Shown piece by piece: positions 1 through 64,000 of a stretch of DNA of 64,000 nucleotides. This DNA is from Geosiphon pyriformis (lineage: Eukaryota > Glomeromycota > Glomeromycetes > Archaeosporales > Geosiphonaceae): the NCBI GenBank assembly GCA_016748015.1, contig JAAOMT010000735.1, forward strand, positions 192,256 through 256,255. Direction: 5' to 3'. The translations under genes and the position numbers were made by a program. A model generated the notes under the pieces. That model was given only the letters and a program-made list of their open reading frames with translations, ran no database searches and was not told the DNA's origin. Position 1 is the first letter of the stretch; each line of letters starts with the position of its first letter.

Positions 1-963
1 AGAAGCATCCTTAACACAAGTAAAGCCATGATCGGAGAGTTCCATATCACCACAAAATAGACATGCCACACCAGGGTAATCCTTATTATACAGCCTTTTT
101 TGAACAGCAACAGGCAACTTGAAATGAACAGCTTTCATGAAGTACATACGAAGAACAGCAGTGGCTCAACACGTACTCCCAGAGAGCATATGAGAGTCAG
201 GGTGCCAAACTAGAATGGTACTATTCCAATCAACAACCAGACCAAACAAACAAGACAAAACCTCTTTGCCAGGACCCATTTCTCATTGAAACTTGCAAAT
301 AGAATGAAAAATGTCACATACAAAATGGCGGGCATTACCAGAAACTGGCCTGTCATCAGCAACCACATATCTACAATTAACCCTGACAGGGAGAAAGATC
401 CTAGAGTGTACAGCTTGTTCAGCAAAAACATCAGCCATAACATTACTAGCAATGCCAGCATGATCTTTGACTTTAATCCAGTGGACAGTCAGATCTTTGG
501 ATTCAATCAAATCAACCACATAGCACCTTTCTATCCAGCAACTATTGTGACAATCCGGCTGCAAGAGACCCAATTCGGCCACACATGCATCAATAGCCGC
601 TTGACTATCTGTGTGCAAAGCCACTGAAACAGAGGCAGGAACGCACTCCAGAGCCAAGGCAACAGTCTGTAATTCAGCCAGGGTCGAAGACAGCACACCA
701 TGTATCTTCACCCTTAAACCTTTGTTCAAGCTAAAAAAATAAGCAGCAGTCCCATATGCCACCTGAAATGTACCCAAGTCTCTAAAAGAACCATCAGTAT
801 AAACATTAATCTTATCAGCCCACAATCCATGAATCTCCTCAAGAATATCAGTAAAAGACATTGAATCCAAAACACTAGCACAAACAGAAGCTAAACTCAC
901 AGGAAGGGGAGCATGCAAACAACTATTCAAATAAGTAGAGGCTTTCAAAAACCATAAAGACAC
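1..963 (-). pseudogene. LINE ORF2 C-terminus: RNase H domain and zinc motif
   Basis: This continues the frame of the thumb segment after a stop near 985. RNase H signature residues are visible in order: INVYTDGSF (first Asp), LAELQTVALALE (Glu), LHTDSQAAID (second Asp) and ASNVMADVFAEQA (fourth acidic site). All four acidic positions look kept, so this part is the best preserved. Beyond it, at about 120-20, comes a segment ending in a C-x2-C-x7-H-x4-C zinc-binding motif typical of this LINE type. At least two more stops separate them (near 281 and 165). The function in the intact element is removal of the RNA strand during reverse transcription. Confidence 0.88.
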
Positions 964-3900
964 AGGGCCTTTAGAACCAAGTCTTTTCCATCAGTAAAAT
1001 GTATGCCAACTAACAACAGAACCTTTTTTGTCCAGAAGTTGGTCACCATATGCCACACCAGCAATTTTCAAAAAGCGAACCACATTGAAATACAAAAGAT
1101 CACCCAATACCAATGACATTGAGAAATGGCCAGGAGAGTGAAAGACACAGAGAAGCCTGTTATCCAAAGACAGTTTGTTGTTAAGAAATATATGAACCAC
1201 ACTTGCTAGAAAATTGTTTGAAGTGTTCACTCTCAGCTTAACAGAATATTGAAGAGAATTCAGTGGAGTCCAGCACAAAACCTGTAAATCCAAAAATTGA
1301 TGTTTGAACAGACAGCCAAAAATTCCAGAAAAATTTGCAAATTGCACAATAGAAGCTATCTTGCATTCAGCCTGCAACTGTTCAAAAGATTTCAGTCTAT
1401 AAAGAGAGGGGTGGTGCAATGCCTCATTGGGAAAATCTCTCAGCAAATTGGCTTTTAACCTAAGACCTTTTCTAATCAGAACGTCCCATTTTAAACAAAC
1501 AGCTTTGGAAACAAAACTAAATTGTGTTTGATAATTGACTATGGGCTGCAAAACAGCTGAAACCAGATAAGAGAATTGTTTATCAGAGACAGTCTTCCAG
1601 AGAATCATATTTGAGAAGAACCTAATATCTGAATTGGTTTTGGCAAGACTCAGCTTAGACAAACTATCGGTGGACAAGAAAATACCCAAATATCGATGAC
1701 TCACACCAGGACTGGCAACAGCAATAGCCTGGCCATTGATAAATTAAACAGGAACCCCCACTTTTTTGTTGATAGGAATGGCAACTGTCTTTTCATTGTT
1801 TATGTTAATGTCATTAATGAAGAAAAACTCATTGGCTATATTAAGAATGTGCTGTGTAAAGGCCTGCCCATTTTCCACCCAAATAGTGTCATCAACAAAG
1901 GCGCCAGCTGCAAAAAAGAAGTTATACCCCCACTAGTCTCAATCCTTCCAGTCTTTGCCACAAAGTTTGAATTGATCCGATAACTACACAAATAATCTTG
2001 TCTCACAATTTCACATAACAAGGGGTCATAAAAAATTCTCCAAAGAAGAGGTGAGAAAACTTTACCCTAATCCAAACCATTAAGAACTTTGTATCCATCA
2101 GATAAACCAAAATCTGTCATGACTCTGTTGAAGCGATTGTTGTGAATGTTGCCAAAAAACTTGATGAACTTGCCACATATTTTGATACGGCGTAAACTAG
2201 CTTCCAAATGAGGCCAACCAACAGAGTCATATGCTTTGCACATGTCTTGAAGAACCAGCCAAAGTTCATGGCCTTTTTCCAAAGCATCCTCCACAATTGA
2301 ACCCACAGCTGAAATTGGTAACTAAGTGGAAGTGTCTTTGAGGACAAAAAAGTTGTTACCACAGAGAACATCAAATTTACTACAAGCAAGAGAGATCTTG
2401 TCTGAAAGAACTTTTGACAAAATTTTTCTGGCTGTTTCAATCAATACAATAGGCCATGTATTTGACAAAATGCCATCCCAATCATAAGGCTTAGGAATCA
2501 TGGACACCCAGGCCTCTTTCCAATGGACCGAAACATCACCAAACCACAAACAAGAGTTTAGCAAAGACAATAAACACTCCAAAACCAAACAGCCAGCATG
2601 TTTCCAAAGTTCATTGGTGATGCCTGACAAACCAGCAGCTTTGCCATCAGGAAGATTGCTTATAATTGAAGACATCTCACACATGGTAATATCACACATG
2701 ACCAGATTAAAGACACCATTATTAACATAGACCAAAGGGGCATATTGTTGTGCCCAGGGACCAGACAGAACAGGAAAAGCATTCTGCTTTCTGGTCCAAT
2801 TAACCATAATGTTATCCATTTTGAGCTTCACTTCATTAGGTTCCAAAATAAGAGAATCACCAACAACCAAATAGTCTAGAACAACTTTGTGAAAGGGCCA
2901 CTTCAAAATGCTCCGAATCATCCTACCTTTGTTCATATCAAACTTTTTCATACACTTATCAATTGTGTCTCTGATAGCAGATCTTTTGGCCACCTCAAAT
3001 TCATAATATTTGGACTTTCTATATTGCTTTCTAACCTTTGAAAGATGACTTATTAAGCCAGCAGAACTCACACCATCCCCAATTATACCATGAACTTTGG
3101 AAGCTTCGGAAGAGTCAGCTTTAAACCAAGTGTCAGCCAGATGATTAAAGTCCAACATATCATCTAGTCTCAGCATCTTTAATAACTTGGCAACCAACAG
3201 CTCCAACCTGGAAAATTTAGAAGAAAGTTTATTCTTAGTACAATCAAATTCACTATACCAATGTCTTGAAAAAAAAATTTCAGCAAAAGCAGTCATGGCT
3301 TCAGCTAGTATCTCCCACATTCCATTCAAGTTGCCACCATCTTCAGCCATCTTGAATCTATTCAGAGAACCCAAAAGTGCACACTCAGAAAGTTCTTTGA
3401 AATGTGCCCACTTTTTCTCATCAACATCCTTAATCTTAAACTTTCAGCGATCCTTATTAGCATGCTTGCAGATACTGTTCAAACAAGCATCCAGAAAACC
3501 ACCCAGTCCAATAGACATTGAGACAGCCAAGTGATCCATGTCCAAAAATTCTGAGACAGAACTAACATCACAATCCACAACAGCCGAAATCAAAGAGTTA
3601 CTAACTAGAATATAGTCCAAAACCTTGCTAATGCCTCTTAAATTGCTTTAAGTAGGAATCCTAGCTAGAGAATGGCCACCAAAAACATTAACCAGACCCA
3701 AACCTAAACATTTTCTAAGACTTGCCCCCTTGACTGAATTGTTTTCATTAAAGTCTCCACCCAAAACAACAAAAGAACTTTTGTTGACAGTATCAGCAAT
3801 GAATAAATTAATAACAGAAGTCTGAGCAAAATGGTCACCACCAGATGCACAGGCATAAAGCCCAATGACAGACACAGAAAGCTTGTTCTTAAACAAAAAA

Positions 3901-4157
3901 CAAATTGAAAGAACTCTGCTCTTCACTTCCTCAACTTTGGAAACATGACGAGCCAGAGAATTGTTCACAAAAATGGCTACACTAGCCCCACAAAACCCAA
4001 CATCCAGACCAGACATAAAAACCCAAACACCTTCAAATTTTTTCATGATCCATGGTTGTGAACTAGAACACAACTTGGTTCCTGTAACAATCGAGATCGA
4101 ACTACCAGATTCCTTATGCCAACAAAAAATGTCCTCCTGTTTTGCAGGATTGTTCAT
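964..4157 (-). pseudogene. LINE ORF2: endonuclease and reverse transcriptase, interrupted
   Basis: The endonuclease part (about 4157-3440) starts MNNPAKQEDIFCWHKES and has the catalytic block VLGGDFNENNS and a distal DMDH motif. The reverse transcriptase follows: fingers with LPDGKAAGLSGITNELW (about 2650), then motif A LVLQDMCKAYDSVGW (about 2240) and motif C FVDDTIW (about 1890; F-x-D-D form). The thumb (1704-991) is in another frame. The endonuclease to motif A segments lie in one frame separated by single stops near 3648, 3450, 2322 and 2067. A one-base loss just before motif C shifts the frame. The catalytic Asp residues are still present, so this was a recognisable EN-RT protein that nicks target DNA and primes reverse transcription there. 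It is not translatable as it stands. Confidence 0.92.
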
Positions 4158-4198
4158 TTCCCTAACATTACACGTGGCAATTTTCCAAATAAAACTGG

Positions 4199-6049
4199 TT
4201 ATTGTGACGAAGAGATAACCGAAGAACCTGAGTCAGCACACAATTGATCCAACTTAGCCAAAATTGAACCAACAGAGATGTCGAGGGCAACCAACTTTAA
4301 TTCCAGACCACCAACTTTGGAAGTTAGGACTTTGGAACTACTCAGACCCAAGAGCAAATCAGCAACATCTGAAGAGAAAGAAGTAGGCTGAACAACAAGA
4401 TTATTAACTGCCATGTCAAAATCCAAGTCGGAGTTTGCAACCACAAGAGGCACAGAGGTTGGGGACTGAGAAACAACCACAGAAGGAACCATTTGAGAGG
4501 AAGGTGCCAAGGGTGTCAAACCAATATTGTCAAGATGAGAAAAAATGTCCAAACTTGATCAGACAAAAGCTCTACAGAGCGTTCTAAAAGCACTAAGTGA
4601 GCACCCAAAGGAGAATTGACCACAGGTAGAGAGGAAGGTGCCCCACCCGAATTCAAAGCACCAGAAGGCAGGGAGCTGGAACCAGAACCAGCATGAAAAC
4701 CATGAAAAACTGAAGCAACTGAGACCACTTAAACCCAAGATTTGCCACCAAAGGCAACAAAACAAGAGATTGGTACATTCTTCTTTGGCCAGCTGGAGAT
4801 AAGTATCTAGGTTGGCAGACTTAATAAAAAACTTTGAAGATTTAAGGACTGATACAACCTCAGCATCAGATTCCAAAACAGAATGACCAAACTTCCCACA
4901 CCGTTCACAGTGAACCAAATCCAGCCTAGCCTATTAGAGTTTCACACCACCAAAAATTGGCTCTATGTGAAAAGCCAACTCCAAAACCTCATCAGAATCA
5001 AAACAAACAACAGCACAACAGATCTTATTACCAGTCTTCAATGACCAATTTATAACACAAGTTTTTCCACCAGCCTTTTCAAGAAGATCCCCAAGATCAT
5101 GAGCAGTAGTTCCCACCAGCAAAGTGAACAAAAGTGCTCTTAACTGATCTTTAGATGCCCAAGTTTTATGATTGCCCACTGCTATAGTTACACAAACCGA
5201 GTCTTTACCAATCAGGAAGGACCACCTAACAGCCAAAGACACAGTCTGTTCCAGTTCGGCAAATTCCACTACAGCCTTCTGCTATAAACCAATCAACTGA
5301 ATTTTAATTGACTTAATTTTTTCAAACTCGGATACTGCAGCAATGATCATTTCTTTTGATGTATCTATAAGAATTTCCTTGATTACTATGGCCCGATCTG
5401 AGTGAATTCCTTGTCTCTTAAGATCACTGTTTACTATGATGTTATTTTCTCTGGCCAATAACACAGCCTTTTTCATGTTTTCTGACAAAGTAAATGTTGA
5501 TCTGATGATCCCTTCAAATTTTGAGGGAGTAGTGGCCCCCCCAAAACCATTGATTATCAAAAATAATTTTCTAATAACCTGAGTCTTGGCCGTCATCAAT
5601 TTCTCCTCCACAGCAGATAGATTGATGTCCAAAGCAAATGATTTCTTCACAGCAACTTCTACTTGAGACTTAACAATTTTGGGGTCCACTTACACTTTTT
5701 CTAAAGAAAAAGACAAACGGAAAGGAAGAGAAACTTCCTTCTCATCATCCATGTTATAATTAATAGAGCCGAGAGAGGAACTGACAGCTGCATCAGTATT
5801 GAAATGCTTCGCATTGGGTGTATTCATTTGGGAATTGGAAGTGGCTCTACCATCAGAGGCTTCTCCATCCATATCTATATTAGTAAATTGTATGTCCACA
5901 CTAACAGATCCACCATCTTTGAGATTCTTATCTATACTTGAATGTTCAACACTATTGAGAGGCTTTTTGACTTTTTGAGTTAAACCACCACCAACTGAAC
6001 CAGCAGATAAGACTCTAACAGACTTTTTCTTAGCACTAGGACCACTCAT
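4199..6049 (-). pseudogene. LINE ORF1 (RNA-binding/nucleocapsid-like), interrupted
   Basis: The likely start is the ATG at 6049 (MSGPSAKKKS...). An upstream in-frame Met at 6211 lies in what looks like 5' UTR. The ORF is read through stops at about 5690, 5279 and 4931, all in one frame, then shifts frame near 4730. Visible parts are a basic N-terminus, a central RRM-like stretch (about 5300-4930), a zinc knuckle C-x2-C-x4-H (CERCGKFGH, about 4910) and a Ser/Val/Leu-rich tail ending near 4199. The fourth ligand of the knuckle, expected to be Cys, reads Ser (LESD). The role in LINEs is to bind the element RNA in a ribonucleoprotein. The stops plus the lost knuckle ligand make a working product unlikely. 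Confidence 0.85.
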
Positions 6050-6211
6050 AGTGGCAGCTGGGTTAACAACAAAAGGGTTTGATTTTTGTAAAATAGTGGA
6101 AGACAGTATGCAAAAACAGAAAAAACTTCTTTCAAAATTTGACTCTTTTTTAGAAATTTGGGACAAAGGAGAGAAAAAAGTTTTTAATGCTTTTATTATA
6201 TATATATACAA

Positions 6212-9200
6212 TCTTTATTTTTTAACAAATATAATTGGATTAATATTATAATAAAAAAAAAATTTGTAATTAAATTTGTTAATATGTTTTAATTATATTA
6301 AAAAAGTAAAAAAAATGTTTTTTATAGTAATTTATAATAATATTTTTAACAAATTGTATTATTACTTTTATAATATTAAAATAATTTACAAATTAAATAT
6401 AATTTTTAAAAATAAAAATCTAAAAAAATGTTTAATAAATAAAAAAAGCTGAATATATTAAATATATTTTAAAAATATTGAATTTAATTATAAAAACAAG
6501 CTTAAATTCTATTATTTAATATTTAATTATGCTTATTTTTTCAAAAAAATTTAGATTAATAATTAGAACAAATAAACATTTAATTATACAAACAATATAT
6601 TGTGCTTTATAATAACTAATAATATTTAAAATACTGTTTTTAATATATTATTATTTATTAAAGATAATTAAAACAAAATTAAAAAAAAAATTTAATTTAT
6701 CTTATTAAAAATTAATTTATTTTGTAATTAAAGTATTTTAATAATAATAAACAAAAGATCAAACTAAAAAAAGTTCATAAAATTAATACTAATATATAAT
6801 TTATAATATTTAAAAAAATACATTGATTTTATAACTAAAATTATTAAAAAAAATTAATCTTAGGATTATTTTTAAAATTTTACTAAAAACAATAGTGCAA
6901 ATTACTTTTTAATTATTATTGGCAAGCAAAAAAATCAATATTAGAATATATTTAAAACATTACAGTAATATTATAAAACAAAATTAAAATTTTTTTTACA
7001 AATAAATATATTAAAAAAATTTGTTTAAACTATATATCTATTTTAATTTACAATTAAAAAAACTAGGCAAAAATAACAAAAAAATTTAAGATTTTAAATT
7101 AATCAAATAATAATAAATATAGTTTTAAATATATAAAATAAATTTCTTTAGATTTTTAAATTACTAAAAACAATTATTTTTTTACTCTTTAGAAAATTTT
7201 GTAAAATATATACTTGTTCAAACCAATTATTACTTAATAAATCTTTGATATTAACAAATAAATTTGCAAAAATATGGAATTTTAATTCTAAATATTTATT
7301 TGTTTAAAAAGATTAAAGAATTTAATATTATTTTTTACAATTCAAATAATTAATTTTTAATTAAGTAATTAAAAATTAAAATTATTTATAAAAACATTTT
7401 TCAAAAAAAGCTGTCACAAAAAGTTATAAACTTTATAAAAATTATTAAATATTTACTTCTAAAATTCAATTTAAGTTTTATTATTAAAAACTATATTGTC
7501 ATCAAAAAATTATCTTAAATTAACATAAGACAAATAAAATTATAACAACAAAAACAACTTAAATAGTTTATTACACTATATGCTAATATATTTACAAAAA
7601 AACAATAATTTAAAAAGAGCTAATTTGATTTAACATTAAATTTATATAAAAAATACAAAAATTAAGATAATAATAAATTTATTAAATATTACTTATCAAT
7701 TACTAGTTTATTAAAAACAAAGTACAATAAATACTTAATAATAAATTTATCTAATTATTAATAAATTTTTAGATTTTATTAGTATTTTTTATAAAAAAAA
7801 TAGAAAAATATAATTTTGTGTCAATTATTATCAACTAAATAATATTATAATTAAAGATGTTTATTTTTTATTTTAAATTAATAGCATACTAAATATATTT
7901 GAAGAATCCAAATATTTCTTAATATTAAATTTAAAAAATAGATATTAATAAATTGTAATAGACTTTAAAAACCACTCAAAAACAGTTTTTACAATTCAAA
8001 AAAAAATTATAAATTTAATATAATGTCTTTTGAATTATATAATATAGCAAAATTCTAATAATTTATAAATATTGTTTATATTAAACTCTTATAATAATTA
8101 GTTATTGTTTATTTTGATGTTTATTTACTATTATTTAAAGCTTATTTAGTTTACTTGCAAAATTTTTTTTAATAATTATGAAAAGTAAAATTAAAATTAA
8201 ACATTAAAAAATACTATTTTAAAAAAATAAATTTGGTTTTTTTTGGTCATATTATTAATAGAGAAAAGATTAAGCCTAACTTAAAAAAAGTTAATACTAT
8301 TAGAAATTTTTAAATTTTTAAAATACTACTAAATTAAAAAAATTTACAGAATTAAATCTTATTACTAAAATTTTTTAAAATTTTTTTTAAAATTACCAAA
8401 CTTTTTAATTATCTAATTAATAAAAATATTAAATATTAATAAATTACAAAATAACAAATTGTCTTTAATATTTTTAAGAAAATACTAATAATAACTTTAA
8501 TCTTAGTTTATCTTAAATTTTAACTAGTTATTAATGTTTTATATACAGTTTTTAGTGTTATTTTATTTTAATTAAATAACAATAATAATAAAAAAATAAT
8601 TATTTATGTTAATAGAATATTAAAACTAGTAAAATAAAACTATTTTGCTATTAAATTAAAAATAGCAGTCATAATTTAGACTCTTTATTATTTTGATTTA
8701 TATTTTAAACTCGAAAAATATGATATTATTATTAATAATATTAAACTTAAATGACTTTAAATTAAAAGTTTAAATTAAACATCAAATAAATTTATTAAAT
8801 TGAATTTTTTGCAAACTATTAATATGTTATATATTACAAATCAAAAAAACTACATATTAATATTAATAATTTTTTTAGAATAAAACAAGATTAAAACATT
8901 TAAAAAAATAATTAATTTAATAATAACAAGTAAATTAATAATACAATAAATCTTAAAAATTAAAATAATCTCAAATAATACTTAAAAATACTTATAACTT
9001 CAGAAATTTGATTTTTAAATAAAAAACATTAATTATAATATTAAGCAAAACAATATTTATTATATAATAATATTATCTATTATTAAAATACAAAAAAAAA
9101 ATTTTATATAATATGTATTTAAATTCTTAATTAGCATATTTTAAAAAATAACACAATTCAAAAAACATTAAAACATTATTTTTGGTCTAAAATAAAAAAA

Positions 9201-12200
9201 AATTTATTAATATATCAAGTTTTGTGATAATTATTAAAGAAAAAAAAAACATACTTTATTAAACTCTTAAATTTAATTAAAATTAAACAATATTTTAATT
9301 GAGTTAGTATTAATTTAATTAAATTACTACTTATTACAATTCAAAAAAACTGATATATTGTAATTGTTATAAATTATTTGACAAAATAACTTAAAGCAAA
9401 AACAATTTAACAAATTAATACAAAATTAATAACAAATTTTATTTAAAAAAACATTATTTGTAAATATAAATGTCTAATCAAACTTTTATTTAATTAAAAA
9501 ACATAATTTATGAATATTAAAAAATTTTTATTTTTATCTTATTATATATTAATAAATAAACTTGTAAAATATTTTAATAAAATATTTTATAAAAAATGAA
9601 ATATTCTTATTTGATTAATGTTATTAGTATATATATGCTAAAACAAAATACAATAAAACATATATTATTTGATTTAACTTATAAAAAAACAACAATATTA
9701 TTATTAATTTTATAGTAAAAATTTATTTAGTATAATTAATTACAAAGAAAAACTTCTAAAAAATATTTTAATAAAGAATTTATATATTATTTAGTACTTT
9801 AGAAAAAAAAAATTGTAATTATTTATATAAAATATTTTCAAGCTTAACAAAAAAACAGCATAATAACAAATTGTTATTTGTTACTAATAAATTTAAAATA
9901 GGAAATAAAGTTTTTTTATATAAAACTAAGACTAAAAAACAATAAAATAAAAAATTTAATTATAAATAAAATCTTAAAAAATAAATTATACAAGTTAAAA
10001 CTTAATGATAAAGTTTTAAAAAAAGCTGTTCATAATTATTAATTTAAATACTACTATTTTAGAACCAATTTTTAATTTTTAATTCTATAAATAGATATAT
10101 AATTTTCTTTAATTAATTCAGAAAATATTTTTTAAGACTTAAAACCAATAATTATTATTAAATAATTTCTAAACTTAAATATTTAAAATTTATTTTTATT
10201 TTTATTTCTTATACTTTAAAACAACTAAAACAATTTTACAAAAACAAATAAAAATTACACAAAAAATATTAAAAAACAAATTAATTATATTTAGACAAAA
10301 TTTATTACAATTTTAGTAATAAATACACAAAATTATTACTTTTATAAAAAAAATATAAAAAATTATTCTGAAATTTATTTGTTAAAACTTATTGTTTATT
10401 CCTATTAAAATTTTTTTAAATATTTTAATTTAACAATATTTTAATAAATAAAATAATAAATATTCTTTAATTTATAGATATTTTTATATTAAGAAAACAT
10501 ATATAAAAGAAAACTATAATTTAAAATAACAAATTTTATACCAAAAACTATTTAAAAACAAATTTACAACAAATTAAAGACAACAGTTAAACTAATAAAT
10601 ACTTATTACAAAATTAAAACAGCTTTTAGACTTTATAATTTATTTTATATATGCAAAATTATTTTATAAAATCCAATTTTACAATTTTTAAAAATTCAAT
10701 ATATTAAAAAGCTTATAAAACTAAAATTTCAACAATTTTCAAACCAAATTTTTTCAATAATTTTGGATTACTATCTAAAAATTACAAAAAATATTTGAAT
10801 TTTAACAAAACTTATTTTTAAAAAGAAGATTATATTATTAGCAAAAATTTATACTACTAATTAATATAAAATTACTCTTAAAATTTTTATTATTAATTAG
10901 CAATTTACCAAAATAACTTATAGTTTGCAAAAATAATTTGTAATTCGACAAAATATATTTTTAATTTACTGAAAAATTAGAAAAAAAATATTAAATTATA
11001 GAATAATATTATAATAAATTATATAAAAAAAAACTTCTTTTTTTAAAAAAATATATCTTAATTTAAAATTATTTTTTTGAGAAGCAATTCAGTTTAGAAA
11101 AACTAATATAAATTAATTTAAATAAAACTTATTTTAAAAACCTAAATTTTTAATTATTATTGTTTCAAATTATTTATTTAAAACTAATATTTTGAAATTA
11201 ATTAACTATTAATTTCAATAATTATTAGTATTTTTAAGTTTGGCTTAGAAATAACTTTTTTAAGATAATTTTTTATTTTTTTATTTTCAAGTTTATTTTT
11301 TTTACTTTTATATTACTAAGTAATTTATAATTCTGACTTTTTGTAAAAAAATTAACTTTTACAACAAAATAACTACATATTATTAAAAAGATTATATATA
11401 AAAATTTTTTGTTAAAAAATTGACTTTTATTACAAAATAACTATATAAAATAATTGGCACAAAATTGGTTATTCTATTATAAGCTCAATAAAACACATAA
11501 TTTAAAGTATAAAAAGATATTTTAGAAAATAAATTAACTTATTAGAAATTTAACAACTTTTATTAACAGTAAAATTAACAATAAATAATATTAGTAGTAA
11601 CAAAAAAAGAGAACAAAAAATCTTTAATAATATTAAATTAACTATAATTAATTTAAAATTTTTAAAATATATTTAGCTAAATAATTGTTTATAATTATTA
11701 GAATATCAATACTTAAAAAATCTAAGACTAAACTTAAAGTAAAAACTTATATATTATTAAATTTGTTTGCAATTTATATTTTAATATTTGAATAAAGCTT
11801 TGTTTTTGTAATAATTAAAATATTATTATTCATAATATTGTATTATTTAATCATATTATTTTGTTTAATAAAAATATTTATGTTTTTAATATTATATATA
11901 GCTATTTTTTTGTCTAAATTATTATCTAAACATAAAGAATCTAATTTATTTAAAATTGCTTTAATTAATTTTTTTAAAACCAATATATTAACTTTTAGAT
12001 TATTAATCTTAACAGTAAAAATTTTAGAGCTATTTATAATTAAATATAAAGCAATATTTACAATTTTAAATATAATTAATTGATTTATTAATAATTTATT
12101 AACTATTATATTAATGTTTTGATTAATTATATATAAAATTATACTTTTAAAATATAATAATAAGAAAAAAAAAATTTCAGTTTATATGTAATTTTGAAAA

Positions 12201-15200
12201 CTTAATCTATAAAATTTTTTAGAAAATAGTTTACTATATTTATGTAAAAATCTAAGATTTATATTAAAAAAATAAAATTGGAAAGAATAACTAAATTTTT
12301 TACTATTAAAGTATTATAAATCAAATTATAAAAAAGATAAAATTATTATTATTAACAACTAATATTTAAGTTTTATTATTAAAAAACATTAAACAAAAAA
12401 TAAAAGCCTGTTTTTTTTTACATATATATATATTAGTTATTATTTATTAAAATTAGAAAATTTTTTAAATAACTTATTACTTTCTTATTAAGTTTATAAT
12501 TATGTATAATTGTATTGTTTATACTTAATACATAAAGAAAATATTAGATTAATTTAATAAAAAATTATATTTTTAAATATAAATAACTACTTTTTTAAAA
12601 ATAACAGAATTAAAACACATTAAAATACAATATATTTATAAATAAGTAATTAAATTATAAATAATAATACAAGTTTTTTTATTATATAAAAACAAAAAAT
12701 TTAAAAGATTGTAAATAATAGTATTTATTAGAAAAATATATAAAAAACATAATAATAATCTTTAAAGTTTTATATTTATTTATTAGTATTAACTTTAATA
12801 TCATATATAAAATTTTTTTTTATAAAAATTAATTATTAAAAAGCAAATAAATTAATAGTTTTAATACTTTTAAACTCAATTAATACTTTTTACCAAAAAT
12901 TATTAATTGTATTTTAATTGTTTTAATTTTATTAAATTTAGATAATATTAATATTATTACTAATTTGAAAAAATTTACTGGAATTTTTTTACTGATTGCC
13001 AAATTTTTAATCTGATTTAAATTTGATTTAAAAATAAAAATCGATAAATTAAGTCTTAAAATTATAAAAAGATAAAAGTTTTTCTAAAACTGTCTATTTG
13101 ATAAAAAAAATTTTAATATATTTAAGTTTTTTACTTAGAGTTTTATTAACAACTACAGTAAAATTAATATTTAAACATTTTTTCTCTTTAATTAAAACTA
13201 TAAAATATAAAATAAATACAACAAACTTAAAAAGTAATAAATTAAAAATTTTTTTATTACTTATTTTATTAAAAGACAATTTTTTTGGTAGTTTTTTTAA
13301 GTTGTAAAACCAAATATAAATGCTTTATAAATAGTTTTATTTATATGCTTACTTTTATTTAAATTATTTAGATTAATAAAGCTGGTCTTTTTTATTATTA
13401 AATTTATTATATTCTTAATATTTAATACTTTATTAATATTATTTTTTTTACTTTTATTTTATTGTTTCAAGATTTATCCATAAGTTTTTTACTATTGTTA
13501 ACCAAATTTATGGCCAAAAAGCTTACAAATAAGTTTACACTTTTAATCTTAATAATAAGCTATTTGGTTTTTCTATTTGAATTTTTCAAAATATAAATAT
13601 ATATATATTATTACTTTTTTATGCCAAAATCTTCATATTAGATTTTTTAATATTTAAATCACTAGCCAAAAAACCAGCCAGTTTTATAATTATAAAAAAA
13701 TTTATATTAAAAAAAAAAATTTAACAAAAAAATAGAATAAAAAAAAGAAAATCTATAAGAAAAAAAGTTTTTTTTAGTTTTAAGTTGATTAATTTTAATT
13801 AAAAATCTAAAATTTATTTAATAATCAAATAAAATATTATTTTTTTATTTTAGACAAAAAAAATCATATATTTTGTGCATATTTTAAAATATTAGCCAAA
13901 ATTTTATGTTTTTATTTAAAGTATTTTCTATTATAAATTTTATTATAAAAATAAAAAACTATATAAATATGTTTCTTAAAACAAAAAAATTAGTTTTTTA
14001 AAAAACATTAAATTTATTATATATATTAAAAAAATTTTCTTTGTAATTTTAATTAAAGCTATATAGCAAACCATAATTTTATATTTTTTAAAACAAACAA
14101 AAAGAATTTAATGTTTATAAATAAATTAATACTAAAAAAAACACCAAAAAAAATTTAAAAATATATATTTTGTAATTTGTATCCAAATTTTTTAAAAAAA
14201 AATTATAAATCTGTTTTTTAATATATAAATATATTAGCTATTATTTATTAAATTCTATAATTGCTTTTTAAATTTGATTTAAATTTTTTTCAATAGAATA
14301 TTTAATCTATTTATATTAAATATAAGTAAATAAAACCAAATAAATTTAATACAATTTATATTTTTAAAAACAAAAATCATGTAAAAAGCATTTTTTTAAA
14401 TTTTAAAACAAACAATTGTAAAAAACAGAAATTTAATAAATTATATATATTTTTTATTATAAATTCCTAAAAAATTAAAAAATTTATAAGCTATTATACT
14501 TATTAATAAAATATAGAAAAGTATTTAATACTAATTTTTTAAAATTTATATTTACTTATTAATATTGGCTTTTAATTATATATATTGAATTTTTTTATTT
14601 AAAACAAACTATTTAAAAGCAATTAATTTAGTAATTTTATAATTTGTGAATTCTATCATAGTTTTTTCGTATAAATTAATAAGTTATAACTTAATTAATA
14701 TTATCTTAAAAAACAAAATTTATAATTATTTCGAAAAATTAACCAGAATTTTTAATAATTATTTCTTGATTTGTATATATATTTATATATTTTAAATTAA
14801 TATTTACTATAAATATTTATTTTTATACTTAAATTTTTAACTGTTTAAATATAATTTAATAGTAAATAATTTTTTAGAATTTTGAAAAAATAAAGATTTT
14901 TTTTAATAATATTTAATTTGTTTTAAATATTTTTTTTATTGTTAATAAATTAATATTTAATATGTAAAACTTTAAAAAATTAAACACAATTATTTTTATA
15001 AAAATTAAAACATAAAATTTTACTTTTTTATGTTTTTAATTTTCAATTTTTTATTAAACTATAATAAAAACTTTTTATTTTATTGTCTTAAAAAACAGAT
15101 TTAGAAGTTTTATTAAATTTAAATATTTTTATATTTAAGTTACTAATAAAATAATTACTATAATATCAAAATTTTTAGTTTTTTTGTTTGTTTTACCAGA

Positions 15201-16982
15201 AATATACTTAAGTTTTCTTTTTATATTTTTTTTAATTAAATTAGCAATAATAATATTTATTATGTCTAATTTTCAAATAAAAACATGTTAAAAAAATGAT
15301 TTAAAAACGCTGAAAAAGAAAAAAAAATTTTATATAAATTATAATATATATTATTTATTTAAACAGAAATAGTTTTAATAATACTAAAATTTTTTTGTTA
15401 TTATAAATATTAATTATTAATTAAATTAAAAATTTATTTATTTATTTATTATTTTTTTAAGTAGATTAATACTAATTGTAAATTAAGTTTTTATTAAATT
15501 TTATTAATTTTCAATTATCTTATTAACTTTTTTAAATTATAATAATTTATTTTTTTTATTATTTATTAATTATTAATTTTGCTTAAATTATTAAAAAAAA
15601 TTTAATATAATTTTTTTTTGTATAATTACAATACTTTTAACTTAACTTATTATAAATTATTACTTTTAAATTTAAAATTAACTTATTTAAAAATTTCAAT
15701 AATAATTATTCAAAATTTTAAATTTTATTAACCAAATTTAATTTATTAACTAAATTTATTTTTGTTATTATTTTATTAATATTAATTAAGTAAAACTTAT
15801 TAATATATTATTTATAAAAAAATTAGTTGTTGTTTAGTTTTATTAATTTTAAAAAATATTAATATACTTAATAAAAATATTAAAAATACAGATTATTATA
15901 ACAATAAACTTTTTAAAATATGTTAATAATTTTGTATTTTTTTAATTTTCTAAGCTTAATTAATTATTGACTTTTTTTTAAGATAAATTAATATAACTTA
16001 TTATTAATTAATTAAAAAAACTAAAAAAACTAAAAAATCTTATTATCAAAATAATAATTTTTGTTTTTATTATAAAAAAATTAATTATATTACTTAATAG
16101 TATTTTGTAAAAATAATCAGTAAACTTTTATAGTTTTATTAAAAAACAATTAAATTTAAATACAATAATTTATTGTTTTAGAAAATATTAATTAGAAAAT
16201 TCAATAGTTAATTTAATAATAAATATTAAAAAACAAATTTTCTTTAATTTATTAAAAGTTTACATTATATTTATTATTTTAAATTATCTTAGTTGTAATT
16301 ATACAACTTATTAATTGATTAAAAAAACTGTTTTATTAAGTTTTTTAATATATTTTAAGAAAAAAAAATTACAAATAGTTTTATTTAATGCAATTTTTAT
16401 ATTTTATAATATATATTAATAAGAAAAAATTAGTCAAAACTTTTTAATAATTAAAAACTGCTAAATAAATATTATAAATATACCAATATATTTAATAAAA
16501 AGTAAACTAATTTATTTTTAAAACATTATTTATATAAATTTTTTTTTAAAAAGTAAAACAAAAATTTTATTTACAATTTTTATACACAAAATTTAAAATC
16601 TTTTACAAATATTTAAAAAAAAAAAATTAATTGTAATTTTAAATTATTAATAAATATTTTAATATTTTTTATTAAGAAAAAAATAGATTCTTCTTTAAAT
16701 TTTGTATTAATTTTTAAATTTAATTAAATTATAAATAAAAATAAATATTTATTGTTTTTAATTATAAATTTGTTAGATTAATTATATACTGCTTATATAT
16801 TTATTACAATTGACTTTTAAAGTGTTTATAATTTGGTATAAATACATAAAAAAAATAAAAAGTGAATATAATAATAATAATTATATTATACAAAAAAATA
16901 TAATTATTTAAAAGTAAATTATAATTTCAAATAAAAATAAATAAACAAAATAATTTTTATGATTGTCAAATTTTCCTAATAT

Positions 16983-16984
<2 letters not shown>
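6212..16984. other. 10.8-kb AT-only block, no credible genes
   Basis: Nearly all bases are A or T. Sampled 60-base lines carry only about 4-10 G or C. Stops are dense in all frames. The few open stretches (11838-12083; overlapping frames on both strands at 13094-13307) are composed of Ile/Leu/Phe/Lys/Asn and show no family motif. No long perfect tandem array is seen, but short words recur, for example ACAATTCAAA near 7341, 7992, 9153 and 9335. The block begins at the 5' end of the LINE and ends at a long AT dinucleotide run. It could be heavily mutated old transposons, RIP-like decay, or a structural chromosome element such as a centromere or matrix region; the sequence alone does not decide. 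Confidence 0.8.

Positions 16985-17016
<32 letters not shown>
16985..17016. repeat. (AT)n microsatellite
   Basis: About 16 uninterrupted AT dinucleotides. It marks the right border of the AT-only block; beyond it G and C become more frequent. Confidence 0.95.
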
Positions 17017-17020
<4 letters not shown>

Positions 17021-18864
17021 TTTCTCTTATCGATAAATTTTTAATGATAAAAATTATTAATAAAGATAATTTTTTTTTTTTGAAATCATTTTGATAAACA
17101 TAAAATACAAAAAGATAAGTATAAATACCAAAAATTAATTTTTACCAAATTTGATGTAATCAAGATTCTTGAGATTTATATAATTTTAATTAAATTGAAT
17201 AGAAAATAAAATCATAACAAAATATAACCAAATCAAATGTAAAAACGAATAAGTTATATATATTCAATAATAAACAAGAATAGGAACATCTTAAAACGGT
17301 GAATTAATATTTGTAGAATTAATTTTTTAATCAATTTAATTAAATGAAGTTTCAAAAGAAAAATCAATTCAACATAATATCTCTTTATGAAAGAGATAAT
17401 TAATAAATTTCTTGATTAATAAAAAACAAAACAAAAACAAAAACAAAAACAAAAACAAAAAAAACGATCAAAGATGGCAAAGATTCTTACACAAGCAATT
17501 AATTTTATTATGTGATATTAAATGTATATATTCATTAAGCGTTTAAAAATACAAAACTTAATTCAATTAATCGAAGCTTTTTGATCGGTTATGTAAAGCA
17601 GATTGAAGAAAATTAAATTCTAAAGGAATATTACAGAAAATCATTTTAAACGATTATGAATGGTTAAAAATTAACAGTCAAAAGTTGGTAAATTAGAAAT
17701 TTCTTCAATAAATTTATTGGTAATCTTATACTTTTGATTCGTTAGATAAAAAGCAAAAATCGATTGTATCAGATTAATGATGTTAATTGGAGCAGTTTGG
17801 ATGTCACACAAAAAGTAACTACTAATAATATTTTTGTGTTTTTTGTTTAGATCAGAAGCTGTGCGATTTCAATCACAGATTTTATTTAATAATGAGTTAC
17901 CTGAAGTTAAATTAATCCGTTAAACGAAGGATTGCATTGCGTAATGCACGAACTGAAAATACTTAAAGGAGTGCAAATCGTTTTTGAAAAAGTAAAAACT
18001 TGTGAGGATCAGTGTTACAATAGATGAACTCTAGTTTTTCAAAAATTTCTTCGTACATATTGTTGTGCATTAAGAAGTCTAATTTCGATCATTTTTTGTA
18101 TATTTCTACTATGGAAAAATTTCAATCATGTTAAAAGGTTTGAGATGAAAATAAATTCAATGCCATTTTTAACCTGAGTATACCTATTTAAAAACACTGG
18201 TAAAAAGATATAAATTTAGCATATATATATTACCCAAATGAAAAAGCTGGTAAATCTTTAAATAAAAAAATGGCCGAAATTTTTAAATCGAGAAACTGAA
18301 AATTTTGTAAGTATATATATATTTATAGAATAAAAAAAGCACTTTTCAATAAATGATTATTCAGATAAATTCTTTACGCTCGGATAATGTCAGAAAAATG
18401 TGTATGACTAATTTAGATTTGATCAAAAATGATCCCCTATCTGCTATTTAAGGAAATTCAAGAATCGGAATACAAAAATTGTCTTGATTTGGGATGCAGG
18501 CCAAGATCTCTGATCAAGGTTTACACGAGTTATCACAAAAAAAAAAAGATTACAGGTATTTTACATGAGTTATTACAAAAAAAAATTACGTAAAAATCAG
18601 CTTGCAGGATAGCATTTCCATGATTTCGTCATTTTGAAAAGTTAATCTCCAAAAAAACTCGTTAAAGAAAACAAGATCAATAGAAAATATTGAGAAATAA
18701 TCTTAATGTTCTTTAGAGGTTAGACATGAATATTTTTTTATGATCGAATATTTTTGAAGTTTTAATAGCTGCTCTAATTATCTCAGGAATGTACCATTTT
18801 TTCTTTTTTTAAATAAAATGCCACAAATTCTGACTTGATATTAAAATGCCTAGAAACTTAATCG
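17017..18864. other. Intergenic region with (AAAAC)n run and a short direct repeat
   Basis: No gene is recognisable. A (AAAAC)n-type run lies at about 17424-17464. Near 18520-18590 two copies of a roughly 25-bp A-rich sequence (TTTACAYGAGTTATYACAAA...) follow each other about 42 bp apart. The base composition resembles ordinary intergenic DNA in this window and not the AT-only block. Confidence 0.6.
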
Positions 18865-19106
18865 AAGAACTTAAATACTAATGAATTGACCGTCATCACT
18901 CGATTGTCCAAGAACTTTAATACTAATGAATTGACCATCATCACTCGATTGTCCAAGAACTTTAATACTAATGAATTGACCATCATCACTCGATTGTCCA
19001 AGAACTTTAATACTAATGAATTGACCATCATCACTCCCTTGTCAAACAATATTAGCATCTGAGGATCTCGAACTTTGTCAATCTTTTGTCTCCCATCGAG
19101 AAACAA
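18858..19106 (-). CDS. Hypothetical 82-aa repeat ORF over the 45-bp array
   Basis: The minus-strand frame starts MFLDGRQKIDKV and then repeats a 15-residue unit (VMMVNSLVLKFLDNR) about three and a half times before a stop just after the array. The open frame may simply follow from a 45-bp repeat lacking stops. No signal peptide or known domain is visible and no upstream promoter stands out. A 7-bp tandem run sits directly upstream of the start. I list it because the repeat unit is in frame and well kept, but coding status is doubtful. Confidence 0.25.
   Translation of the reverse strand: MFLDGRQKIDKVRDPQMLILFDKGVMMVNSLVLKFLDNRVMMVNSLVLKFLDNRVMMVNSLVLKFLDNRVMTVNSLVFKFFD
18865..19044. repeat. 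45-bp tandem repeat, four copies
   Basis: Four adjacent units start at 18865, 18910, 18955 and 19000. The unit begins AAGAACTTTAATACTAATGA on the plus strand. Units 2 and 3 look identical; unit 1 has two substitutions and unit 4 diverges at its end. The 45-bp period is a multiple of three, so a minus-strand reading frame stays open through the array. Confidence 0.95.
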
Positions 19107-19136
19107 ACTATAAACTATAAACTATAAACTATAAAC
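19105..19136. repeat. (AAACTAT)n, four and a half copies
   Basis: A perfect 7-bp tandem repeat of AAACTAT. It does not resemble a telomere repeat. Confidence 0.95.
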
Positions 19137-19139
19137 AAC

Positions 19140-20293
19140 TTAAATCTGTCAATTTATAAGGAATTCACGCGATATCTTCTGTGCGCTCGTACATAAGGAG
19201 TCTATATTATCATTTCAAAATTTACTTATTTATTTAGAATTTCCGCTTTTTGAATTAAAAATAAAAACCCTTTTTTCGCCGAATGAATAGTGAATTCTCC
19301 GACTGCATTTTAAATGAAAAAAGGTTTTGATTTTCGATTCAATAAAATGAATTAAAATTCAATCAAGTAATCGGAAAAATCTTCAATAGTATTCTTCATT
19401 TATAGAAAAAATAAACTTTTCTTTATTAATTCATTTCAGGAAAATCATTAGAAATCGGAAAAAAAAATTCCGATGAAATTGATCGTGAAGTTTCCCCGTT
19501 TCATTAAATAAGTTGATATTTAAAACCTTATTTATATTTGTCGTCACATTATGTGAATTTTAATTGTTTTACCATCTTTACATAAATCTTATACAAGGAT
19601 TACCGATTTAGATAACTCTAGATTTTGAGGAGCACGTTGTTGAGAATTATTATTAAAAAAAAAAAAATGCAGTTTCTCATAAAAAAAAAATTTTACTTTA
19701 AGCATTTTACCGAGAAAAACATTTCTTTTTCTTATAAATATTATAAGCATGAATTTTTTTCCACGAATGGTTCAATTTTCACTGTATGCATTTAATTTTA
19801 ATAAAAAATTTACGGTTTTTTTTTGCTAGTCAAAATTTTAATTGCTGTATAAATATAGTACAAAAGGAAAAACCTTTAAATTATAAAAATTTACCAATTG
19901 GATAAATTGGGAATCATTGATTCATATATAAACTGTATTACGCGAGATTTACATAATATTTTTTCACAATCAGGCAAAAAAAAATCTTATGTAAAATGGG
20001 AAGGCTCGTGCACTTTTATAATCCAAATTTATGAGATGATGTAATATCTGTTCGATGCGATGAATGAATTTTTTTAAGGTTTTAATTAATCCCGTTGACA
20101 AACCTGAGTTATAAACACATTATTAATCATTTGACATATGTGACAGGAATTTGGTTGATGGATCGAAATTAGCGATTAATTTACCAAGAAATAATTTTAT
20201 GTAAAGATTAGTGATATTTCAATAGTTCATTGTTAATCGTTACATATAAATTTAAAAGATTAATAGAAAATAGTAAGAATAATAGAATAATAG
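19140..20293. other. Intergenic, nothing recognised
   Basis: Mixed AT-rich sequence with no open frame of note, no RNA gene and no transposon end that I can see. Confidence 0.6.
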
Positions 20294-20386
20294 AAAATAA
20301 TAATAATAATGGTAATAGTAATAGTAATAGTAATAATAATAGTAATAGTAATGGTAATAGTAATGGTAATAGTAATAGTAATAGTA

Positions 20387-20417
<31 letters not shown>

Positions 20418-20419
20418 TG

Positions 20420-20451
<32 letters not shown>

Positions 20452-20464
20452 TGTAATAATAAAG
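20294..20464. repeat. Compound (AAT)n/(AGT-AAT)n microsatellite
   Basis: About 170 bp of AAT triplets interspersed with AGT, GGT and GAT triplets. It is open in several frames on both strands as poly-Asn, poly-Tyr or poly-Ile, which is an artefact of the triplet repeat. Confidence 0.95.
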
Positions 20465-20917
20465 AATAGTGGTAAAAGCATTTAATTGAAAAAAAAAAAA
20501 CTTTTTATGAAAATTCCTAAAAGTTAAAATTTCTCGATTAAAGAAATTTGTATCATCAACATATATGAAAAATTTATTTTTTTTTTCAATTTCTGATTCC
20601 TTCAACTCACGATTTGGCTAAAATACTTTTTGATGTAAATTGACCTACAAAAGATTCAATTTCAAGATTTAAAAAGCTACCTCAAATAGGAATTAAAAGA
20701 AGTATATCCATAACACCAATCGGGAAATTTACTTTGGAATTCATTACCCTGATGCAGCATTATTTGTTATTATGTCAGAGGTATCGTAATACTTTTGTTA
20801 ACAAAAACACACATATCGGACAAATATGAGCAAACATTTATAATTTAAATGAAGAAAAGAAGGACCATATTTAGAAAAGAAAACGAATAGTGTATCAAAA
20901 TCGATTTACTGGAGTTA

Positions 20918-20930
20918 TTGTTGTTATTCA

Positions 20931-21000
<70 letters not shown>

Positions 21001-21020
21001 ATTCATGTTGTTGTTGTTGT
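20918..21020. repeat. (GTT)n microsatellite with two ATTCAT interruptions
   Basis: A long GTT triplet array interrupted near 20928 and 21001 by the same ATTCAT word, so the array looks like a duplicated unit. Confidence 0.95.
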
Positions 21021-21544
21021 TAATTCATGATGTTTGATCTGTGGTTCATCGAATTCATATGCCATCCGTAATACCGATGTGAATTACTCGAGATGCATAG
21101 CATAGATCAGAGTAAGCGTAAAGAATCCATGGTTTCAAAAGTAATTTTTTTTTTCTTTTCAAGTAGATATAATAATAATAATAATAATATTGTTATTGTT
21201 ATTTTTAAAAATAGTTAATTATAATGATATGAGATCTCCAAATAGACATTTAATTCAAAGTTAGTTTTTTCTTCGAAATTATCACCCAGATCTCAATATA
21301 TTGTGCAAGTCCTCAGAGTACATTATCTAACTTTGTATTCTCGCAAAAAGCAAAAAATTTGTCATAAAATTCGTTACATTGCATAAAACAAAATGGAAAA
21401 AAAACCTCTATAAAAATAAAGATACCCATAGATGACATTCTCAATTTTAGATATGATAGAAAAGGTTTAGTTATTTTTTTTGAAAAGACTACTCTCATTT
21501 CAATCTCCTATTTTTGAAAGCCTCACTTTCTTTCCTTGTCCTAA

Positions 21545-21614
21545 ATTCATTCAATTCAATTCAATTCAATTCAATTCAATTCAATTCAATTTAATTCAAT
21601 TCAATTCAATTCAA
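21545..21614. repeat. (TTCAA)n microsatellite
   Basis: About thirteen copies of the pentamer with one substitution (TTTAA). It lies roughly 240 bp upstream of the HMG start codon, inside the likely promoter. Confidence 0.95.
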
Positions 21615-21627
21615 CTCTGCGCAATTG

Positions 21628-21706
21628 GGAGCATCTCCCTCTTTCTCTCTTTCTCTCTTTCTTTCTTTCTCTCTCTCTCTTTCTCTTTTTCTCTCTTTTT
21701 CTCACT
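21628..21706. promoter_or_regulatory. CT-rich tract upstream of MATA-HMG gene 1
   Basis: A pyrimidine-rich stretch (CTTT, CTCT and CTTTTT words) ends about 145 bp before the ATG. Pyrimidine tracts near fungal transcription starts are common, so it may belong to the core promoter or 5' leader. That role is inferred from position and composition only. Confidence 0.35.
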
Positions 21707-21850
21707 CGAAAATTTCACAATTCTCACATCTAATTGAAAAAATAAGCCAAAAATTTTTAAGTTTGAATTCCTTTTTGTTACAAAAAACTTTATCATTACT
21801 ACTTTCTTTATTTCTCCCAAAGATCGACAACTATTTTTCTCTTTGAATTA

Positions 21851-23059
21851 ATGGCTGAATTAATGCACACATCATCTGAATTCGATTTTCCTTTAAGGAT
21901 ATCAAAACCTCATTTTCCACCAAAATTCACCGTTGAAGAACTTTTATCAAATGCCCTTAAAATTTTTCATCAAGGTGGTAAACCTCCTAAAATTCCGAAT
22001 GCTTTCATGGTCTATCGAATGGTTCTTCGAAAAGAACTTGGAGAAAATTATGAAAATAATTTACCAGACATGCGTGATCTTTCGGCAATAGCGGCAAAGC
22101 TTTGGAAACTAGAGCCGAGTTATGTGAGATCAAAGTATCAACAACTTGTGATTTCTGCAAAAAATCAATTTGAACAAATTGTTAATGCTCCTCGTTCATT
22201 TCAAATTGTCCAAGAAGATCCTTCTTGTGAAAATTTCCCTAACAATTATAATAATTGTTCAGCATTCGGTGGTGGTGGTGGTGGTGGTAATGGGGACAAT
22301 TTAAATGATTACATGGTGAATTGGAAAACTTGTAAGACTCCACTGAAATCAACCATGAATAAAAACCGTTCTTCAACAAAAGGTTTTAACAAGATTGTTA
22401 AAAAAACAATTACAAAAGATTCCAGTACTCAGACCGAGATACAAAGTTTTCAACATGTTGTTCCCGTACAAAATCTAGTCAATGAGTCAACTGATCCAGT
22501 GATATTAAATTCTCAGATCAATTATTCAGGAGATTGGATCAGTAATAATAGTAATAATAATAATAATAATAATGATAATAATAACAATAACAATAACAAT
22601 AACAATAACAATAACAATAACAATAACAATAACAATAACAATAACAATAACCATAACAATAACAACAACAATAATAATAATAATAACATTGAAAATAATA
22701 ATAGTAGTAATAATAATAATAATCATAATCATAACCATAACCATAATCATAATAGTAATAATAACGTTATTAATCAATTTATTTATGCCAATCCATCACC
22801 AAACATTGATGGATCAACGCGACATTCTTTTGATGTCATTCCTCCTTATTTTCTTTACCCGACAAATCTTGATATGACTCCATCAGTTTATCGTGAAAAT
22901 GTGGAAAATCGTATGCTTTACCTGGAACAAAATATGGAAAGAGTTATCGATATTCCAAATAATCCATATCCGAGTGGTAATTTTGAAGAGCGTTTAGTAC
23001 GGTTGGAGCAACTTTTTGAATCATTTTTTCCAAGCCACAGTTCACTATCTCTTTTGTAA
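21851..23059 (+). CDS. MATA-HMG box protein 1, with long Asn tract
   Basis: 402-aa single-exon frame. The HMG box spans residues about 46-112: it opens PPKIPNAFMVYRM, has the helix-2 region DLSAIAAKLWKLEP, and ends in a Lys/Gln-rich helix 3. IPNAF-type motifs mark the MATA-HMG group of sequence-specific minor-groove DNA binders. A Gly run lies near residue 140. Residues about 229-308 are almost wholly Asn with scattered His, encoded by mixed AAT/AAC codons. The last 90 residues are conserved-looking and hydrophobic at intervals. The first ATG of the frame follows a pyrimidine-rich leader, which supports this start. This family is greatly expanded in AM fungi, so mating-type function should not be assumed. 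Confidence 0.9.
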   Translation: MAELMHTSSEFDFPLRISKPHFPPKFTVEELLSNALKIFHQGGKPPKIPNAFMVYRMVLRKELGENYENNLPDMRDLSAIAAKLWKLEPSYVRSKYQQLVISAKNQFEQIVNAPRSFQIVQEDPSCENFPNNYNNCSAFGGGGGGGNGDNLNDYMVNWKTCKTPLKSTMNKNRSSTKGFNKIVKKTITKDSSTQTEIQSFQHVVPVQNLVNESTDPVILNSQINYSGDWISNNSNNNNNNNDNNNNNNNNNNNNNNNNNNNNNNNNNHNNNNNNNNNNNIENNNSSNNNNNHNHNHNHNHNSNNNVINQFIYANPSPNIDGSTRHSFDVIPPYFLYPTNLDMTPSVYRENVENRMLYLEQNMERVIDIPNNPYPSGNFEERLVRLEQLFESFFPSHSSLSLL

Positions 23060-23066
23060 AAACTCT

Positions 23067-23070
23067 ATCA

Positions 23071-23144
<74 letters not shown>
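23067..23144. repeat. (CT)n microsatellite running into the gap
   Basis: About 78 bp of CT repeat starting just 8 bp after the HMG stop codon and cut by Ns. Its true length is unknown. Confidence 0.95.
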
Positions 23145-23254
23145 NNNNNNNNNNNNNNNNNNNNNNNNNNNNNNNNNNNNNNNNNNNNNNNNNNNNNNNN
23201 NNNNNNNNNNNNNNNNNNNNNNNNNNNNNNNNNNNNNNNNNNNNNNNNNNNNNN
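23145..23254. other. Assembly gap, 110 Ns
   Basis: Unknown bases between a CT run and a 28-base T run (23255-23282). The 3' UTR and terminator of the HMG gene may lie in or just beyond it. Confidence 1.
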
Positions 23255-23282
23255 TTTTTTTTTTTTTTTTTTTTTTTTTTTT

Positions 23283-24102
23283 GGGTGTAGTGGTCTATCA
23301 AAGAATTGATTATCGTTCGATCTTGAAACTATTGTTAATAAGGTTCAGAGTGTGAACTCATTTTATAATTTACAATCGGCCGAGATAGCAAATATAAACC
23401 GAATCTTTCAAAATCATCATTAATTTAAATGACCATTTGAAGAGCATTAAAGCTTTAAATATTTTATAATGCTTATCAAATAAAATTTTTAAAATCATTA
23501 TTATCTAGAAAATCATGTTATTCTTTCCTTTTCTTTTAGTTGTTTGACGAAAACAATACAAAAAAAAACAAAAACAAAAACAAAAACAAAAACGGAAAAC
23601 TCTTCTTTAATTATTGACGAAAACAAAAAACAAAAAAAAAAACTTGTTCTATTCAGTATTGAAATGTGGGGAATTTAAAAAAAAATATTGAAAACAAATA
23701 AATAAAACCAAAAAAAAAAATATTCAATTATATCAAATCCAAAAATATTAAGTGTGTAAATCTTAAATGGTTATTACATTTAATTTAATTTAATTTATTA
23801 TTGTTTGTTTTAATATTCTAAAAAAGCTGACTATTAAAATTGAAAAAAATTATTATTATAAATAGTACAAAACAAAAGTTAATAGTTTACAAATCTCCTG
23901 AATTTTTTTTTTAATTATTAAAGATCTTTACTATTTTCTATCTTCATTTATTTTATTTCATATTTAGATTTCATGAATTTCTTTTTTTTTTTGGTTATGC
24001 ATAAATGTCTTTTTTTCATTTTGTGTATTGTGTTTTTTGGTAAAAATTCTAAATCGCCGAATCTTTTCATCGGGATAAATTTTCTGAACTGGTTTTTTTT
24101 CA

Positions 24103-24170
<68 letters not shown>

Positions 24171-24685
24171 GGATTGCAACAACAAAATGAAAAAATTTGA
24201 ACTGTTTACGTGTAAATATTACGTAAAGGTAAACATTATAAAGTAAATTTGTATATATGGATGTACAAGGATTATCAAAACTGGTTCAATATTTGTAACT
24301 CAATGCTATTGCTTTTAGGTGGGTAAGCAAGAAAAAATAATAAAAATAATAATAATAATACCAAAAATAAGTGCAAAAAACCATGTTTTTAAGAGAGGAA
24401 TAATATATCGTAATTAACAATGGAAAAAATTATTTTGAATATTGGAAGAGAAAAAGGAAACTTTGTTCTTCCAGATGTCCAGATGTCCAGATGAAAAAAA
24501 AAAAAAAAAAAAATCAAGTTCGAAATCCGTTATTGCATTTAGAGCTAGTTTGTTTGCTATTGTGAAACAATGAAAATGAATTTTGTTTATTGGTTTAGTT
24601 CCTTTTTTTGTATCGGGATTTTTTTTAAATGATCAACGTCACACTTTTATTGTACAAAATCGAAAAGTCATCAAAGATAGCAATG
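23283..24685. other. Intergenic with (AAAAC)n and (AAT)n runs
   Basis: No gene seen. A (AAAAC)n run lies at about 23560-23594 and a pure (TAA)n array of about 22 units at 24105-24170. The open frames here are triplet-repeat artefacts. Confidence 0.65.
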
Positions 24686-24687
24686 TA

Positions 24688-24837
24688 CAGACGGGTCACA
24701 CAAAATTTAGGATGATTTCCTCAAAATCGTGAAAGAATAAAAGAGCGATTTGAAAATTTGAAATGTATACACAAATGGGTCCCCAAAATGATCTTTGTAA
24801 AAATTAATGAACGATTAGAATTAACAAAAAAATACTA

Positions 24838-24868
<31 letters not shown>

Positions 24869-25703
24869 TTATTATTTTTAAAAAGAAATCATGGTGGTCG
24901 AAAATCTATTGTGGATAAACGTTTTCAACATCGAATTCCCCAAAATAAATTTCTATGTCCACTCGTAACTCTAAAAAAAATATTAAATTCTATGTAAGAG
25001 GATTGGCGACGTGTTCTTTGGATAGACGACGAATTCCTTTACAATCACTGATTCCTATGGAAATTTTCGTGTTATGCTGTCATAAAATTGAGCTTTACAA
25101 TTCTCTGATCTGATCATACACGAACAACCGTTAAAAGTGTGACGGTATGAGGATGTATTAGCAGATAAAGGTTTATGAATCATTTAATTCATACCCCTTC
25201 ACGTATGGTTTGTGAAGCTTATGGAAGCATTATTATTAGATATAGTTTATCAAATAATTATGATCACTATTTCAAAAAAAGATAACGCTTCAATTCACAA
25301 GTTCAAGCTTGTGAAAGAACTTTAAATTAATCTTAGAATTATGACTTTTGAATGGCCTTCAGAATCGCCAGATCTGAATTCGAATAGAAAATATGTGGGA
25401 GGGAAGTTAAAAATTACGAAAGCTACGAACAGAAGCTGACTCTTTACTGCGTGTAATGCTATTCCATTAGAGATTATTCTTTAATTTATTTACTCGATGC
25501 CAAACCATTTTTAAAAGGTTATGCAACCCATCGGTAGATATTTTATTTTTCAATGTTTAAAGTTTTAGTGAAAAAAAAAATTTTTTTACTTTTATTGAAA
25601 ATTTATATATATATATATATGTATGGGGTAATATATAATCGGTAACATTTTTTATCTTGAAAAAATTCTCCTAATTTTGTGTGACCCCCCCCCCCCCCAT
25701 CTG
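24688..25703 (+). mobile_element. Internally deleted Tc1-like transposon with TIRs and TA flanks
   Basis: The left end at 24688 reads CAGACGGGTCACACAAAATT. The right end at 25703, on the opposite strand, reads CAGAT, a G run, then TCACACAAAATTAGGA. Both are flanked by TA (24686-24687 and 25704-25705), the target duplicated by Tc1/mariner elements. The right TIR carries 14 consecutive Cs where the left has three Gs, so a homopolymer expanded after insertion. At about 1.0 kb with most of the transposase N-terminus missing, it is a deleted, non-autonomous copy. Confidence 0.9.
24885..25440 (+). pseudogene. Tc1-like transposase remnant
   Basis: Recognisable pieces in several frames are HGGRKSIVDKR (end of the DNA-binding part), EDWRRVLWIDDEFL (first catalytic Asp region, about 24999), VTVGCIS-like text (about 25140), KDNASIHK (second Asp, about 25280), EWPSESPDLN (about 25350) and IENMW with the catalytic Glu (about 25380). 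The order matches a DDE Tc1 transposase. Multiple frameshifts and stops and a missing paired-type N-terminal domain make it non-functional. Confidence 0.88.
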
Positions 25704-25705
25704 TA

Positions 25706-26900
25706 CAACTTAATATGATTTTATCGAGATAATTATTTCAAATATATTCTCGATTCTCACCCTTTCATCAAATTTCTTGGCAAAAAAAAGGATTCTTAAA
25801 ATGTTTGAGTTTTTTGATGTACTAAATACTTTTAAAGTCATCTATTGTTTTCAGAGTTCATATATAGTAATTAATATAAATATATGAAATATTTAGAATA
25901 AACTATTCTTTTTGGTTAATGAGTTTAATTAGTGTGAATATGAATTAATATCAACGAAAAAATAGGAGTTAAAAGACTCTAATAAATAATAACTTGTTCA
26001 AATTTTAAAAGAAGTTGAAACCAATTAATTATTTTGGGTAGAAAACAGTTTTTTTTTTGTTTTGTTTTTTTTGTTTTTTTTTTGAACATCTGTACTATTA
26101 AAAAAAATTTATTTTTTCTACTCCCTTTGCCGAAATCTGGGGGGTTTTTTTTTATTAGGTTCTATGAAAATTTCATATTTTATCAAAGTTAATCACCTTA
26201 AAAAAAAATTAAAAAAAATAAAATAAATGTCGCATGATAATTTTTCACAAGATTATCATAATCTCTAACAACAAAAATTCATTCATATTCTATTTTCAAA
26301 TTGTGGTTGTAAATTTTTTAAAAATTCATCTTTTGCAAAACTGGATTGAAATCTCGAGAATTTCTGTTAAATATTTATTTGAAGACCAAGATTTATATCA
26401 ATCAAAATGCAATTTCTTTCAAATCATATTGTTAAGTACTATTAATTATAATAAATGTATATATATATATATATATTGAAATTTTAATTAAAATAAAACA
26501 TGTTTCGACTCGTATTTTATTTATAAAAAATTATCACAGTAAAATCTACGGGGAAACTACAGAAAAATTTTTTTTGGGTGTTTTTATCCCCAAAAAATTA
26601 AGTAAAAACCGATACTTTGATGAGGTTTTATGTGAATAGTTTCTCATAAGGACATGTAAAAGAAATTATTTTCTTGCGTAAGAGGATATAATAAATCTTG
26701 TAATATATTTGTATATCTTTTTTTTAAAAAATATAAATTCGGAATGTCAGATGCATTTATATAAATGAAATGAATTTTTCAGATTAAAAAAATTTCTTTA
26801 TTGAGAATATCTTTGAGGAAAGCTTTTTTCTATAAAATTTTCATTGAAAAAAGTATATATTATAAACGTAAAAAAACAGGAATATATTTTTTTTAATGTC

Positions 26901-26942
<42 letters not shown>

Positions 26943-27222
26943 TAGGGCTAAATCCTCAATAACAGATAAAAAAAATTAATATTTAATACAAAACGTTTTC
27001 ATTTATTAACACTTTTAAGAATAAAAATTGATAATCCAAAAAACATCAATAATTAATTTGCGTAATAGTGGACCTGAAGTTCAAAAAATTTCAAAATAGA
27101 GTTTTCTCTGTTTTTTTTTAAACTAATTTATTTTAAAAATTCAAATAGTTAGATCAAGTTTAGATTTCCTCGTGTTTATTATTGTTTTTTAACAATTTAA
27201 AAACTTTTTTCTGTCAATTTAC

Positions 27223-27253
<31 letters not shown>

Positions 27254-28267
27254 CGAGTTCATAAAGTAAATTTATAATAGATTATGTTGATTGCCTACTT
27301 TAATTTTGAATTTGCCCGAATGGAAAAAAAAAGATTTAATGGCTAAAAATTGAATGGGTTCAATAGAGTATTTTTGTTAGATAACTTTGAGCATTTTTTA
27401 TCCTAAAATCTTTTACCCTGGGATTTTAAACTGATAAAATCTTGTATAATAAGATATAATGGACAAAATTCCTAGTGATTTCAAAAGTCATTTGATGGCA
27501 AAATTTTTAAAAAATCTTGTCAATTTGGTAAGTTCCTCATTTTTGATAATTCGAAAGGAGCTAGTCAAATTTGACTATGTGATAATTTTCCAAATGTTAA
27601 ATATCCTGTCAAAAAAAGAAAGACCGAGATATTGTTTTTTTCTTTTCAAGAATCTTTTTACATGGATAATCTTTTCGAAATCGATTCAACCCTGTAAAGA
27701 AAGGATTTACCTATGACGCAAAAAAGATTTTCTCGATTCGTGACAGGCTCCTTTTGGCATTTGCATAAAAGTCTATGGTATCCAATTTTTTTGATTGGCT
27801 ATTCATAAAGCTCACGTTTTGCCCGATTTTAATGATGAAAAACTGTCTAAAAGAAACTTTTGGATAGTATCTAAATTTTGTTCCTATTAAAAATTCTTTT
27901 TTGAACCGATTAGCATAAAAAGCTTTGGCATTATAAATTTTTAATGAAAATAATATCGTTTGAAGATTTGAATCGTTTTTTATTGAATATTAGAGAGAAA
28001 GAAATGAAAAAGTTTTATCTCGAAAAGTTTCTGAGATTAATTAAAAAACAGCTTAGAATAACAATAAAATTTGGACTTTAAATTTAAATATTGGTTTACT
28101 TACTTAATTAAATAAATAAATAGATTTATTTAATTAATGTTCTTTTTTTTAAAAATACAAATAAATTTAAGAAATAATAAGTAAAGTTAAAAGAATGATA
28201 ATAATTAATAAAATAAAATAAAATAAGAATTGTATATATAAATTATTTTTAAATTATCATAAATTAC

Positions 28268-28321
<54 letters not shown>

Positions 28322-29689
28322 AATTTAATTAAAAAAATATGTAAATTTTAATTGTATTAATAGTATTTCAAATATACTTGATAATAATTATACATAGAAA
28401 TATGTTTCATTTCAAAAAAAAATAATTGTATTATGTTTATTATTAAAATTCTAATTAAATTTAACTTTTATTATTTTTACTGCTAATTGTACATTTTTTT
28501 TTTATAACTATTACCGAATGAAATATTGAATTTAAAAAACTTAAAAATTATGTTTTTAACGAAATGACTCATTTATAAGTATCCTAATAATGTGGATAAA
28601 AGTTTAACAAAATATAAATATTCTATCAAAAATATTACGATTAAAAACCAAAATATCTATATTTTTCCATTGTTAATATTTTTTAATGACCTTAGCTTGT
28701 TTTTACGTATAATCTTTCAATTTTTTAAATTTTATAAGAGGAAAAACAGTAAAAACAAAAACCAAATGTATAACCTTTGCTAAAATGAAAAGTTAATGAA
28801 AATAAACTCATCACGCTCTTTGTTGTTATGATAAAAAATTGATAAGACAACCTTTTATTACAAATAAAAATGTTATTATATTCATATGAATTTCAGTTCA
28901 AATTATTAAATATTATCTTTGCTATAGCTGTGAAAAGTTTCATTATTTAAAAATTATAAATGTTCTTTAAATTTAATTTTTAACTTATACAATGATATAT
29001 AATGAAATATTTCAAAAAAAATTATTTAAATTTTTACAAATGGTTTTAAAAAGAATGAATTTAATTTATATATCTTAAATTTAACTTAGCTTATTCAAGC
29101 CTTTTTTTCAAGATTTTATTTATTTCAAAATTAAAGTTTTAATATGATTTTTTAAAATAAAATATTAACTGTCATTACTAATAATGATTTAAAATTTTCT
29201 TTTAGGTAAAAAAAAACAACTTTGTTTTTATTAAAGGAATTTCCCTTTTTGAAAAAATATCAGCAAGTAAATTGACTAATTATACAGTTTTTATTTTAAA
29301 ATCTAAATTAAAATCAATATATTATTATTATTATTATTATCGAAATTTATCAAAAAACTAATAATGTGATTTAAAAAACTTTTATTATAATTATTATGAA
29401 ATCTCTGTTTATATATATGGTTTAAATCTTTTTATCGTGTTTCTTTTTATAACATTATTTTTGAAATGATGAAATAATTTAATCTAAATTTTTTGATTGT
29501 TAATTTTGATTTCAAATCACTTTTTACTGTTAAAAAAAATTATTCTAATTATATGTTGTTTTTTTTTTTATCAAAGACTTCTAATGGATTTGAACGATAA
29601 TTATTATTTAAAGCTTTTTTTATGACGTAAAAAATAAAAGATGAATCTTCAGAATTTAAAATTGTTCCATAATATTATTGATCTAAAGC
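25706..29689. other. AT-rich intergenic region with microsatellites
   Basis: No convincing gene. AT dinucleotide runs lie at about 26456-26476, 26906-26944 and 27228-27253, and an AAT array at 28268-28319. Small open frames at 26234-26479, 27459-27716 and 28592-28783 are Ile/Phe/Lys/Asn-rich without motifs. Between about 28080 and 29670 the composition approaches that of the AT-only block. Confidence 0.6.
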
Positions 29690-29750
29690 AACACTCCTCA
29701 TGTCATAGATCTTGAAAAATTCATCCTTTAAAAGAAATACGCTCCCAAGC

Positions 29751-30020
29751 TCATGGGTGAGCTAAGAATAGACTTGAGTTTGTCAATTGATTTCTGTGAG
29801 GTGAATATATTTCGGCATTTGACATGCGAGGACTCTCCTGACAATATGATAAAGTTTCTATTGTTTCTAACTTATGTTTTGATACGGTTAAATTAGCTGG
29901 GAGGTTTTCAGTGTTTTCACACGTTAGACTGTTTCCATTCTTCTCATTTAATCCTTTATTCGAGAAAATTGAGCGTGCCTCTCGACATTGAAAAGATGTT
30001 ATTTTGTTTTTTGTGTTCAT
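29751..30020 (-). CDS. Hypothetical 89-aa ORF, doubtful
   Basis: The frame starts MNTKNKITSFQCREARSIFS and ends SLFLAHP. Its composition is more balanced (several Cys, Glu, Pro, Thr) than the AT-driven frames nearby, and the surrounding 0.5 kb is richer in G+C. A second minus-strand frame (30177-29956) overlaps its start in another frame, so a two-exon gene or a decayed gene is possible. I recognise no domain, signal peptide or splice pattern that decides between these. Confidence 0.2.
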   Translation of the reverse strand: MNTKNKITSFQCREARSIFSNKGLNEKNGNSLTCENTENLPANLTVSKHKLETIETLSYCQESPRMSNAEIYSPHRNQLTNSSLFLAHP

Positions 30021-30249
30021 GATAAACTCTCCTTTTAAATTTTAGAAAGTGATTAAGATGTGAAATGAGTTGATCTTTCGAAATCGTTTTCAAAAACAGA
30101 GAGCTTTTTTGATTATAAAAAAGTCTTTGATACAAAGATTTTACTCTTGAGAAACATTTGAAAAAATGATGCCCCATTTTATAATTAATCAGATACCTCG
30201 GCCGAGAATTATTTATGATAATGAAATTTCATTAAAATAAAATGTAAAT

Positions 30250-30271
30250 GTTGTTGTGGTGGTAGTTGTCG

Positions 30272-30315
<44 letters not shown>
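30250..30315. repeat. (GTT)n microsatellite
   Basis: About 20 GTT triplets with early interruptions (GTGGTGGTA, GTC). It is comparable to the array near 20.95 kb. Confidence 0.95.
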
Positions 30316-30316
<1 letters not shown>

Positions 30317-31076
30317 TATGATAAATCGACTAAATAAACTATTTTTATCTTATATATAAATGGTTTACTGGTTTTTGACTGGTCGATTAAAAAAGTATAG
30401 TTTTTAAAAATTCCCAAATTTCGAATTCTATTGACTGCAAAAAAAAGTTAGCTGATGATGATGATGAATAACTCGAAATTCTTAAATCAACAAAATATAC
30501 GACAACATGTGACATGGAATATTTAAGAACCTTATTTTTTGTTTCAATCAATACATTCAGATTTAATTTTTTCAAAATAAGTATGAAAAATGAAGGTCCT
30601 TTTTACAGCTGAAATCAATTTGAAAAAAGGAAATGAACCACATCCCGCAGATATGTGTAAAAGGAATACTCTTATTTAATTTATCCCCGTCAAAAAAAAA
30701 AAAAAAAAGTATTTCTAATGGAACCGTGATAAACCAAAATAGGGGAGGAAAAAAAAATAAAAAAATATTAATCTAATCCAAGAAAGCTTTAATCCCTTAA
30801 TTCTTATTTTTATATGGGATAATTATCTATCACCATGAGGTTGCGAAAATCTTTGACTGCTTTCTATTCACTTAAAATGATTTATCTCTTCATTTTATTA
30901 AACAAAAAAAAAGCAAGACAGTAACTTTTTAAGCTAGCATCGACTCCCATTGAAAAATATTTTAAAATCCATTCTCAAATGTTTATTAACTTTAACTGGT
31001 CCCAAATCCATACAGGTAGCCATAATCTATATTCATTATGACTTTTAACTTGTAGATTGTTTAATCCTTATTTTGT

Positions 31077-31134
<58 letters not shown>

Positions 31135-34100
31135 CTAAAAAATTTTTAAAATTATAGTTAAAGTTTTCCGAAAGCAATTTTCAAAGGTCTTTGATTGGAA
31201 AATGATTTAGATTAGACTTTATTATATAATCATAATCAACATCATCATAATTCATCATTAATTGTAAGCAACATTGCTTTTTGCTGAAAAAGGAACATGT
31301 TGAATAGTTTTTTTTTTTTAAAAAAAAAACAAAACCAAAAACAAAATGCATCGACGGATCTAGAGAATTAGAAAAGTGTTATTAAGATCAGATCAGGTAA
31401 TGAATTGCAAAATCTTCGTTTGATTGTTTGTCGCTTAAGATTTCCCTGATTATGAAAGAAAACAAAAAATATCATTTCAAATAAATCAAAATTGTAAATC
31501 AACCCTTCTTTTAATCTTTTTAATTGTTAGATTACTAGCTTTTTAATTAATAAACTAGCTTCCCCAAAAATCGTCTAAGCTGGAATTCAAATGATCAAAT
31601 GGCCATCTATATGTACTAAGAATCCTTTTTTTTTCTCTCACCATTACTATCACTCCTCCCTCCTATACCCAACTGGGGTAGAAGGGGTAAAAAATTGAAT
31701 GCCATTGACATATTCTGGATTTCAAATGATTCCTTTAATTGTTATAGAAATTTTGACGTCATTTGCCAAATCCGTTATTTCTATAAGAAAAAAACAATAC
31801 GCCCAACCATCTAAAATATTTAAAAGGTTAAACATCAAATAAATCACGAACAGATGATAGGATAAAAGAAAGGAAAATATTTGGTTGGGTGTGTAAAAGT
31901 TAAAAAAAAAATAATGTTGGGAATTTCTTTCAGAAAAATCTTTTCTGGGATCACACATATTTAATAATATCATCGATGATTATCATTTCCCTATTTTTCA
32001 TTGAATATCTAAAGAGGAATAGTAGTAAAAAGTAAGTCATGGATAAGTTCTCATATAAACTGGTTACAAGAGTGTCAATAAAAAAATATTTCGAAAATAT
32101 ATTATTATTATTATTATTATTATTATTGTTACATATTTTAATATCTATTATTTTTAAAATAGTTTATAAAATTGAATATGTGAAAATTATAAAATTACTT
32201 GATCTTCAATTCAATTCAATTAAAACATTTCTATAAAAGTAAAAAATCGTGTACTGCATTACGTTATAAAAAATTGATTAAAAATAAATAAATAAATAAA
32301 TAATAAATAATAAATAATAAATAAATAAATAAATAATAAATAAATAAATAAATAATATCAAATTTAATTTAATTTAATAACAAAAATAATATTTGAAATG
32401 TTTGAATAAAATATTTTATTTGATTAATATATTGTTTTATTCAAAATATTTTTTTGGTGATTATTAATAAAATAAATTTTTATTTTATTTTTAAAACCTT
32501 TTTAATTTTAATAAATCTTATATTCGCAACTAGAGCAAAAAGAAGCAACAATTATTTTTATTATTATAAATAAAATAAAATAAAATAAAATAAAAACAAC
32601 CACCACCACCATCAAAAAAGTTCTTTTAATAATAAAAAATTATTAGATAAAAATATTTTAAAAGCATTTTTTCTTGAATAATAAAGATTTAAAAATAATT
32701 TTTGGTTTTTTAAACAATATATTAAAAAAACAGTTTTAATATTGTTTCAATTATTATTATGAAAAGTTTCAAAACTTTTTAATATCAACTTTATTGTAAA
32801 AAAATTTTTAGTTTCTTTTTCGAAATTCACATTATTTAACTAATAATAATAATAATTAATTTTTTTAAAATATTAAAAAATATTTTTTTCTTTAAATATA
32901 TAACAATAATAGTTTTATGTTTTTTTAAAAAATTTTGAAACTGTTATTACCTATTTTTAAAACCTAATATTTTTTAAAATAAAAATTAATTTAATTTAAT
33001 TATTTTATACCAGTGTTTTTTATTAACAATATTATTAATTTTGTCCAAAAAACAAAAAACCCAAAGTTTTAATTTTTAATATTATTTATAAAAGTTATCA
33101 GTTTTTATTTAAATACTTTTTATTGTAATTGTATGTTTTATAAATATTTAAAATTTTATTTAGTAAAATTCTTTGTTTTTTTTTCATAAGCAATATTTAT
33201 TTGTAAAATATTTTAATTTTTAATTTAAAACCCAAATTAAGATTTCTAATTTTTAAAGTTATTATTTGTTAAAAAAATTTAATGGTTTTTTTATTTTAAA
33301 AAAAAAATTTTTTAAAATTTTTCGCAATTTCTTGCTTCTTGTTTACACATGTATTTAGTCGAATAAAATATTTATTTAAAAATTTTTTGTTATTAACACT
33401 TGATTTTTAAAATACTTTTAATATTCAATTAAGACCTAATTCTTGAGTTTTAATTTTTTTTTTAAAAAATATCAATCATTTTTAACAGGATAATAAAAGG
33501 CTTTTTTTTTTGTTAAAGAAAATAAAAAGTTAACTCGATATGAGATAACACGAAATAGAATGCTTTTATCATTTTTATCAACTAAATATATAAAGTATTA
33601 ATGCTATTCAGCATTTCAAAGTAAATAATAGAATTGAGTCATTTCTCTATCCTGAAAAAGAAATTTTAGGTTCAATAATTGATGCCGATTAAGCATCAAG
33701 TTAATTGTTAAATAGGATAATTGAAATACAAAAAAGCAGTAAATCAGATTTCGGTTGTTATGTTTTAGGGGAATAATATAATTGGTATATTATTGATTTC
33801 AGGTATTATTCAGTATGTCACGTGTAATTAAAAGAAAGAGCAACATATTTTTTTAAAAAATTTTCATTAAAAAGTTTTCAGTTCAGTTACATAAATAAAT
33901 TACAACTTGATTTTCATTATTATTATTATTTTCAGCTTTTTAGTTGAGAATTTCTTTTATTTACAATAATAATCCCTTACTACTTCAAAATATATTGATA
34001 GTTTTCATATTTGAAATTGGGGTAGCCATAACAAAAGATTGAGCTGGTTTATTTATTTATTAAAACCAACGAACGAAATTCTTTTGAACGATTTCTTTTT

Positions 34101-35534
34101 ACTTGGCTAACTAAATCAAAAATAATTTCTAATACAACTTTCAACTTTATTATCTGATTCTCGAATAAATTTAACCTTTGAATCGCTGAATTTGTGTAAT
34201 GACAGAGGGCGACAAAATCTATTATGAGAAATATTTTAGATCATATTTTTTTTATTTGTGCATAACTGGTTGTCCAAGGTTAAGTAATGTTTATTCATTG
34301 ATTTTATACAAAAAACACTAATAGACTAATACTTTTGATTGAGTTGGTAATTATTTTATTTGCGACTCCAAATTTTAGATGGAGTATGATAACTTTTATC
34401 TCTGCCCAAAGATCTTCTTGATATACCTTGGAATCGTGTGAAAGTGCTTTCACCAGAAAAAAGAAAGGAACCCTTTCTTCGTTTTTTTTTTTTTATCAAA
34501 TTTTCAGCCTATTTGAGTCATTTCTTACGATATGTTTAATAATTGCGGGTTTACACTCTTCCAAGTCTAACTTTTACAAGATTATAATATATTGTAGGAT
34601 TGCATGCTAAAAAACAAACCATTTACTCTTGTTGATATTAATAGCCTTTCAAAACGTTACTCGTTTATGTCACTTATCAAATTATCAAATTTTAAGGGAA
34701 ATCAAATTCGACTTAACCTTAAACAGGAAAGCCAAATTCAACCTTTGGAGTTAATTTCCCAAAACAAGGATTTTCACGATCAAAAATTCTTGCTTATTAA
34801 AAAAAAGCATCTGAATCCTATGTAAAAAAAGGTTGGGAAAATATATTATAACTAATCACAAATCATGTTTCGATGAGAACTTTTGTATTATTCTTTATCT
34901 CTCGCATAAGAAATTATAATAATGCACGAGAAACAGTTCTCAAAAAATAATATTTATCCCATTTAAAGCCCATTTCCCACTATAATTTTAACCGTTCTTT
35001 TTCAAAGTTTTTATTTTCAAAACCTTGAATAAATTTAAAGTTCAATGGTGAATATGTTGCTCCCGGAACAAGCATATTGATTTTATTAACTATAAAGTGT
35101 TATCTCAATAGTCATCTTTAATTTTCAAAGGCATGGTTCGCAATAAGAAATATCTTTCAGTTACATGTTTCTTTGAGAACAATCTTTTAAATAAAATTCC
35201 TTAAAATGTTGAAAAAGCAGAATTAGATTTATCCTATAAGCTTTGAAGCCTTTTTAAAGATTGAAAGTAAATTTGCACATTATTTTCAAATTTCAAAACA
35301 AAAATTTTATCCACAATAGTTTTAAATAATGCAGTAAATCAAAAATAAAAATCCTAAATGTCAAAATGACAATTTCTCAAGAGGAACGGTTTATTTTATT
35401 TGAATAATTCCATAGCATACATTTTTTTGTACAAACTAGCTATTCTTTGTAAGAATTATAAATGCTGAAATATGTTGGCAATTCAATATTCTTACTATTA
35501 AATTTGGATTAGAATATATTTCAAGCTACCATTA
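30316..35534. other. AT-rich intergenic region with microsatellites and a minor AT-only block
   Basis: ATT arrays lie at about 31087-31134 and 32101-32128, and AAAT/AAT tetramer runs at 32284-32355. From about 32240 to 33520 the sequence is almost pure A/T, like the 6.2-17 kb block. Small open frames at 31722-31973 (minus), 34428-34610 and 34604-34825 (plus) have no motif. The last has a balanced composition, but start, stop and context give no support. Confidence 0.6.
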
Positions 35535-35963
35535 CTATGGATTTTTCTTGCCAACATTATTATTTCCATTTTTGTTTCCATTATTGTTTCCAACATTACC
35601 ATTTCCATTATTGTTTCCATTTCCACCCGTGGCTCTCTTGTCCCATCTTCCGTTTCCACCCCAGCCTCGGTTTCCGTTTCCATTCCAGTTTCCATTCAAG
35701 CTTCCTCGGTTGAGGTTTCCGTTAAAGTTTCCGTTTCCAGAACCTCGGTTGAGGTTTCCGTTAAAGTTTCCGTTTCCAGAACCCCGGTTGAGGTTTCCGT
35801 TAAAGTTTCCGTTTCCACTACCAATGTTTCCGTTTCCGTTTCCGTTTCCATTTCCACCAAAGCCATATCCACCGTCAAAGTCAAATCCACCTGGGAGGGG
35901 CGACGAAGTAACAAATTCAAATAAAACAAAAACGAGAAGGATAACTGAAGTTAAAAAACGCAT
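35535..35963 (-). CDS. Small secreted Asn/Gly-rich repeat protein with Kex2-type site
   Basis: 142 aa from the ATG at 35963; an earlier in-frame Met at 36029 would bury the signal peptide, so the shorter start is preferred. Residues 1-21 (MRFLTSVILLVFVLFEFVTS) form a clear signal peptide. The mature part is Gly/Asn-rich. Residues 48-86 hold three perfect 13-residue repeats (GSGNGNFNGNLNR), and further GN-rich sequence follows. A dibasic KR at 109-110 (RWDKR-ATGG) matches Kex2-type processing and would separate the repeat part from an Asn/Gly tail. There are no Cys, so it would not be disulfide-stabilised. A TATAAAAG box lies about 130 bp upstream. Possible roles (cell-wall protein, secreted effector, processed peptide precursor) are inference. 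Confidence 0.75.
   Translation of the reverse strand: MRFLTSVILLVFVLFEFVTSSPLPGGFDFDGGYGFGGNGNGNGNGNIGSGNGNFNGNLNRGSGNGNFNGNLNRGSGNGNFNGNLNRGSLNGNWNGNGNRGWGGNGRWDKRATGGNGNNNGNGNVGNNNGNKNGNNNVGKKNP
35704..35820. repeat. 39-bp tandem repeat, three copies, coding
   Basis: Units at 35704, 35743 and 35782 differ by only a few bases and encode the 13-residue repeat of the secreted protein on the minus strand. The smaller motif TTTCCGTTTCC is itself repeated within and outside the units. Confidence 0.95.
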
Positions 35964-36092
35964 TTTAAAAATGTTGGCTTTCTCCTTTGAAAAATTTGAA
36001 ATTATGAACAAAAATTGTTTCTTAACCAAATTGATCTTTGTATTAAAATCAAAGGGGAAGATGAGGGTGTTTGGGGGGACTGATTGAAGCTC

Positions 36093-36100
36093 CTTTTATA
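36093..36100 (-). promoter_or_regulatory. TATA box of the secreted repeat gene
   Basis: Minus-strand TATAAAAG, about 130 bp before the preferred ATG at 35963. The spacing suits a transcription start roughly 100 bp before the ATG. Confidence 0.55.
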
Positions 36101-39100
36101 AGATTTTTTTGTCAAGTATAACTTTCGGAAAATTGTCTATTTCCCGTTTGTTTAAAGATATTTTCCCAACTATAATAATTGATTTCATTCAACTCTTTTT
36201 TTGGTATAATACACAAGCTAGCTGATTTGGTTACAGATTCAATTTTAGATTTTTAGATTGTTCTTTGGGTTTTTAACCCAATCAGTTGGGAATATTGGTA
36301 ATTTCCCAAAACTAAATTAATTTGGTAAATTAATTTCTTGTTCCACGAATATTTTCATAAAAATGATTGAGCAAAGCTTGTGATAATTTGCTAAATACTG
36401 CCATTATCTTTCTATGGTATATATAATCTAAAGGGTGATGTCAATTCTCCAAATCAGAACAGAAAATTAACACAAGAGGTTTTCAGTGTCATATTTTAGA
36501 ACAAATTGAATGCCCAAAATAGTAATATTTGACATATAAGCCACTTCTATCTTTGAAAGCCAAGCTTAGTTAAGTACACATCGTAATATAATAAGAATTT
36601 TTCGTATTTTCGGCTCTTTGAAATTTGCTCATATTCAGCCAATTAATTTGGCAATTCGCAAGGCTTTAACCAACTAAATTCCATGATATAATATTTCCAT
36701 TATTTTGGATTTTCTTGTGAATATCTTAAAGATCTTATCTTAAATATTAAATTTCTCAAAGATTGGCTGGGGCAATATTTGGGAATAAAGATAATGGGAG
36801 GAAATAAATTAATTGGGCGAAATCCACGGTTTTCTAAAAATAAATCTCCAAAATTTATCTAAAATTGCCAATATGACCTCTTCCATTTTCAGTCAAAATT
36901 CCCTGCCTGTGTGAATATCTCGAATTAATAATCTGATCTAATAAATATTTGCTGAACCATTATAATCATCTCATTGTAATCTATGTCATTTGAACTGGTT
37001 TTTATTTCAATATTTCTACAAAATGAGATCGCTCTTAAGCTGAATACTCACATTTAATACGAATTGAATTTGAAATACAATTTTCCCTTCAAAGACGAAA
37101 GCTAATTAGTAAGATTTTGTGTAGCAAAGAAAACAGAAGTTGAAAATACAGCCTGGGAATATTTTATTTTTTCATAAAACAGAAGATTACATCCATCGTT
37201 TAAAATAGTATTATACTGTATATTGACAAAATATAAACTTTAGCCTTCAAATCATCATGAATTATACTCAAAAAAATTGATGATTTAAAATTAAGAGGTA
37301 AAATTATATGCTTTATTTTTATACGTATAAATTAATTTATTTAAATAATTTATACAATAATTATATAGGCATGTTTAATATGGATTTTCAAATTGGTTTT
37401 AATTCTATTAAAAAACATTTTATATTATTAACATTTAAGAATATTAATTTACAAATTAATATTAAAAAAGTCTTTAATGATTTTTTTTTACATGGAATCA
37501 TTTTTATTAAAAGAGTTGGCTGCTTTAAAAAAAGAAAAGAGAAAAGGTTGTTTCTTCACTTTTTTAGATTTTTTGATTATTTTAAGCAGATATAAAAAAA
37601 TAAAGAAAAAAAGTAGTTTTATTATTAGTTTGTCGTTAAAAATCTTAAGATTTTTTATAATAATAGTAATTATGTTAAGATTGGTCTTAATTATTTAGAA
37701 AAGATTTTAAATGAAAAAAAAACTCTTACTTAAATCCAAAAATAGTGTTTTGAAACCAATAAAAAATTATTATTTATTTAAAAGAAATGTTTTTACAAAG
37801 TGTTATTAAGTAGGTTTAATAGCTGTAAATATTTTATTAATAAAAATATTATCAATAATTATAAAAATACAAAACTAATATTGTTATTTAAAAAAAGCAA
37901 ATTATATTTATTTTAATTTAGATTTTTATGGTCTTGGTAATTTTAATTATTTTTTAAAAACTTTTAATTTTATAAAATATATTAATCATTATTATATATT
38001 TTACTTATTTTTATTTTTAAATTTTATTATTTGAAATAGTTAATATTTTTATTAAATAAATAAAAATAATTTTATTTTAAGATTTATTAATTAATTTATT
38101 TTAACAAATAAATTTTTTATTAACATATTAAAAAAAAGAAACCTCTTTTTTTTTCTTATTTTTATGATTATATTTGTAAAATAAAATAGTTATAACTTTT
38201 ATTTTGATATTTTTTTACTAATTCTAATATTTAAAAAGCTTTTTTTAAAATAAAAACAGTTAAACAAGATTTTTTTAAAAATTTTTTTATTCAAAGTTTT
38301 TTTTAAGTATTTAATTAAGACTAGTTCTAATATAATTACCATTATTAAAAAAGTTTAAAATTTTTTAATAACAAACTAATTGTAAAATTATTTTTTTATT
38401 ATTTTTAAATGACCAAAAAATCAAAAAACCTAAAAAACCATTTTTTTTTCTTTTTTTAAAACAATCAATCTTTTTATTTAGATAATAGCAATAACAATTA
38501 TGTTTATTAAAGTTGGTTTTAATTAATATATAATTAAATTACTTAATATATTAAATTCTAATTAATCTTTATTAATTTTAAAAACAAACTAAATTATGTT
38601 TTATATATAATTTTAATTAATTAATCTATTGAGTTTTTTAATTTTAAGAATTAAACTAATTAAATAAAAATTAAAACATCTTTTTTTTCCTATTTTTTAG
38701 TAATATTGTTTTTAGTAATAATTGAAAAATTATTACAAATTATTAAAATTTTTTTAAATAAGTGGTTTTTGCTTTGATATTTAATAAAATTACAAAAGGT
38801 TAATTAAATTTATATTAAGTTTGTTTTTTAATTTTAAATAGTTTTTTGGTTTAAAGTTAATTATAAAAAACAATATTAAGCTTTTTTGTAAGAAATTTAT
38901 ATCCTAAATTTTTTTAAATATTATTATTTATATTTGTTTGTTAATCTCATTTTTTTATTATTTTTAAGATTATAAAATTTTTTATAATATTTGTTTTTGC
39001 TTTTTTGTAGTTACTTTGTATAATATTTTTTGAGTGTTTTTGGTAAAATTGTTATTATTAAAATAAAATCTGTTAGTTATAATAATATACTATTGTGTAT

Positions 39101-42100
39101 TTTAAGTTTTTTGAAACTGTTTTTACTTGGTAATCGATTTTAATAATAAAAAATAATTTATTATTATTATTTTTAAGTTTAAAAAAGCTTTTCTATAAAA
39201 TAACTGCTAAAACTAATATTTTATACAAAAATTATATTTAATAAAAAACTTTTGAATATTAGCATTATTACCAATATTAAAGTTTAAATTATGGTATTTA
39301 TTTATAAAACTTTTTTTGCTGTTTCTCTTAAGCAAAATTTTAAGTTTTCTTTTATGTTCAAAATTTTTGCTAATTAATTTATTAAATCTATATTTTATGT
39401 TAAAGCTATTGTTTTTTTAATTGTTTTTTTTGGCTGTTAAAGTTGTTTTGTTTCTCTAAAAGCTTAAATTAAGTATATTATTAATTTAATTATTATTGTA
39501 TTTAAATATTTTAGTCGATTTAAAGATAAGAAAAAGACTTAATTGTTTAATATAAGTAATTTTGAAGGTAATAAATCATTTATTATCAATAATAAAATAT
39601 ATATATAACATAACATATACTATAATAGAAAATAAAATTAAGTTTAATAAAAATACAATTAAAGAATTATTACACAAACTTGTTAAGAATGAAAAGATTT
39701 TTGCCAAGTATTTTGACAAGATTAAATCATTAGATGTTTTTGTTTAAAAATAAATAAATATTTATTGGCTTAGACCTAAATAATTAGTTATGTATTGTAA
39801 AAATATGAGCCAAAGCTATAGTTTAATTTTTAGAAATAAGAACAATACAGGTTTTTGGTAAAATTACACTTAGTTTAAACATAAAAAAAAATCAATTAAT
39901 TATTGACTAAGTTGTTAATTTACTATATTATGTTCTTTAAAAAATTCAGAATCTTTTATAAAATATATAATGTAAAAGTTAAATGAATTAAATATCAAAA
40001 AAAACATTAATAATTAGTATATAAAACTGTTATATTCTTTTTTTGGATCTGCTTGAGATTTAATGTGTAAAATTATAATGCATTAATTGTGTGAATTTTA
40101 AAAGACAATTATTCTTTCTTTTATATTTAAATTGTATGAGTTTTCCAATTTTCTGAGATTATTTTCAATAATTCAGAGAATTTTTGTTATTTGCAAGATT
40201 TAAATGAATAGACTGGTAATCTTGTAAAAAATTTGATTTTTTTATTATTGTGAAAATTAGTTTACAACCCCAAAACCAATTTTAAAATAAATTTCGCTTT
40301 AATCAAGCTTTTACCATAATAAAGTGAACATTATTAAGAATTGACTTTGTAAACAGACTCTAAAATTGTTATTTGAATAATGATTGATTAGACAAATTTT
40401 GGAAGAAATGTAAATCTCATAAAGGTAATTCTTTTCTTTCAATTTAAAGTTGCTCATGTTAAGAAATGAGTTTCGATATTGTTTTATTAAATTTCTATTC
40501 AATGACGTTCTCACTGATAGTTTTACCCAAAATACCGTTAATTTAACATTTCAAATCGTTTAATATATTCAAAAAGAAAACCCTGTAAAAGTTTCGCTAG
40601 CGATCTTTCTGCAAACCGCTTTTACGAAAGCTTTGAAAGTACTCCGAATTTGGAATTTCACAAAACGAGACTCTCGTCGATGATATTAAAAGATTTTTGA
40701 GTATCGCTGACCCAAATGATAGCTTTACGTTGTACTTAAAAAGTAATTATCAAATCTTACCTTTCGAAGTTTTTATGTTTTTTCAGTTTAATTGAATTAT
40801 CAATCTTTTAAGTTTTAATATAGGATCTAAATCAGGTTTCACATATTTAATTTTTGAATACAATTTTTTATTTAATTTAAGTTTTGATAGTGCTTTCTAT
40901 AATAGTAGAATTCCAAGTTGTAAAAGAAAGTATAAGAAATTAGTAAATGACCCAAATTGAATATTTTCTAATATTTTTTGAATAATTGGGCATTTTATTT
41001 ATTAAATTATTCAAAATTATATTATTATTATTATTATTATTAAACAGGATTCTTTTACTTTTTTAAATACTTTAAACTAATTATTAAAAATCTATTAAAT
41101 TTCTACATATAAAAGAATCATTTTTTATATGCTTGTATTTTTAACTGTTATATATTTTATTTTTTAGATTAATAAAGCAAAAATTTTTGATTATTGACAA
41201 GTTGGTAGAAATACTTTAAAATAATCTATTTTAAATAAAACAGCTTGGAGAATTCTTTTCTAAAAAAATAATTTCTTTTAATAAAAAATGATTCAAGCAT
41301 CAATTGGTTTTCAAATCTATTTTAACATTGTGTGTACAATTTTAAAAAAAATTAGATTAAAAAATTCTTTGTTTATTTGCCAATTTTCACAATTTTTGTG
41401 AATACTTATTACATGCATCAAAAATCATCTTAATATCTGAAGTTAAAAATAAAACTTGATCAGAAAACTTAAAACTATCAAGTATTTTGAAAGTTAAAAA
41501 TTCAAATTTAGATTTAGATTTAAAAAACTGTAAACATTAAAACAATTAAATTAATGTTTTATTTAAATAATAAAACTTTTAATCCGAAAAAATAAAAATG
41601 AGCACTTTCAATGATAATTTGTTTTTTATTATTTTTGTTTGGTTTTTTTTTCCAATTAAATTTTAATTTTAAACTATGAAAAACGGTATAAAAAGTTTTG
41701 ATTTATCATTTTGCAAATATTCCCAATATATATATTTTTTTTAAAATAAACCTGAAATATTTTTCACAGTTCTTCAAACTATTTCAAGATTTTCAATAAA
41801 ATTTTGAAAATTTTAAATTTCTTTTTTTGAACTAAATATCATTAAAAACATCAATTTAATTTTTTTATTTTTTACATATAATTAATTTTTATATGTAAAA
41901 AAAATGACCATATTTTATTTTTAGACAAAATATCTTGAAATTTGGACACATCATATTCTCAAAAATTAATTGCTTGTAAGAATTTTCTATGTATATCTCA
42001 GAAAAATAACTTCAGAAAAAGAATTTTCTCACATTTGAATACTTTTTTTAAAGCCTATGTCTTAAAATATAATTTGTTTTTATGTATCTATTGTGTTAAA

Positions 42101-42150
42101 AAGTACGAGCCCTGGTCTATATTGAATTATAAATTCTATAATTATTTACA
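36101..42150. other. Intergenic, with a second AT-only block
   Basis: 36.1-37.3 kb is ordinary AT-rich spacer. From about 37290 to 40130 the sequence is nearly pure A/T with dense stops, like the large block. 40.1-42.15 kb returns to spacer composition. Open frames at 37308-37595, 37477-37698, 39562-39747, 40311-40514 (minus) and 41942-42199 show no motif. The last one runs antisense into the 3' end of the lipase-like gene. Confidence 0.6.
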
Positions 42151-43548
42151 TTACATATTGAAATTTTTTCCGCATTTTCCCATAGTATATCCAAAATAGG
42201 GTCCATTATGAGATTTAATATAAGAACTAAAATCATGAGACGGTTTTTCTGCTAGTTTTTTTCGGAATTCATTTTCGTAGGTCAAATTACAATTCTATCA
42301 AAAGAAGAATTTAGCTGAAAATTGATCATAAATTAAATGCCAATTAATTCATTTTAAAAGAAAAATCCAAAATAATCTATCATTAATTCTTACCTGACTT
42401 TCTTGGCCATCACCATCATCACATTGAAAAATTGTAAAAACTTTTTGATTTACATTCCCAAACGTACAAGCACAACTTAGCTCATCGGAGATCCAATATT
42501 CAATATTAGGATGTTTGAATTTGGGTCCAAGAAGAAGTGGAACATAATCATTTTTAAATGTTACTCGGTTCACAAAAACACAACAATCTAGGCTATATGA
42601 AATTGAACTGTCACCAATACGTGGAGCTCCAAACGTAGTAGCTTCAATTTTAATTCCCCTTGTTATTTCAAATAAATTTAAGGCGGCATAGATTGCAAAT
42701 GCTTATTTCAAAAAGATTTGATCGATTAGAATGATCAAGTTAGGTGAAAGTTTAAAGAATTATCGAATTGAATAAAAGATTATTCATTACCTCCTCCTTC
42801 CCCATGACCAGTGAAAAGATACACATGATTTTTATAATATGGATTATCTAAATATATTTTTAATAATTTCAAAACTTTTCCTTTACCACCATCATGGTAC
42901 TTCTTAAAGGCATCTGATGGAACAAAAATGGGGTATATTCCAGAATTAGGGTATTTGAAAGAAGCATTAGATTTATCCCGTCTTATCATTTCATCAAATG
43001 TCAATTTTCTTCCTCTTAGTTGAATAATGATAGCGCGAGAAAGTCCATATCTTGTCTGGATTGGCCTGTAGCTTGGAAGAACCCATGCTGTGGCCAAAAG
43101 TATTCAACTTTCCAGATCAATAATTCAATTTCTATGAAAATTGAAAAATTTATTGCAAAGAACTTAAAATGTCTCTACCATAAATATCATTTTCAAGGAT
43201 GCCGCTATCTTCTAATAAACAATAGGTTTGGTGTGCATAGAAAGCCATTTCAGAGAGAAACTGTAATTTTTGCAAATCTAGTACTTTTGACGGTTTTTGA
43301 ACACCAAAGATTCTTTTTTTTAATTTCATTTTTGACAATTCTTTTTTTTCAAAAGGATTTTTTATTAATACTAATTTTTCATGGAAATATTGTGAATTCA
43401 TTTCATTTGAAAGTTGTAATTGTGAAATATTTTTTTTCTGAATTCTAGAAAATTTTTCTGAATTTGATGATGTGAATCTGAAGCTGAAAGAATTTAAATA
43501 GATTGTGATTATAATAATGAAAAAAACCAAAAACCAAAAATTCAGCAT
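42151..43548 (-). CDS. Class 3 lipase-fold protein lacking the nucleophilic Ser (candidate pseudo-enzyme)
   Basis: Four-exon model on the minus strand: 43548-43179, 43087-42791, 42701-42394 and 42294-42151. All introns are GT-AG, of 91, 89 and 99 nt, and phases match, giving 372 aa. Residues 1-20 are a signal peptide or anchor. Fold landmarks are IIIQLRGRKLTF (about 143-154), the nucleophile elbow, FGAPRIGD (about 246-253), KND with the acidic residue Asp274, HPNIEYWI, and SHNGPYFG with His354. The elbow reads GHGEGG, so residue 219 is Gly instead of Ser. The usual V-H-x-G-F-x3-Y segment reads VPSDAFKKY. Asp and His are kept. Without Ser, ester hydrolysis by the normal mechanism is not expected; ligand binding or regulation is possible. 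The neighbour at 45.1 kb is a divergent intact homologue. Confidence 0.85.
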
Positions 43549-45120
43549 TTTAGTTTAAACCTTAATTTTAAATTTTTGACAGTCTTTTTTTATATCTTGT
43601 ATCTGTTATGCTGCTTTTTTTTATAATGTTTATGTTTTTTGTCGGGAGAATGACAGAGTCGCAATTCGGGTTATACAAGCGTTAAACTGAGGCTTGATTT
43701 TCAAATTATCATTTACCCGAAATCTAATCTTACAATCTTTGCCAATTTTATTAGACAATTTTGTGAAAGTGTTTTGAAATTTACGAAAAATTAAATCCGA
43801 AGTCTATTTTCGGTTACATATTAAAATATTGATGGAGATATATAGGTTTTGTAAGAATTTTAACTTGTCTTTTGAAAAAGGAAAAACAATAAAATAGTTG
43901 GAAAGACAAAAAATTAAATTACCAACCATAAAATTATCAGGTCTGTATATTTAGATCTAGCCACAATTTAAATCTTATTTATTTTTAAAACACATTACCT
44001 AGATATTGAGCATTAAGTATAAAATATTTTCAAGAGAAATCTTTTATTAATATTAAATCAAACTTTTTATTATACATGTATTTAAATTGATTGGTAGAAA
44101 ATTTTACTTTGAACTTTTTCATTAAATTGCATAAAATAGATTTTTTTTTAACCCAACTTAATGGTTACATTGACCATATATTTGCTACATCTTTGTAGTG
44201 AGCTCATGGCATTTGAAATAAGAGATTGTTGTACATGTTTTCAACCCAGTCAATTTAGCACGGGATGATTTATCATTTATAATATAATAGATAAAAGATG
44301 AGATTGAATTTATAGAAAAGATATGGTCTTTCTTTATTTTTTAATTTAGAAAAAAAAGAAAGAAATTTTGAATCAATCAAGAGAATTATACCATAAATTT
44401 TTTAGTAAATCTATTTTCTAAAGGAGTTAAAAATAACCCAATGATAATATTGATGATTTTTCAATAAGGATACCTTTGGAATGGCCAAATTTGAGTCTCT
44501 TTTCTTAAATAGCTATAGAAGTTTTCGTTATCTTGATTAAGACTTCAAAATTCCGGTTTACTAGTAGGGAAAACCTAGGTTTTGCAAGATAAATTGAAGT
44601 CAGATTTATCCAGGTTTTCGAGTAAATCGTTCAAAATAGAGCAGAATCTTTAAAAAGAAATTTAAAGGATAAATTAATGCAATATTTTATTCATGATAAA
44701 AAGCCTTTTCATCATCTCATTTTTTAAATATAAATTTTTTATCAAGAAAAAATTTAAAACCATTTGAAGCCTTTCAAAATAGAAATGTGAAAGTCTTTTG
44801 GTTTGCCAAATTTATGTAAAGATCCTTCCTAAAAACGAATAACCCAAATTTCGGATTAGTCATTTTACCTTGTTATTGGGAAACCGTTAAACGTGGTAAT
44901 TAAAGACTCAAGAAAAGCCTTAAACATTATACAAATATTTTACAAATCTAATATGGTAGTCATTATAAAGAAACAAACAAACAAACATTTACTTCACACA
45001 CATATATATATATATATATATACTGTTATCTTTAAAAAGCTTAGAATGAATGAATCATTACCTGGACATGCTCTTTGCATCAAAAACTAAAATTATTCAA
45101 TCTAACTTGAGCTTGAAAAC
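43549..45120. promoter_or_regulatory. Shared intergenic region between divergent lipase-fold genes
   Basis: 1.57 kb between the two start codons, so both promoters should lie here. It contains an AT run at about 45001-45022, 100 bp before the plus-strand ATG. I see no strong TATA motif at typical spacing for either gene. An open frame at 44893-45090 includes the AT run and is not considered a gene. Confidence 0.4.
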
Positions 45121-46780
45121 ATGTCAAACAAGATTTTATCTCACCCAAAAGCCTTTCAAGCCTACTTAAAAGTTGCCATAATTTTTCTCTTGGCTTTTTT
45201 CATAATATTCAGGGTGGAATTTTCAGTTGAGGCTGTTGTTATACCAAAATCCCAAAACCAGCAACTGTTCGTCGCCAATTTTTCAAAAGACCCTATTTTC
45301 CCAAATACAATTCTCAATATTTTTGATCCAGATTTTACAAACGAATCAATATCATTGCCAATTTTTGAAGAAGATACCTTTTCAAGCACAAACACCAAAC
45401 AAAAGCTAGGTAAGAGTATTCAGAAATCTGAAAAAAATTATGAATTCTTTAAAAATAACTTCTCCTTGGCAATTGTAAATTTAAAAGAAATTAATTTAAC
45501 CTCAATTTTAGGCTCAATAGTGAAAAATGAGTCAATTTTAATAGATAATTTTATTAATAAGGAAAATTTGGCAATGTCGTTAGATGGTGGTTACATTGGA
45601 GAATATAAAGTTATTCAAGGTAAGTTCAATTAATCGCCTTGGTAATAACAGTAGCATTTTTTTTAAAGATCTTGACGTAATTCTTACTAATTTAAACATT
45701 TACATTTAATCATTCAAGTGAATAGAACACCTCGATATAATTTACTTTCAGACATTGCAATATATTCCGAAAATTCCTATTGTCTCGATGATATTGCAAC
45801 CGAATTTTCAAATGGAGTTCATGGTATTTTTGTCAAAGCTTTATTGAAATCGTTAATTTCATCGTGAAAGAATTAATTCTTCATCACCTGTCATTAACAG
45901 GCGAAATTAAAGATGAAAGGAACCTTAATGGGCTATTATTCACTGTAACATACCTAAGTGGTGAAGAATCTCGATTAAATGAATTTCTTAATAAACCAGA
46001 GTTGATTCCTTACGTAGATCTTCTAGCAGCCGAAGTTCCATTCGCTCAAGTTCATGCCGGTTTCTTTCGCGAATATCAAAATGCTTCGCTGTATATTCAT
46101 CGGAGGATTGCGCGATTTATTTTTCTTGTAGACGACAGAGACAAAAAGCCAATTTTTTTCACAGGGCATAGTTTAGGTGGTGGTACGTTAACATTTGACG
46201 GTTATCTTTTATCGATTTCATTGAATATTTACAACTGAATTCATTTCTCAAATTTCCTCTCTCTTATCAATAAACTATATATATTTTTAGTATATGCAAC
46301 GTTTGCCGCACTCGTGTTCAAAAAAGCATTTCCAAAACGACGAATTTATGTGATCACATATGGTCAACCACGTATTGGTAATCAACATTTTGCCAACTAC
46401 GTCGATAATACTCTAATAAACCCCTCAGGAGAATCAACAGTTTATCGCGTGATTTTTTCGAATGACAACATACCACATTTACCAATTTCTCAAAAAACGT
46501 ATACACATCCAGGGATAGAATATTGGATCAAATCTCGGGATCAAACTACATTTGAATGTCCTGGGTTAAAGGGGACTGAAAATCAAGTGGGCTTTTGATT
46601 AAAGAGATTTTGAAAATTTAAGAATTAAAAGTAGAAATCTAATCTTTTATTTCCTTTTTTTTTAATTAGAAATGTTCCAATAGTGTAAAAGACTTAACAA
46701 GGAATGCACATAACGGACCTTATTTTGGGATCATAATGGGGTCTTGTATTGCCCTTGATAATATTGGAAGTTTTGTTTGA
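45121..46780 (+). CDS. Class 3 (Rhizomucor-type) lipase, complete catalytic triad
   Basis: Five-exon model: 45121-45619, 45752-45823, 45901-46182, 46291-46586 and 46670-46780. The first three introns (132, 77 and 108 nt) have clear GT-AG ends with matching phases; the fourth (83 nt) uses GTGGGC...TTAG and is less certain. The product is 419 aa. Residues 17-38 are a hydrophobic signal or anchor, followed by a variable region to about 165. Class 3 landmarks are IAIYSENSYC, VHAGFFREY (about 241-249; oxyanion region), GHSLGG with Ser281, YGQPRIGN, SNDNIPHLP with Asp343, HPGIEYWI and NAHNGPYFG with His397. The last exon supplies His and the usual following Cys, which supports the intron call. The family hydrolyses acylglycerol esters and the protein is likely secreted or membrane-anchored. 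It diverges from the dead paralogue at 42-43.5 kb. Confidence 0.88.
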
Positions 46781-46789
46781 TTTTGACGT

Positions 46790-47213
46790 AAAGGGATGAT
46801 CGAAATAGACTCCATACGCAGGATCTTATTTTCCCTGTCAAAAGAGAAGGCGTCATTTATCGGTAAACGGTCTTGTTCACTACAAAATATTTACCCAAAA
46901 TGGTTTCGAAATTCTCACGGTAATACATAGCCCCGTTGAAAAAGTCATTAAAATAATATCGTGGTGCATATAAACTACGCCACTATCCATGTGTTTATAT
47001 CCGCTGTACAGATCTTTCTAAAAACCTACATCTTACTACGCATTTGTCACCAAAAAAGATTCCACATGTACCAATCATCAATTTGAACTGCGGTTCCCTC
47101 GAATTTGTCACTTAAGGATGCATAGGTAATTGCTTTGAAATCCGGATAAAACATGGAATCCCAGAGATTTCCATAGGTCACATTTCTCGCTACGCCAAAA
47201 ACCAAATAATTTT
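46790..47213 (-). pseudogene. Unidentified protein-coding remnant
   Basis: The minus-strand translation has a natural-looking composition in pieces: GVARNVTYGNLWDSMFYPDF, ITYASLSDKFEGTAVQIDDW and YMWNLF (about 47200-47060). After frameshifts come YYFNDFFNGAMYYRENF (about 46950) and INDAFSFDRENKILRMESIS (about 46840). The pieces are colinear and aromatic-rich, unlike AT-driven random frames, so this was probably a gene or transposon ORF. I cannot name the family. No intact frame spans it and no splice pattern restores one. It ends against the 3' end of the convergent lipase gene. Confidence 0.5.
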
Positions 47214-47409
47214 TTATATAAACGTAGGCTCAAAAGACCAGCCAAAAAATTCAAATCAATTCGAATCAAGCTTTAATTTCTTTACAAAAGAATAAAACTG
47301 ATAAGCTTTGAAATCAATCAAGCTAAACAGTAATATCAACATCAAAAATATCAATAAATTCTTTATAACCCACATTTTAAACCTCCAATAAATCACCACT
47401 CTATAAATC

Positions 47410-47775
47410 ATGGAAACTTTTAGTAATTTTGAAGAGACCTGGGAGGAAATCTTTGATTGGGATGTGGAGGAGGATGTCGAATTTGCCAAACGAATTACCA
47501 TCACCTCGATACATCCGAATCTAGGAAAAACTTTCTCTACTTCCTCATATGATCATTTAAATGAAGAAAACAACAACGAAGATGATGAAGAAGTTGAAAA
47601 TTCTTACGAATATATTGAAACTTATCAAAAAGCCACATTTTCAAATATCCTGAAATCATCTCGTTGGGGCCCTATGGTTATTCCAACTGAACAAAACCTT
47701 TACAAAAATAAATCTACTAGCCGGCGAAATATCAAGACCAAAATTTATCCAATTCCAACAATAAATAACTCTTAC

Positions 47776-47808
<33 letters not shown>

Positions 47809-48027
47809 GAGGATGAAAAATATCGTATAAATCGTCGTCGTGAACAAAAAGAAATTGCAAAACTTCATGATCGACGATTATATTCCCAGTTATTGGGTGA
47901 CCAAGAAATTCAAGATGCTTATTTCCGGGGTGATAAAGTTCAAAACGGAAATGAAAATGAAAGTTATTTATATTTGAAAGCTTGTAGAAAGGCTATGAAG
48001 GATAGGAAAAAGTTAAAAGGAAAGTGA
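47410..48027 (+). CDS. Hypothetical acidic/Ser-rich protein, 205 aa
   Basis: Single-exon frame with an acidic N-terminus (METFSNFEETWEEIFDWDVE), a Glu/Asn/Asp cluster at about 57-66, and a middle part with SSRWGPMVIP (about 88-97). A run of about 12 Ser precedes EDEKYR at about 125-138. A charged C-terminus rich in Arg/Lys ends KDRKKLKGK. There is no signal peptide or membrane segment and no domain I recognise, so an intracellular or nuclear protein is likely. Codon use is balanced relative to the flanks, the Ser tract is made of TCA codons, and 618 bp without a stop at this A+T supports a real gene. The ATG is the first in frame. Transcription is toward empty spacer. Confidence 0.72.
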
Positions 48028-49819
48028 GAAAACGATTAGTTCCTTAAAGAAAGAGAATAGGGTAAAATCTTGACCAATTTATTTTTATAATAGTTTTCCT
48101 TTTTCTCTATATTTATTTTTAATGTATTTATATTCTGGAAATTTTTAGTTCAATTCTTTCTGTTAATTAAAATTTAAGTAAATACAATATTTCGACCTTT
48201 ATATTCTGTTTTTTGAACGAGTCTATAAAATCTACTTGATTTAATCAATGTTTTGTTAATTCTTTAAAAAAAACTTGACAGAGTTAATTTAATATTACTT
48301 AGCATTTTACTTTATTTTTTGATTATTTGAACTACAGTATCAGTTTATTAGTAGTAATAAAATAACTTTTGTTTTATATACTAATTGCTAAATGATTTTT
48401 TCTATGCATTTCAACCTGATATTTTTTGAAATATTTGAATTGAAATTACAAATTACTAAATAATGGTTTACTTTTCTTTAATGTAAATATTATTGGATAA
48501 ATCAATATATATTTTCTTGAGTTTTTATCAATTTTAGATAAAAATCAAAGAAATCAAAGTCAATGTTTCACGCCTCAAAAATGATAAAATTTTTGTTAAA
48601 TTAACATATTTTTGTGTCATTTTATTTTTTATTATTAAAATAATTGATCACACTTATTTTTCATTTGAAAAATTCATTGAAAACAATATTTATGCAGTTT
48701 TAATAAATATAATAAAAAAGACTTTATGATTAATTTCATAAAAAATATATATATTTTTTAAAATCAAAAAATGGTTTATTATAATAATTCATGATTTACA
48801 TTAAAAAAATTTAAATTATAATAATTTGATTAAATTTTTTATAATTCGTCAAATTAAAATATATATATATACAAATAACAAATTGGTTAAAATAATTGGA
48901 TAGCTTTTTTATTAATGAGAGTAAATATTTGAATTTGCATCATTTGGGTAAAATTTTTCGGAATTATGAGCTCATCTTTTTGTACGATTATATTCTTATA
49001 TTACTCGAAATTTTTTTGGTTTTTTGTTACAAATTCAAATGTTTTGTTAAATATTTATAAGAAACTAATCAAAAAAAAAACCTTATTTGTGCATTGATAT
49101 ATAAAAATTTTCTAGTCTTGTGTTTATGAATAAAAAGTTTAAAAAAATCCGGTTAATAGAATTGAATAAAACAATATTATAATTTTAAATCATGATTAAA
49201 AATTTTATATTAATTAAAATAAAAATTTATTATAATTTTTATTTATATTTATACTTATACTTATGTTTATGCTTATATTTTATATTTTATATTTAAATTC
49301 ATTAATTCTTAATTGGTCTCAATTTAGAATACATAATCTGTTTATTATTTGGTCACAGCACGGTCATACGGTTAAAAGATTTCTCTTTCTCTTTTGTTTG
49401 GTTTAAAAATTGAAATTTTTTAATGCAAAAGTGTTTGAATTGCTTACCATTATTTTGAAAGGATGCAAGTATTTTAAATTTAATAAATAATTCTATCATA
49501 GAAGAGAATTGTGAAAAAGATTTTCTTAATTGTATTTTAATTTTTTACAGAGAACCATCCAAAATAATCAGTCGGTTACCATTATATTTTTCGATAGTAG
49601 GAATCACACAAACAAAAAATGTTGGAGAATAACCATGCTTCATATGAATCTCTTTCCGTTAACCGTTTTTTGTAGAATCGTCAGATCGATAACCTCATCT
49701 ATGGAGACATTTCTACAAAATCTCAACTGTGTTCTTGCCAATTATCACGCCTCACATTCCTTCTATGGTATCATGCAATTAGAAAGCTTAATTACTAGCA
49801 ATTAGCTATGCAAGGAGGA
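48028..49819. other. Intergenic, mostly AT-rich
   Basis: No gene seen. 48.2-49.3 kb is very AT-rich spacer with an AT run near 48861. An open frame at 49530-49805 (plus) has no domain and a weak start context. Confidence 0.6.
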
Positions 49820-50210
49820 TCATTGGAAGTACAAAAAAAAGATTTGTGACAATTCAGTCGTAATTACTTTGATGGAAAGGAAATCCACAGGTTTTATAAA
49901 GTGACTCTGAACAGATTTTGATGTACCAAGCTTCTCTCTGAGTTTTAATTGTTCTAGATTCTTCACAGACTTGTTCTCATGATGAAGACTAATTTTAACT
50001 TCTTCTAAATATATATGCTCTCGTGGTTTCCCCAAAGTTCCTACTTGATATTATGAAATTAATGTGTCATTGCGGCACCCATGTGTCCTCGATACATGTC
50101 TGAGAATCTTTATCAGTCCTACAAGGTTTATATGCACGGGTCATGGCTGATGTTTTGCAGTATGCGTACATCACATACCACAGTTGAGATTTTCCACAAT
50201 GATAACCAAT
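49820..50210 (-). pseudogene. Possible small gene or remnant, doubtful
   Basis: A 71-aa minus-strand frame (50035-49820) beginning MGKPREHIYLEEVKISLHHE has a balanced, charged composition ending ITTELSQIFFLYFQ. Just upstream another minus frame (about 50210-50070) reads HCGKSQLWYVMYAY and CRTDKDSQTCIEDTWVPQ before a stop. Together they look more protein-like than the spacer around them. No family is recognised and no intron joining them is evident. Confidence 0.22.
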
Positions 50211-50975
50211 TACCTGTGGTTTATTGAAAAATGGATTTACAGATTATACCTTCAAAAATAAAAAAAAGTTTAAAAACATTCTCAATTAAACTCTAATTGG
50301 TACTTTTTACCCTTTTTAAAATGCGAGAGTTGAATATTAATACATGTATTATTTATAAGAAAAAAATATATGATCTAATAGTGGATATCAAAAATATATT
50401 AGATCAGTTATCTTTGATGTAATATATTTATCATTTTAGATGAATCATTGATGTTTATAAAAAATTTATTACATTAGATATTGAAATTCTCATTACAAAC
50501 TCGATCGATTTTTTGATTAAAATGAATAATTTACAAAACCGAAAAAATTTAATTTTTTCAATGGTTGCTTCTATTGTTAAACGTGGTCATTCTTAAACTT
50601 AAGTTTAAATTTTTTTATCTAATAATTTAAAAAGCTATTAAGCTTTAAATATTTGATAGAGTTTTTGCAGTAATATATCTAACGCTTTTAAAGCCTTAAA
50701 TATAAAAAGTATTGGATTTCAAAATTACATTATTTTTCACGCGTTTGAATCCCTTTTGTGGGTTATTTCAATTGATTTGGAATGAGTCAATATAGTTAAG
50801 TGAATACTGGGAAACATTGATTTATAAAATGATGTATCCTACGAAAATTTTCAAAGGATTGACGGATTGGTAATATTCGGATCAGTTTATAATTTGAGAT
50901 AAAATATGAGTGAATGTATTTACAAAAAATTTGACTAAAGAAAAGCTTTTTTTTGCATTTTTTACTAAAATTATT
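50211..50975. other. Intergenic, nothing recognised
   Basis: AT-rich spacer downstream of the convergent membrane-protein gene. A short pair of near-repeats of the words ATATATTAGATCAG and AATATATTAGATCAG lies at about 50365-50410. Confidence 0.5.
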
Positions 50976-52232
50976 TTATTTTTCAAAATCATCCAATCCC
51001 TCTGGTGTCAGATTTCTTGATGGTGTCTCGTCGAAACCATCACCGCCGTTATGGTTAGAAGTGGAAAAATTGGAGATAGGCGATGTTGCTGTGCTTTTAG
51101 GATAAAAAGATCTCGTTGTTGTTGTCGTTGTTATTGTATTTGAATTTGAAGGAGAGACTTCACGGCTCGATAATGATTTTAAATATTTTTTACCGGAAAC
51201 CGTTGATGATGAGCTAATAATGGTATTACTCACCGACCCATCATACGAAAAATAATTCATATTCGCAGATGGTGAAACTTCACGAAACTTTTCTTTCCTC
51301 ACATAGACTCCAATATTCGATAATGCAAATTGCTCTAATCGTGTTGGAGATAACTCATAACTACGTGATCTTTGACTTGATTCTTCATCTACATTTTGAT
51401 TTGGTTCTGGCGCGATTACACCATCATTCGGATTCTCACGAAATACTTTCGGTACCGTAATTCCGAATTGTGACATATTATAAGCAGTAAATGCCGAACT
51501 AAAACATTCAAAGTACCAATACATTGTAACTTGTTCTATAATTGGTAAAATTCGATAAACACACATTCCCACCAGCTGAAGAATATCGATAAAAAATAGA
51601 ACTGTCTGAAAATGGGTGTATCGTAACATCTTTACGTTTCGTCTTAGATTAACATGACGACGAAGCATTTTAACCAACTGGAAAAAAAATATCGATTCAG
51701 CGATGATATAATAAAATCGCCACAGCGGAGCTAGTACCCTTTCAATTTTTTGTAGTGTTATTAGTATCTCGCATTTTTGCGATTTTTCAACGTTTCCCTG
51801 AAAACATTGGAAATCAGAAATAACACTAGCAAATATGAAAATTGCTAATGACACCATACAAGCGCAGATAAATGCCAGGTGAAGGTATTGACGATCCCGA
51901 AATTGTTCACAGACCAACGACGTCCTCTTATATACCAGATAGAACATGCCAGATTTTGAGATTTGATACGATATATGAACTAAAAGGTTGATATGAGCTA
52001 TAACAGATGCCTCGATTAGCCCTTCATTGGCGTATATCAGAAGAATGACAGCGAATTCGTGAAATAAAGTGAATATGTTGACTATATTTAAAAGTTTGTC
52101 ATTATAGCCATTCGTTGTTAACATTCGTAATCGAAGGTAGGAATGTGCCGTTAGTGATAACGCGACACCTACTAATGCCGCTCCTAACATGTTGCTCAAG
52201 ACATCATGATCTAAGTGACGCTGATATAACAT
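50976..52232 (-). CDS. Seven-helix membrane protein (GPCR-like, orphan)
   Basis: 418-aa single-exon frame. Seven hydrophobic segments are visible at about residues 10-34, 48-69, 75-100, 116-138, 167-189, 206-229 and 236-257. The N-terminus is short, and the loop after helix 4 contains two Cys (143 and 154) that could pair. The segment between helices 5 and 6 is strongly basic (KMLRRHVNLRRNVKMLR), as expected of a cytoplasmic loop under the positive-inside rule. From about 258 there is a long Ser/Thr-rich tail with SP motifs (ELSPTR, REVSPS twice, ATSPIS, NLTPEG), suited to phosphorylation. Topology and tail resemble a fungal G-protein-coupled-receptor-like protein, but I see no family signature. 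The first ATG follows a 5' region with a TATA-like box about 215 bp upstream. Confidence 0.82.
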   Translation of the reverse strand: MLYQRHLDHDVLSNMLGAALVGVALSLTAHSYLRLRMLTTNGYNDKLLNIVNIFTLFHEFAVILLIYANEGLIEASVIAHINLLVHISYQISKSGMFYLVYKRTSLVCEQFRDRQYLHLAFICACMVSLAIFIFASVISDFQCFQGNVEKSQKCEILITLQKIERVLAPLWRFYYIIAESIFFFQLVKMLRRHVNLRRNVKMLRYTHFQTVLFFIDILQLVGMCVYRILPIIEQVTMYWYFECFSSAFTAYNMSQFGITVPKVFRENPNDGVIAPEPNQNVDEESSQRSRSYELSPTRLEQFALSNIGVYVRKEKFREVSPSANMNYFSYDGSVSNTIISSSSTVSGKKYLKSLSSREVSPSNSNTITTTTTTRSFYPKSTATSPISNFSTSNHNGGDGFDETPSRNLTPEGLDDFEK

Positions 52233-52444
52233 TTTTTTTGCTTGTAGTTTCTTGAATTAAAAGAAATTAGGGCTCGAGGAGAATTTAATTCAAGCTTATG
52301 ATGATTTTGATCAATGCTTAAAGCATTTGTAATTGTTGTTGATGATGATGTTTTTTAATTTTGTAAAAGATGGTGAGGGTAACGAATACGAAATGTGAAT
52401 TCTGTCATTAATGATTGATAAATCGATTAATGGCAAAAAAAACC

Positions 52445-52453
52445 CTATTTATA
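52445..52453 (-). promoter_or_regulatory. TATA-like box of the seven-helix gene
   Basis: Minus-strand TATAAATAG, about 215 bp before the ATG at 52232. It implies a leader of roughly 150-190 nt. Confidence 0.45.
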
Positions 52454-53339
52454 CAAAATCTAACACCAAATTATAATATGATTAAACCCTGCATCACGCA
52501 ATTTTCGTGTTTAACTACGAGGTTTCACCTAACTTTAAAAGAAATTAAGGCTTTAAACTAATTTTTTTAAAACTGGGAGGAATTATGTTGAAATTTGGAT
52601 AAAAAAATAATTATTAATTTTTCTTTTTCCTTGTTCACTTTTCAAAAAAAAAAAGTACAATTTAAAAAAAATTACTTCACGATCAATTTTTCGAAAAAAT
52701 TCCCATTTTAGAAACAAAAAACCGAGAAGTAGCTCTGAATATTAATAATTTCTTGATCGGACGATAAACTTATCGAAGCAACTTTGAATATTAATAATTT
52801 CTTGATTGAAAGATAAAAACTCATCAAAGTAAAGAACGTAACAATCGAACATTTCTGAATACCGGTCATCTTTTCGAATCAGGCACTTGAGAGAGAAATT
52901 CAAGCAATCTCACCTACCAAATTAAATGCACTCCTTAGATTTTTGAATTGCGTCAAGAGCTTATAGTAGTTGCGTTGATTTTTTTTGTGAAACTTTACGA
53001 GGAAAGCAACAACTGAGCATCCAAATATTCCCAAGGCAATCGCTCTATTACTAGTGCGATTTGATGGAGAATATCTCAAAACCTAAGAGTTAATTTGAAA
53101 AGTTCTCATCACAAACACGAAATAAAAGATCTCTAGCCTCAAATTCAAAGCAGTAATACCCTAATTATTGTTGAGATTAACAATGCTCATCGGCTAATTT
53201 TGTTTTCAAATTCCAGATACAATCTCGGCGGAAATTAGTTTCCAAATTTATCAAGTTACCGATTACCTTCCAAAATAGGCCAATAGTAAATTTCATTTTT
53301 GTTTACCTTTGATGGGTACACAACTTCTTATTTAGTTTT
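52454..53339. other. Intergenic
   Basis: No gene seen. Near 52735-52825 a roughly 60-bp sequence ending AATATTAATAATTTCTTGAT is duplicated with changes. Confidence 0.5.
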
Positions 53340-54240
53340 TCACTTGAAATCTGACAGTGAAGTCATTGACGCAATGGTCACCGAAATTGCAAACTAATTG
53401 GTGTTTACTTTTGCCCCTTTCGTCCTGCTTTGCAAAAATTGTCAAATTCGGACATTCATCATATTGGCTGCCCACGCAAACGTCGCCAGATCGGCAAAAT
53501 CATGCAAGAAAATTATTTCGTTGCAGCAGCCGAAATCAAAACACGGCTAGAAGAAATGCATCCGGGGTTCGAAATCGACTAACTAATTGTCCAGGACGAG
53601 CTTTTAAGACTTGGTTACATCGCAATCGTGTCTCTCCCCTCACTAAAAGCTCTAAGGAGAACCACTTGCAATGCACCCGTTACCATCGCAATTACAACTG
53701 GGGTAAGATTGTATTCTCCGATGAAAGAACTTTGCAGATGTCCAGAAACACCTTTTCACATGGTCTCATGATGGAGGACTTATAGCAACAATGGTACAGC
53801 AACTTCAAGCTGCAAATTTGGACAGCGATCAGCAAACGTGATAAGATTGGTTTTCATGTATTACGGAAATTTTAAATCAGCATCTTTATCGTGAGATAGT
53901 AAGCAACTACTTTTATGACAAATGACCAGGAAATACGCGTATCAATAGTTATTCCAAGATAATGATTCAAAGTACACCTCTAATATGTACGTAATAATTT
54001 CCAAGCAAGGTTCCTATATCGTGTTTTGCCGTAGCCATCATCTCACCCCATTGAGAATTTTTGAAGCATAAGATAAAAAAAAAGTAAAAGGAACGATGGC
54101 AAAAAAAAGCATGTTTTAATTGGGCTAGTAGAGGAATATTAGAAAAACCTTCCATAGGAGGTGATTCTTTCTAATACTCGCAGCATGCCTGCCCGCGTTC
54201 AAGTTTGTATAAATGCAGAAAGAGGCCTTACTACGTATTA
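53340..54240 (+). pseudogene. Tc1-like transposase remnant, element ends not found
   Basis: Pieces in shifting frames follow the order of a Tc1/mariner transposase: IGCPRKRRQIGKI (hinge, about 53460), AAAEIKTRLEEMHPGF (about 53540), NWGKIVFSDERT (first Asp, about 53700), QDNDSKYTSNM (second Asp, about 53955), PIENF with the catalytic Glu (about 54047), KVKGTMAKKS (about 54080) and SMPARVQVCINAERGLTTY (C-terminal signature, about 54184-54240). The several frame changes and stops make it dead. I could not pair inverted ends around it. A minus-strand frame at 53967-54155 is only its antisense shadow. Confidence 0.85.
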
Positions 54241-54881
54241 ATTTTTTTATATTATGAAATTGATATTAAGGAATTTGAATAAAAACTCCAGGGTTTCTGT
54301 TTAAAATATTGTCCATCATTACTTTTTCAAATAGATATCATTTCTGCGCTCTTTTCAGTGGTCAAAATTCTCTCGGGGGGTAAGGATACTAATAAAATTT
54401 CGACATATCAAATCTTTAAGAAAATACCAAAGAAGAGGGAAATTGTATAATGACTACCATTTCCATGTCGCTCTCTGTCATCTCGATTGAGTAATTGTAA
54501 GTAATAAGAAAATTTCAAACCTACAAAATGAAAGTTTTCATATATTTTAGGGAAAAATTACTGATTCGGGAATGCTAGCTGTAAAAGCTTTCCTAGGCAG
54601 CTCAATTCATTTTATTTGAAACGGAAGACATCAAACCACCACCGTTCGGTTTTTTTTAAAGTTTCAATGGATTTAGGCGTTTAAAGCTTATGAAGTAATT
54701 TTATTTTGTTAAAGTTCGACAATAACGAGATTCAGTAGAAAAATGTTATTTATACTTACGTTTCGTTCATGATAAAGTAACAATTGGAAAAAGGATCGTT
54801 ATTGAACCAAAAAAATGATTTAAAATATAAATATTCAAAAACTTCCAACACATTACCTTTAAATTTAATATTATTGAGATA

Positions 54882-56137
54882 CAGTCTGGTAAGAAAAAAA
54901 TTGGAAATATAAAAATGATTGCTATGTTTTAACTAATGTACCAAATTACATAAAATAACTATTATTAAAAAGTGAAATACCATATAATTTAATTAATAGG
55001 AAATTCTTTTACTATTTGTTTCAATTATCATTTCACAATGCTGCTTTATTGATCTTACTAACCCAATTAAAGTAGATTCAGGAATATCTTGCCACTTTTC
55101 CCCCCATAAATTTCTCTAATTCACTATGATTTTGAGGCATTCTTTTTTCTACATTCTTTTTAATAATAGCCCAAAGTTTTTCTATTGGGTTTAAGTTAGG
55201 ACTATTAAATGGGCCACCCCAACAAATCAGTTGTATTCTCAGCAATAAACTCTTTGGCAAGCTTGCTAGTATGCTTAGGATCATTATCTTGTTGGAATCA
55301 CCAATTATCTTCCAGCATTGCTCTAATTTCAGGTAAGTGGTTACGAAGAATATCTATATAAAATTGAGCATTCATTATTTAAAAAAAACAGAATAAACTA
55401 GTCTTTTTTTTTCATAGAAACCCCCTCACATGAGAATTTTTGTTCAATCTTTAGGCATAAGACAAATTGGTCGAGTACCTTTATGCCAATGCTTTACCAT
55501 GTTTTAAAAAGGTTAAAAAGATGTTTTATCAATAAAAACTGTTCTTTTCCAATTGTCGTTCAGATGTTTTTTGGCCTATTCTACACATTTTCGCTTATGT
55601 TTTTCAGTCAGCATTGGAGTTGTTCTAGGAAAACTTTTTTTATAATTAAGATTAGATAAATGGTTTTGAATAGTAACATGAGAAAAATTTATTTCCTTCT
55701 TAGCCAACTTTATTGCTAAATATCTAAATGAAACTGAAAAATCTATGAATAATCTGCTCTAATACTTTTGAAGAATTTCCCATAATCTTTTTTGGCTGAC
55801 TATTACCATTTGCATGCTTTATTGTTCCTTTTTTTTGAATTTTTCAAGGATATTATAGATTGTAAAAAGGGGTATATTCATTTTATTCTGTATTTTTTTC
55901 ATCTTTCATATTCCTTGTTTCCAAAAATGTAATATGACTTGCCATTGTATTTCTTGCTTTAAAGTCAGCCTTTCTAAAAAAAACTATTAGTTAATACGTG
56001 GGAAAATGTTTTTAGAGCTTAGCCACTTACCTAATATTCTGTTTCCATTTTTACCATTACAAAACTTACCAAAAATGGTTAAACCAAATACAATCTTAAT
56101 AGATTCATATTTTTCCAATTTTTCTCTTACCAGACTG
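54882..56137 (-). mobile_element. Tc1-like transposon with near-perfect TIRs and TA flanks
   Basis: The left end (54882-54910) and right end (56109-56137) form inverted repeats matching at 27 of 29 positions, starting CAGTCTGGTAAGA. Both are flanked by TA (54880-54881 and 56138-56139). The total length of 1256 bp is normal for a one-gene Tc1-like element, so no large deletion has occurred. The internal transposase is broken by stops and shifts. The well-kept ends mean an intact relative's transposase could still recognise it. Confidence 0.93.
55060..55965 (-). pseudogene. Tc1-like transposase, full span but interrupted
   Basis: Read on the minus strand, the N-terminal DNA-binding part is present (about 55965-55700). 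It is followed by HVTIQNHLSNLNYKKSFPR (about 55685), TVFIDKTSF (first Asp, about 55540), FYIDILRNHLPEI (about 55360), FQQDNDPKHTSKLAKEF (second Asp, about 55290) and SPNLNPIEKLWAIIKKNV (catalytic Glu, about 55190). NVEKRMPQNHSELEKF closes the core. The three acidic catalytic positions are still readable. Stops near 55880, 55810, 55600, 55530 and 55305, plus frameshifts, prevent translation. Confidence 0.92.
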
Positions 56138-56415
56138 TATTATTATTTTTTTAACCCATTTAAATAATTTAAAAATTATTTATAACCCAAAATATTTAAA
56201 GCTAAAATGTGAAAAGAATAACAAATTCTTTTGTTCTTATTAAATAAAGATAAAAAATTGAAGGTTAAAAATCTAATCGAACAATTATGTTGTTCACGCA
56301 ACGATTTATTTTTACAATAGTTCAAAGATTTAGAAATTGTATTTAACAAATCCTGTCATGACGAATTTGGAAAAGAATTCTACGTATGTTTATGATCACT
56401 CTGTTGCATATATAT

Positions 56416-57083
56416 TGTTACGAAAGGCTATTGAGGGTGATAGGAAATGATCAAAAAGAATTATAACAAGGGAGCGAATTGAATGTGTATGGATTCAATG
56501 TGTGTGACCAGTCTCTTAAAAATCACAGTCGCTAATCTTTTCAAGAAATCTGAAGGTAGAGGAATAGTCCATGATTGTCAACAAGATAACACTACTGATA
56601 TTATTCTATGCCTCACTAGGCGATTCTTAGAAACAATAACAAGTGTCTTTATTCAATGAATTACAAGAGCAAGCAAACGGCTTCTTAGGCTAATTCTAAG
56701 AATACAAATCAAGAAAGGGAAAAGATAATGTATGTGAATGCCAACAAGTAATCCTTTATCCACAGATGTTCAGATACTTAAAGGTAAGAAATTGGGAAAG
56801 GGGAAAAAGTAATATGAGAAGGAATATTGGATGTAGGCAACATACTTTACTGAAAAGGGTCGATGACCAGGTCAGCGACCAGGTCAATGATCAGGTCAAT
56901 GATCAGGTCAATGATCAGGTCATTGATTAGGTCAATGATCAGGTCATTGATCAGGTCAACGATTACTATCTAAAAATAGGGTGGCTACATCAAGTGGCTA
57001 ATACATGTGCAATTTAATAAAAACTAATCTTTTTTAAAATTAACCTGTAAATTTGTCCTAATAAAGATCCTTCTCCCACAACA
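56416..57083 (+). mobile_element. Possible solo LTR
   Basis: A 668-bp segment starting TGTTACG and ending CCCACAACA has the TG...CA ends of an LTR, a distinct, more balanced composition than its flanks, and an AATAAA at 57060-57065 close to its end. No coding sequence or primer-binding site adjoins it. No target-site duplication is seen (TATAT before, CTAGA after), so this is tentative; another non-coding repeat family is possible. Confidence 0.35.
56862..56962. repeat. 12-bp minisatellite of TGAYCAGGTCA units
   Basis: About eight tandem copies of the unit GATCAGGTCAAT with variants (GACCAGGTCAGC, GATTAGGTCAAT, GATCAGGTCATT). Each unit contains an imperfect inverted repeat (TGACC/GGTCA). Confidence 0.93.
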
Positions 57084-57870
57084 CTAGAAATTAAACTTTC
57101 AAATTATTGAAATTTCACAACACTCGGATTTTTTAAACCTAAAATATCCAAGTATGAGAGTAAAATAATTGAAATGTCCTTTTGCTGCTTCAAAATAAAG
57201 TTATCAAAATATCATATTAGCCTTTCCAATAGGCAGGATTTAAATCCACATAAATTAATATATTTTAGTTCATTGGCTACCGTTGATCAAAATAGTCTTC
57301 TTTATTCAACCACATGTATTAGATAGTGTACAATTTGTAGGTCTTTTAGCCCACGTGAGATTTGATTGGTCTAGAATGAATTATGACTGCTTTCAAAATA
57401 CATACATTTTGATTCTTTTTTAAAGCTCATTCAGATTCTTATTTGGAAGGATAGAAAGATTCGAGATTAACATATTTAGAGGTTCCAATTTTCACGTGGA
57501 ACCAAGCCTTTCCCAAATATCTAATTGCTCGATTAAAAATCTTTAATCAATTGTGGGAATTATCTTTCATTGAAATATTCATGAAATATCTTTTAGCTTT
57601 CTTTCAAGTACATAAGTCAAAAGAATTACATCATTCTAAAGCCTTTTAATTTAAAATTATTGTTCATGTTCCCAACCCGCGTCAAGTTATTCAACAAGTG
57701 GGAGGACAGGATTAGGAAAGTTCTAATTTTTTAAATAGTTTTATATTTCAAAAAGACAAATAAAGATTCAATAAATTTGTCAATTGAATGAAAAGAAATA
57801 ATCAAAAGCCATTAGATTTCATCTAAATTTTTTAATGACAAAACAATCCCTTAACAACAACTAAAGCACC
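57084..57870. other. Intergenic, downstream of the Sel1 gene
   Basis: AT-rich spacer with no gene or repeat recognised. It holds the 3' UTR and terminator of the minus-strand Sel1-repeat gene. Confidence 0.5.
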
Positions 57871-58413
57871 TTACAGTTTTATACTGAGAAGTTGTTCTTG
57901 AGCTAATTCGAAGCCTTGCTCAGCCGATTTTGTCAGCCAGTAAAGCCCTTTTTCAATATCTTTTACCTCCCGATAAAAATATCTAGCTATCTCATATTGA
58001 GCCGGAGCAAAACCCGCTTCGGCAGAATGCTGACACCAAGAAATTTGTTTGAGTGGATCCTCACGTTCCAACTCAAATATGAACATTAAATATTGTGCGA
58101 TCGGATTTCCACCCCAAGCCGTTGCTCGAATTCGATCCGTCGCTGCGCACACATCTCGAACCCTACCTATTCCCAAGAAATAAAAGACCCCGGACAAAAT
58201 TGTCACTCGCTCTTCTTTATAATAGAAATTCCTGGACTCTGAGATATCTCCAAGTACACGACTAGGATTGATATAATTTTCGAGGAGATAAGATTCAAAA
58301 TCTAGTTTAGTGTCTTGGAAATTTTTCCGATCGTTTAGAGATATGACGAGGATGCGCCAAAGATCTTGTTTAGGGCTTCTTTTGTTGGTAATAATACCGT
58401 ATTCTGAATTCAT
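57871..58413 (-). CDS. Sel1-like repeat protein, 180 aa
   Basis: Single-exon frame. Residues about 1-65 are unique sequence (MNSEYGIITNKRSPKQDLWR...). From about 70 there are three Sel1-like helical repeats: about 70-106 (GVFYFLGIGRVRD...ATAWGGNPIAQ), 107-140 (QHSAEAGFAPAQYEIARYF) and 141-175 (GLYWLTKSAEQGFELAQEQL). The A-x2-G-x3-A-Q pattern is clear in the last two, and the first is degenerate. Such alpha-solenoids mediate protein-protein contacts in signalling, and the family is large in AM fungi, where it is often fused to kinases. Here there is no kinase domain and no signal peptide. The first ATG of the frame is used. It ends a few residues after the last repeat. Confidence 0.87.
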   Translation of the reverse strand: MNSEYGIITNKRSPKQDLWRILVISLNDRKNFQDTKLDFESYLLENYINPSRVLGDISESRNFYYKEERVTILSGVFYFLGIGRVRDVCAATDRIRATAWGGNPIAQYLMFIFELEREDPLKQISWCQHSAEAGFAPAQYEIARYFYREVKDIEKGLYWLTKSAEQGFELAQEQLLSIKL

Positions 58414-60021
58414 ATTTTTCTAACGTTTTGGAGCGTTTTCATAGATTGTGAATGATGATAATTCTTAGTTTTTGAAGTTTCAAGATTAAAATTTTATTTT
58501 ATCGCTAATTTTTTATATTAGATTTTTTGGTGACTTTTATATGATTCTTTTCATGGATCAATCAAAGATGTATTATTACTAAAACACATTTATCATTTCA
58601 AAAATCAGTTGAGTCAAAATTCATAATGATAGTGTGCATTATATTACTAATATTTCTAATCAAATAAGAATTTTTGAAATGAATAATAATAATAATAATA
58701 ATTGATTTAACTAAAATTTTTAACCAATTGTTAAATTGAACTGCTTGAAGCCAGAAATTATTAAAAAAAAAATGAGAATAGATTATGTATTGCTTCATGA
58801 ATATTATCTGAATGACCAAAATATAAATTTTAAGGAAATTATGAATGCTATCAATATCATTTTAAATATTACTTTTTAATTAAGTCAAATTTCAAGTTGT
58901 ATTCTCCAAAAAAAAAAAAAAGGCCTCAATTAAACAACTTTGTTTAACTATTTTTTGTGATAAATAATGTTTATAATACATTTTTCTCATATCAGCAATA
59001 CAGATCTTACTCGAAATATGTATCGATTGTTTCAATCACATGACCTCGTCATTATTTTAAAAAATTTATAATTAAAAGCATTGTAAAAATTAAAATTTAA
59101 AGATTTTTAATGAGAGTAAATATTTATTCTTTTAGAACCTGAAGCTAGAAATAAATTTTACTTCTCATCTTTCTTCAAAGAAAAATAAGATAAAACTGAA
59201 TTCTTTTAATTTGAAAATCCGGTGCTGTTCAATACAAGCATTTTCTTTCAATAATGGAAATTAAATTTGGAATACACGATCTTTTGTATAAAAAAAAACA
59301 AAATCCACATTTGATGTAATTAACTCGAAAATCTATTTCCAAAAACTTTTTTTTAACTTGATTTCTCGATAGTTCAAAATGCTTCCTCATAAATTCGTAA
59401 AAAAAAATCATTCACTCCATTTACGTCGAAAATAAAAATCTCAATTTCTTAAAATTATAAGAAAATACTAAAATCTGTCAGATCAAATGATATGACCAAC
59501 TGAACCAGAATTTAAAGATTTGCTTAAAAAGACTAAAAATAGATTTTTGAAATAGCACAAATCTTGCATAACATCAAACGTTTGTTGTGCATATCCCTAT
59601 TTTCATCTTTACAATATCCCATCCCATTTTTTCCAAGAGTTTAATAATCGCAAAAATGATTCTGAAAAATTAAATCACTAAAGAAAATCCTTGGGAAAGA
59701 GGTATGTACTCAAAGGTTTATAATCTCTCTTTATGAAAATATTCAAGAAGTTAATAACCTCTGCATGAATGTTTATCTATATTTTCTTACAAAATGGTTA
59801 GAACAATAAGACTATGCCTAAATTTGGAATTTGTACACCTTTTTCACCCACAGGAAGTCCTTGAAACATTTTTAAGCCCAAAATTGACTATTCTTTAATT
59901 CAAAAGTCGTGAAATTGAAATCTGCGAACAATCTCTGGTAGCACTAAACAGTACAACGGAAATCCAGTGCCACAGAGATAATCGACAATTTTAATAGGAT
60001 GGCTAAATTTTGCCGGAATTC
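58414..60021. other. Intergenic between Sel1 gene and MATA-HMG gene 2
   Basis: Divergent gene pair spacing of about 1.7 kb. Mostly AT-rich spacer, with an AAT run at about 58681-58701. Open frames at 58598-58819 and 59229-59411 (minus) have no motif. Confidence 0.5.
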
Positions 60022-60030
60022 ATATATAAA
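60022..60030 (+). promoter_or_regulatory. TATA box of MATA-HMG gene 2
   Basis: ATATATAAA at about 93-101 bp before the ATG at 60123, followed by a pyrimidine-rich leader (TTCTTCCCTTTTACTCTC). This is the usual fungal promoter arrangement. Confidence 0.6.
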
Positions 60031-60122
60031 CACACTTTGAACGGGAATTTTCTTCCCTTTTACTCTCTATCCACTTTTTTCTCCTTCTACCTGTTCCAAT
60101 AAAATAATTTAACTAACCAAAA

Positions 60123-61364
60123 ATGCTGCGTCTTAAACTTGGCCAGAAACAATCCTCCAAACCGATTCTATGGGTTAAACCTAGCCCATCGGTCGTAACG
60201 TTTTCTTCCTCCCATAAACATTCCCCAGTAATTAATGTCTTTGAAACCTTGACTTTGACTTTGACTTTGGCTGAAAAAAGAATTATCTTAAATCCTCCTT
60301 ATAAACTTACTTTACCCCTTCAAGACCTATTATCAGTAGCAAAACAAAAACTCCATAAAAACTCCCCAAAAACAATTCCAAGGCCTCCAAACGGCTGGAT
60401 ATTGTTTCGTAAAGACTTTCAGGCCAAAAATTCTCTTGAATTTCCTCGAAAATCTTTAAAAATACAAGATATTTCCAAATTTGCAAGTAAAGCTTGGCAA
60501 GACCAATCAGTTGAAGTAAAACAGTTCTTTGGTATTTTGCAAAAGATGGCTGTAGAACAACATCATCTTATGCATCCGGAATATAAATTTAACCCTAAAA
60601 AGAAGGTTTCTTATCGCAAGGGATGGGTATTTAAAGATTCTACTAAAGAAACCTATTCCAAGAATGATAAGCGTCATTCAAAATCTTTCTCTTTGTCTTT
60701 GGATGAATCCTTGGATAAAGATTCATGTGACCAAGGAGAAGTGAATGATGAAGCTAAAGATTTTAACTTGTCGGTTTTTAATCCATCTCCAGAAAAATCT
60801 TTCATGAATGTCTTTGAACATTCGACTTCTTCCCAGATTTCGGCAAAAATTGATTCAACTTCTAAACACCTTCTAGACCAAACAGAATATATTGCATCAT
60901 TTGAAGATTTTTTCAGTGTTTCGCCTTTTTCTCAATCTAATATTTCGGAGACTGATAAAGTTTTCGTCGAAAATTTAATTGAGTCACAGGAACCCTCCTG
61001 GTTTCCAAATCTTAATGATCATTTCCTGCTTTCAAAAAATCAATCTGTGAGCCAAGAGTCCTTGAATTTAAAATTCAATTTTAAGGATCTCCAAAATGGT
61101 GAAATCACCTTACCATTCAATTTTGATGCAAATTCCCAATACCTCAATTCAAACACCAATATTCAATATAGTCCTTCAAATCAGTCTATTCTCTCAAATG
61201 ATGTTTCTTTTGATTTTTCCAAAAATGTTTTTTTAGAGTTTGAAAACCCATTTACTTCTAATTTTGAAATTGAAGAATCTTTATTTAACATGCCTGACTT
61301 TTTACTTTTAGATTTTGACCCAATTTCTGAATATGCAGAATTTTCTAATGAACTACTTATTTAA
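60123..61364 (+). CDS. MATA-HMG box protein 2, 413 aa
   Basis: Single-exon frame. The HMG box spans about residues 86-162: PRPPNGWILFRKDFQAKN at the start, then a helix-2 region with ISKFASKAWQDQSVEVK, and the end HPEYKFNPKKK, a P-x-Y-K-F-x-P-K-K signature of the MATA-HMG type. It should bind the DNA minor groove in the nucleus as a transcription factor. Upstream of the box is a hydrophobic/basic region with a Leu-Thr repeat (TLTLTLTL, 43-49). Downstream are about 250 Ser/Asn/Phe-rich disordered residues. The acidic, aromatic C-terminus (EESLFNMPDFLLLDFDPISEYAEF) resembles an activation domain. It shares only the box with HMG gene 1, and there is no poly-Asn tract here. The start follows a TATA box and a pyrimidine leader. 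Confidence 0.9.
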   Translation: MLRLKLGQKQSSKPILWVKPSPSVVTFSSSHKHSPVINVFETLTLTLTLAEKRIILNPPYKLTLPLQDLLSVAKQKLHKNSPKTIPRPPNGWILFRKDFQAKNSLEFPRKSLKIQDISKFASKAWQDQSVEVKQFFGILQKMAVEQHHLMHPEYKFNPKKKVSYRKGWVFKDSTKETYSKNDKRHSKSFSLSLDESLDKDSCDQGEVNDEAKDFNLSVFNPSPEKSFMNVFEHSTSSQISAKIDSTSKHLLDQTEYIASFEDFFSVSPFSQSNISETDKVFVENLIESQEPSWFPNLNDHFLLSKNQSVSQESLNLKFNFKDLQNGEITLPFNFDANSQYLNSNTNIQYSPSNQSILSNDVSFDFSKNVFLEFENPFTSNFEIEESLFNMPDFLLLDFDPISEYAEFSNELLI

Positions 61365-63929
61365 GTTTTAGTTCAAAAGATATTTTGAATGAAATCAAAT
61401 AGTTTCTTTAAATAGTTGGAAGTTATTATTTAAACACATATGTTTTTTGTTTTTTTACTTTATTTTTTTCTCATTTACAATTTATTATAAAGCATTTAAT
61501 ATTTAAATTTTAAGAAAGATATGAGTTTTTTTTAATTCAAGAAATTCTGTGGTTTGTGTTGGAAAAACTATATTCTAGTTAACATGAACTTGTTATTCCA
61601 AAATTTTATCTATTCAATTAACAAAATCTCAAAGGATGAAAATGCAGTCACTTCTAAATAATCACCAATAAGGTATTGTCATGCAGTCAGTGTAACAATT
61701 CGGAGAATTTAAACGCAGCTTTGTGAACTTCAAGAAAAATTTTATGCCTTTAAAAAAACTTGATGATACATATATTCTATAATTTTTTTGTTTCATGTAA
61801 TTTGTTGTTAAGTAATCAGGGAAATTGACAGATAATTTTAATTAATTGCAATGAAAGTCTCGAAATTCGAATTGAATTAATCCTTTTTTTTCCGAAGCAT
61901 CCAACAAAAATTCAAATATCGATACATTTATTGTTGCCAATGTCTCTAGATATTAATAACTTTTTTTTCGCTCACAAGACAATCAAAAACATGAAAAATC
62001 AATATATTTTTTTGGATTTAAATTTCAAAACCACTTTATTATCAAGACGCTCAAAAATTAATATACTTATTTTTCAAAGGACAATATGTCTTTTTTGAAA
62101 TTGAAATTTAGATAAATGTACATTTCAGTTTTTTCTTCTATAATATTCTTATTTGACATTTTTTTCAGTATTTTCAGTATTTTGCCATGTGGGTTCAAAA
62201 AAATTTTTATCAAGCCTATTTCAATTCCAACTTATCGAAAAAAACAACTTAGTTAAAATCAAAAATACTTGGCAAACGACGAAAATATTAATGATTTTTT
62301 TTGTCTTCTATTTTGAAATATGAATAATTTTCATCAAGTTTTGATCGAAACAGGATAAGAACAATTCATTTAAATAAATCGTTCATAGTAATTTCAATAA
62401 TGAAAACTTTGCTTACAATAAAATAGAAAAAATGTTAAATTAATTTGTGATAAAAAAAACTTATTTTACGAATGTAAAAAAAAAAAGAGTTTTTGAGATT
62501 ATTATTATTATTTGTTTTTACCTATTTTTTTTTACAAAATAAAAATACCATTTTGTTCAAATCAGCCATTCACGTATTTTATCTCAAACAAAAAAGTATT
62601 TTTACTTACTGGTCGTATTTTTTCATAAATAATTATTTTAATTCCAAAACCTGGAAACTTTGGTTTATTTCAATACATATATTTTGTATTTACTTATTTA
62701 TTATAAAAGTAACTTAAAAGATCTAATAATAATTTTAATAAAAACCATTCTTTTTTTTTTTACTGAGCATAATCCAATCACTATTTTACAAGTCACAACA
62801 TATATATATAAGCGTGGATCATGTGCTTTTTACATATGATTATCACCCGATTACGCTATGTCAAAGCATTGCAACTTTTCATACAAAAGAATACTTACTA
62901 CATCGAACTTCGTAGTCTTTTTTTATATTTTACAACAGAATTTGATATGCTTATTAAACCACTTATTATTTAAACATAAAATGCTTTGTAATTTTATTTA
63001 TTATCTAATATACCAAAAGCTGTTTAAGCCATTACCAACTGAAATTCTAAATCTGTATCTTTAAAAAAGCAAGTATTTTTTAAACTTGCTTAAAGAAAAT
63101 AACCACTTATAATACATTTAATTAATCAATAATTTGAACATACAAAATAAAACCAATAAATTTAGTTAAAACAAAATGTTTTTAATACACAAATAAATTC
63201 TTAAAACTAAAAAAAGTGATTTTGTATATTAGAACCAAATAATCAAAATTTTGATACTTATAATAATATTAATAATTAAAAATTTTGTATCAAATTTGTT
63301 TTTATTTTAATATATTAATTTTACCAATAACAAATTCAAAATTTTTTGGCATCTTAAAAGTTACAATATTTATTGTTATAAAAAGTAGAATTAAACAACA
63401 AAAAATTAATTATAAATTTGGCCAATTATTTTATTAATTTTAAAAATTAATTTGGGTTTAAAATATTTTTCAAAATAATTTAAAAAAACTTGACATAATT
63501 TTTATTAAAATTATAACATTTTATGCAAAAATTATAACATATATTATGATAATTATTAAAACTACACACTTAATTTAATAATTAAACTGGTAACAAAAAC
63601 CAATAACAATAGAATAGCAAATTTTAATTAAAAACCTAAATTAAATGTAAAATTTTTTTAACTACTAAAAACACTAATTAAAATTAATAATTAATATATG
63701 TAATTTAATAACAATTAGCTTTATTATGCTTTAAAATTTTAATACAACTATATTAATATAATTTAAACCCAAAAATAATTACCAAAAAATATAATTTTAT
63801 AATTTATTTTAATTCTAATAAATTATAATCAAGATTGGTATTATTAATTTATAATCAATGTTTTAAATTAAGTTTTTTAAATTTTTTTATCTAAATTATT
63901 AATTTAAGCTAATAATTAAGAATGTTAAT
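61365..63929. other. AT-rich intergenic region grading into an AT-only block
   Basis: No gene recognised. Open frames at 62493-62717 and 62858-63064 are Phe/Ile/Lys-rich without motif. From about 63050 to 63925 the sequence is almost pure A/T, like the other AT-only blocks. Confidence 0.6.
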
Positions 63930-64000
63930 TGGTCTGTCCAATCTGGTCCAGTTCAAAGACTGCTCGTCCTAGGCAGAACCGGTGCTTGGTCACATGGCTA
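63930..64000. repeat. Edge of a GC-richer, probably repetitive element
   Basis: Composition jumps from almost pure A/T to about half G+C at 63930. The text contains GGTCTGTCC, TGGTCCAGTTC and CCTAGGCAGAACCGG, a GGTCC-rich style I associate with dispersed repeats in these fungi. It is cut by the right window edge, so its type cannot be told. Confidence 0.4.

Follow-up and report, generated by a model that had tools for sequence, protein, structure and literature searches.

The class 3 lipase fold is known to work without lipase activity in plants, where EDS1 and PAD4 use it for signalling without hydrolysis and carry a further C-terminal EP domain. In the α/β-hydrolase fold at large, some lyases, decarboxylases and cofactor-free oxygenases work without a covalent nucleophile. 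According to PMC7240578, incomplete triads together with proposed lipid-binding roles are also found in non-catalytic neutral lipases, the yolk proteins of insects among them. The same paper describes a wasp in which 11 of 58 lipases have no triad, those of the venom being changed mostly at the His and in one case at the Ser. The gene described below belongs to a fungal family in which the nucleophile is mostly replaced by glycine.

The target gene and its surroundings

The window considered here is a stretch of 64,000 nucleotides from Geosiphon pyriformis (contig JAAOMT010000735.1). It contains two genes of the Lipase_3 family in divergent arrangement, with 1.6 kb between them, the first of which is the target of this analysis. 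Their features are as follows:

43548-42151, minus strand: target gene, whole; four exons, 372 codons plus stop, open frame
43179..43548, minus strand: target exon 1; start codon, hydrophobic N-terminus and N-terminal extension, to ...DIY
42791..43087, minus strand: target exon 2; altered oxyanion/lid segment (QLRGRKLTFDEM), VPSDAF and elbow GHGEGG
42792..42809, minus strand: nucleophile elbow GHGEGG, from the gene model and the paralogue elbows
42394..42701, minus strand: target exon 3; TFGAPRIG core, catalytic-type Asp274 and His286, EYWI and the cysteine pair
42547..42549, minus strand: codon of the retained catalytic-type Asp274, from the exon model and alignment
42511..42513, minus strand: codon of the retained catalytic-type His286, from the exon model and alignment
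42151..42294, minus strand: target exon 4; C-terminal GPYFGYTMGKC, then stop
45121..46780, plus strand: neighboring Lipase_3 gene (locus L058); open, 419 aa, with VHAGF and GHSLGG
45121-45619, 45752-45823, 45901-46182, 46291-46586 and 46670-46780, plus strand: the five exons of the neighbor

Lipase_3 (PF01764) is the sole Pfam family that matches the target above the cut-off, at 2.7e-10 and with 40.7 bits where 22 are required. The three introns of 91, 89 and 99 bases are all of the GT-AG type, and the position of the first is the same in the models of the paralogues. An earlier reading made from this DNA only (hereafter the sequence-only reading) had proposed a gene with exactly these bounds, with Gly in place of the catalytic Ser and with intact splice sites and frame, and the spliced model bears it out in each of these respects. 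At the nucleophile position the target has the codon GGG (42801-42803), which is two changes away from any Ser codon, be it AGC, AGT or one of the TCN series; hence a single base error cannot explain the Gly, and a single sequencing error is out as its source. Moreover, the elbow lies 5' of the exon 2 donor, so that the use of another acceptor or of a later donor would leave it unchanged. Of the things that the sequence-only reading had named as speaking against it at this residue, a single sequencing error cannot restore Ser, nor can a splice form with another acceptor or a later donor.

The remainder of the active site is altered in part. At the place of the K[VI]HxGF motif of the canonical paralogues L004, L005, L007 and L008, the target has VPSDAF, so the loss of VHxGF, likewise claimed earlier, is real. 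At the oxyanion site these four paralogues have FRGT and the target RGRK, the Thr/Ser being replaced by Arg. Asp274 and His286 align with the Asp and His of the solved class 3 lipases, in agreement with the claim that both positions are kept. On the established mechanism of the family, the lack of both the nucleophile and the oxyanion residue excludes serine hydrolysis; with the His of VHxGF gone as well, the target is, to judge by its residues, unable to use the serine mechanism. Where the sequence-only reading had a signal peptide, the N-terminus is hydrophobic (hydropathy maximum 2.52 over 17 residues) and may be either a cleaved signal or a signal anchor. The neighbor at 45.1 kb is indeed the intact, divergent paralogue that it was taken to be, with an open frame and a GHSLGG elbow, and in a quick tree it forms a long branch of its own and does not lie beside the target.

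Several further open frames were recognized by eye elsewhere in the window. Two on the plus strand, at 21767-23059 and 60117-61364, are MATA-type HMG-box-like, and those at 283-4232 on the minus strand resemble a retroelement of the LINE type, in which some stretches look like RNase H and others like an endonuclease. Overlapping frames occur on opposite strands over a repeated stretch at 35440-36095, one of them specifying a glycine/asparagine-rich protein with a signal-like start. A frame with Sel1-like repeats occupies 57871-58419 on the minus strand.

Glycine as the majority state of a large family

Searches of the genome (124.7 Mb in 406 contigs) recovered at least 163 Lipase_3 matches by exon, with 150 of 748 candidates scored. 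Simple patterns are noisy: the plain GHGxG pattern finds 364 sites as against 40 in a reversed control, and the plain elbow pattern with an AGY Ser codon 55 as against 15. To remove this noise, the elbow pattern was extended by the intron 2 donor common to the target and its neighbor. With any residue allowed at the nucleophile position, this pattern has 297 sites in the whole genome and none in the reversed control, which excludes chance as their source; the separate Gly, AGY and TCN versions are each likewise empty in the control. The target itself is not among these sites, its donor being without the G that the pattern demands, and 297 is therefore a lower bound. Gly occupies 201 of the sites, Ser 39 (34 AGY and five TCN) and other residues 57 (by subtraction), amounting to about five Gly sites for each Ser site. 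Gly is thus the usual state at the nucleophile position in the family of this genome, and it is this scale that the sequence-only reading had missed, the majority state having the appearance of one odd gene. A one-off mutation in the target is out by the same counts.

Among the first 100 sites listed, the residue is Gly in 78, Ser in 11, Ala in four and Tyr in two, with Phe, Asp, Cys, Asn and Glu at one each. The 78 Gly elbows use all four codons (GGA 33, GGT 32, GGC 10, GGG 3), which indicates that the residue has been held while the codon drifted. Local arrays are evident among the first 100 Gly sites listed, with nine in 54 kb on contig C252 and eight in 66 kb on C100. One member with a GHGMGG elbow (L104, G000:C370:2237550-2238850) is peculiar in having intron 2 open in frame, giving a contiguous 269 aa over both exons.

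The elbows of the 14 paralogous loci that score best in a protein search (L069-L082) read GHGEGG, GHGDGG or GHGSGG without exception. Their splice-aware models are stop-free over a span that begins no later than target residue 87 and reaches at least residue 363, an openness that is partly by construction, as the aligner cannot cross a stop or frame shift; 13 of them have the same three introns as the target, and L079 needed a fourth. An ATG lies at or before the aligned start in seven. No start codon was found at or before that point in the other seven, with L071 showing a Met slightly inside; three models are open to the end of the fetched stretch, and L074 has an early stop in the C-terminal motif. 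Accordingly, not all of the near copies are shown to be whole. In an alignment of the target with 12 of these loci (all but L074 and L075), the residues G217, H218, G219, G221, G222, D274 and H286 do not vary, and neither do five cysteines and the G, Y, F, G and M of the C-terminal GPYFGYTMGKC motif, which is common to all 13 proteins with small variation. Each of the 13 matches Lipase_3 at E 0.01 or better; the other Pfam matches, Mbeg1-like and DUF4313, are weak and limited to one member each. A hydrophobic N-terminus is present in seven of the eight Met-started proteins of the alignment, the target included, the exception being L080.

In a careful tree (85 rows, 191 columns), from which the nucleophile column was excluded and three short rows dropped, the target falls within a set of 12 rows, all Gly (support 99/97). 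The wider set around it has 19 rows, 18 with Gly and one with Asp (support 99/95). The median length of the end branches in this tree is 0.45 changes per column.

Residues retained and lost

We compared active-site residues across 88 members, a sample that is not random: it draws on the best eight family matches, the 14 paralogous loci, two patterns (their first 30 sites each) and 20 sites picked so as to include odd residues, and it excludes three duplicates and three anchors (Ser, Ala, Cys) for which no exon 3 was found. The 62 sampled members without the Ser keep the His in 59 of 60 cases and the Asp in 58 of 61, and these two columns rank 9 and 15 in conservation among 186 columns of the Ser-less rows, in which the elbow columns are conserved by construction. 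The rows with Ser have the His in 25 of 26 and the Asp in all 26. The departures comprise L015, with Gln for His, and L093, L029 and L032, with Asn for Asp, of which L029 and L032 are broken copies. The Asp-His pair also accompanies Ala, Tyr, Phe, Cys, Asn or Asp at the elbow. In the quick tree, the loci L084, L085, L091, L092 and L093, with Phe, Tyr, Asn, Tyr and Glu, respectively, at the nucleophile position, group together at 88; within this group the His is kept in five of five and the Asp in four of five.

The remaining features of the active site are distributed differently. The His of VHxGF is found in two of 51 Gly rows versus 12 of 26 Ser rows, and the oxyanion Thr of FRGT is confined to five Ser rows; two Gly rows (L100 and L102) have a Ser at the oxyanion site. 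The two cysteines of the CxC pair are present in 49 and 50 of 50 Gly rows; for the 26 Ser rows the counts are 13 and 14. At the lid place of a first alignment with 42 Gly rows, Leu is present in 28 and Thr in 27, and the residue four places after the lid-place one is Trp (19) or Met (15). In the target clade of 12, both the Arg at the oxyanion site and the Glu after the elbow are seen in 11. More generally, Arg or Lys stands at the old oxyanion site in 13 of the 16 rows with an acidic residue after the elbow, versus seven of the 53 other rows, a pairing that we treat as a lead only, most of the rows being from one clade. As the Arg, Thr, Glu, Trp and Cys columns, which are non-catalytic, are as conserved as those of the Asp and His, the fold alone may explain the retention of the Asp-His pair.

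Selection on the glycine-bearing clades

A codon model fitted to exons 2 and 3 (174 codons) gives an omega of 0.22 for the 12-gene target clade; on the grid, lnL is -4438.0 at an omega of 0.2 and -4583.0 at 1. Forcing omega to 1 on the target branch alone is rejected at a cost of 16.4 log units (lnL -4433.0 versus -4449.4), whereas the free estimate for that branch, 0.036, is not to be trusted as a value, since synonymous change is saturated. A second clade of 10 genes (seven Gly, one Ala and two Ser) has an omega of about 0.4, and eight canonical Ser-type lipases one of about 0.1, which is the lower edge of the grid. Constraint is thus clear and is weaker than in the canonical lipases. An omega above 1 was seen in none of the three clades fitted. 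The 12 closest pairs, with dS under 0.3, range from 0.26 to 0.93, and the pairs above 1 (1.09 and 1.11) are both distant and both involve the broken copy L029. Within the sample of 88, the frame is open over exons 2 and 3 in 48 of 51 Gly members, 23 of 26 Ser members and nine of 11 others; one of the exceptions, L061p, is non-open because its stretch begins there. The sequence-only reading had argued for selection in a non-catalytic role instead of decay, and had named a dN/dS near 1 as the result that would overturn this; the omega of the clade and the rejection of a value of 1 on the target branch both lend it support. Together with the open frames, they speak against a pseudogene.

History of the glycine state

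To the question raised earlier of whether the GHG forms make up a clade, the trees return a divided answer. There are well-supported Gly clades in this genome, but a tree that unites every Gly row in one clade is rejected (AU p = 2e-8), with at least seven forced changes of the Gly label and recovery in 0% of 200 bootstrap trees. Parsimony, rooted on six canonical Ser lipases as the outgroup, yields one early Ser-to-Gly change over 72 of the 85 rows followed by several returns to Ser, those of L040, L047 and L042 being certain in this reconstruction. If regain of Ser is forbidden, the same tree calls for 22 separate losses. Either history is unusual. The GHSLGG elbow of L040 (G000:C96:232664, plus strand) is nested among the GHGLGG copies of an array, one A/G change away from them and at a dS of 0.19 from L037, and may mark a recent regain of the nucleophile by a gene that lacks the other catalytic features.

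Proposed function and alternative explanations

The selection acting on the target, its kept core and its hydrophobic N-terminus point to a working protein that would lie outside the cytosol or be anchored in a membrane. The best explanation, to which we give about an even chance, is that the target is a secreted or membrane-tethered protein of the class 3 lipase fold that binds fatty acid or another lipid without hydrolyzing it, acting as a carrier, buffer or sensor. It would most likely retain the lipid pocket, a lid-like segment and the Asp-His pair. It belongs to a very large pseudolipase family of this genome, whose members are probably secreted or tethered to a membrane; the family grew partly through local duplication and is maintained by purifying selection. 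Among solved chains, the profile of the target clade scores Thermomyces lipase best; the top row is 1gt6, whose elbow contains Ala and whose score is tied with those of Ser-bearing rows such as 5ap9 and 1dt3. 1gt6 is an inactive variant with oleic acid in its pocket, an example of this fold binding a fatty acid in the absence of the Ser. The type I FAS domain PF08354 has no match in the genome in a search whose sole positive control was bacterial, with none from a fungus; such an absence would be in keeping with an arbuscular mycorrhizal fungus. On the other side, the Asp and His may be kept just for folding, the lost oxyanion residue and the Arg and Glu there could close the pocket, and the size and divergence of the family suit a role in recognition as well.

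This last role, in which duplicated, divergent proteins built on a lipase scaffold and either secreted or exposed at the surface would act in interaction with the host or microbes or in recognition of self and non-self, with ligand binding only secondary, strikes us as unlikely. The abundance of the family (at least 297 sites, many in arrays such as those on C252 and C100), the median end branch, the omega of about 0.4 in one mostly Gly clade and the range of values among the closest pairs are what it would lead one to expect. However, the core, the Asp and the His are strongly kept, no fitted clade exceeds an omega of 1, and the pairs that do are distant ones with a broken member. The retention of the Asp and His in Ser-less members despite the other catalytic losses, including those with Ala, Tyr, Phe, Cys, Asn or Asp at the elbow, is also compatible with a different chemistry, the pair serving as a general base on water or substrate with no covalent nucleophile. 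We think this quite unlikely: structural constraint suffices to account for the pair, given the equally conserved Arg, Thr, Glu, Trp and Cys columns, and the one row with a Glu elbow has Asn for the Asp. A related proposal builds on the Ser copies, such as L040, that are nested among Gly copies, whereby one A/G change at a single codon might be enough to move a member of the family from binding to hydrolysis or back. That the Asp-His pair of a fungus with no type I FAS match carries out Ser-less chemistry or can switch back in this manner is, in our estimation, likewise quite unlikely.

The coexistence of 39 Ser sites with 201 Gly sites, and the divergent placement of the target 1.6 kb from its GHSLGG neighbor, could instead suggest a regulatory partner that pairs with, or titrates, active paralogous lipases. 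Such an arrangement is hardly probable, as the Gly sites exceed the Ser sites five to one, and fungal class 3 lipases are not known to be obligate oligomers. The least probable explanation is that the target is a pseudogene, a drifting copy or an artefact of assembly or sequencing. The constraint is indeed looser than in the canonical lipases, and broken members do exist (three of 51 Gly members in the sample), but the four exons are open, an omega of 1 is rejected on the target branch, all 14 of the best-scoring paralogous loci have GHG, and two changes separate the Gly codon from Ser.

If annotated by their fold, the genes of this family would be called lipases, and comparative studies of lipid use in such fungi would then count about two hundred proteins here that are unable to be serine lipases. 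If the family binds host-derived lipid, its members would be candidates for a missing step of lipid uptake and handling in fungi without their own FAS. The series of residues found at one codon (Gly, Ser, Ala, Tyr, Asn and others) further provides a natural test of what keeps the Asp-His pair in the absence of a nucleophile.

Relationship to known systems

Within the scope of the literature consulted (titles and the starts of abstracts, with subscription papers mostly outside it), we found no description of an expansion of Ser-less Lipase_3 proteins in Glomeromycotina. The insect yolk proteins and other non-catalytic neutral lipases belong to another lipase family and another kingdom than the target. 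EDS1 and PAD4 share the class 3 fold and give weaker matches to the profile of the target clade (5e-8 to 1.5e-5), and the EP-domain family has no match in Pfam scans of the 13 aligned proteins, the target among them. The closest relatives are the fungal class 3 lipases (PF01764), including the Thermomyces and Rhizomucor lipases and feruloyl esterase A, with which the target shares, on the evidence of sequence, the fold family, along with the Asp and His positions, the FGxPR core and the EYWI after the His. It differs from them in having no nucleophilic Ser, in the replacement of the oxyanion Thr/Ser by Arg and in the lack of VHxGF, and it is further distinguished by an extra CxC pair, a long N-terminal extension and the GPYFGYxM C-terminus.
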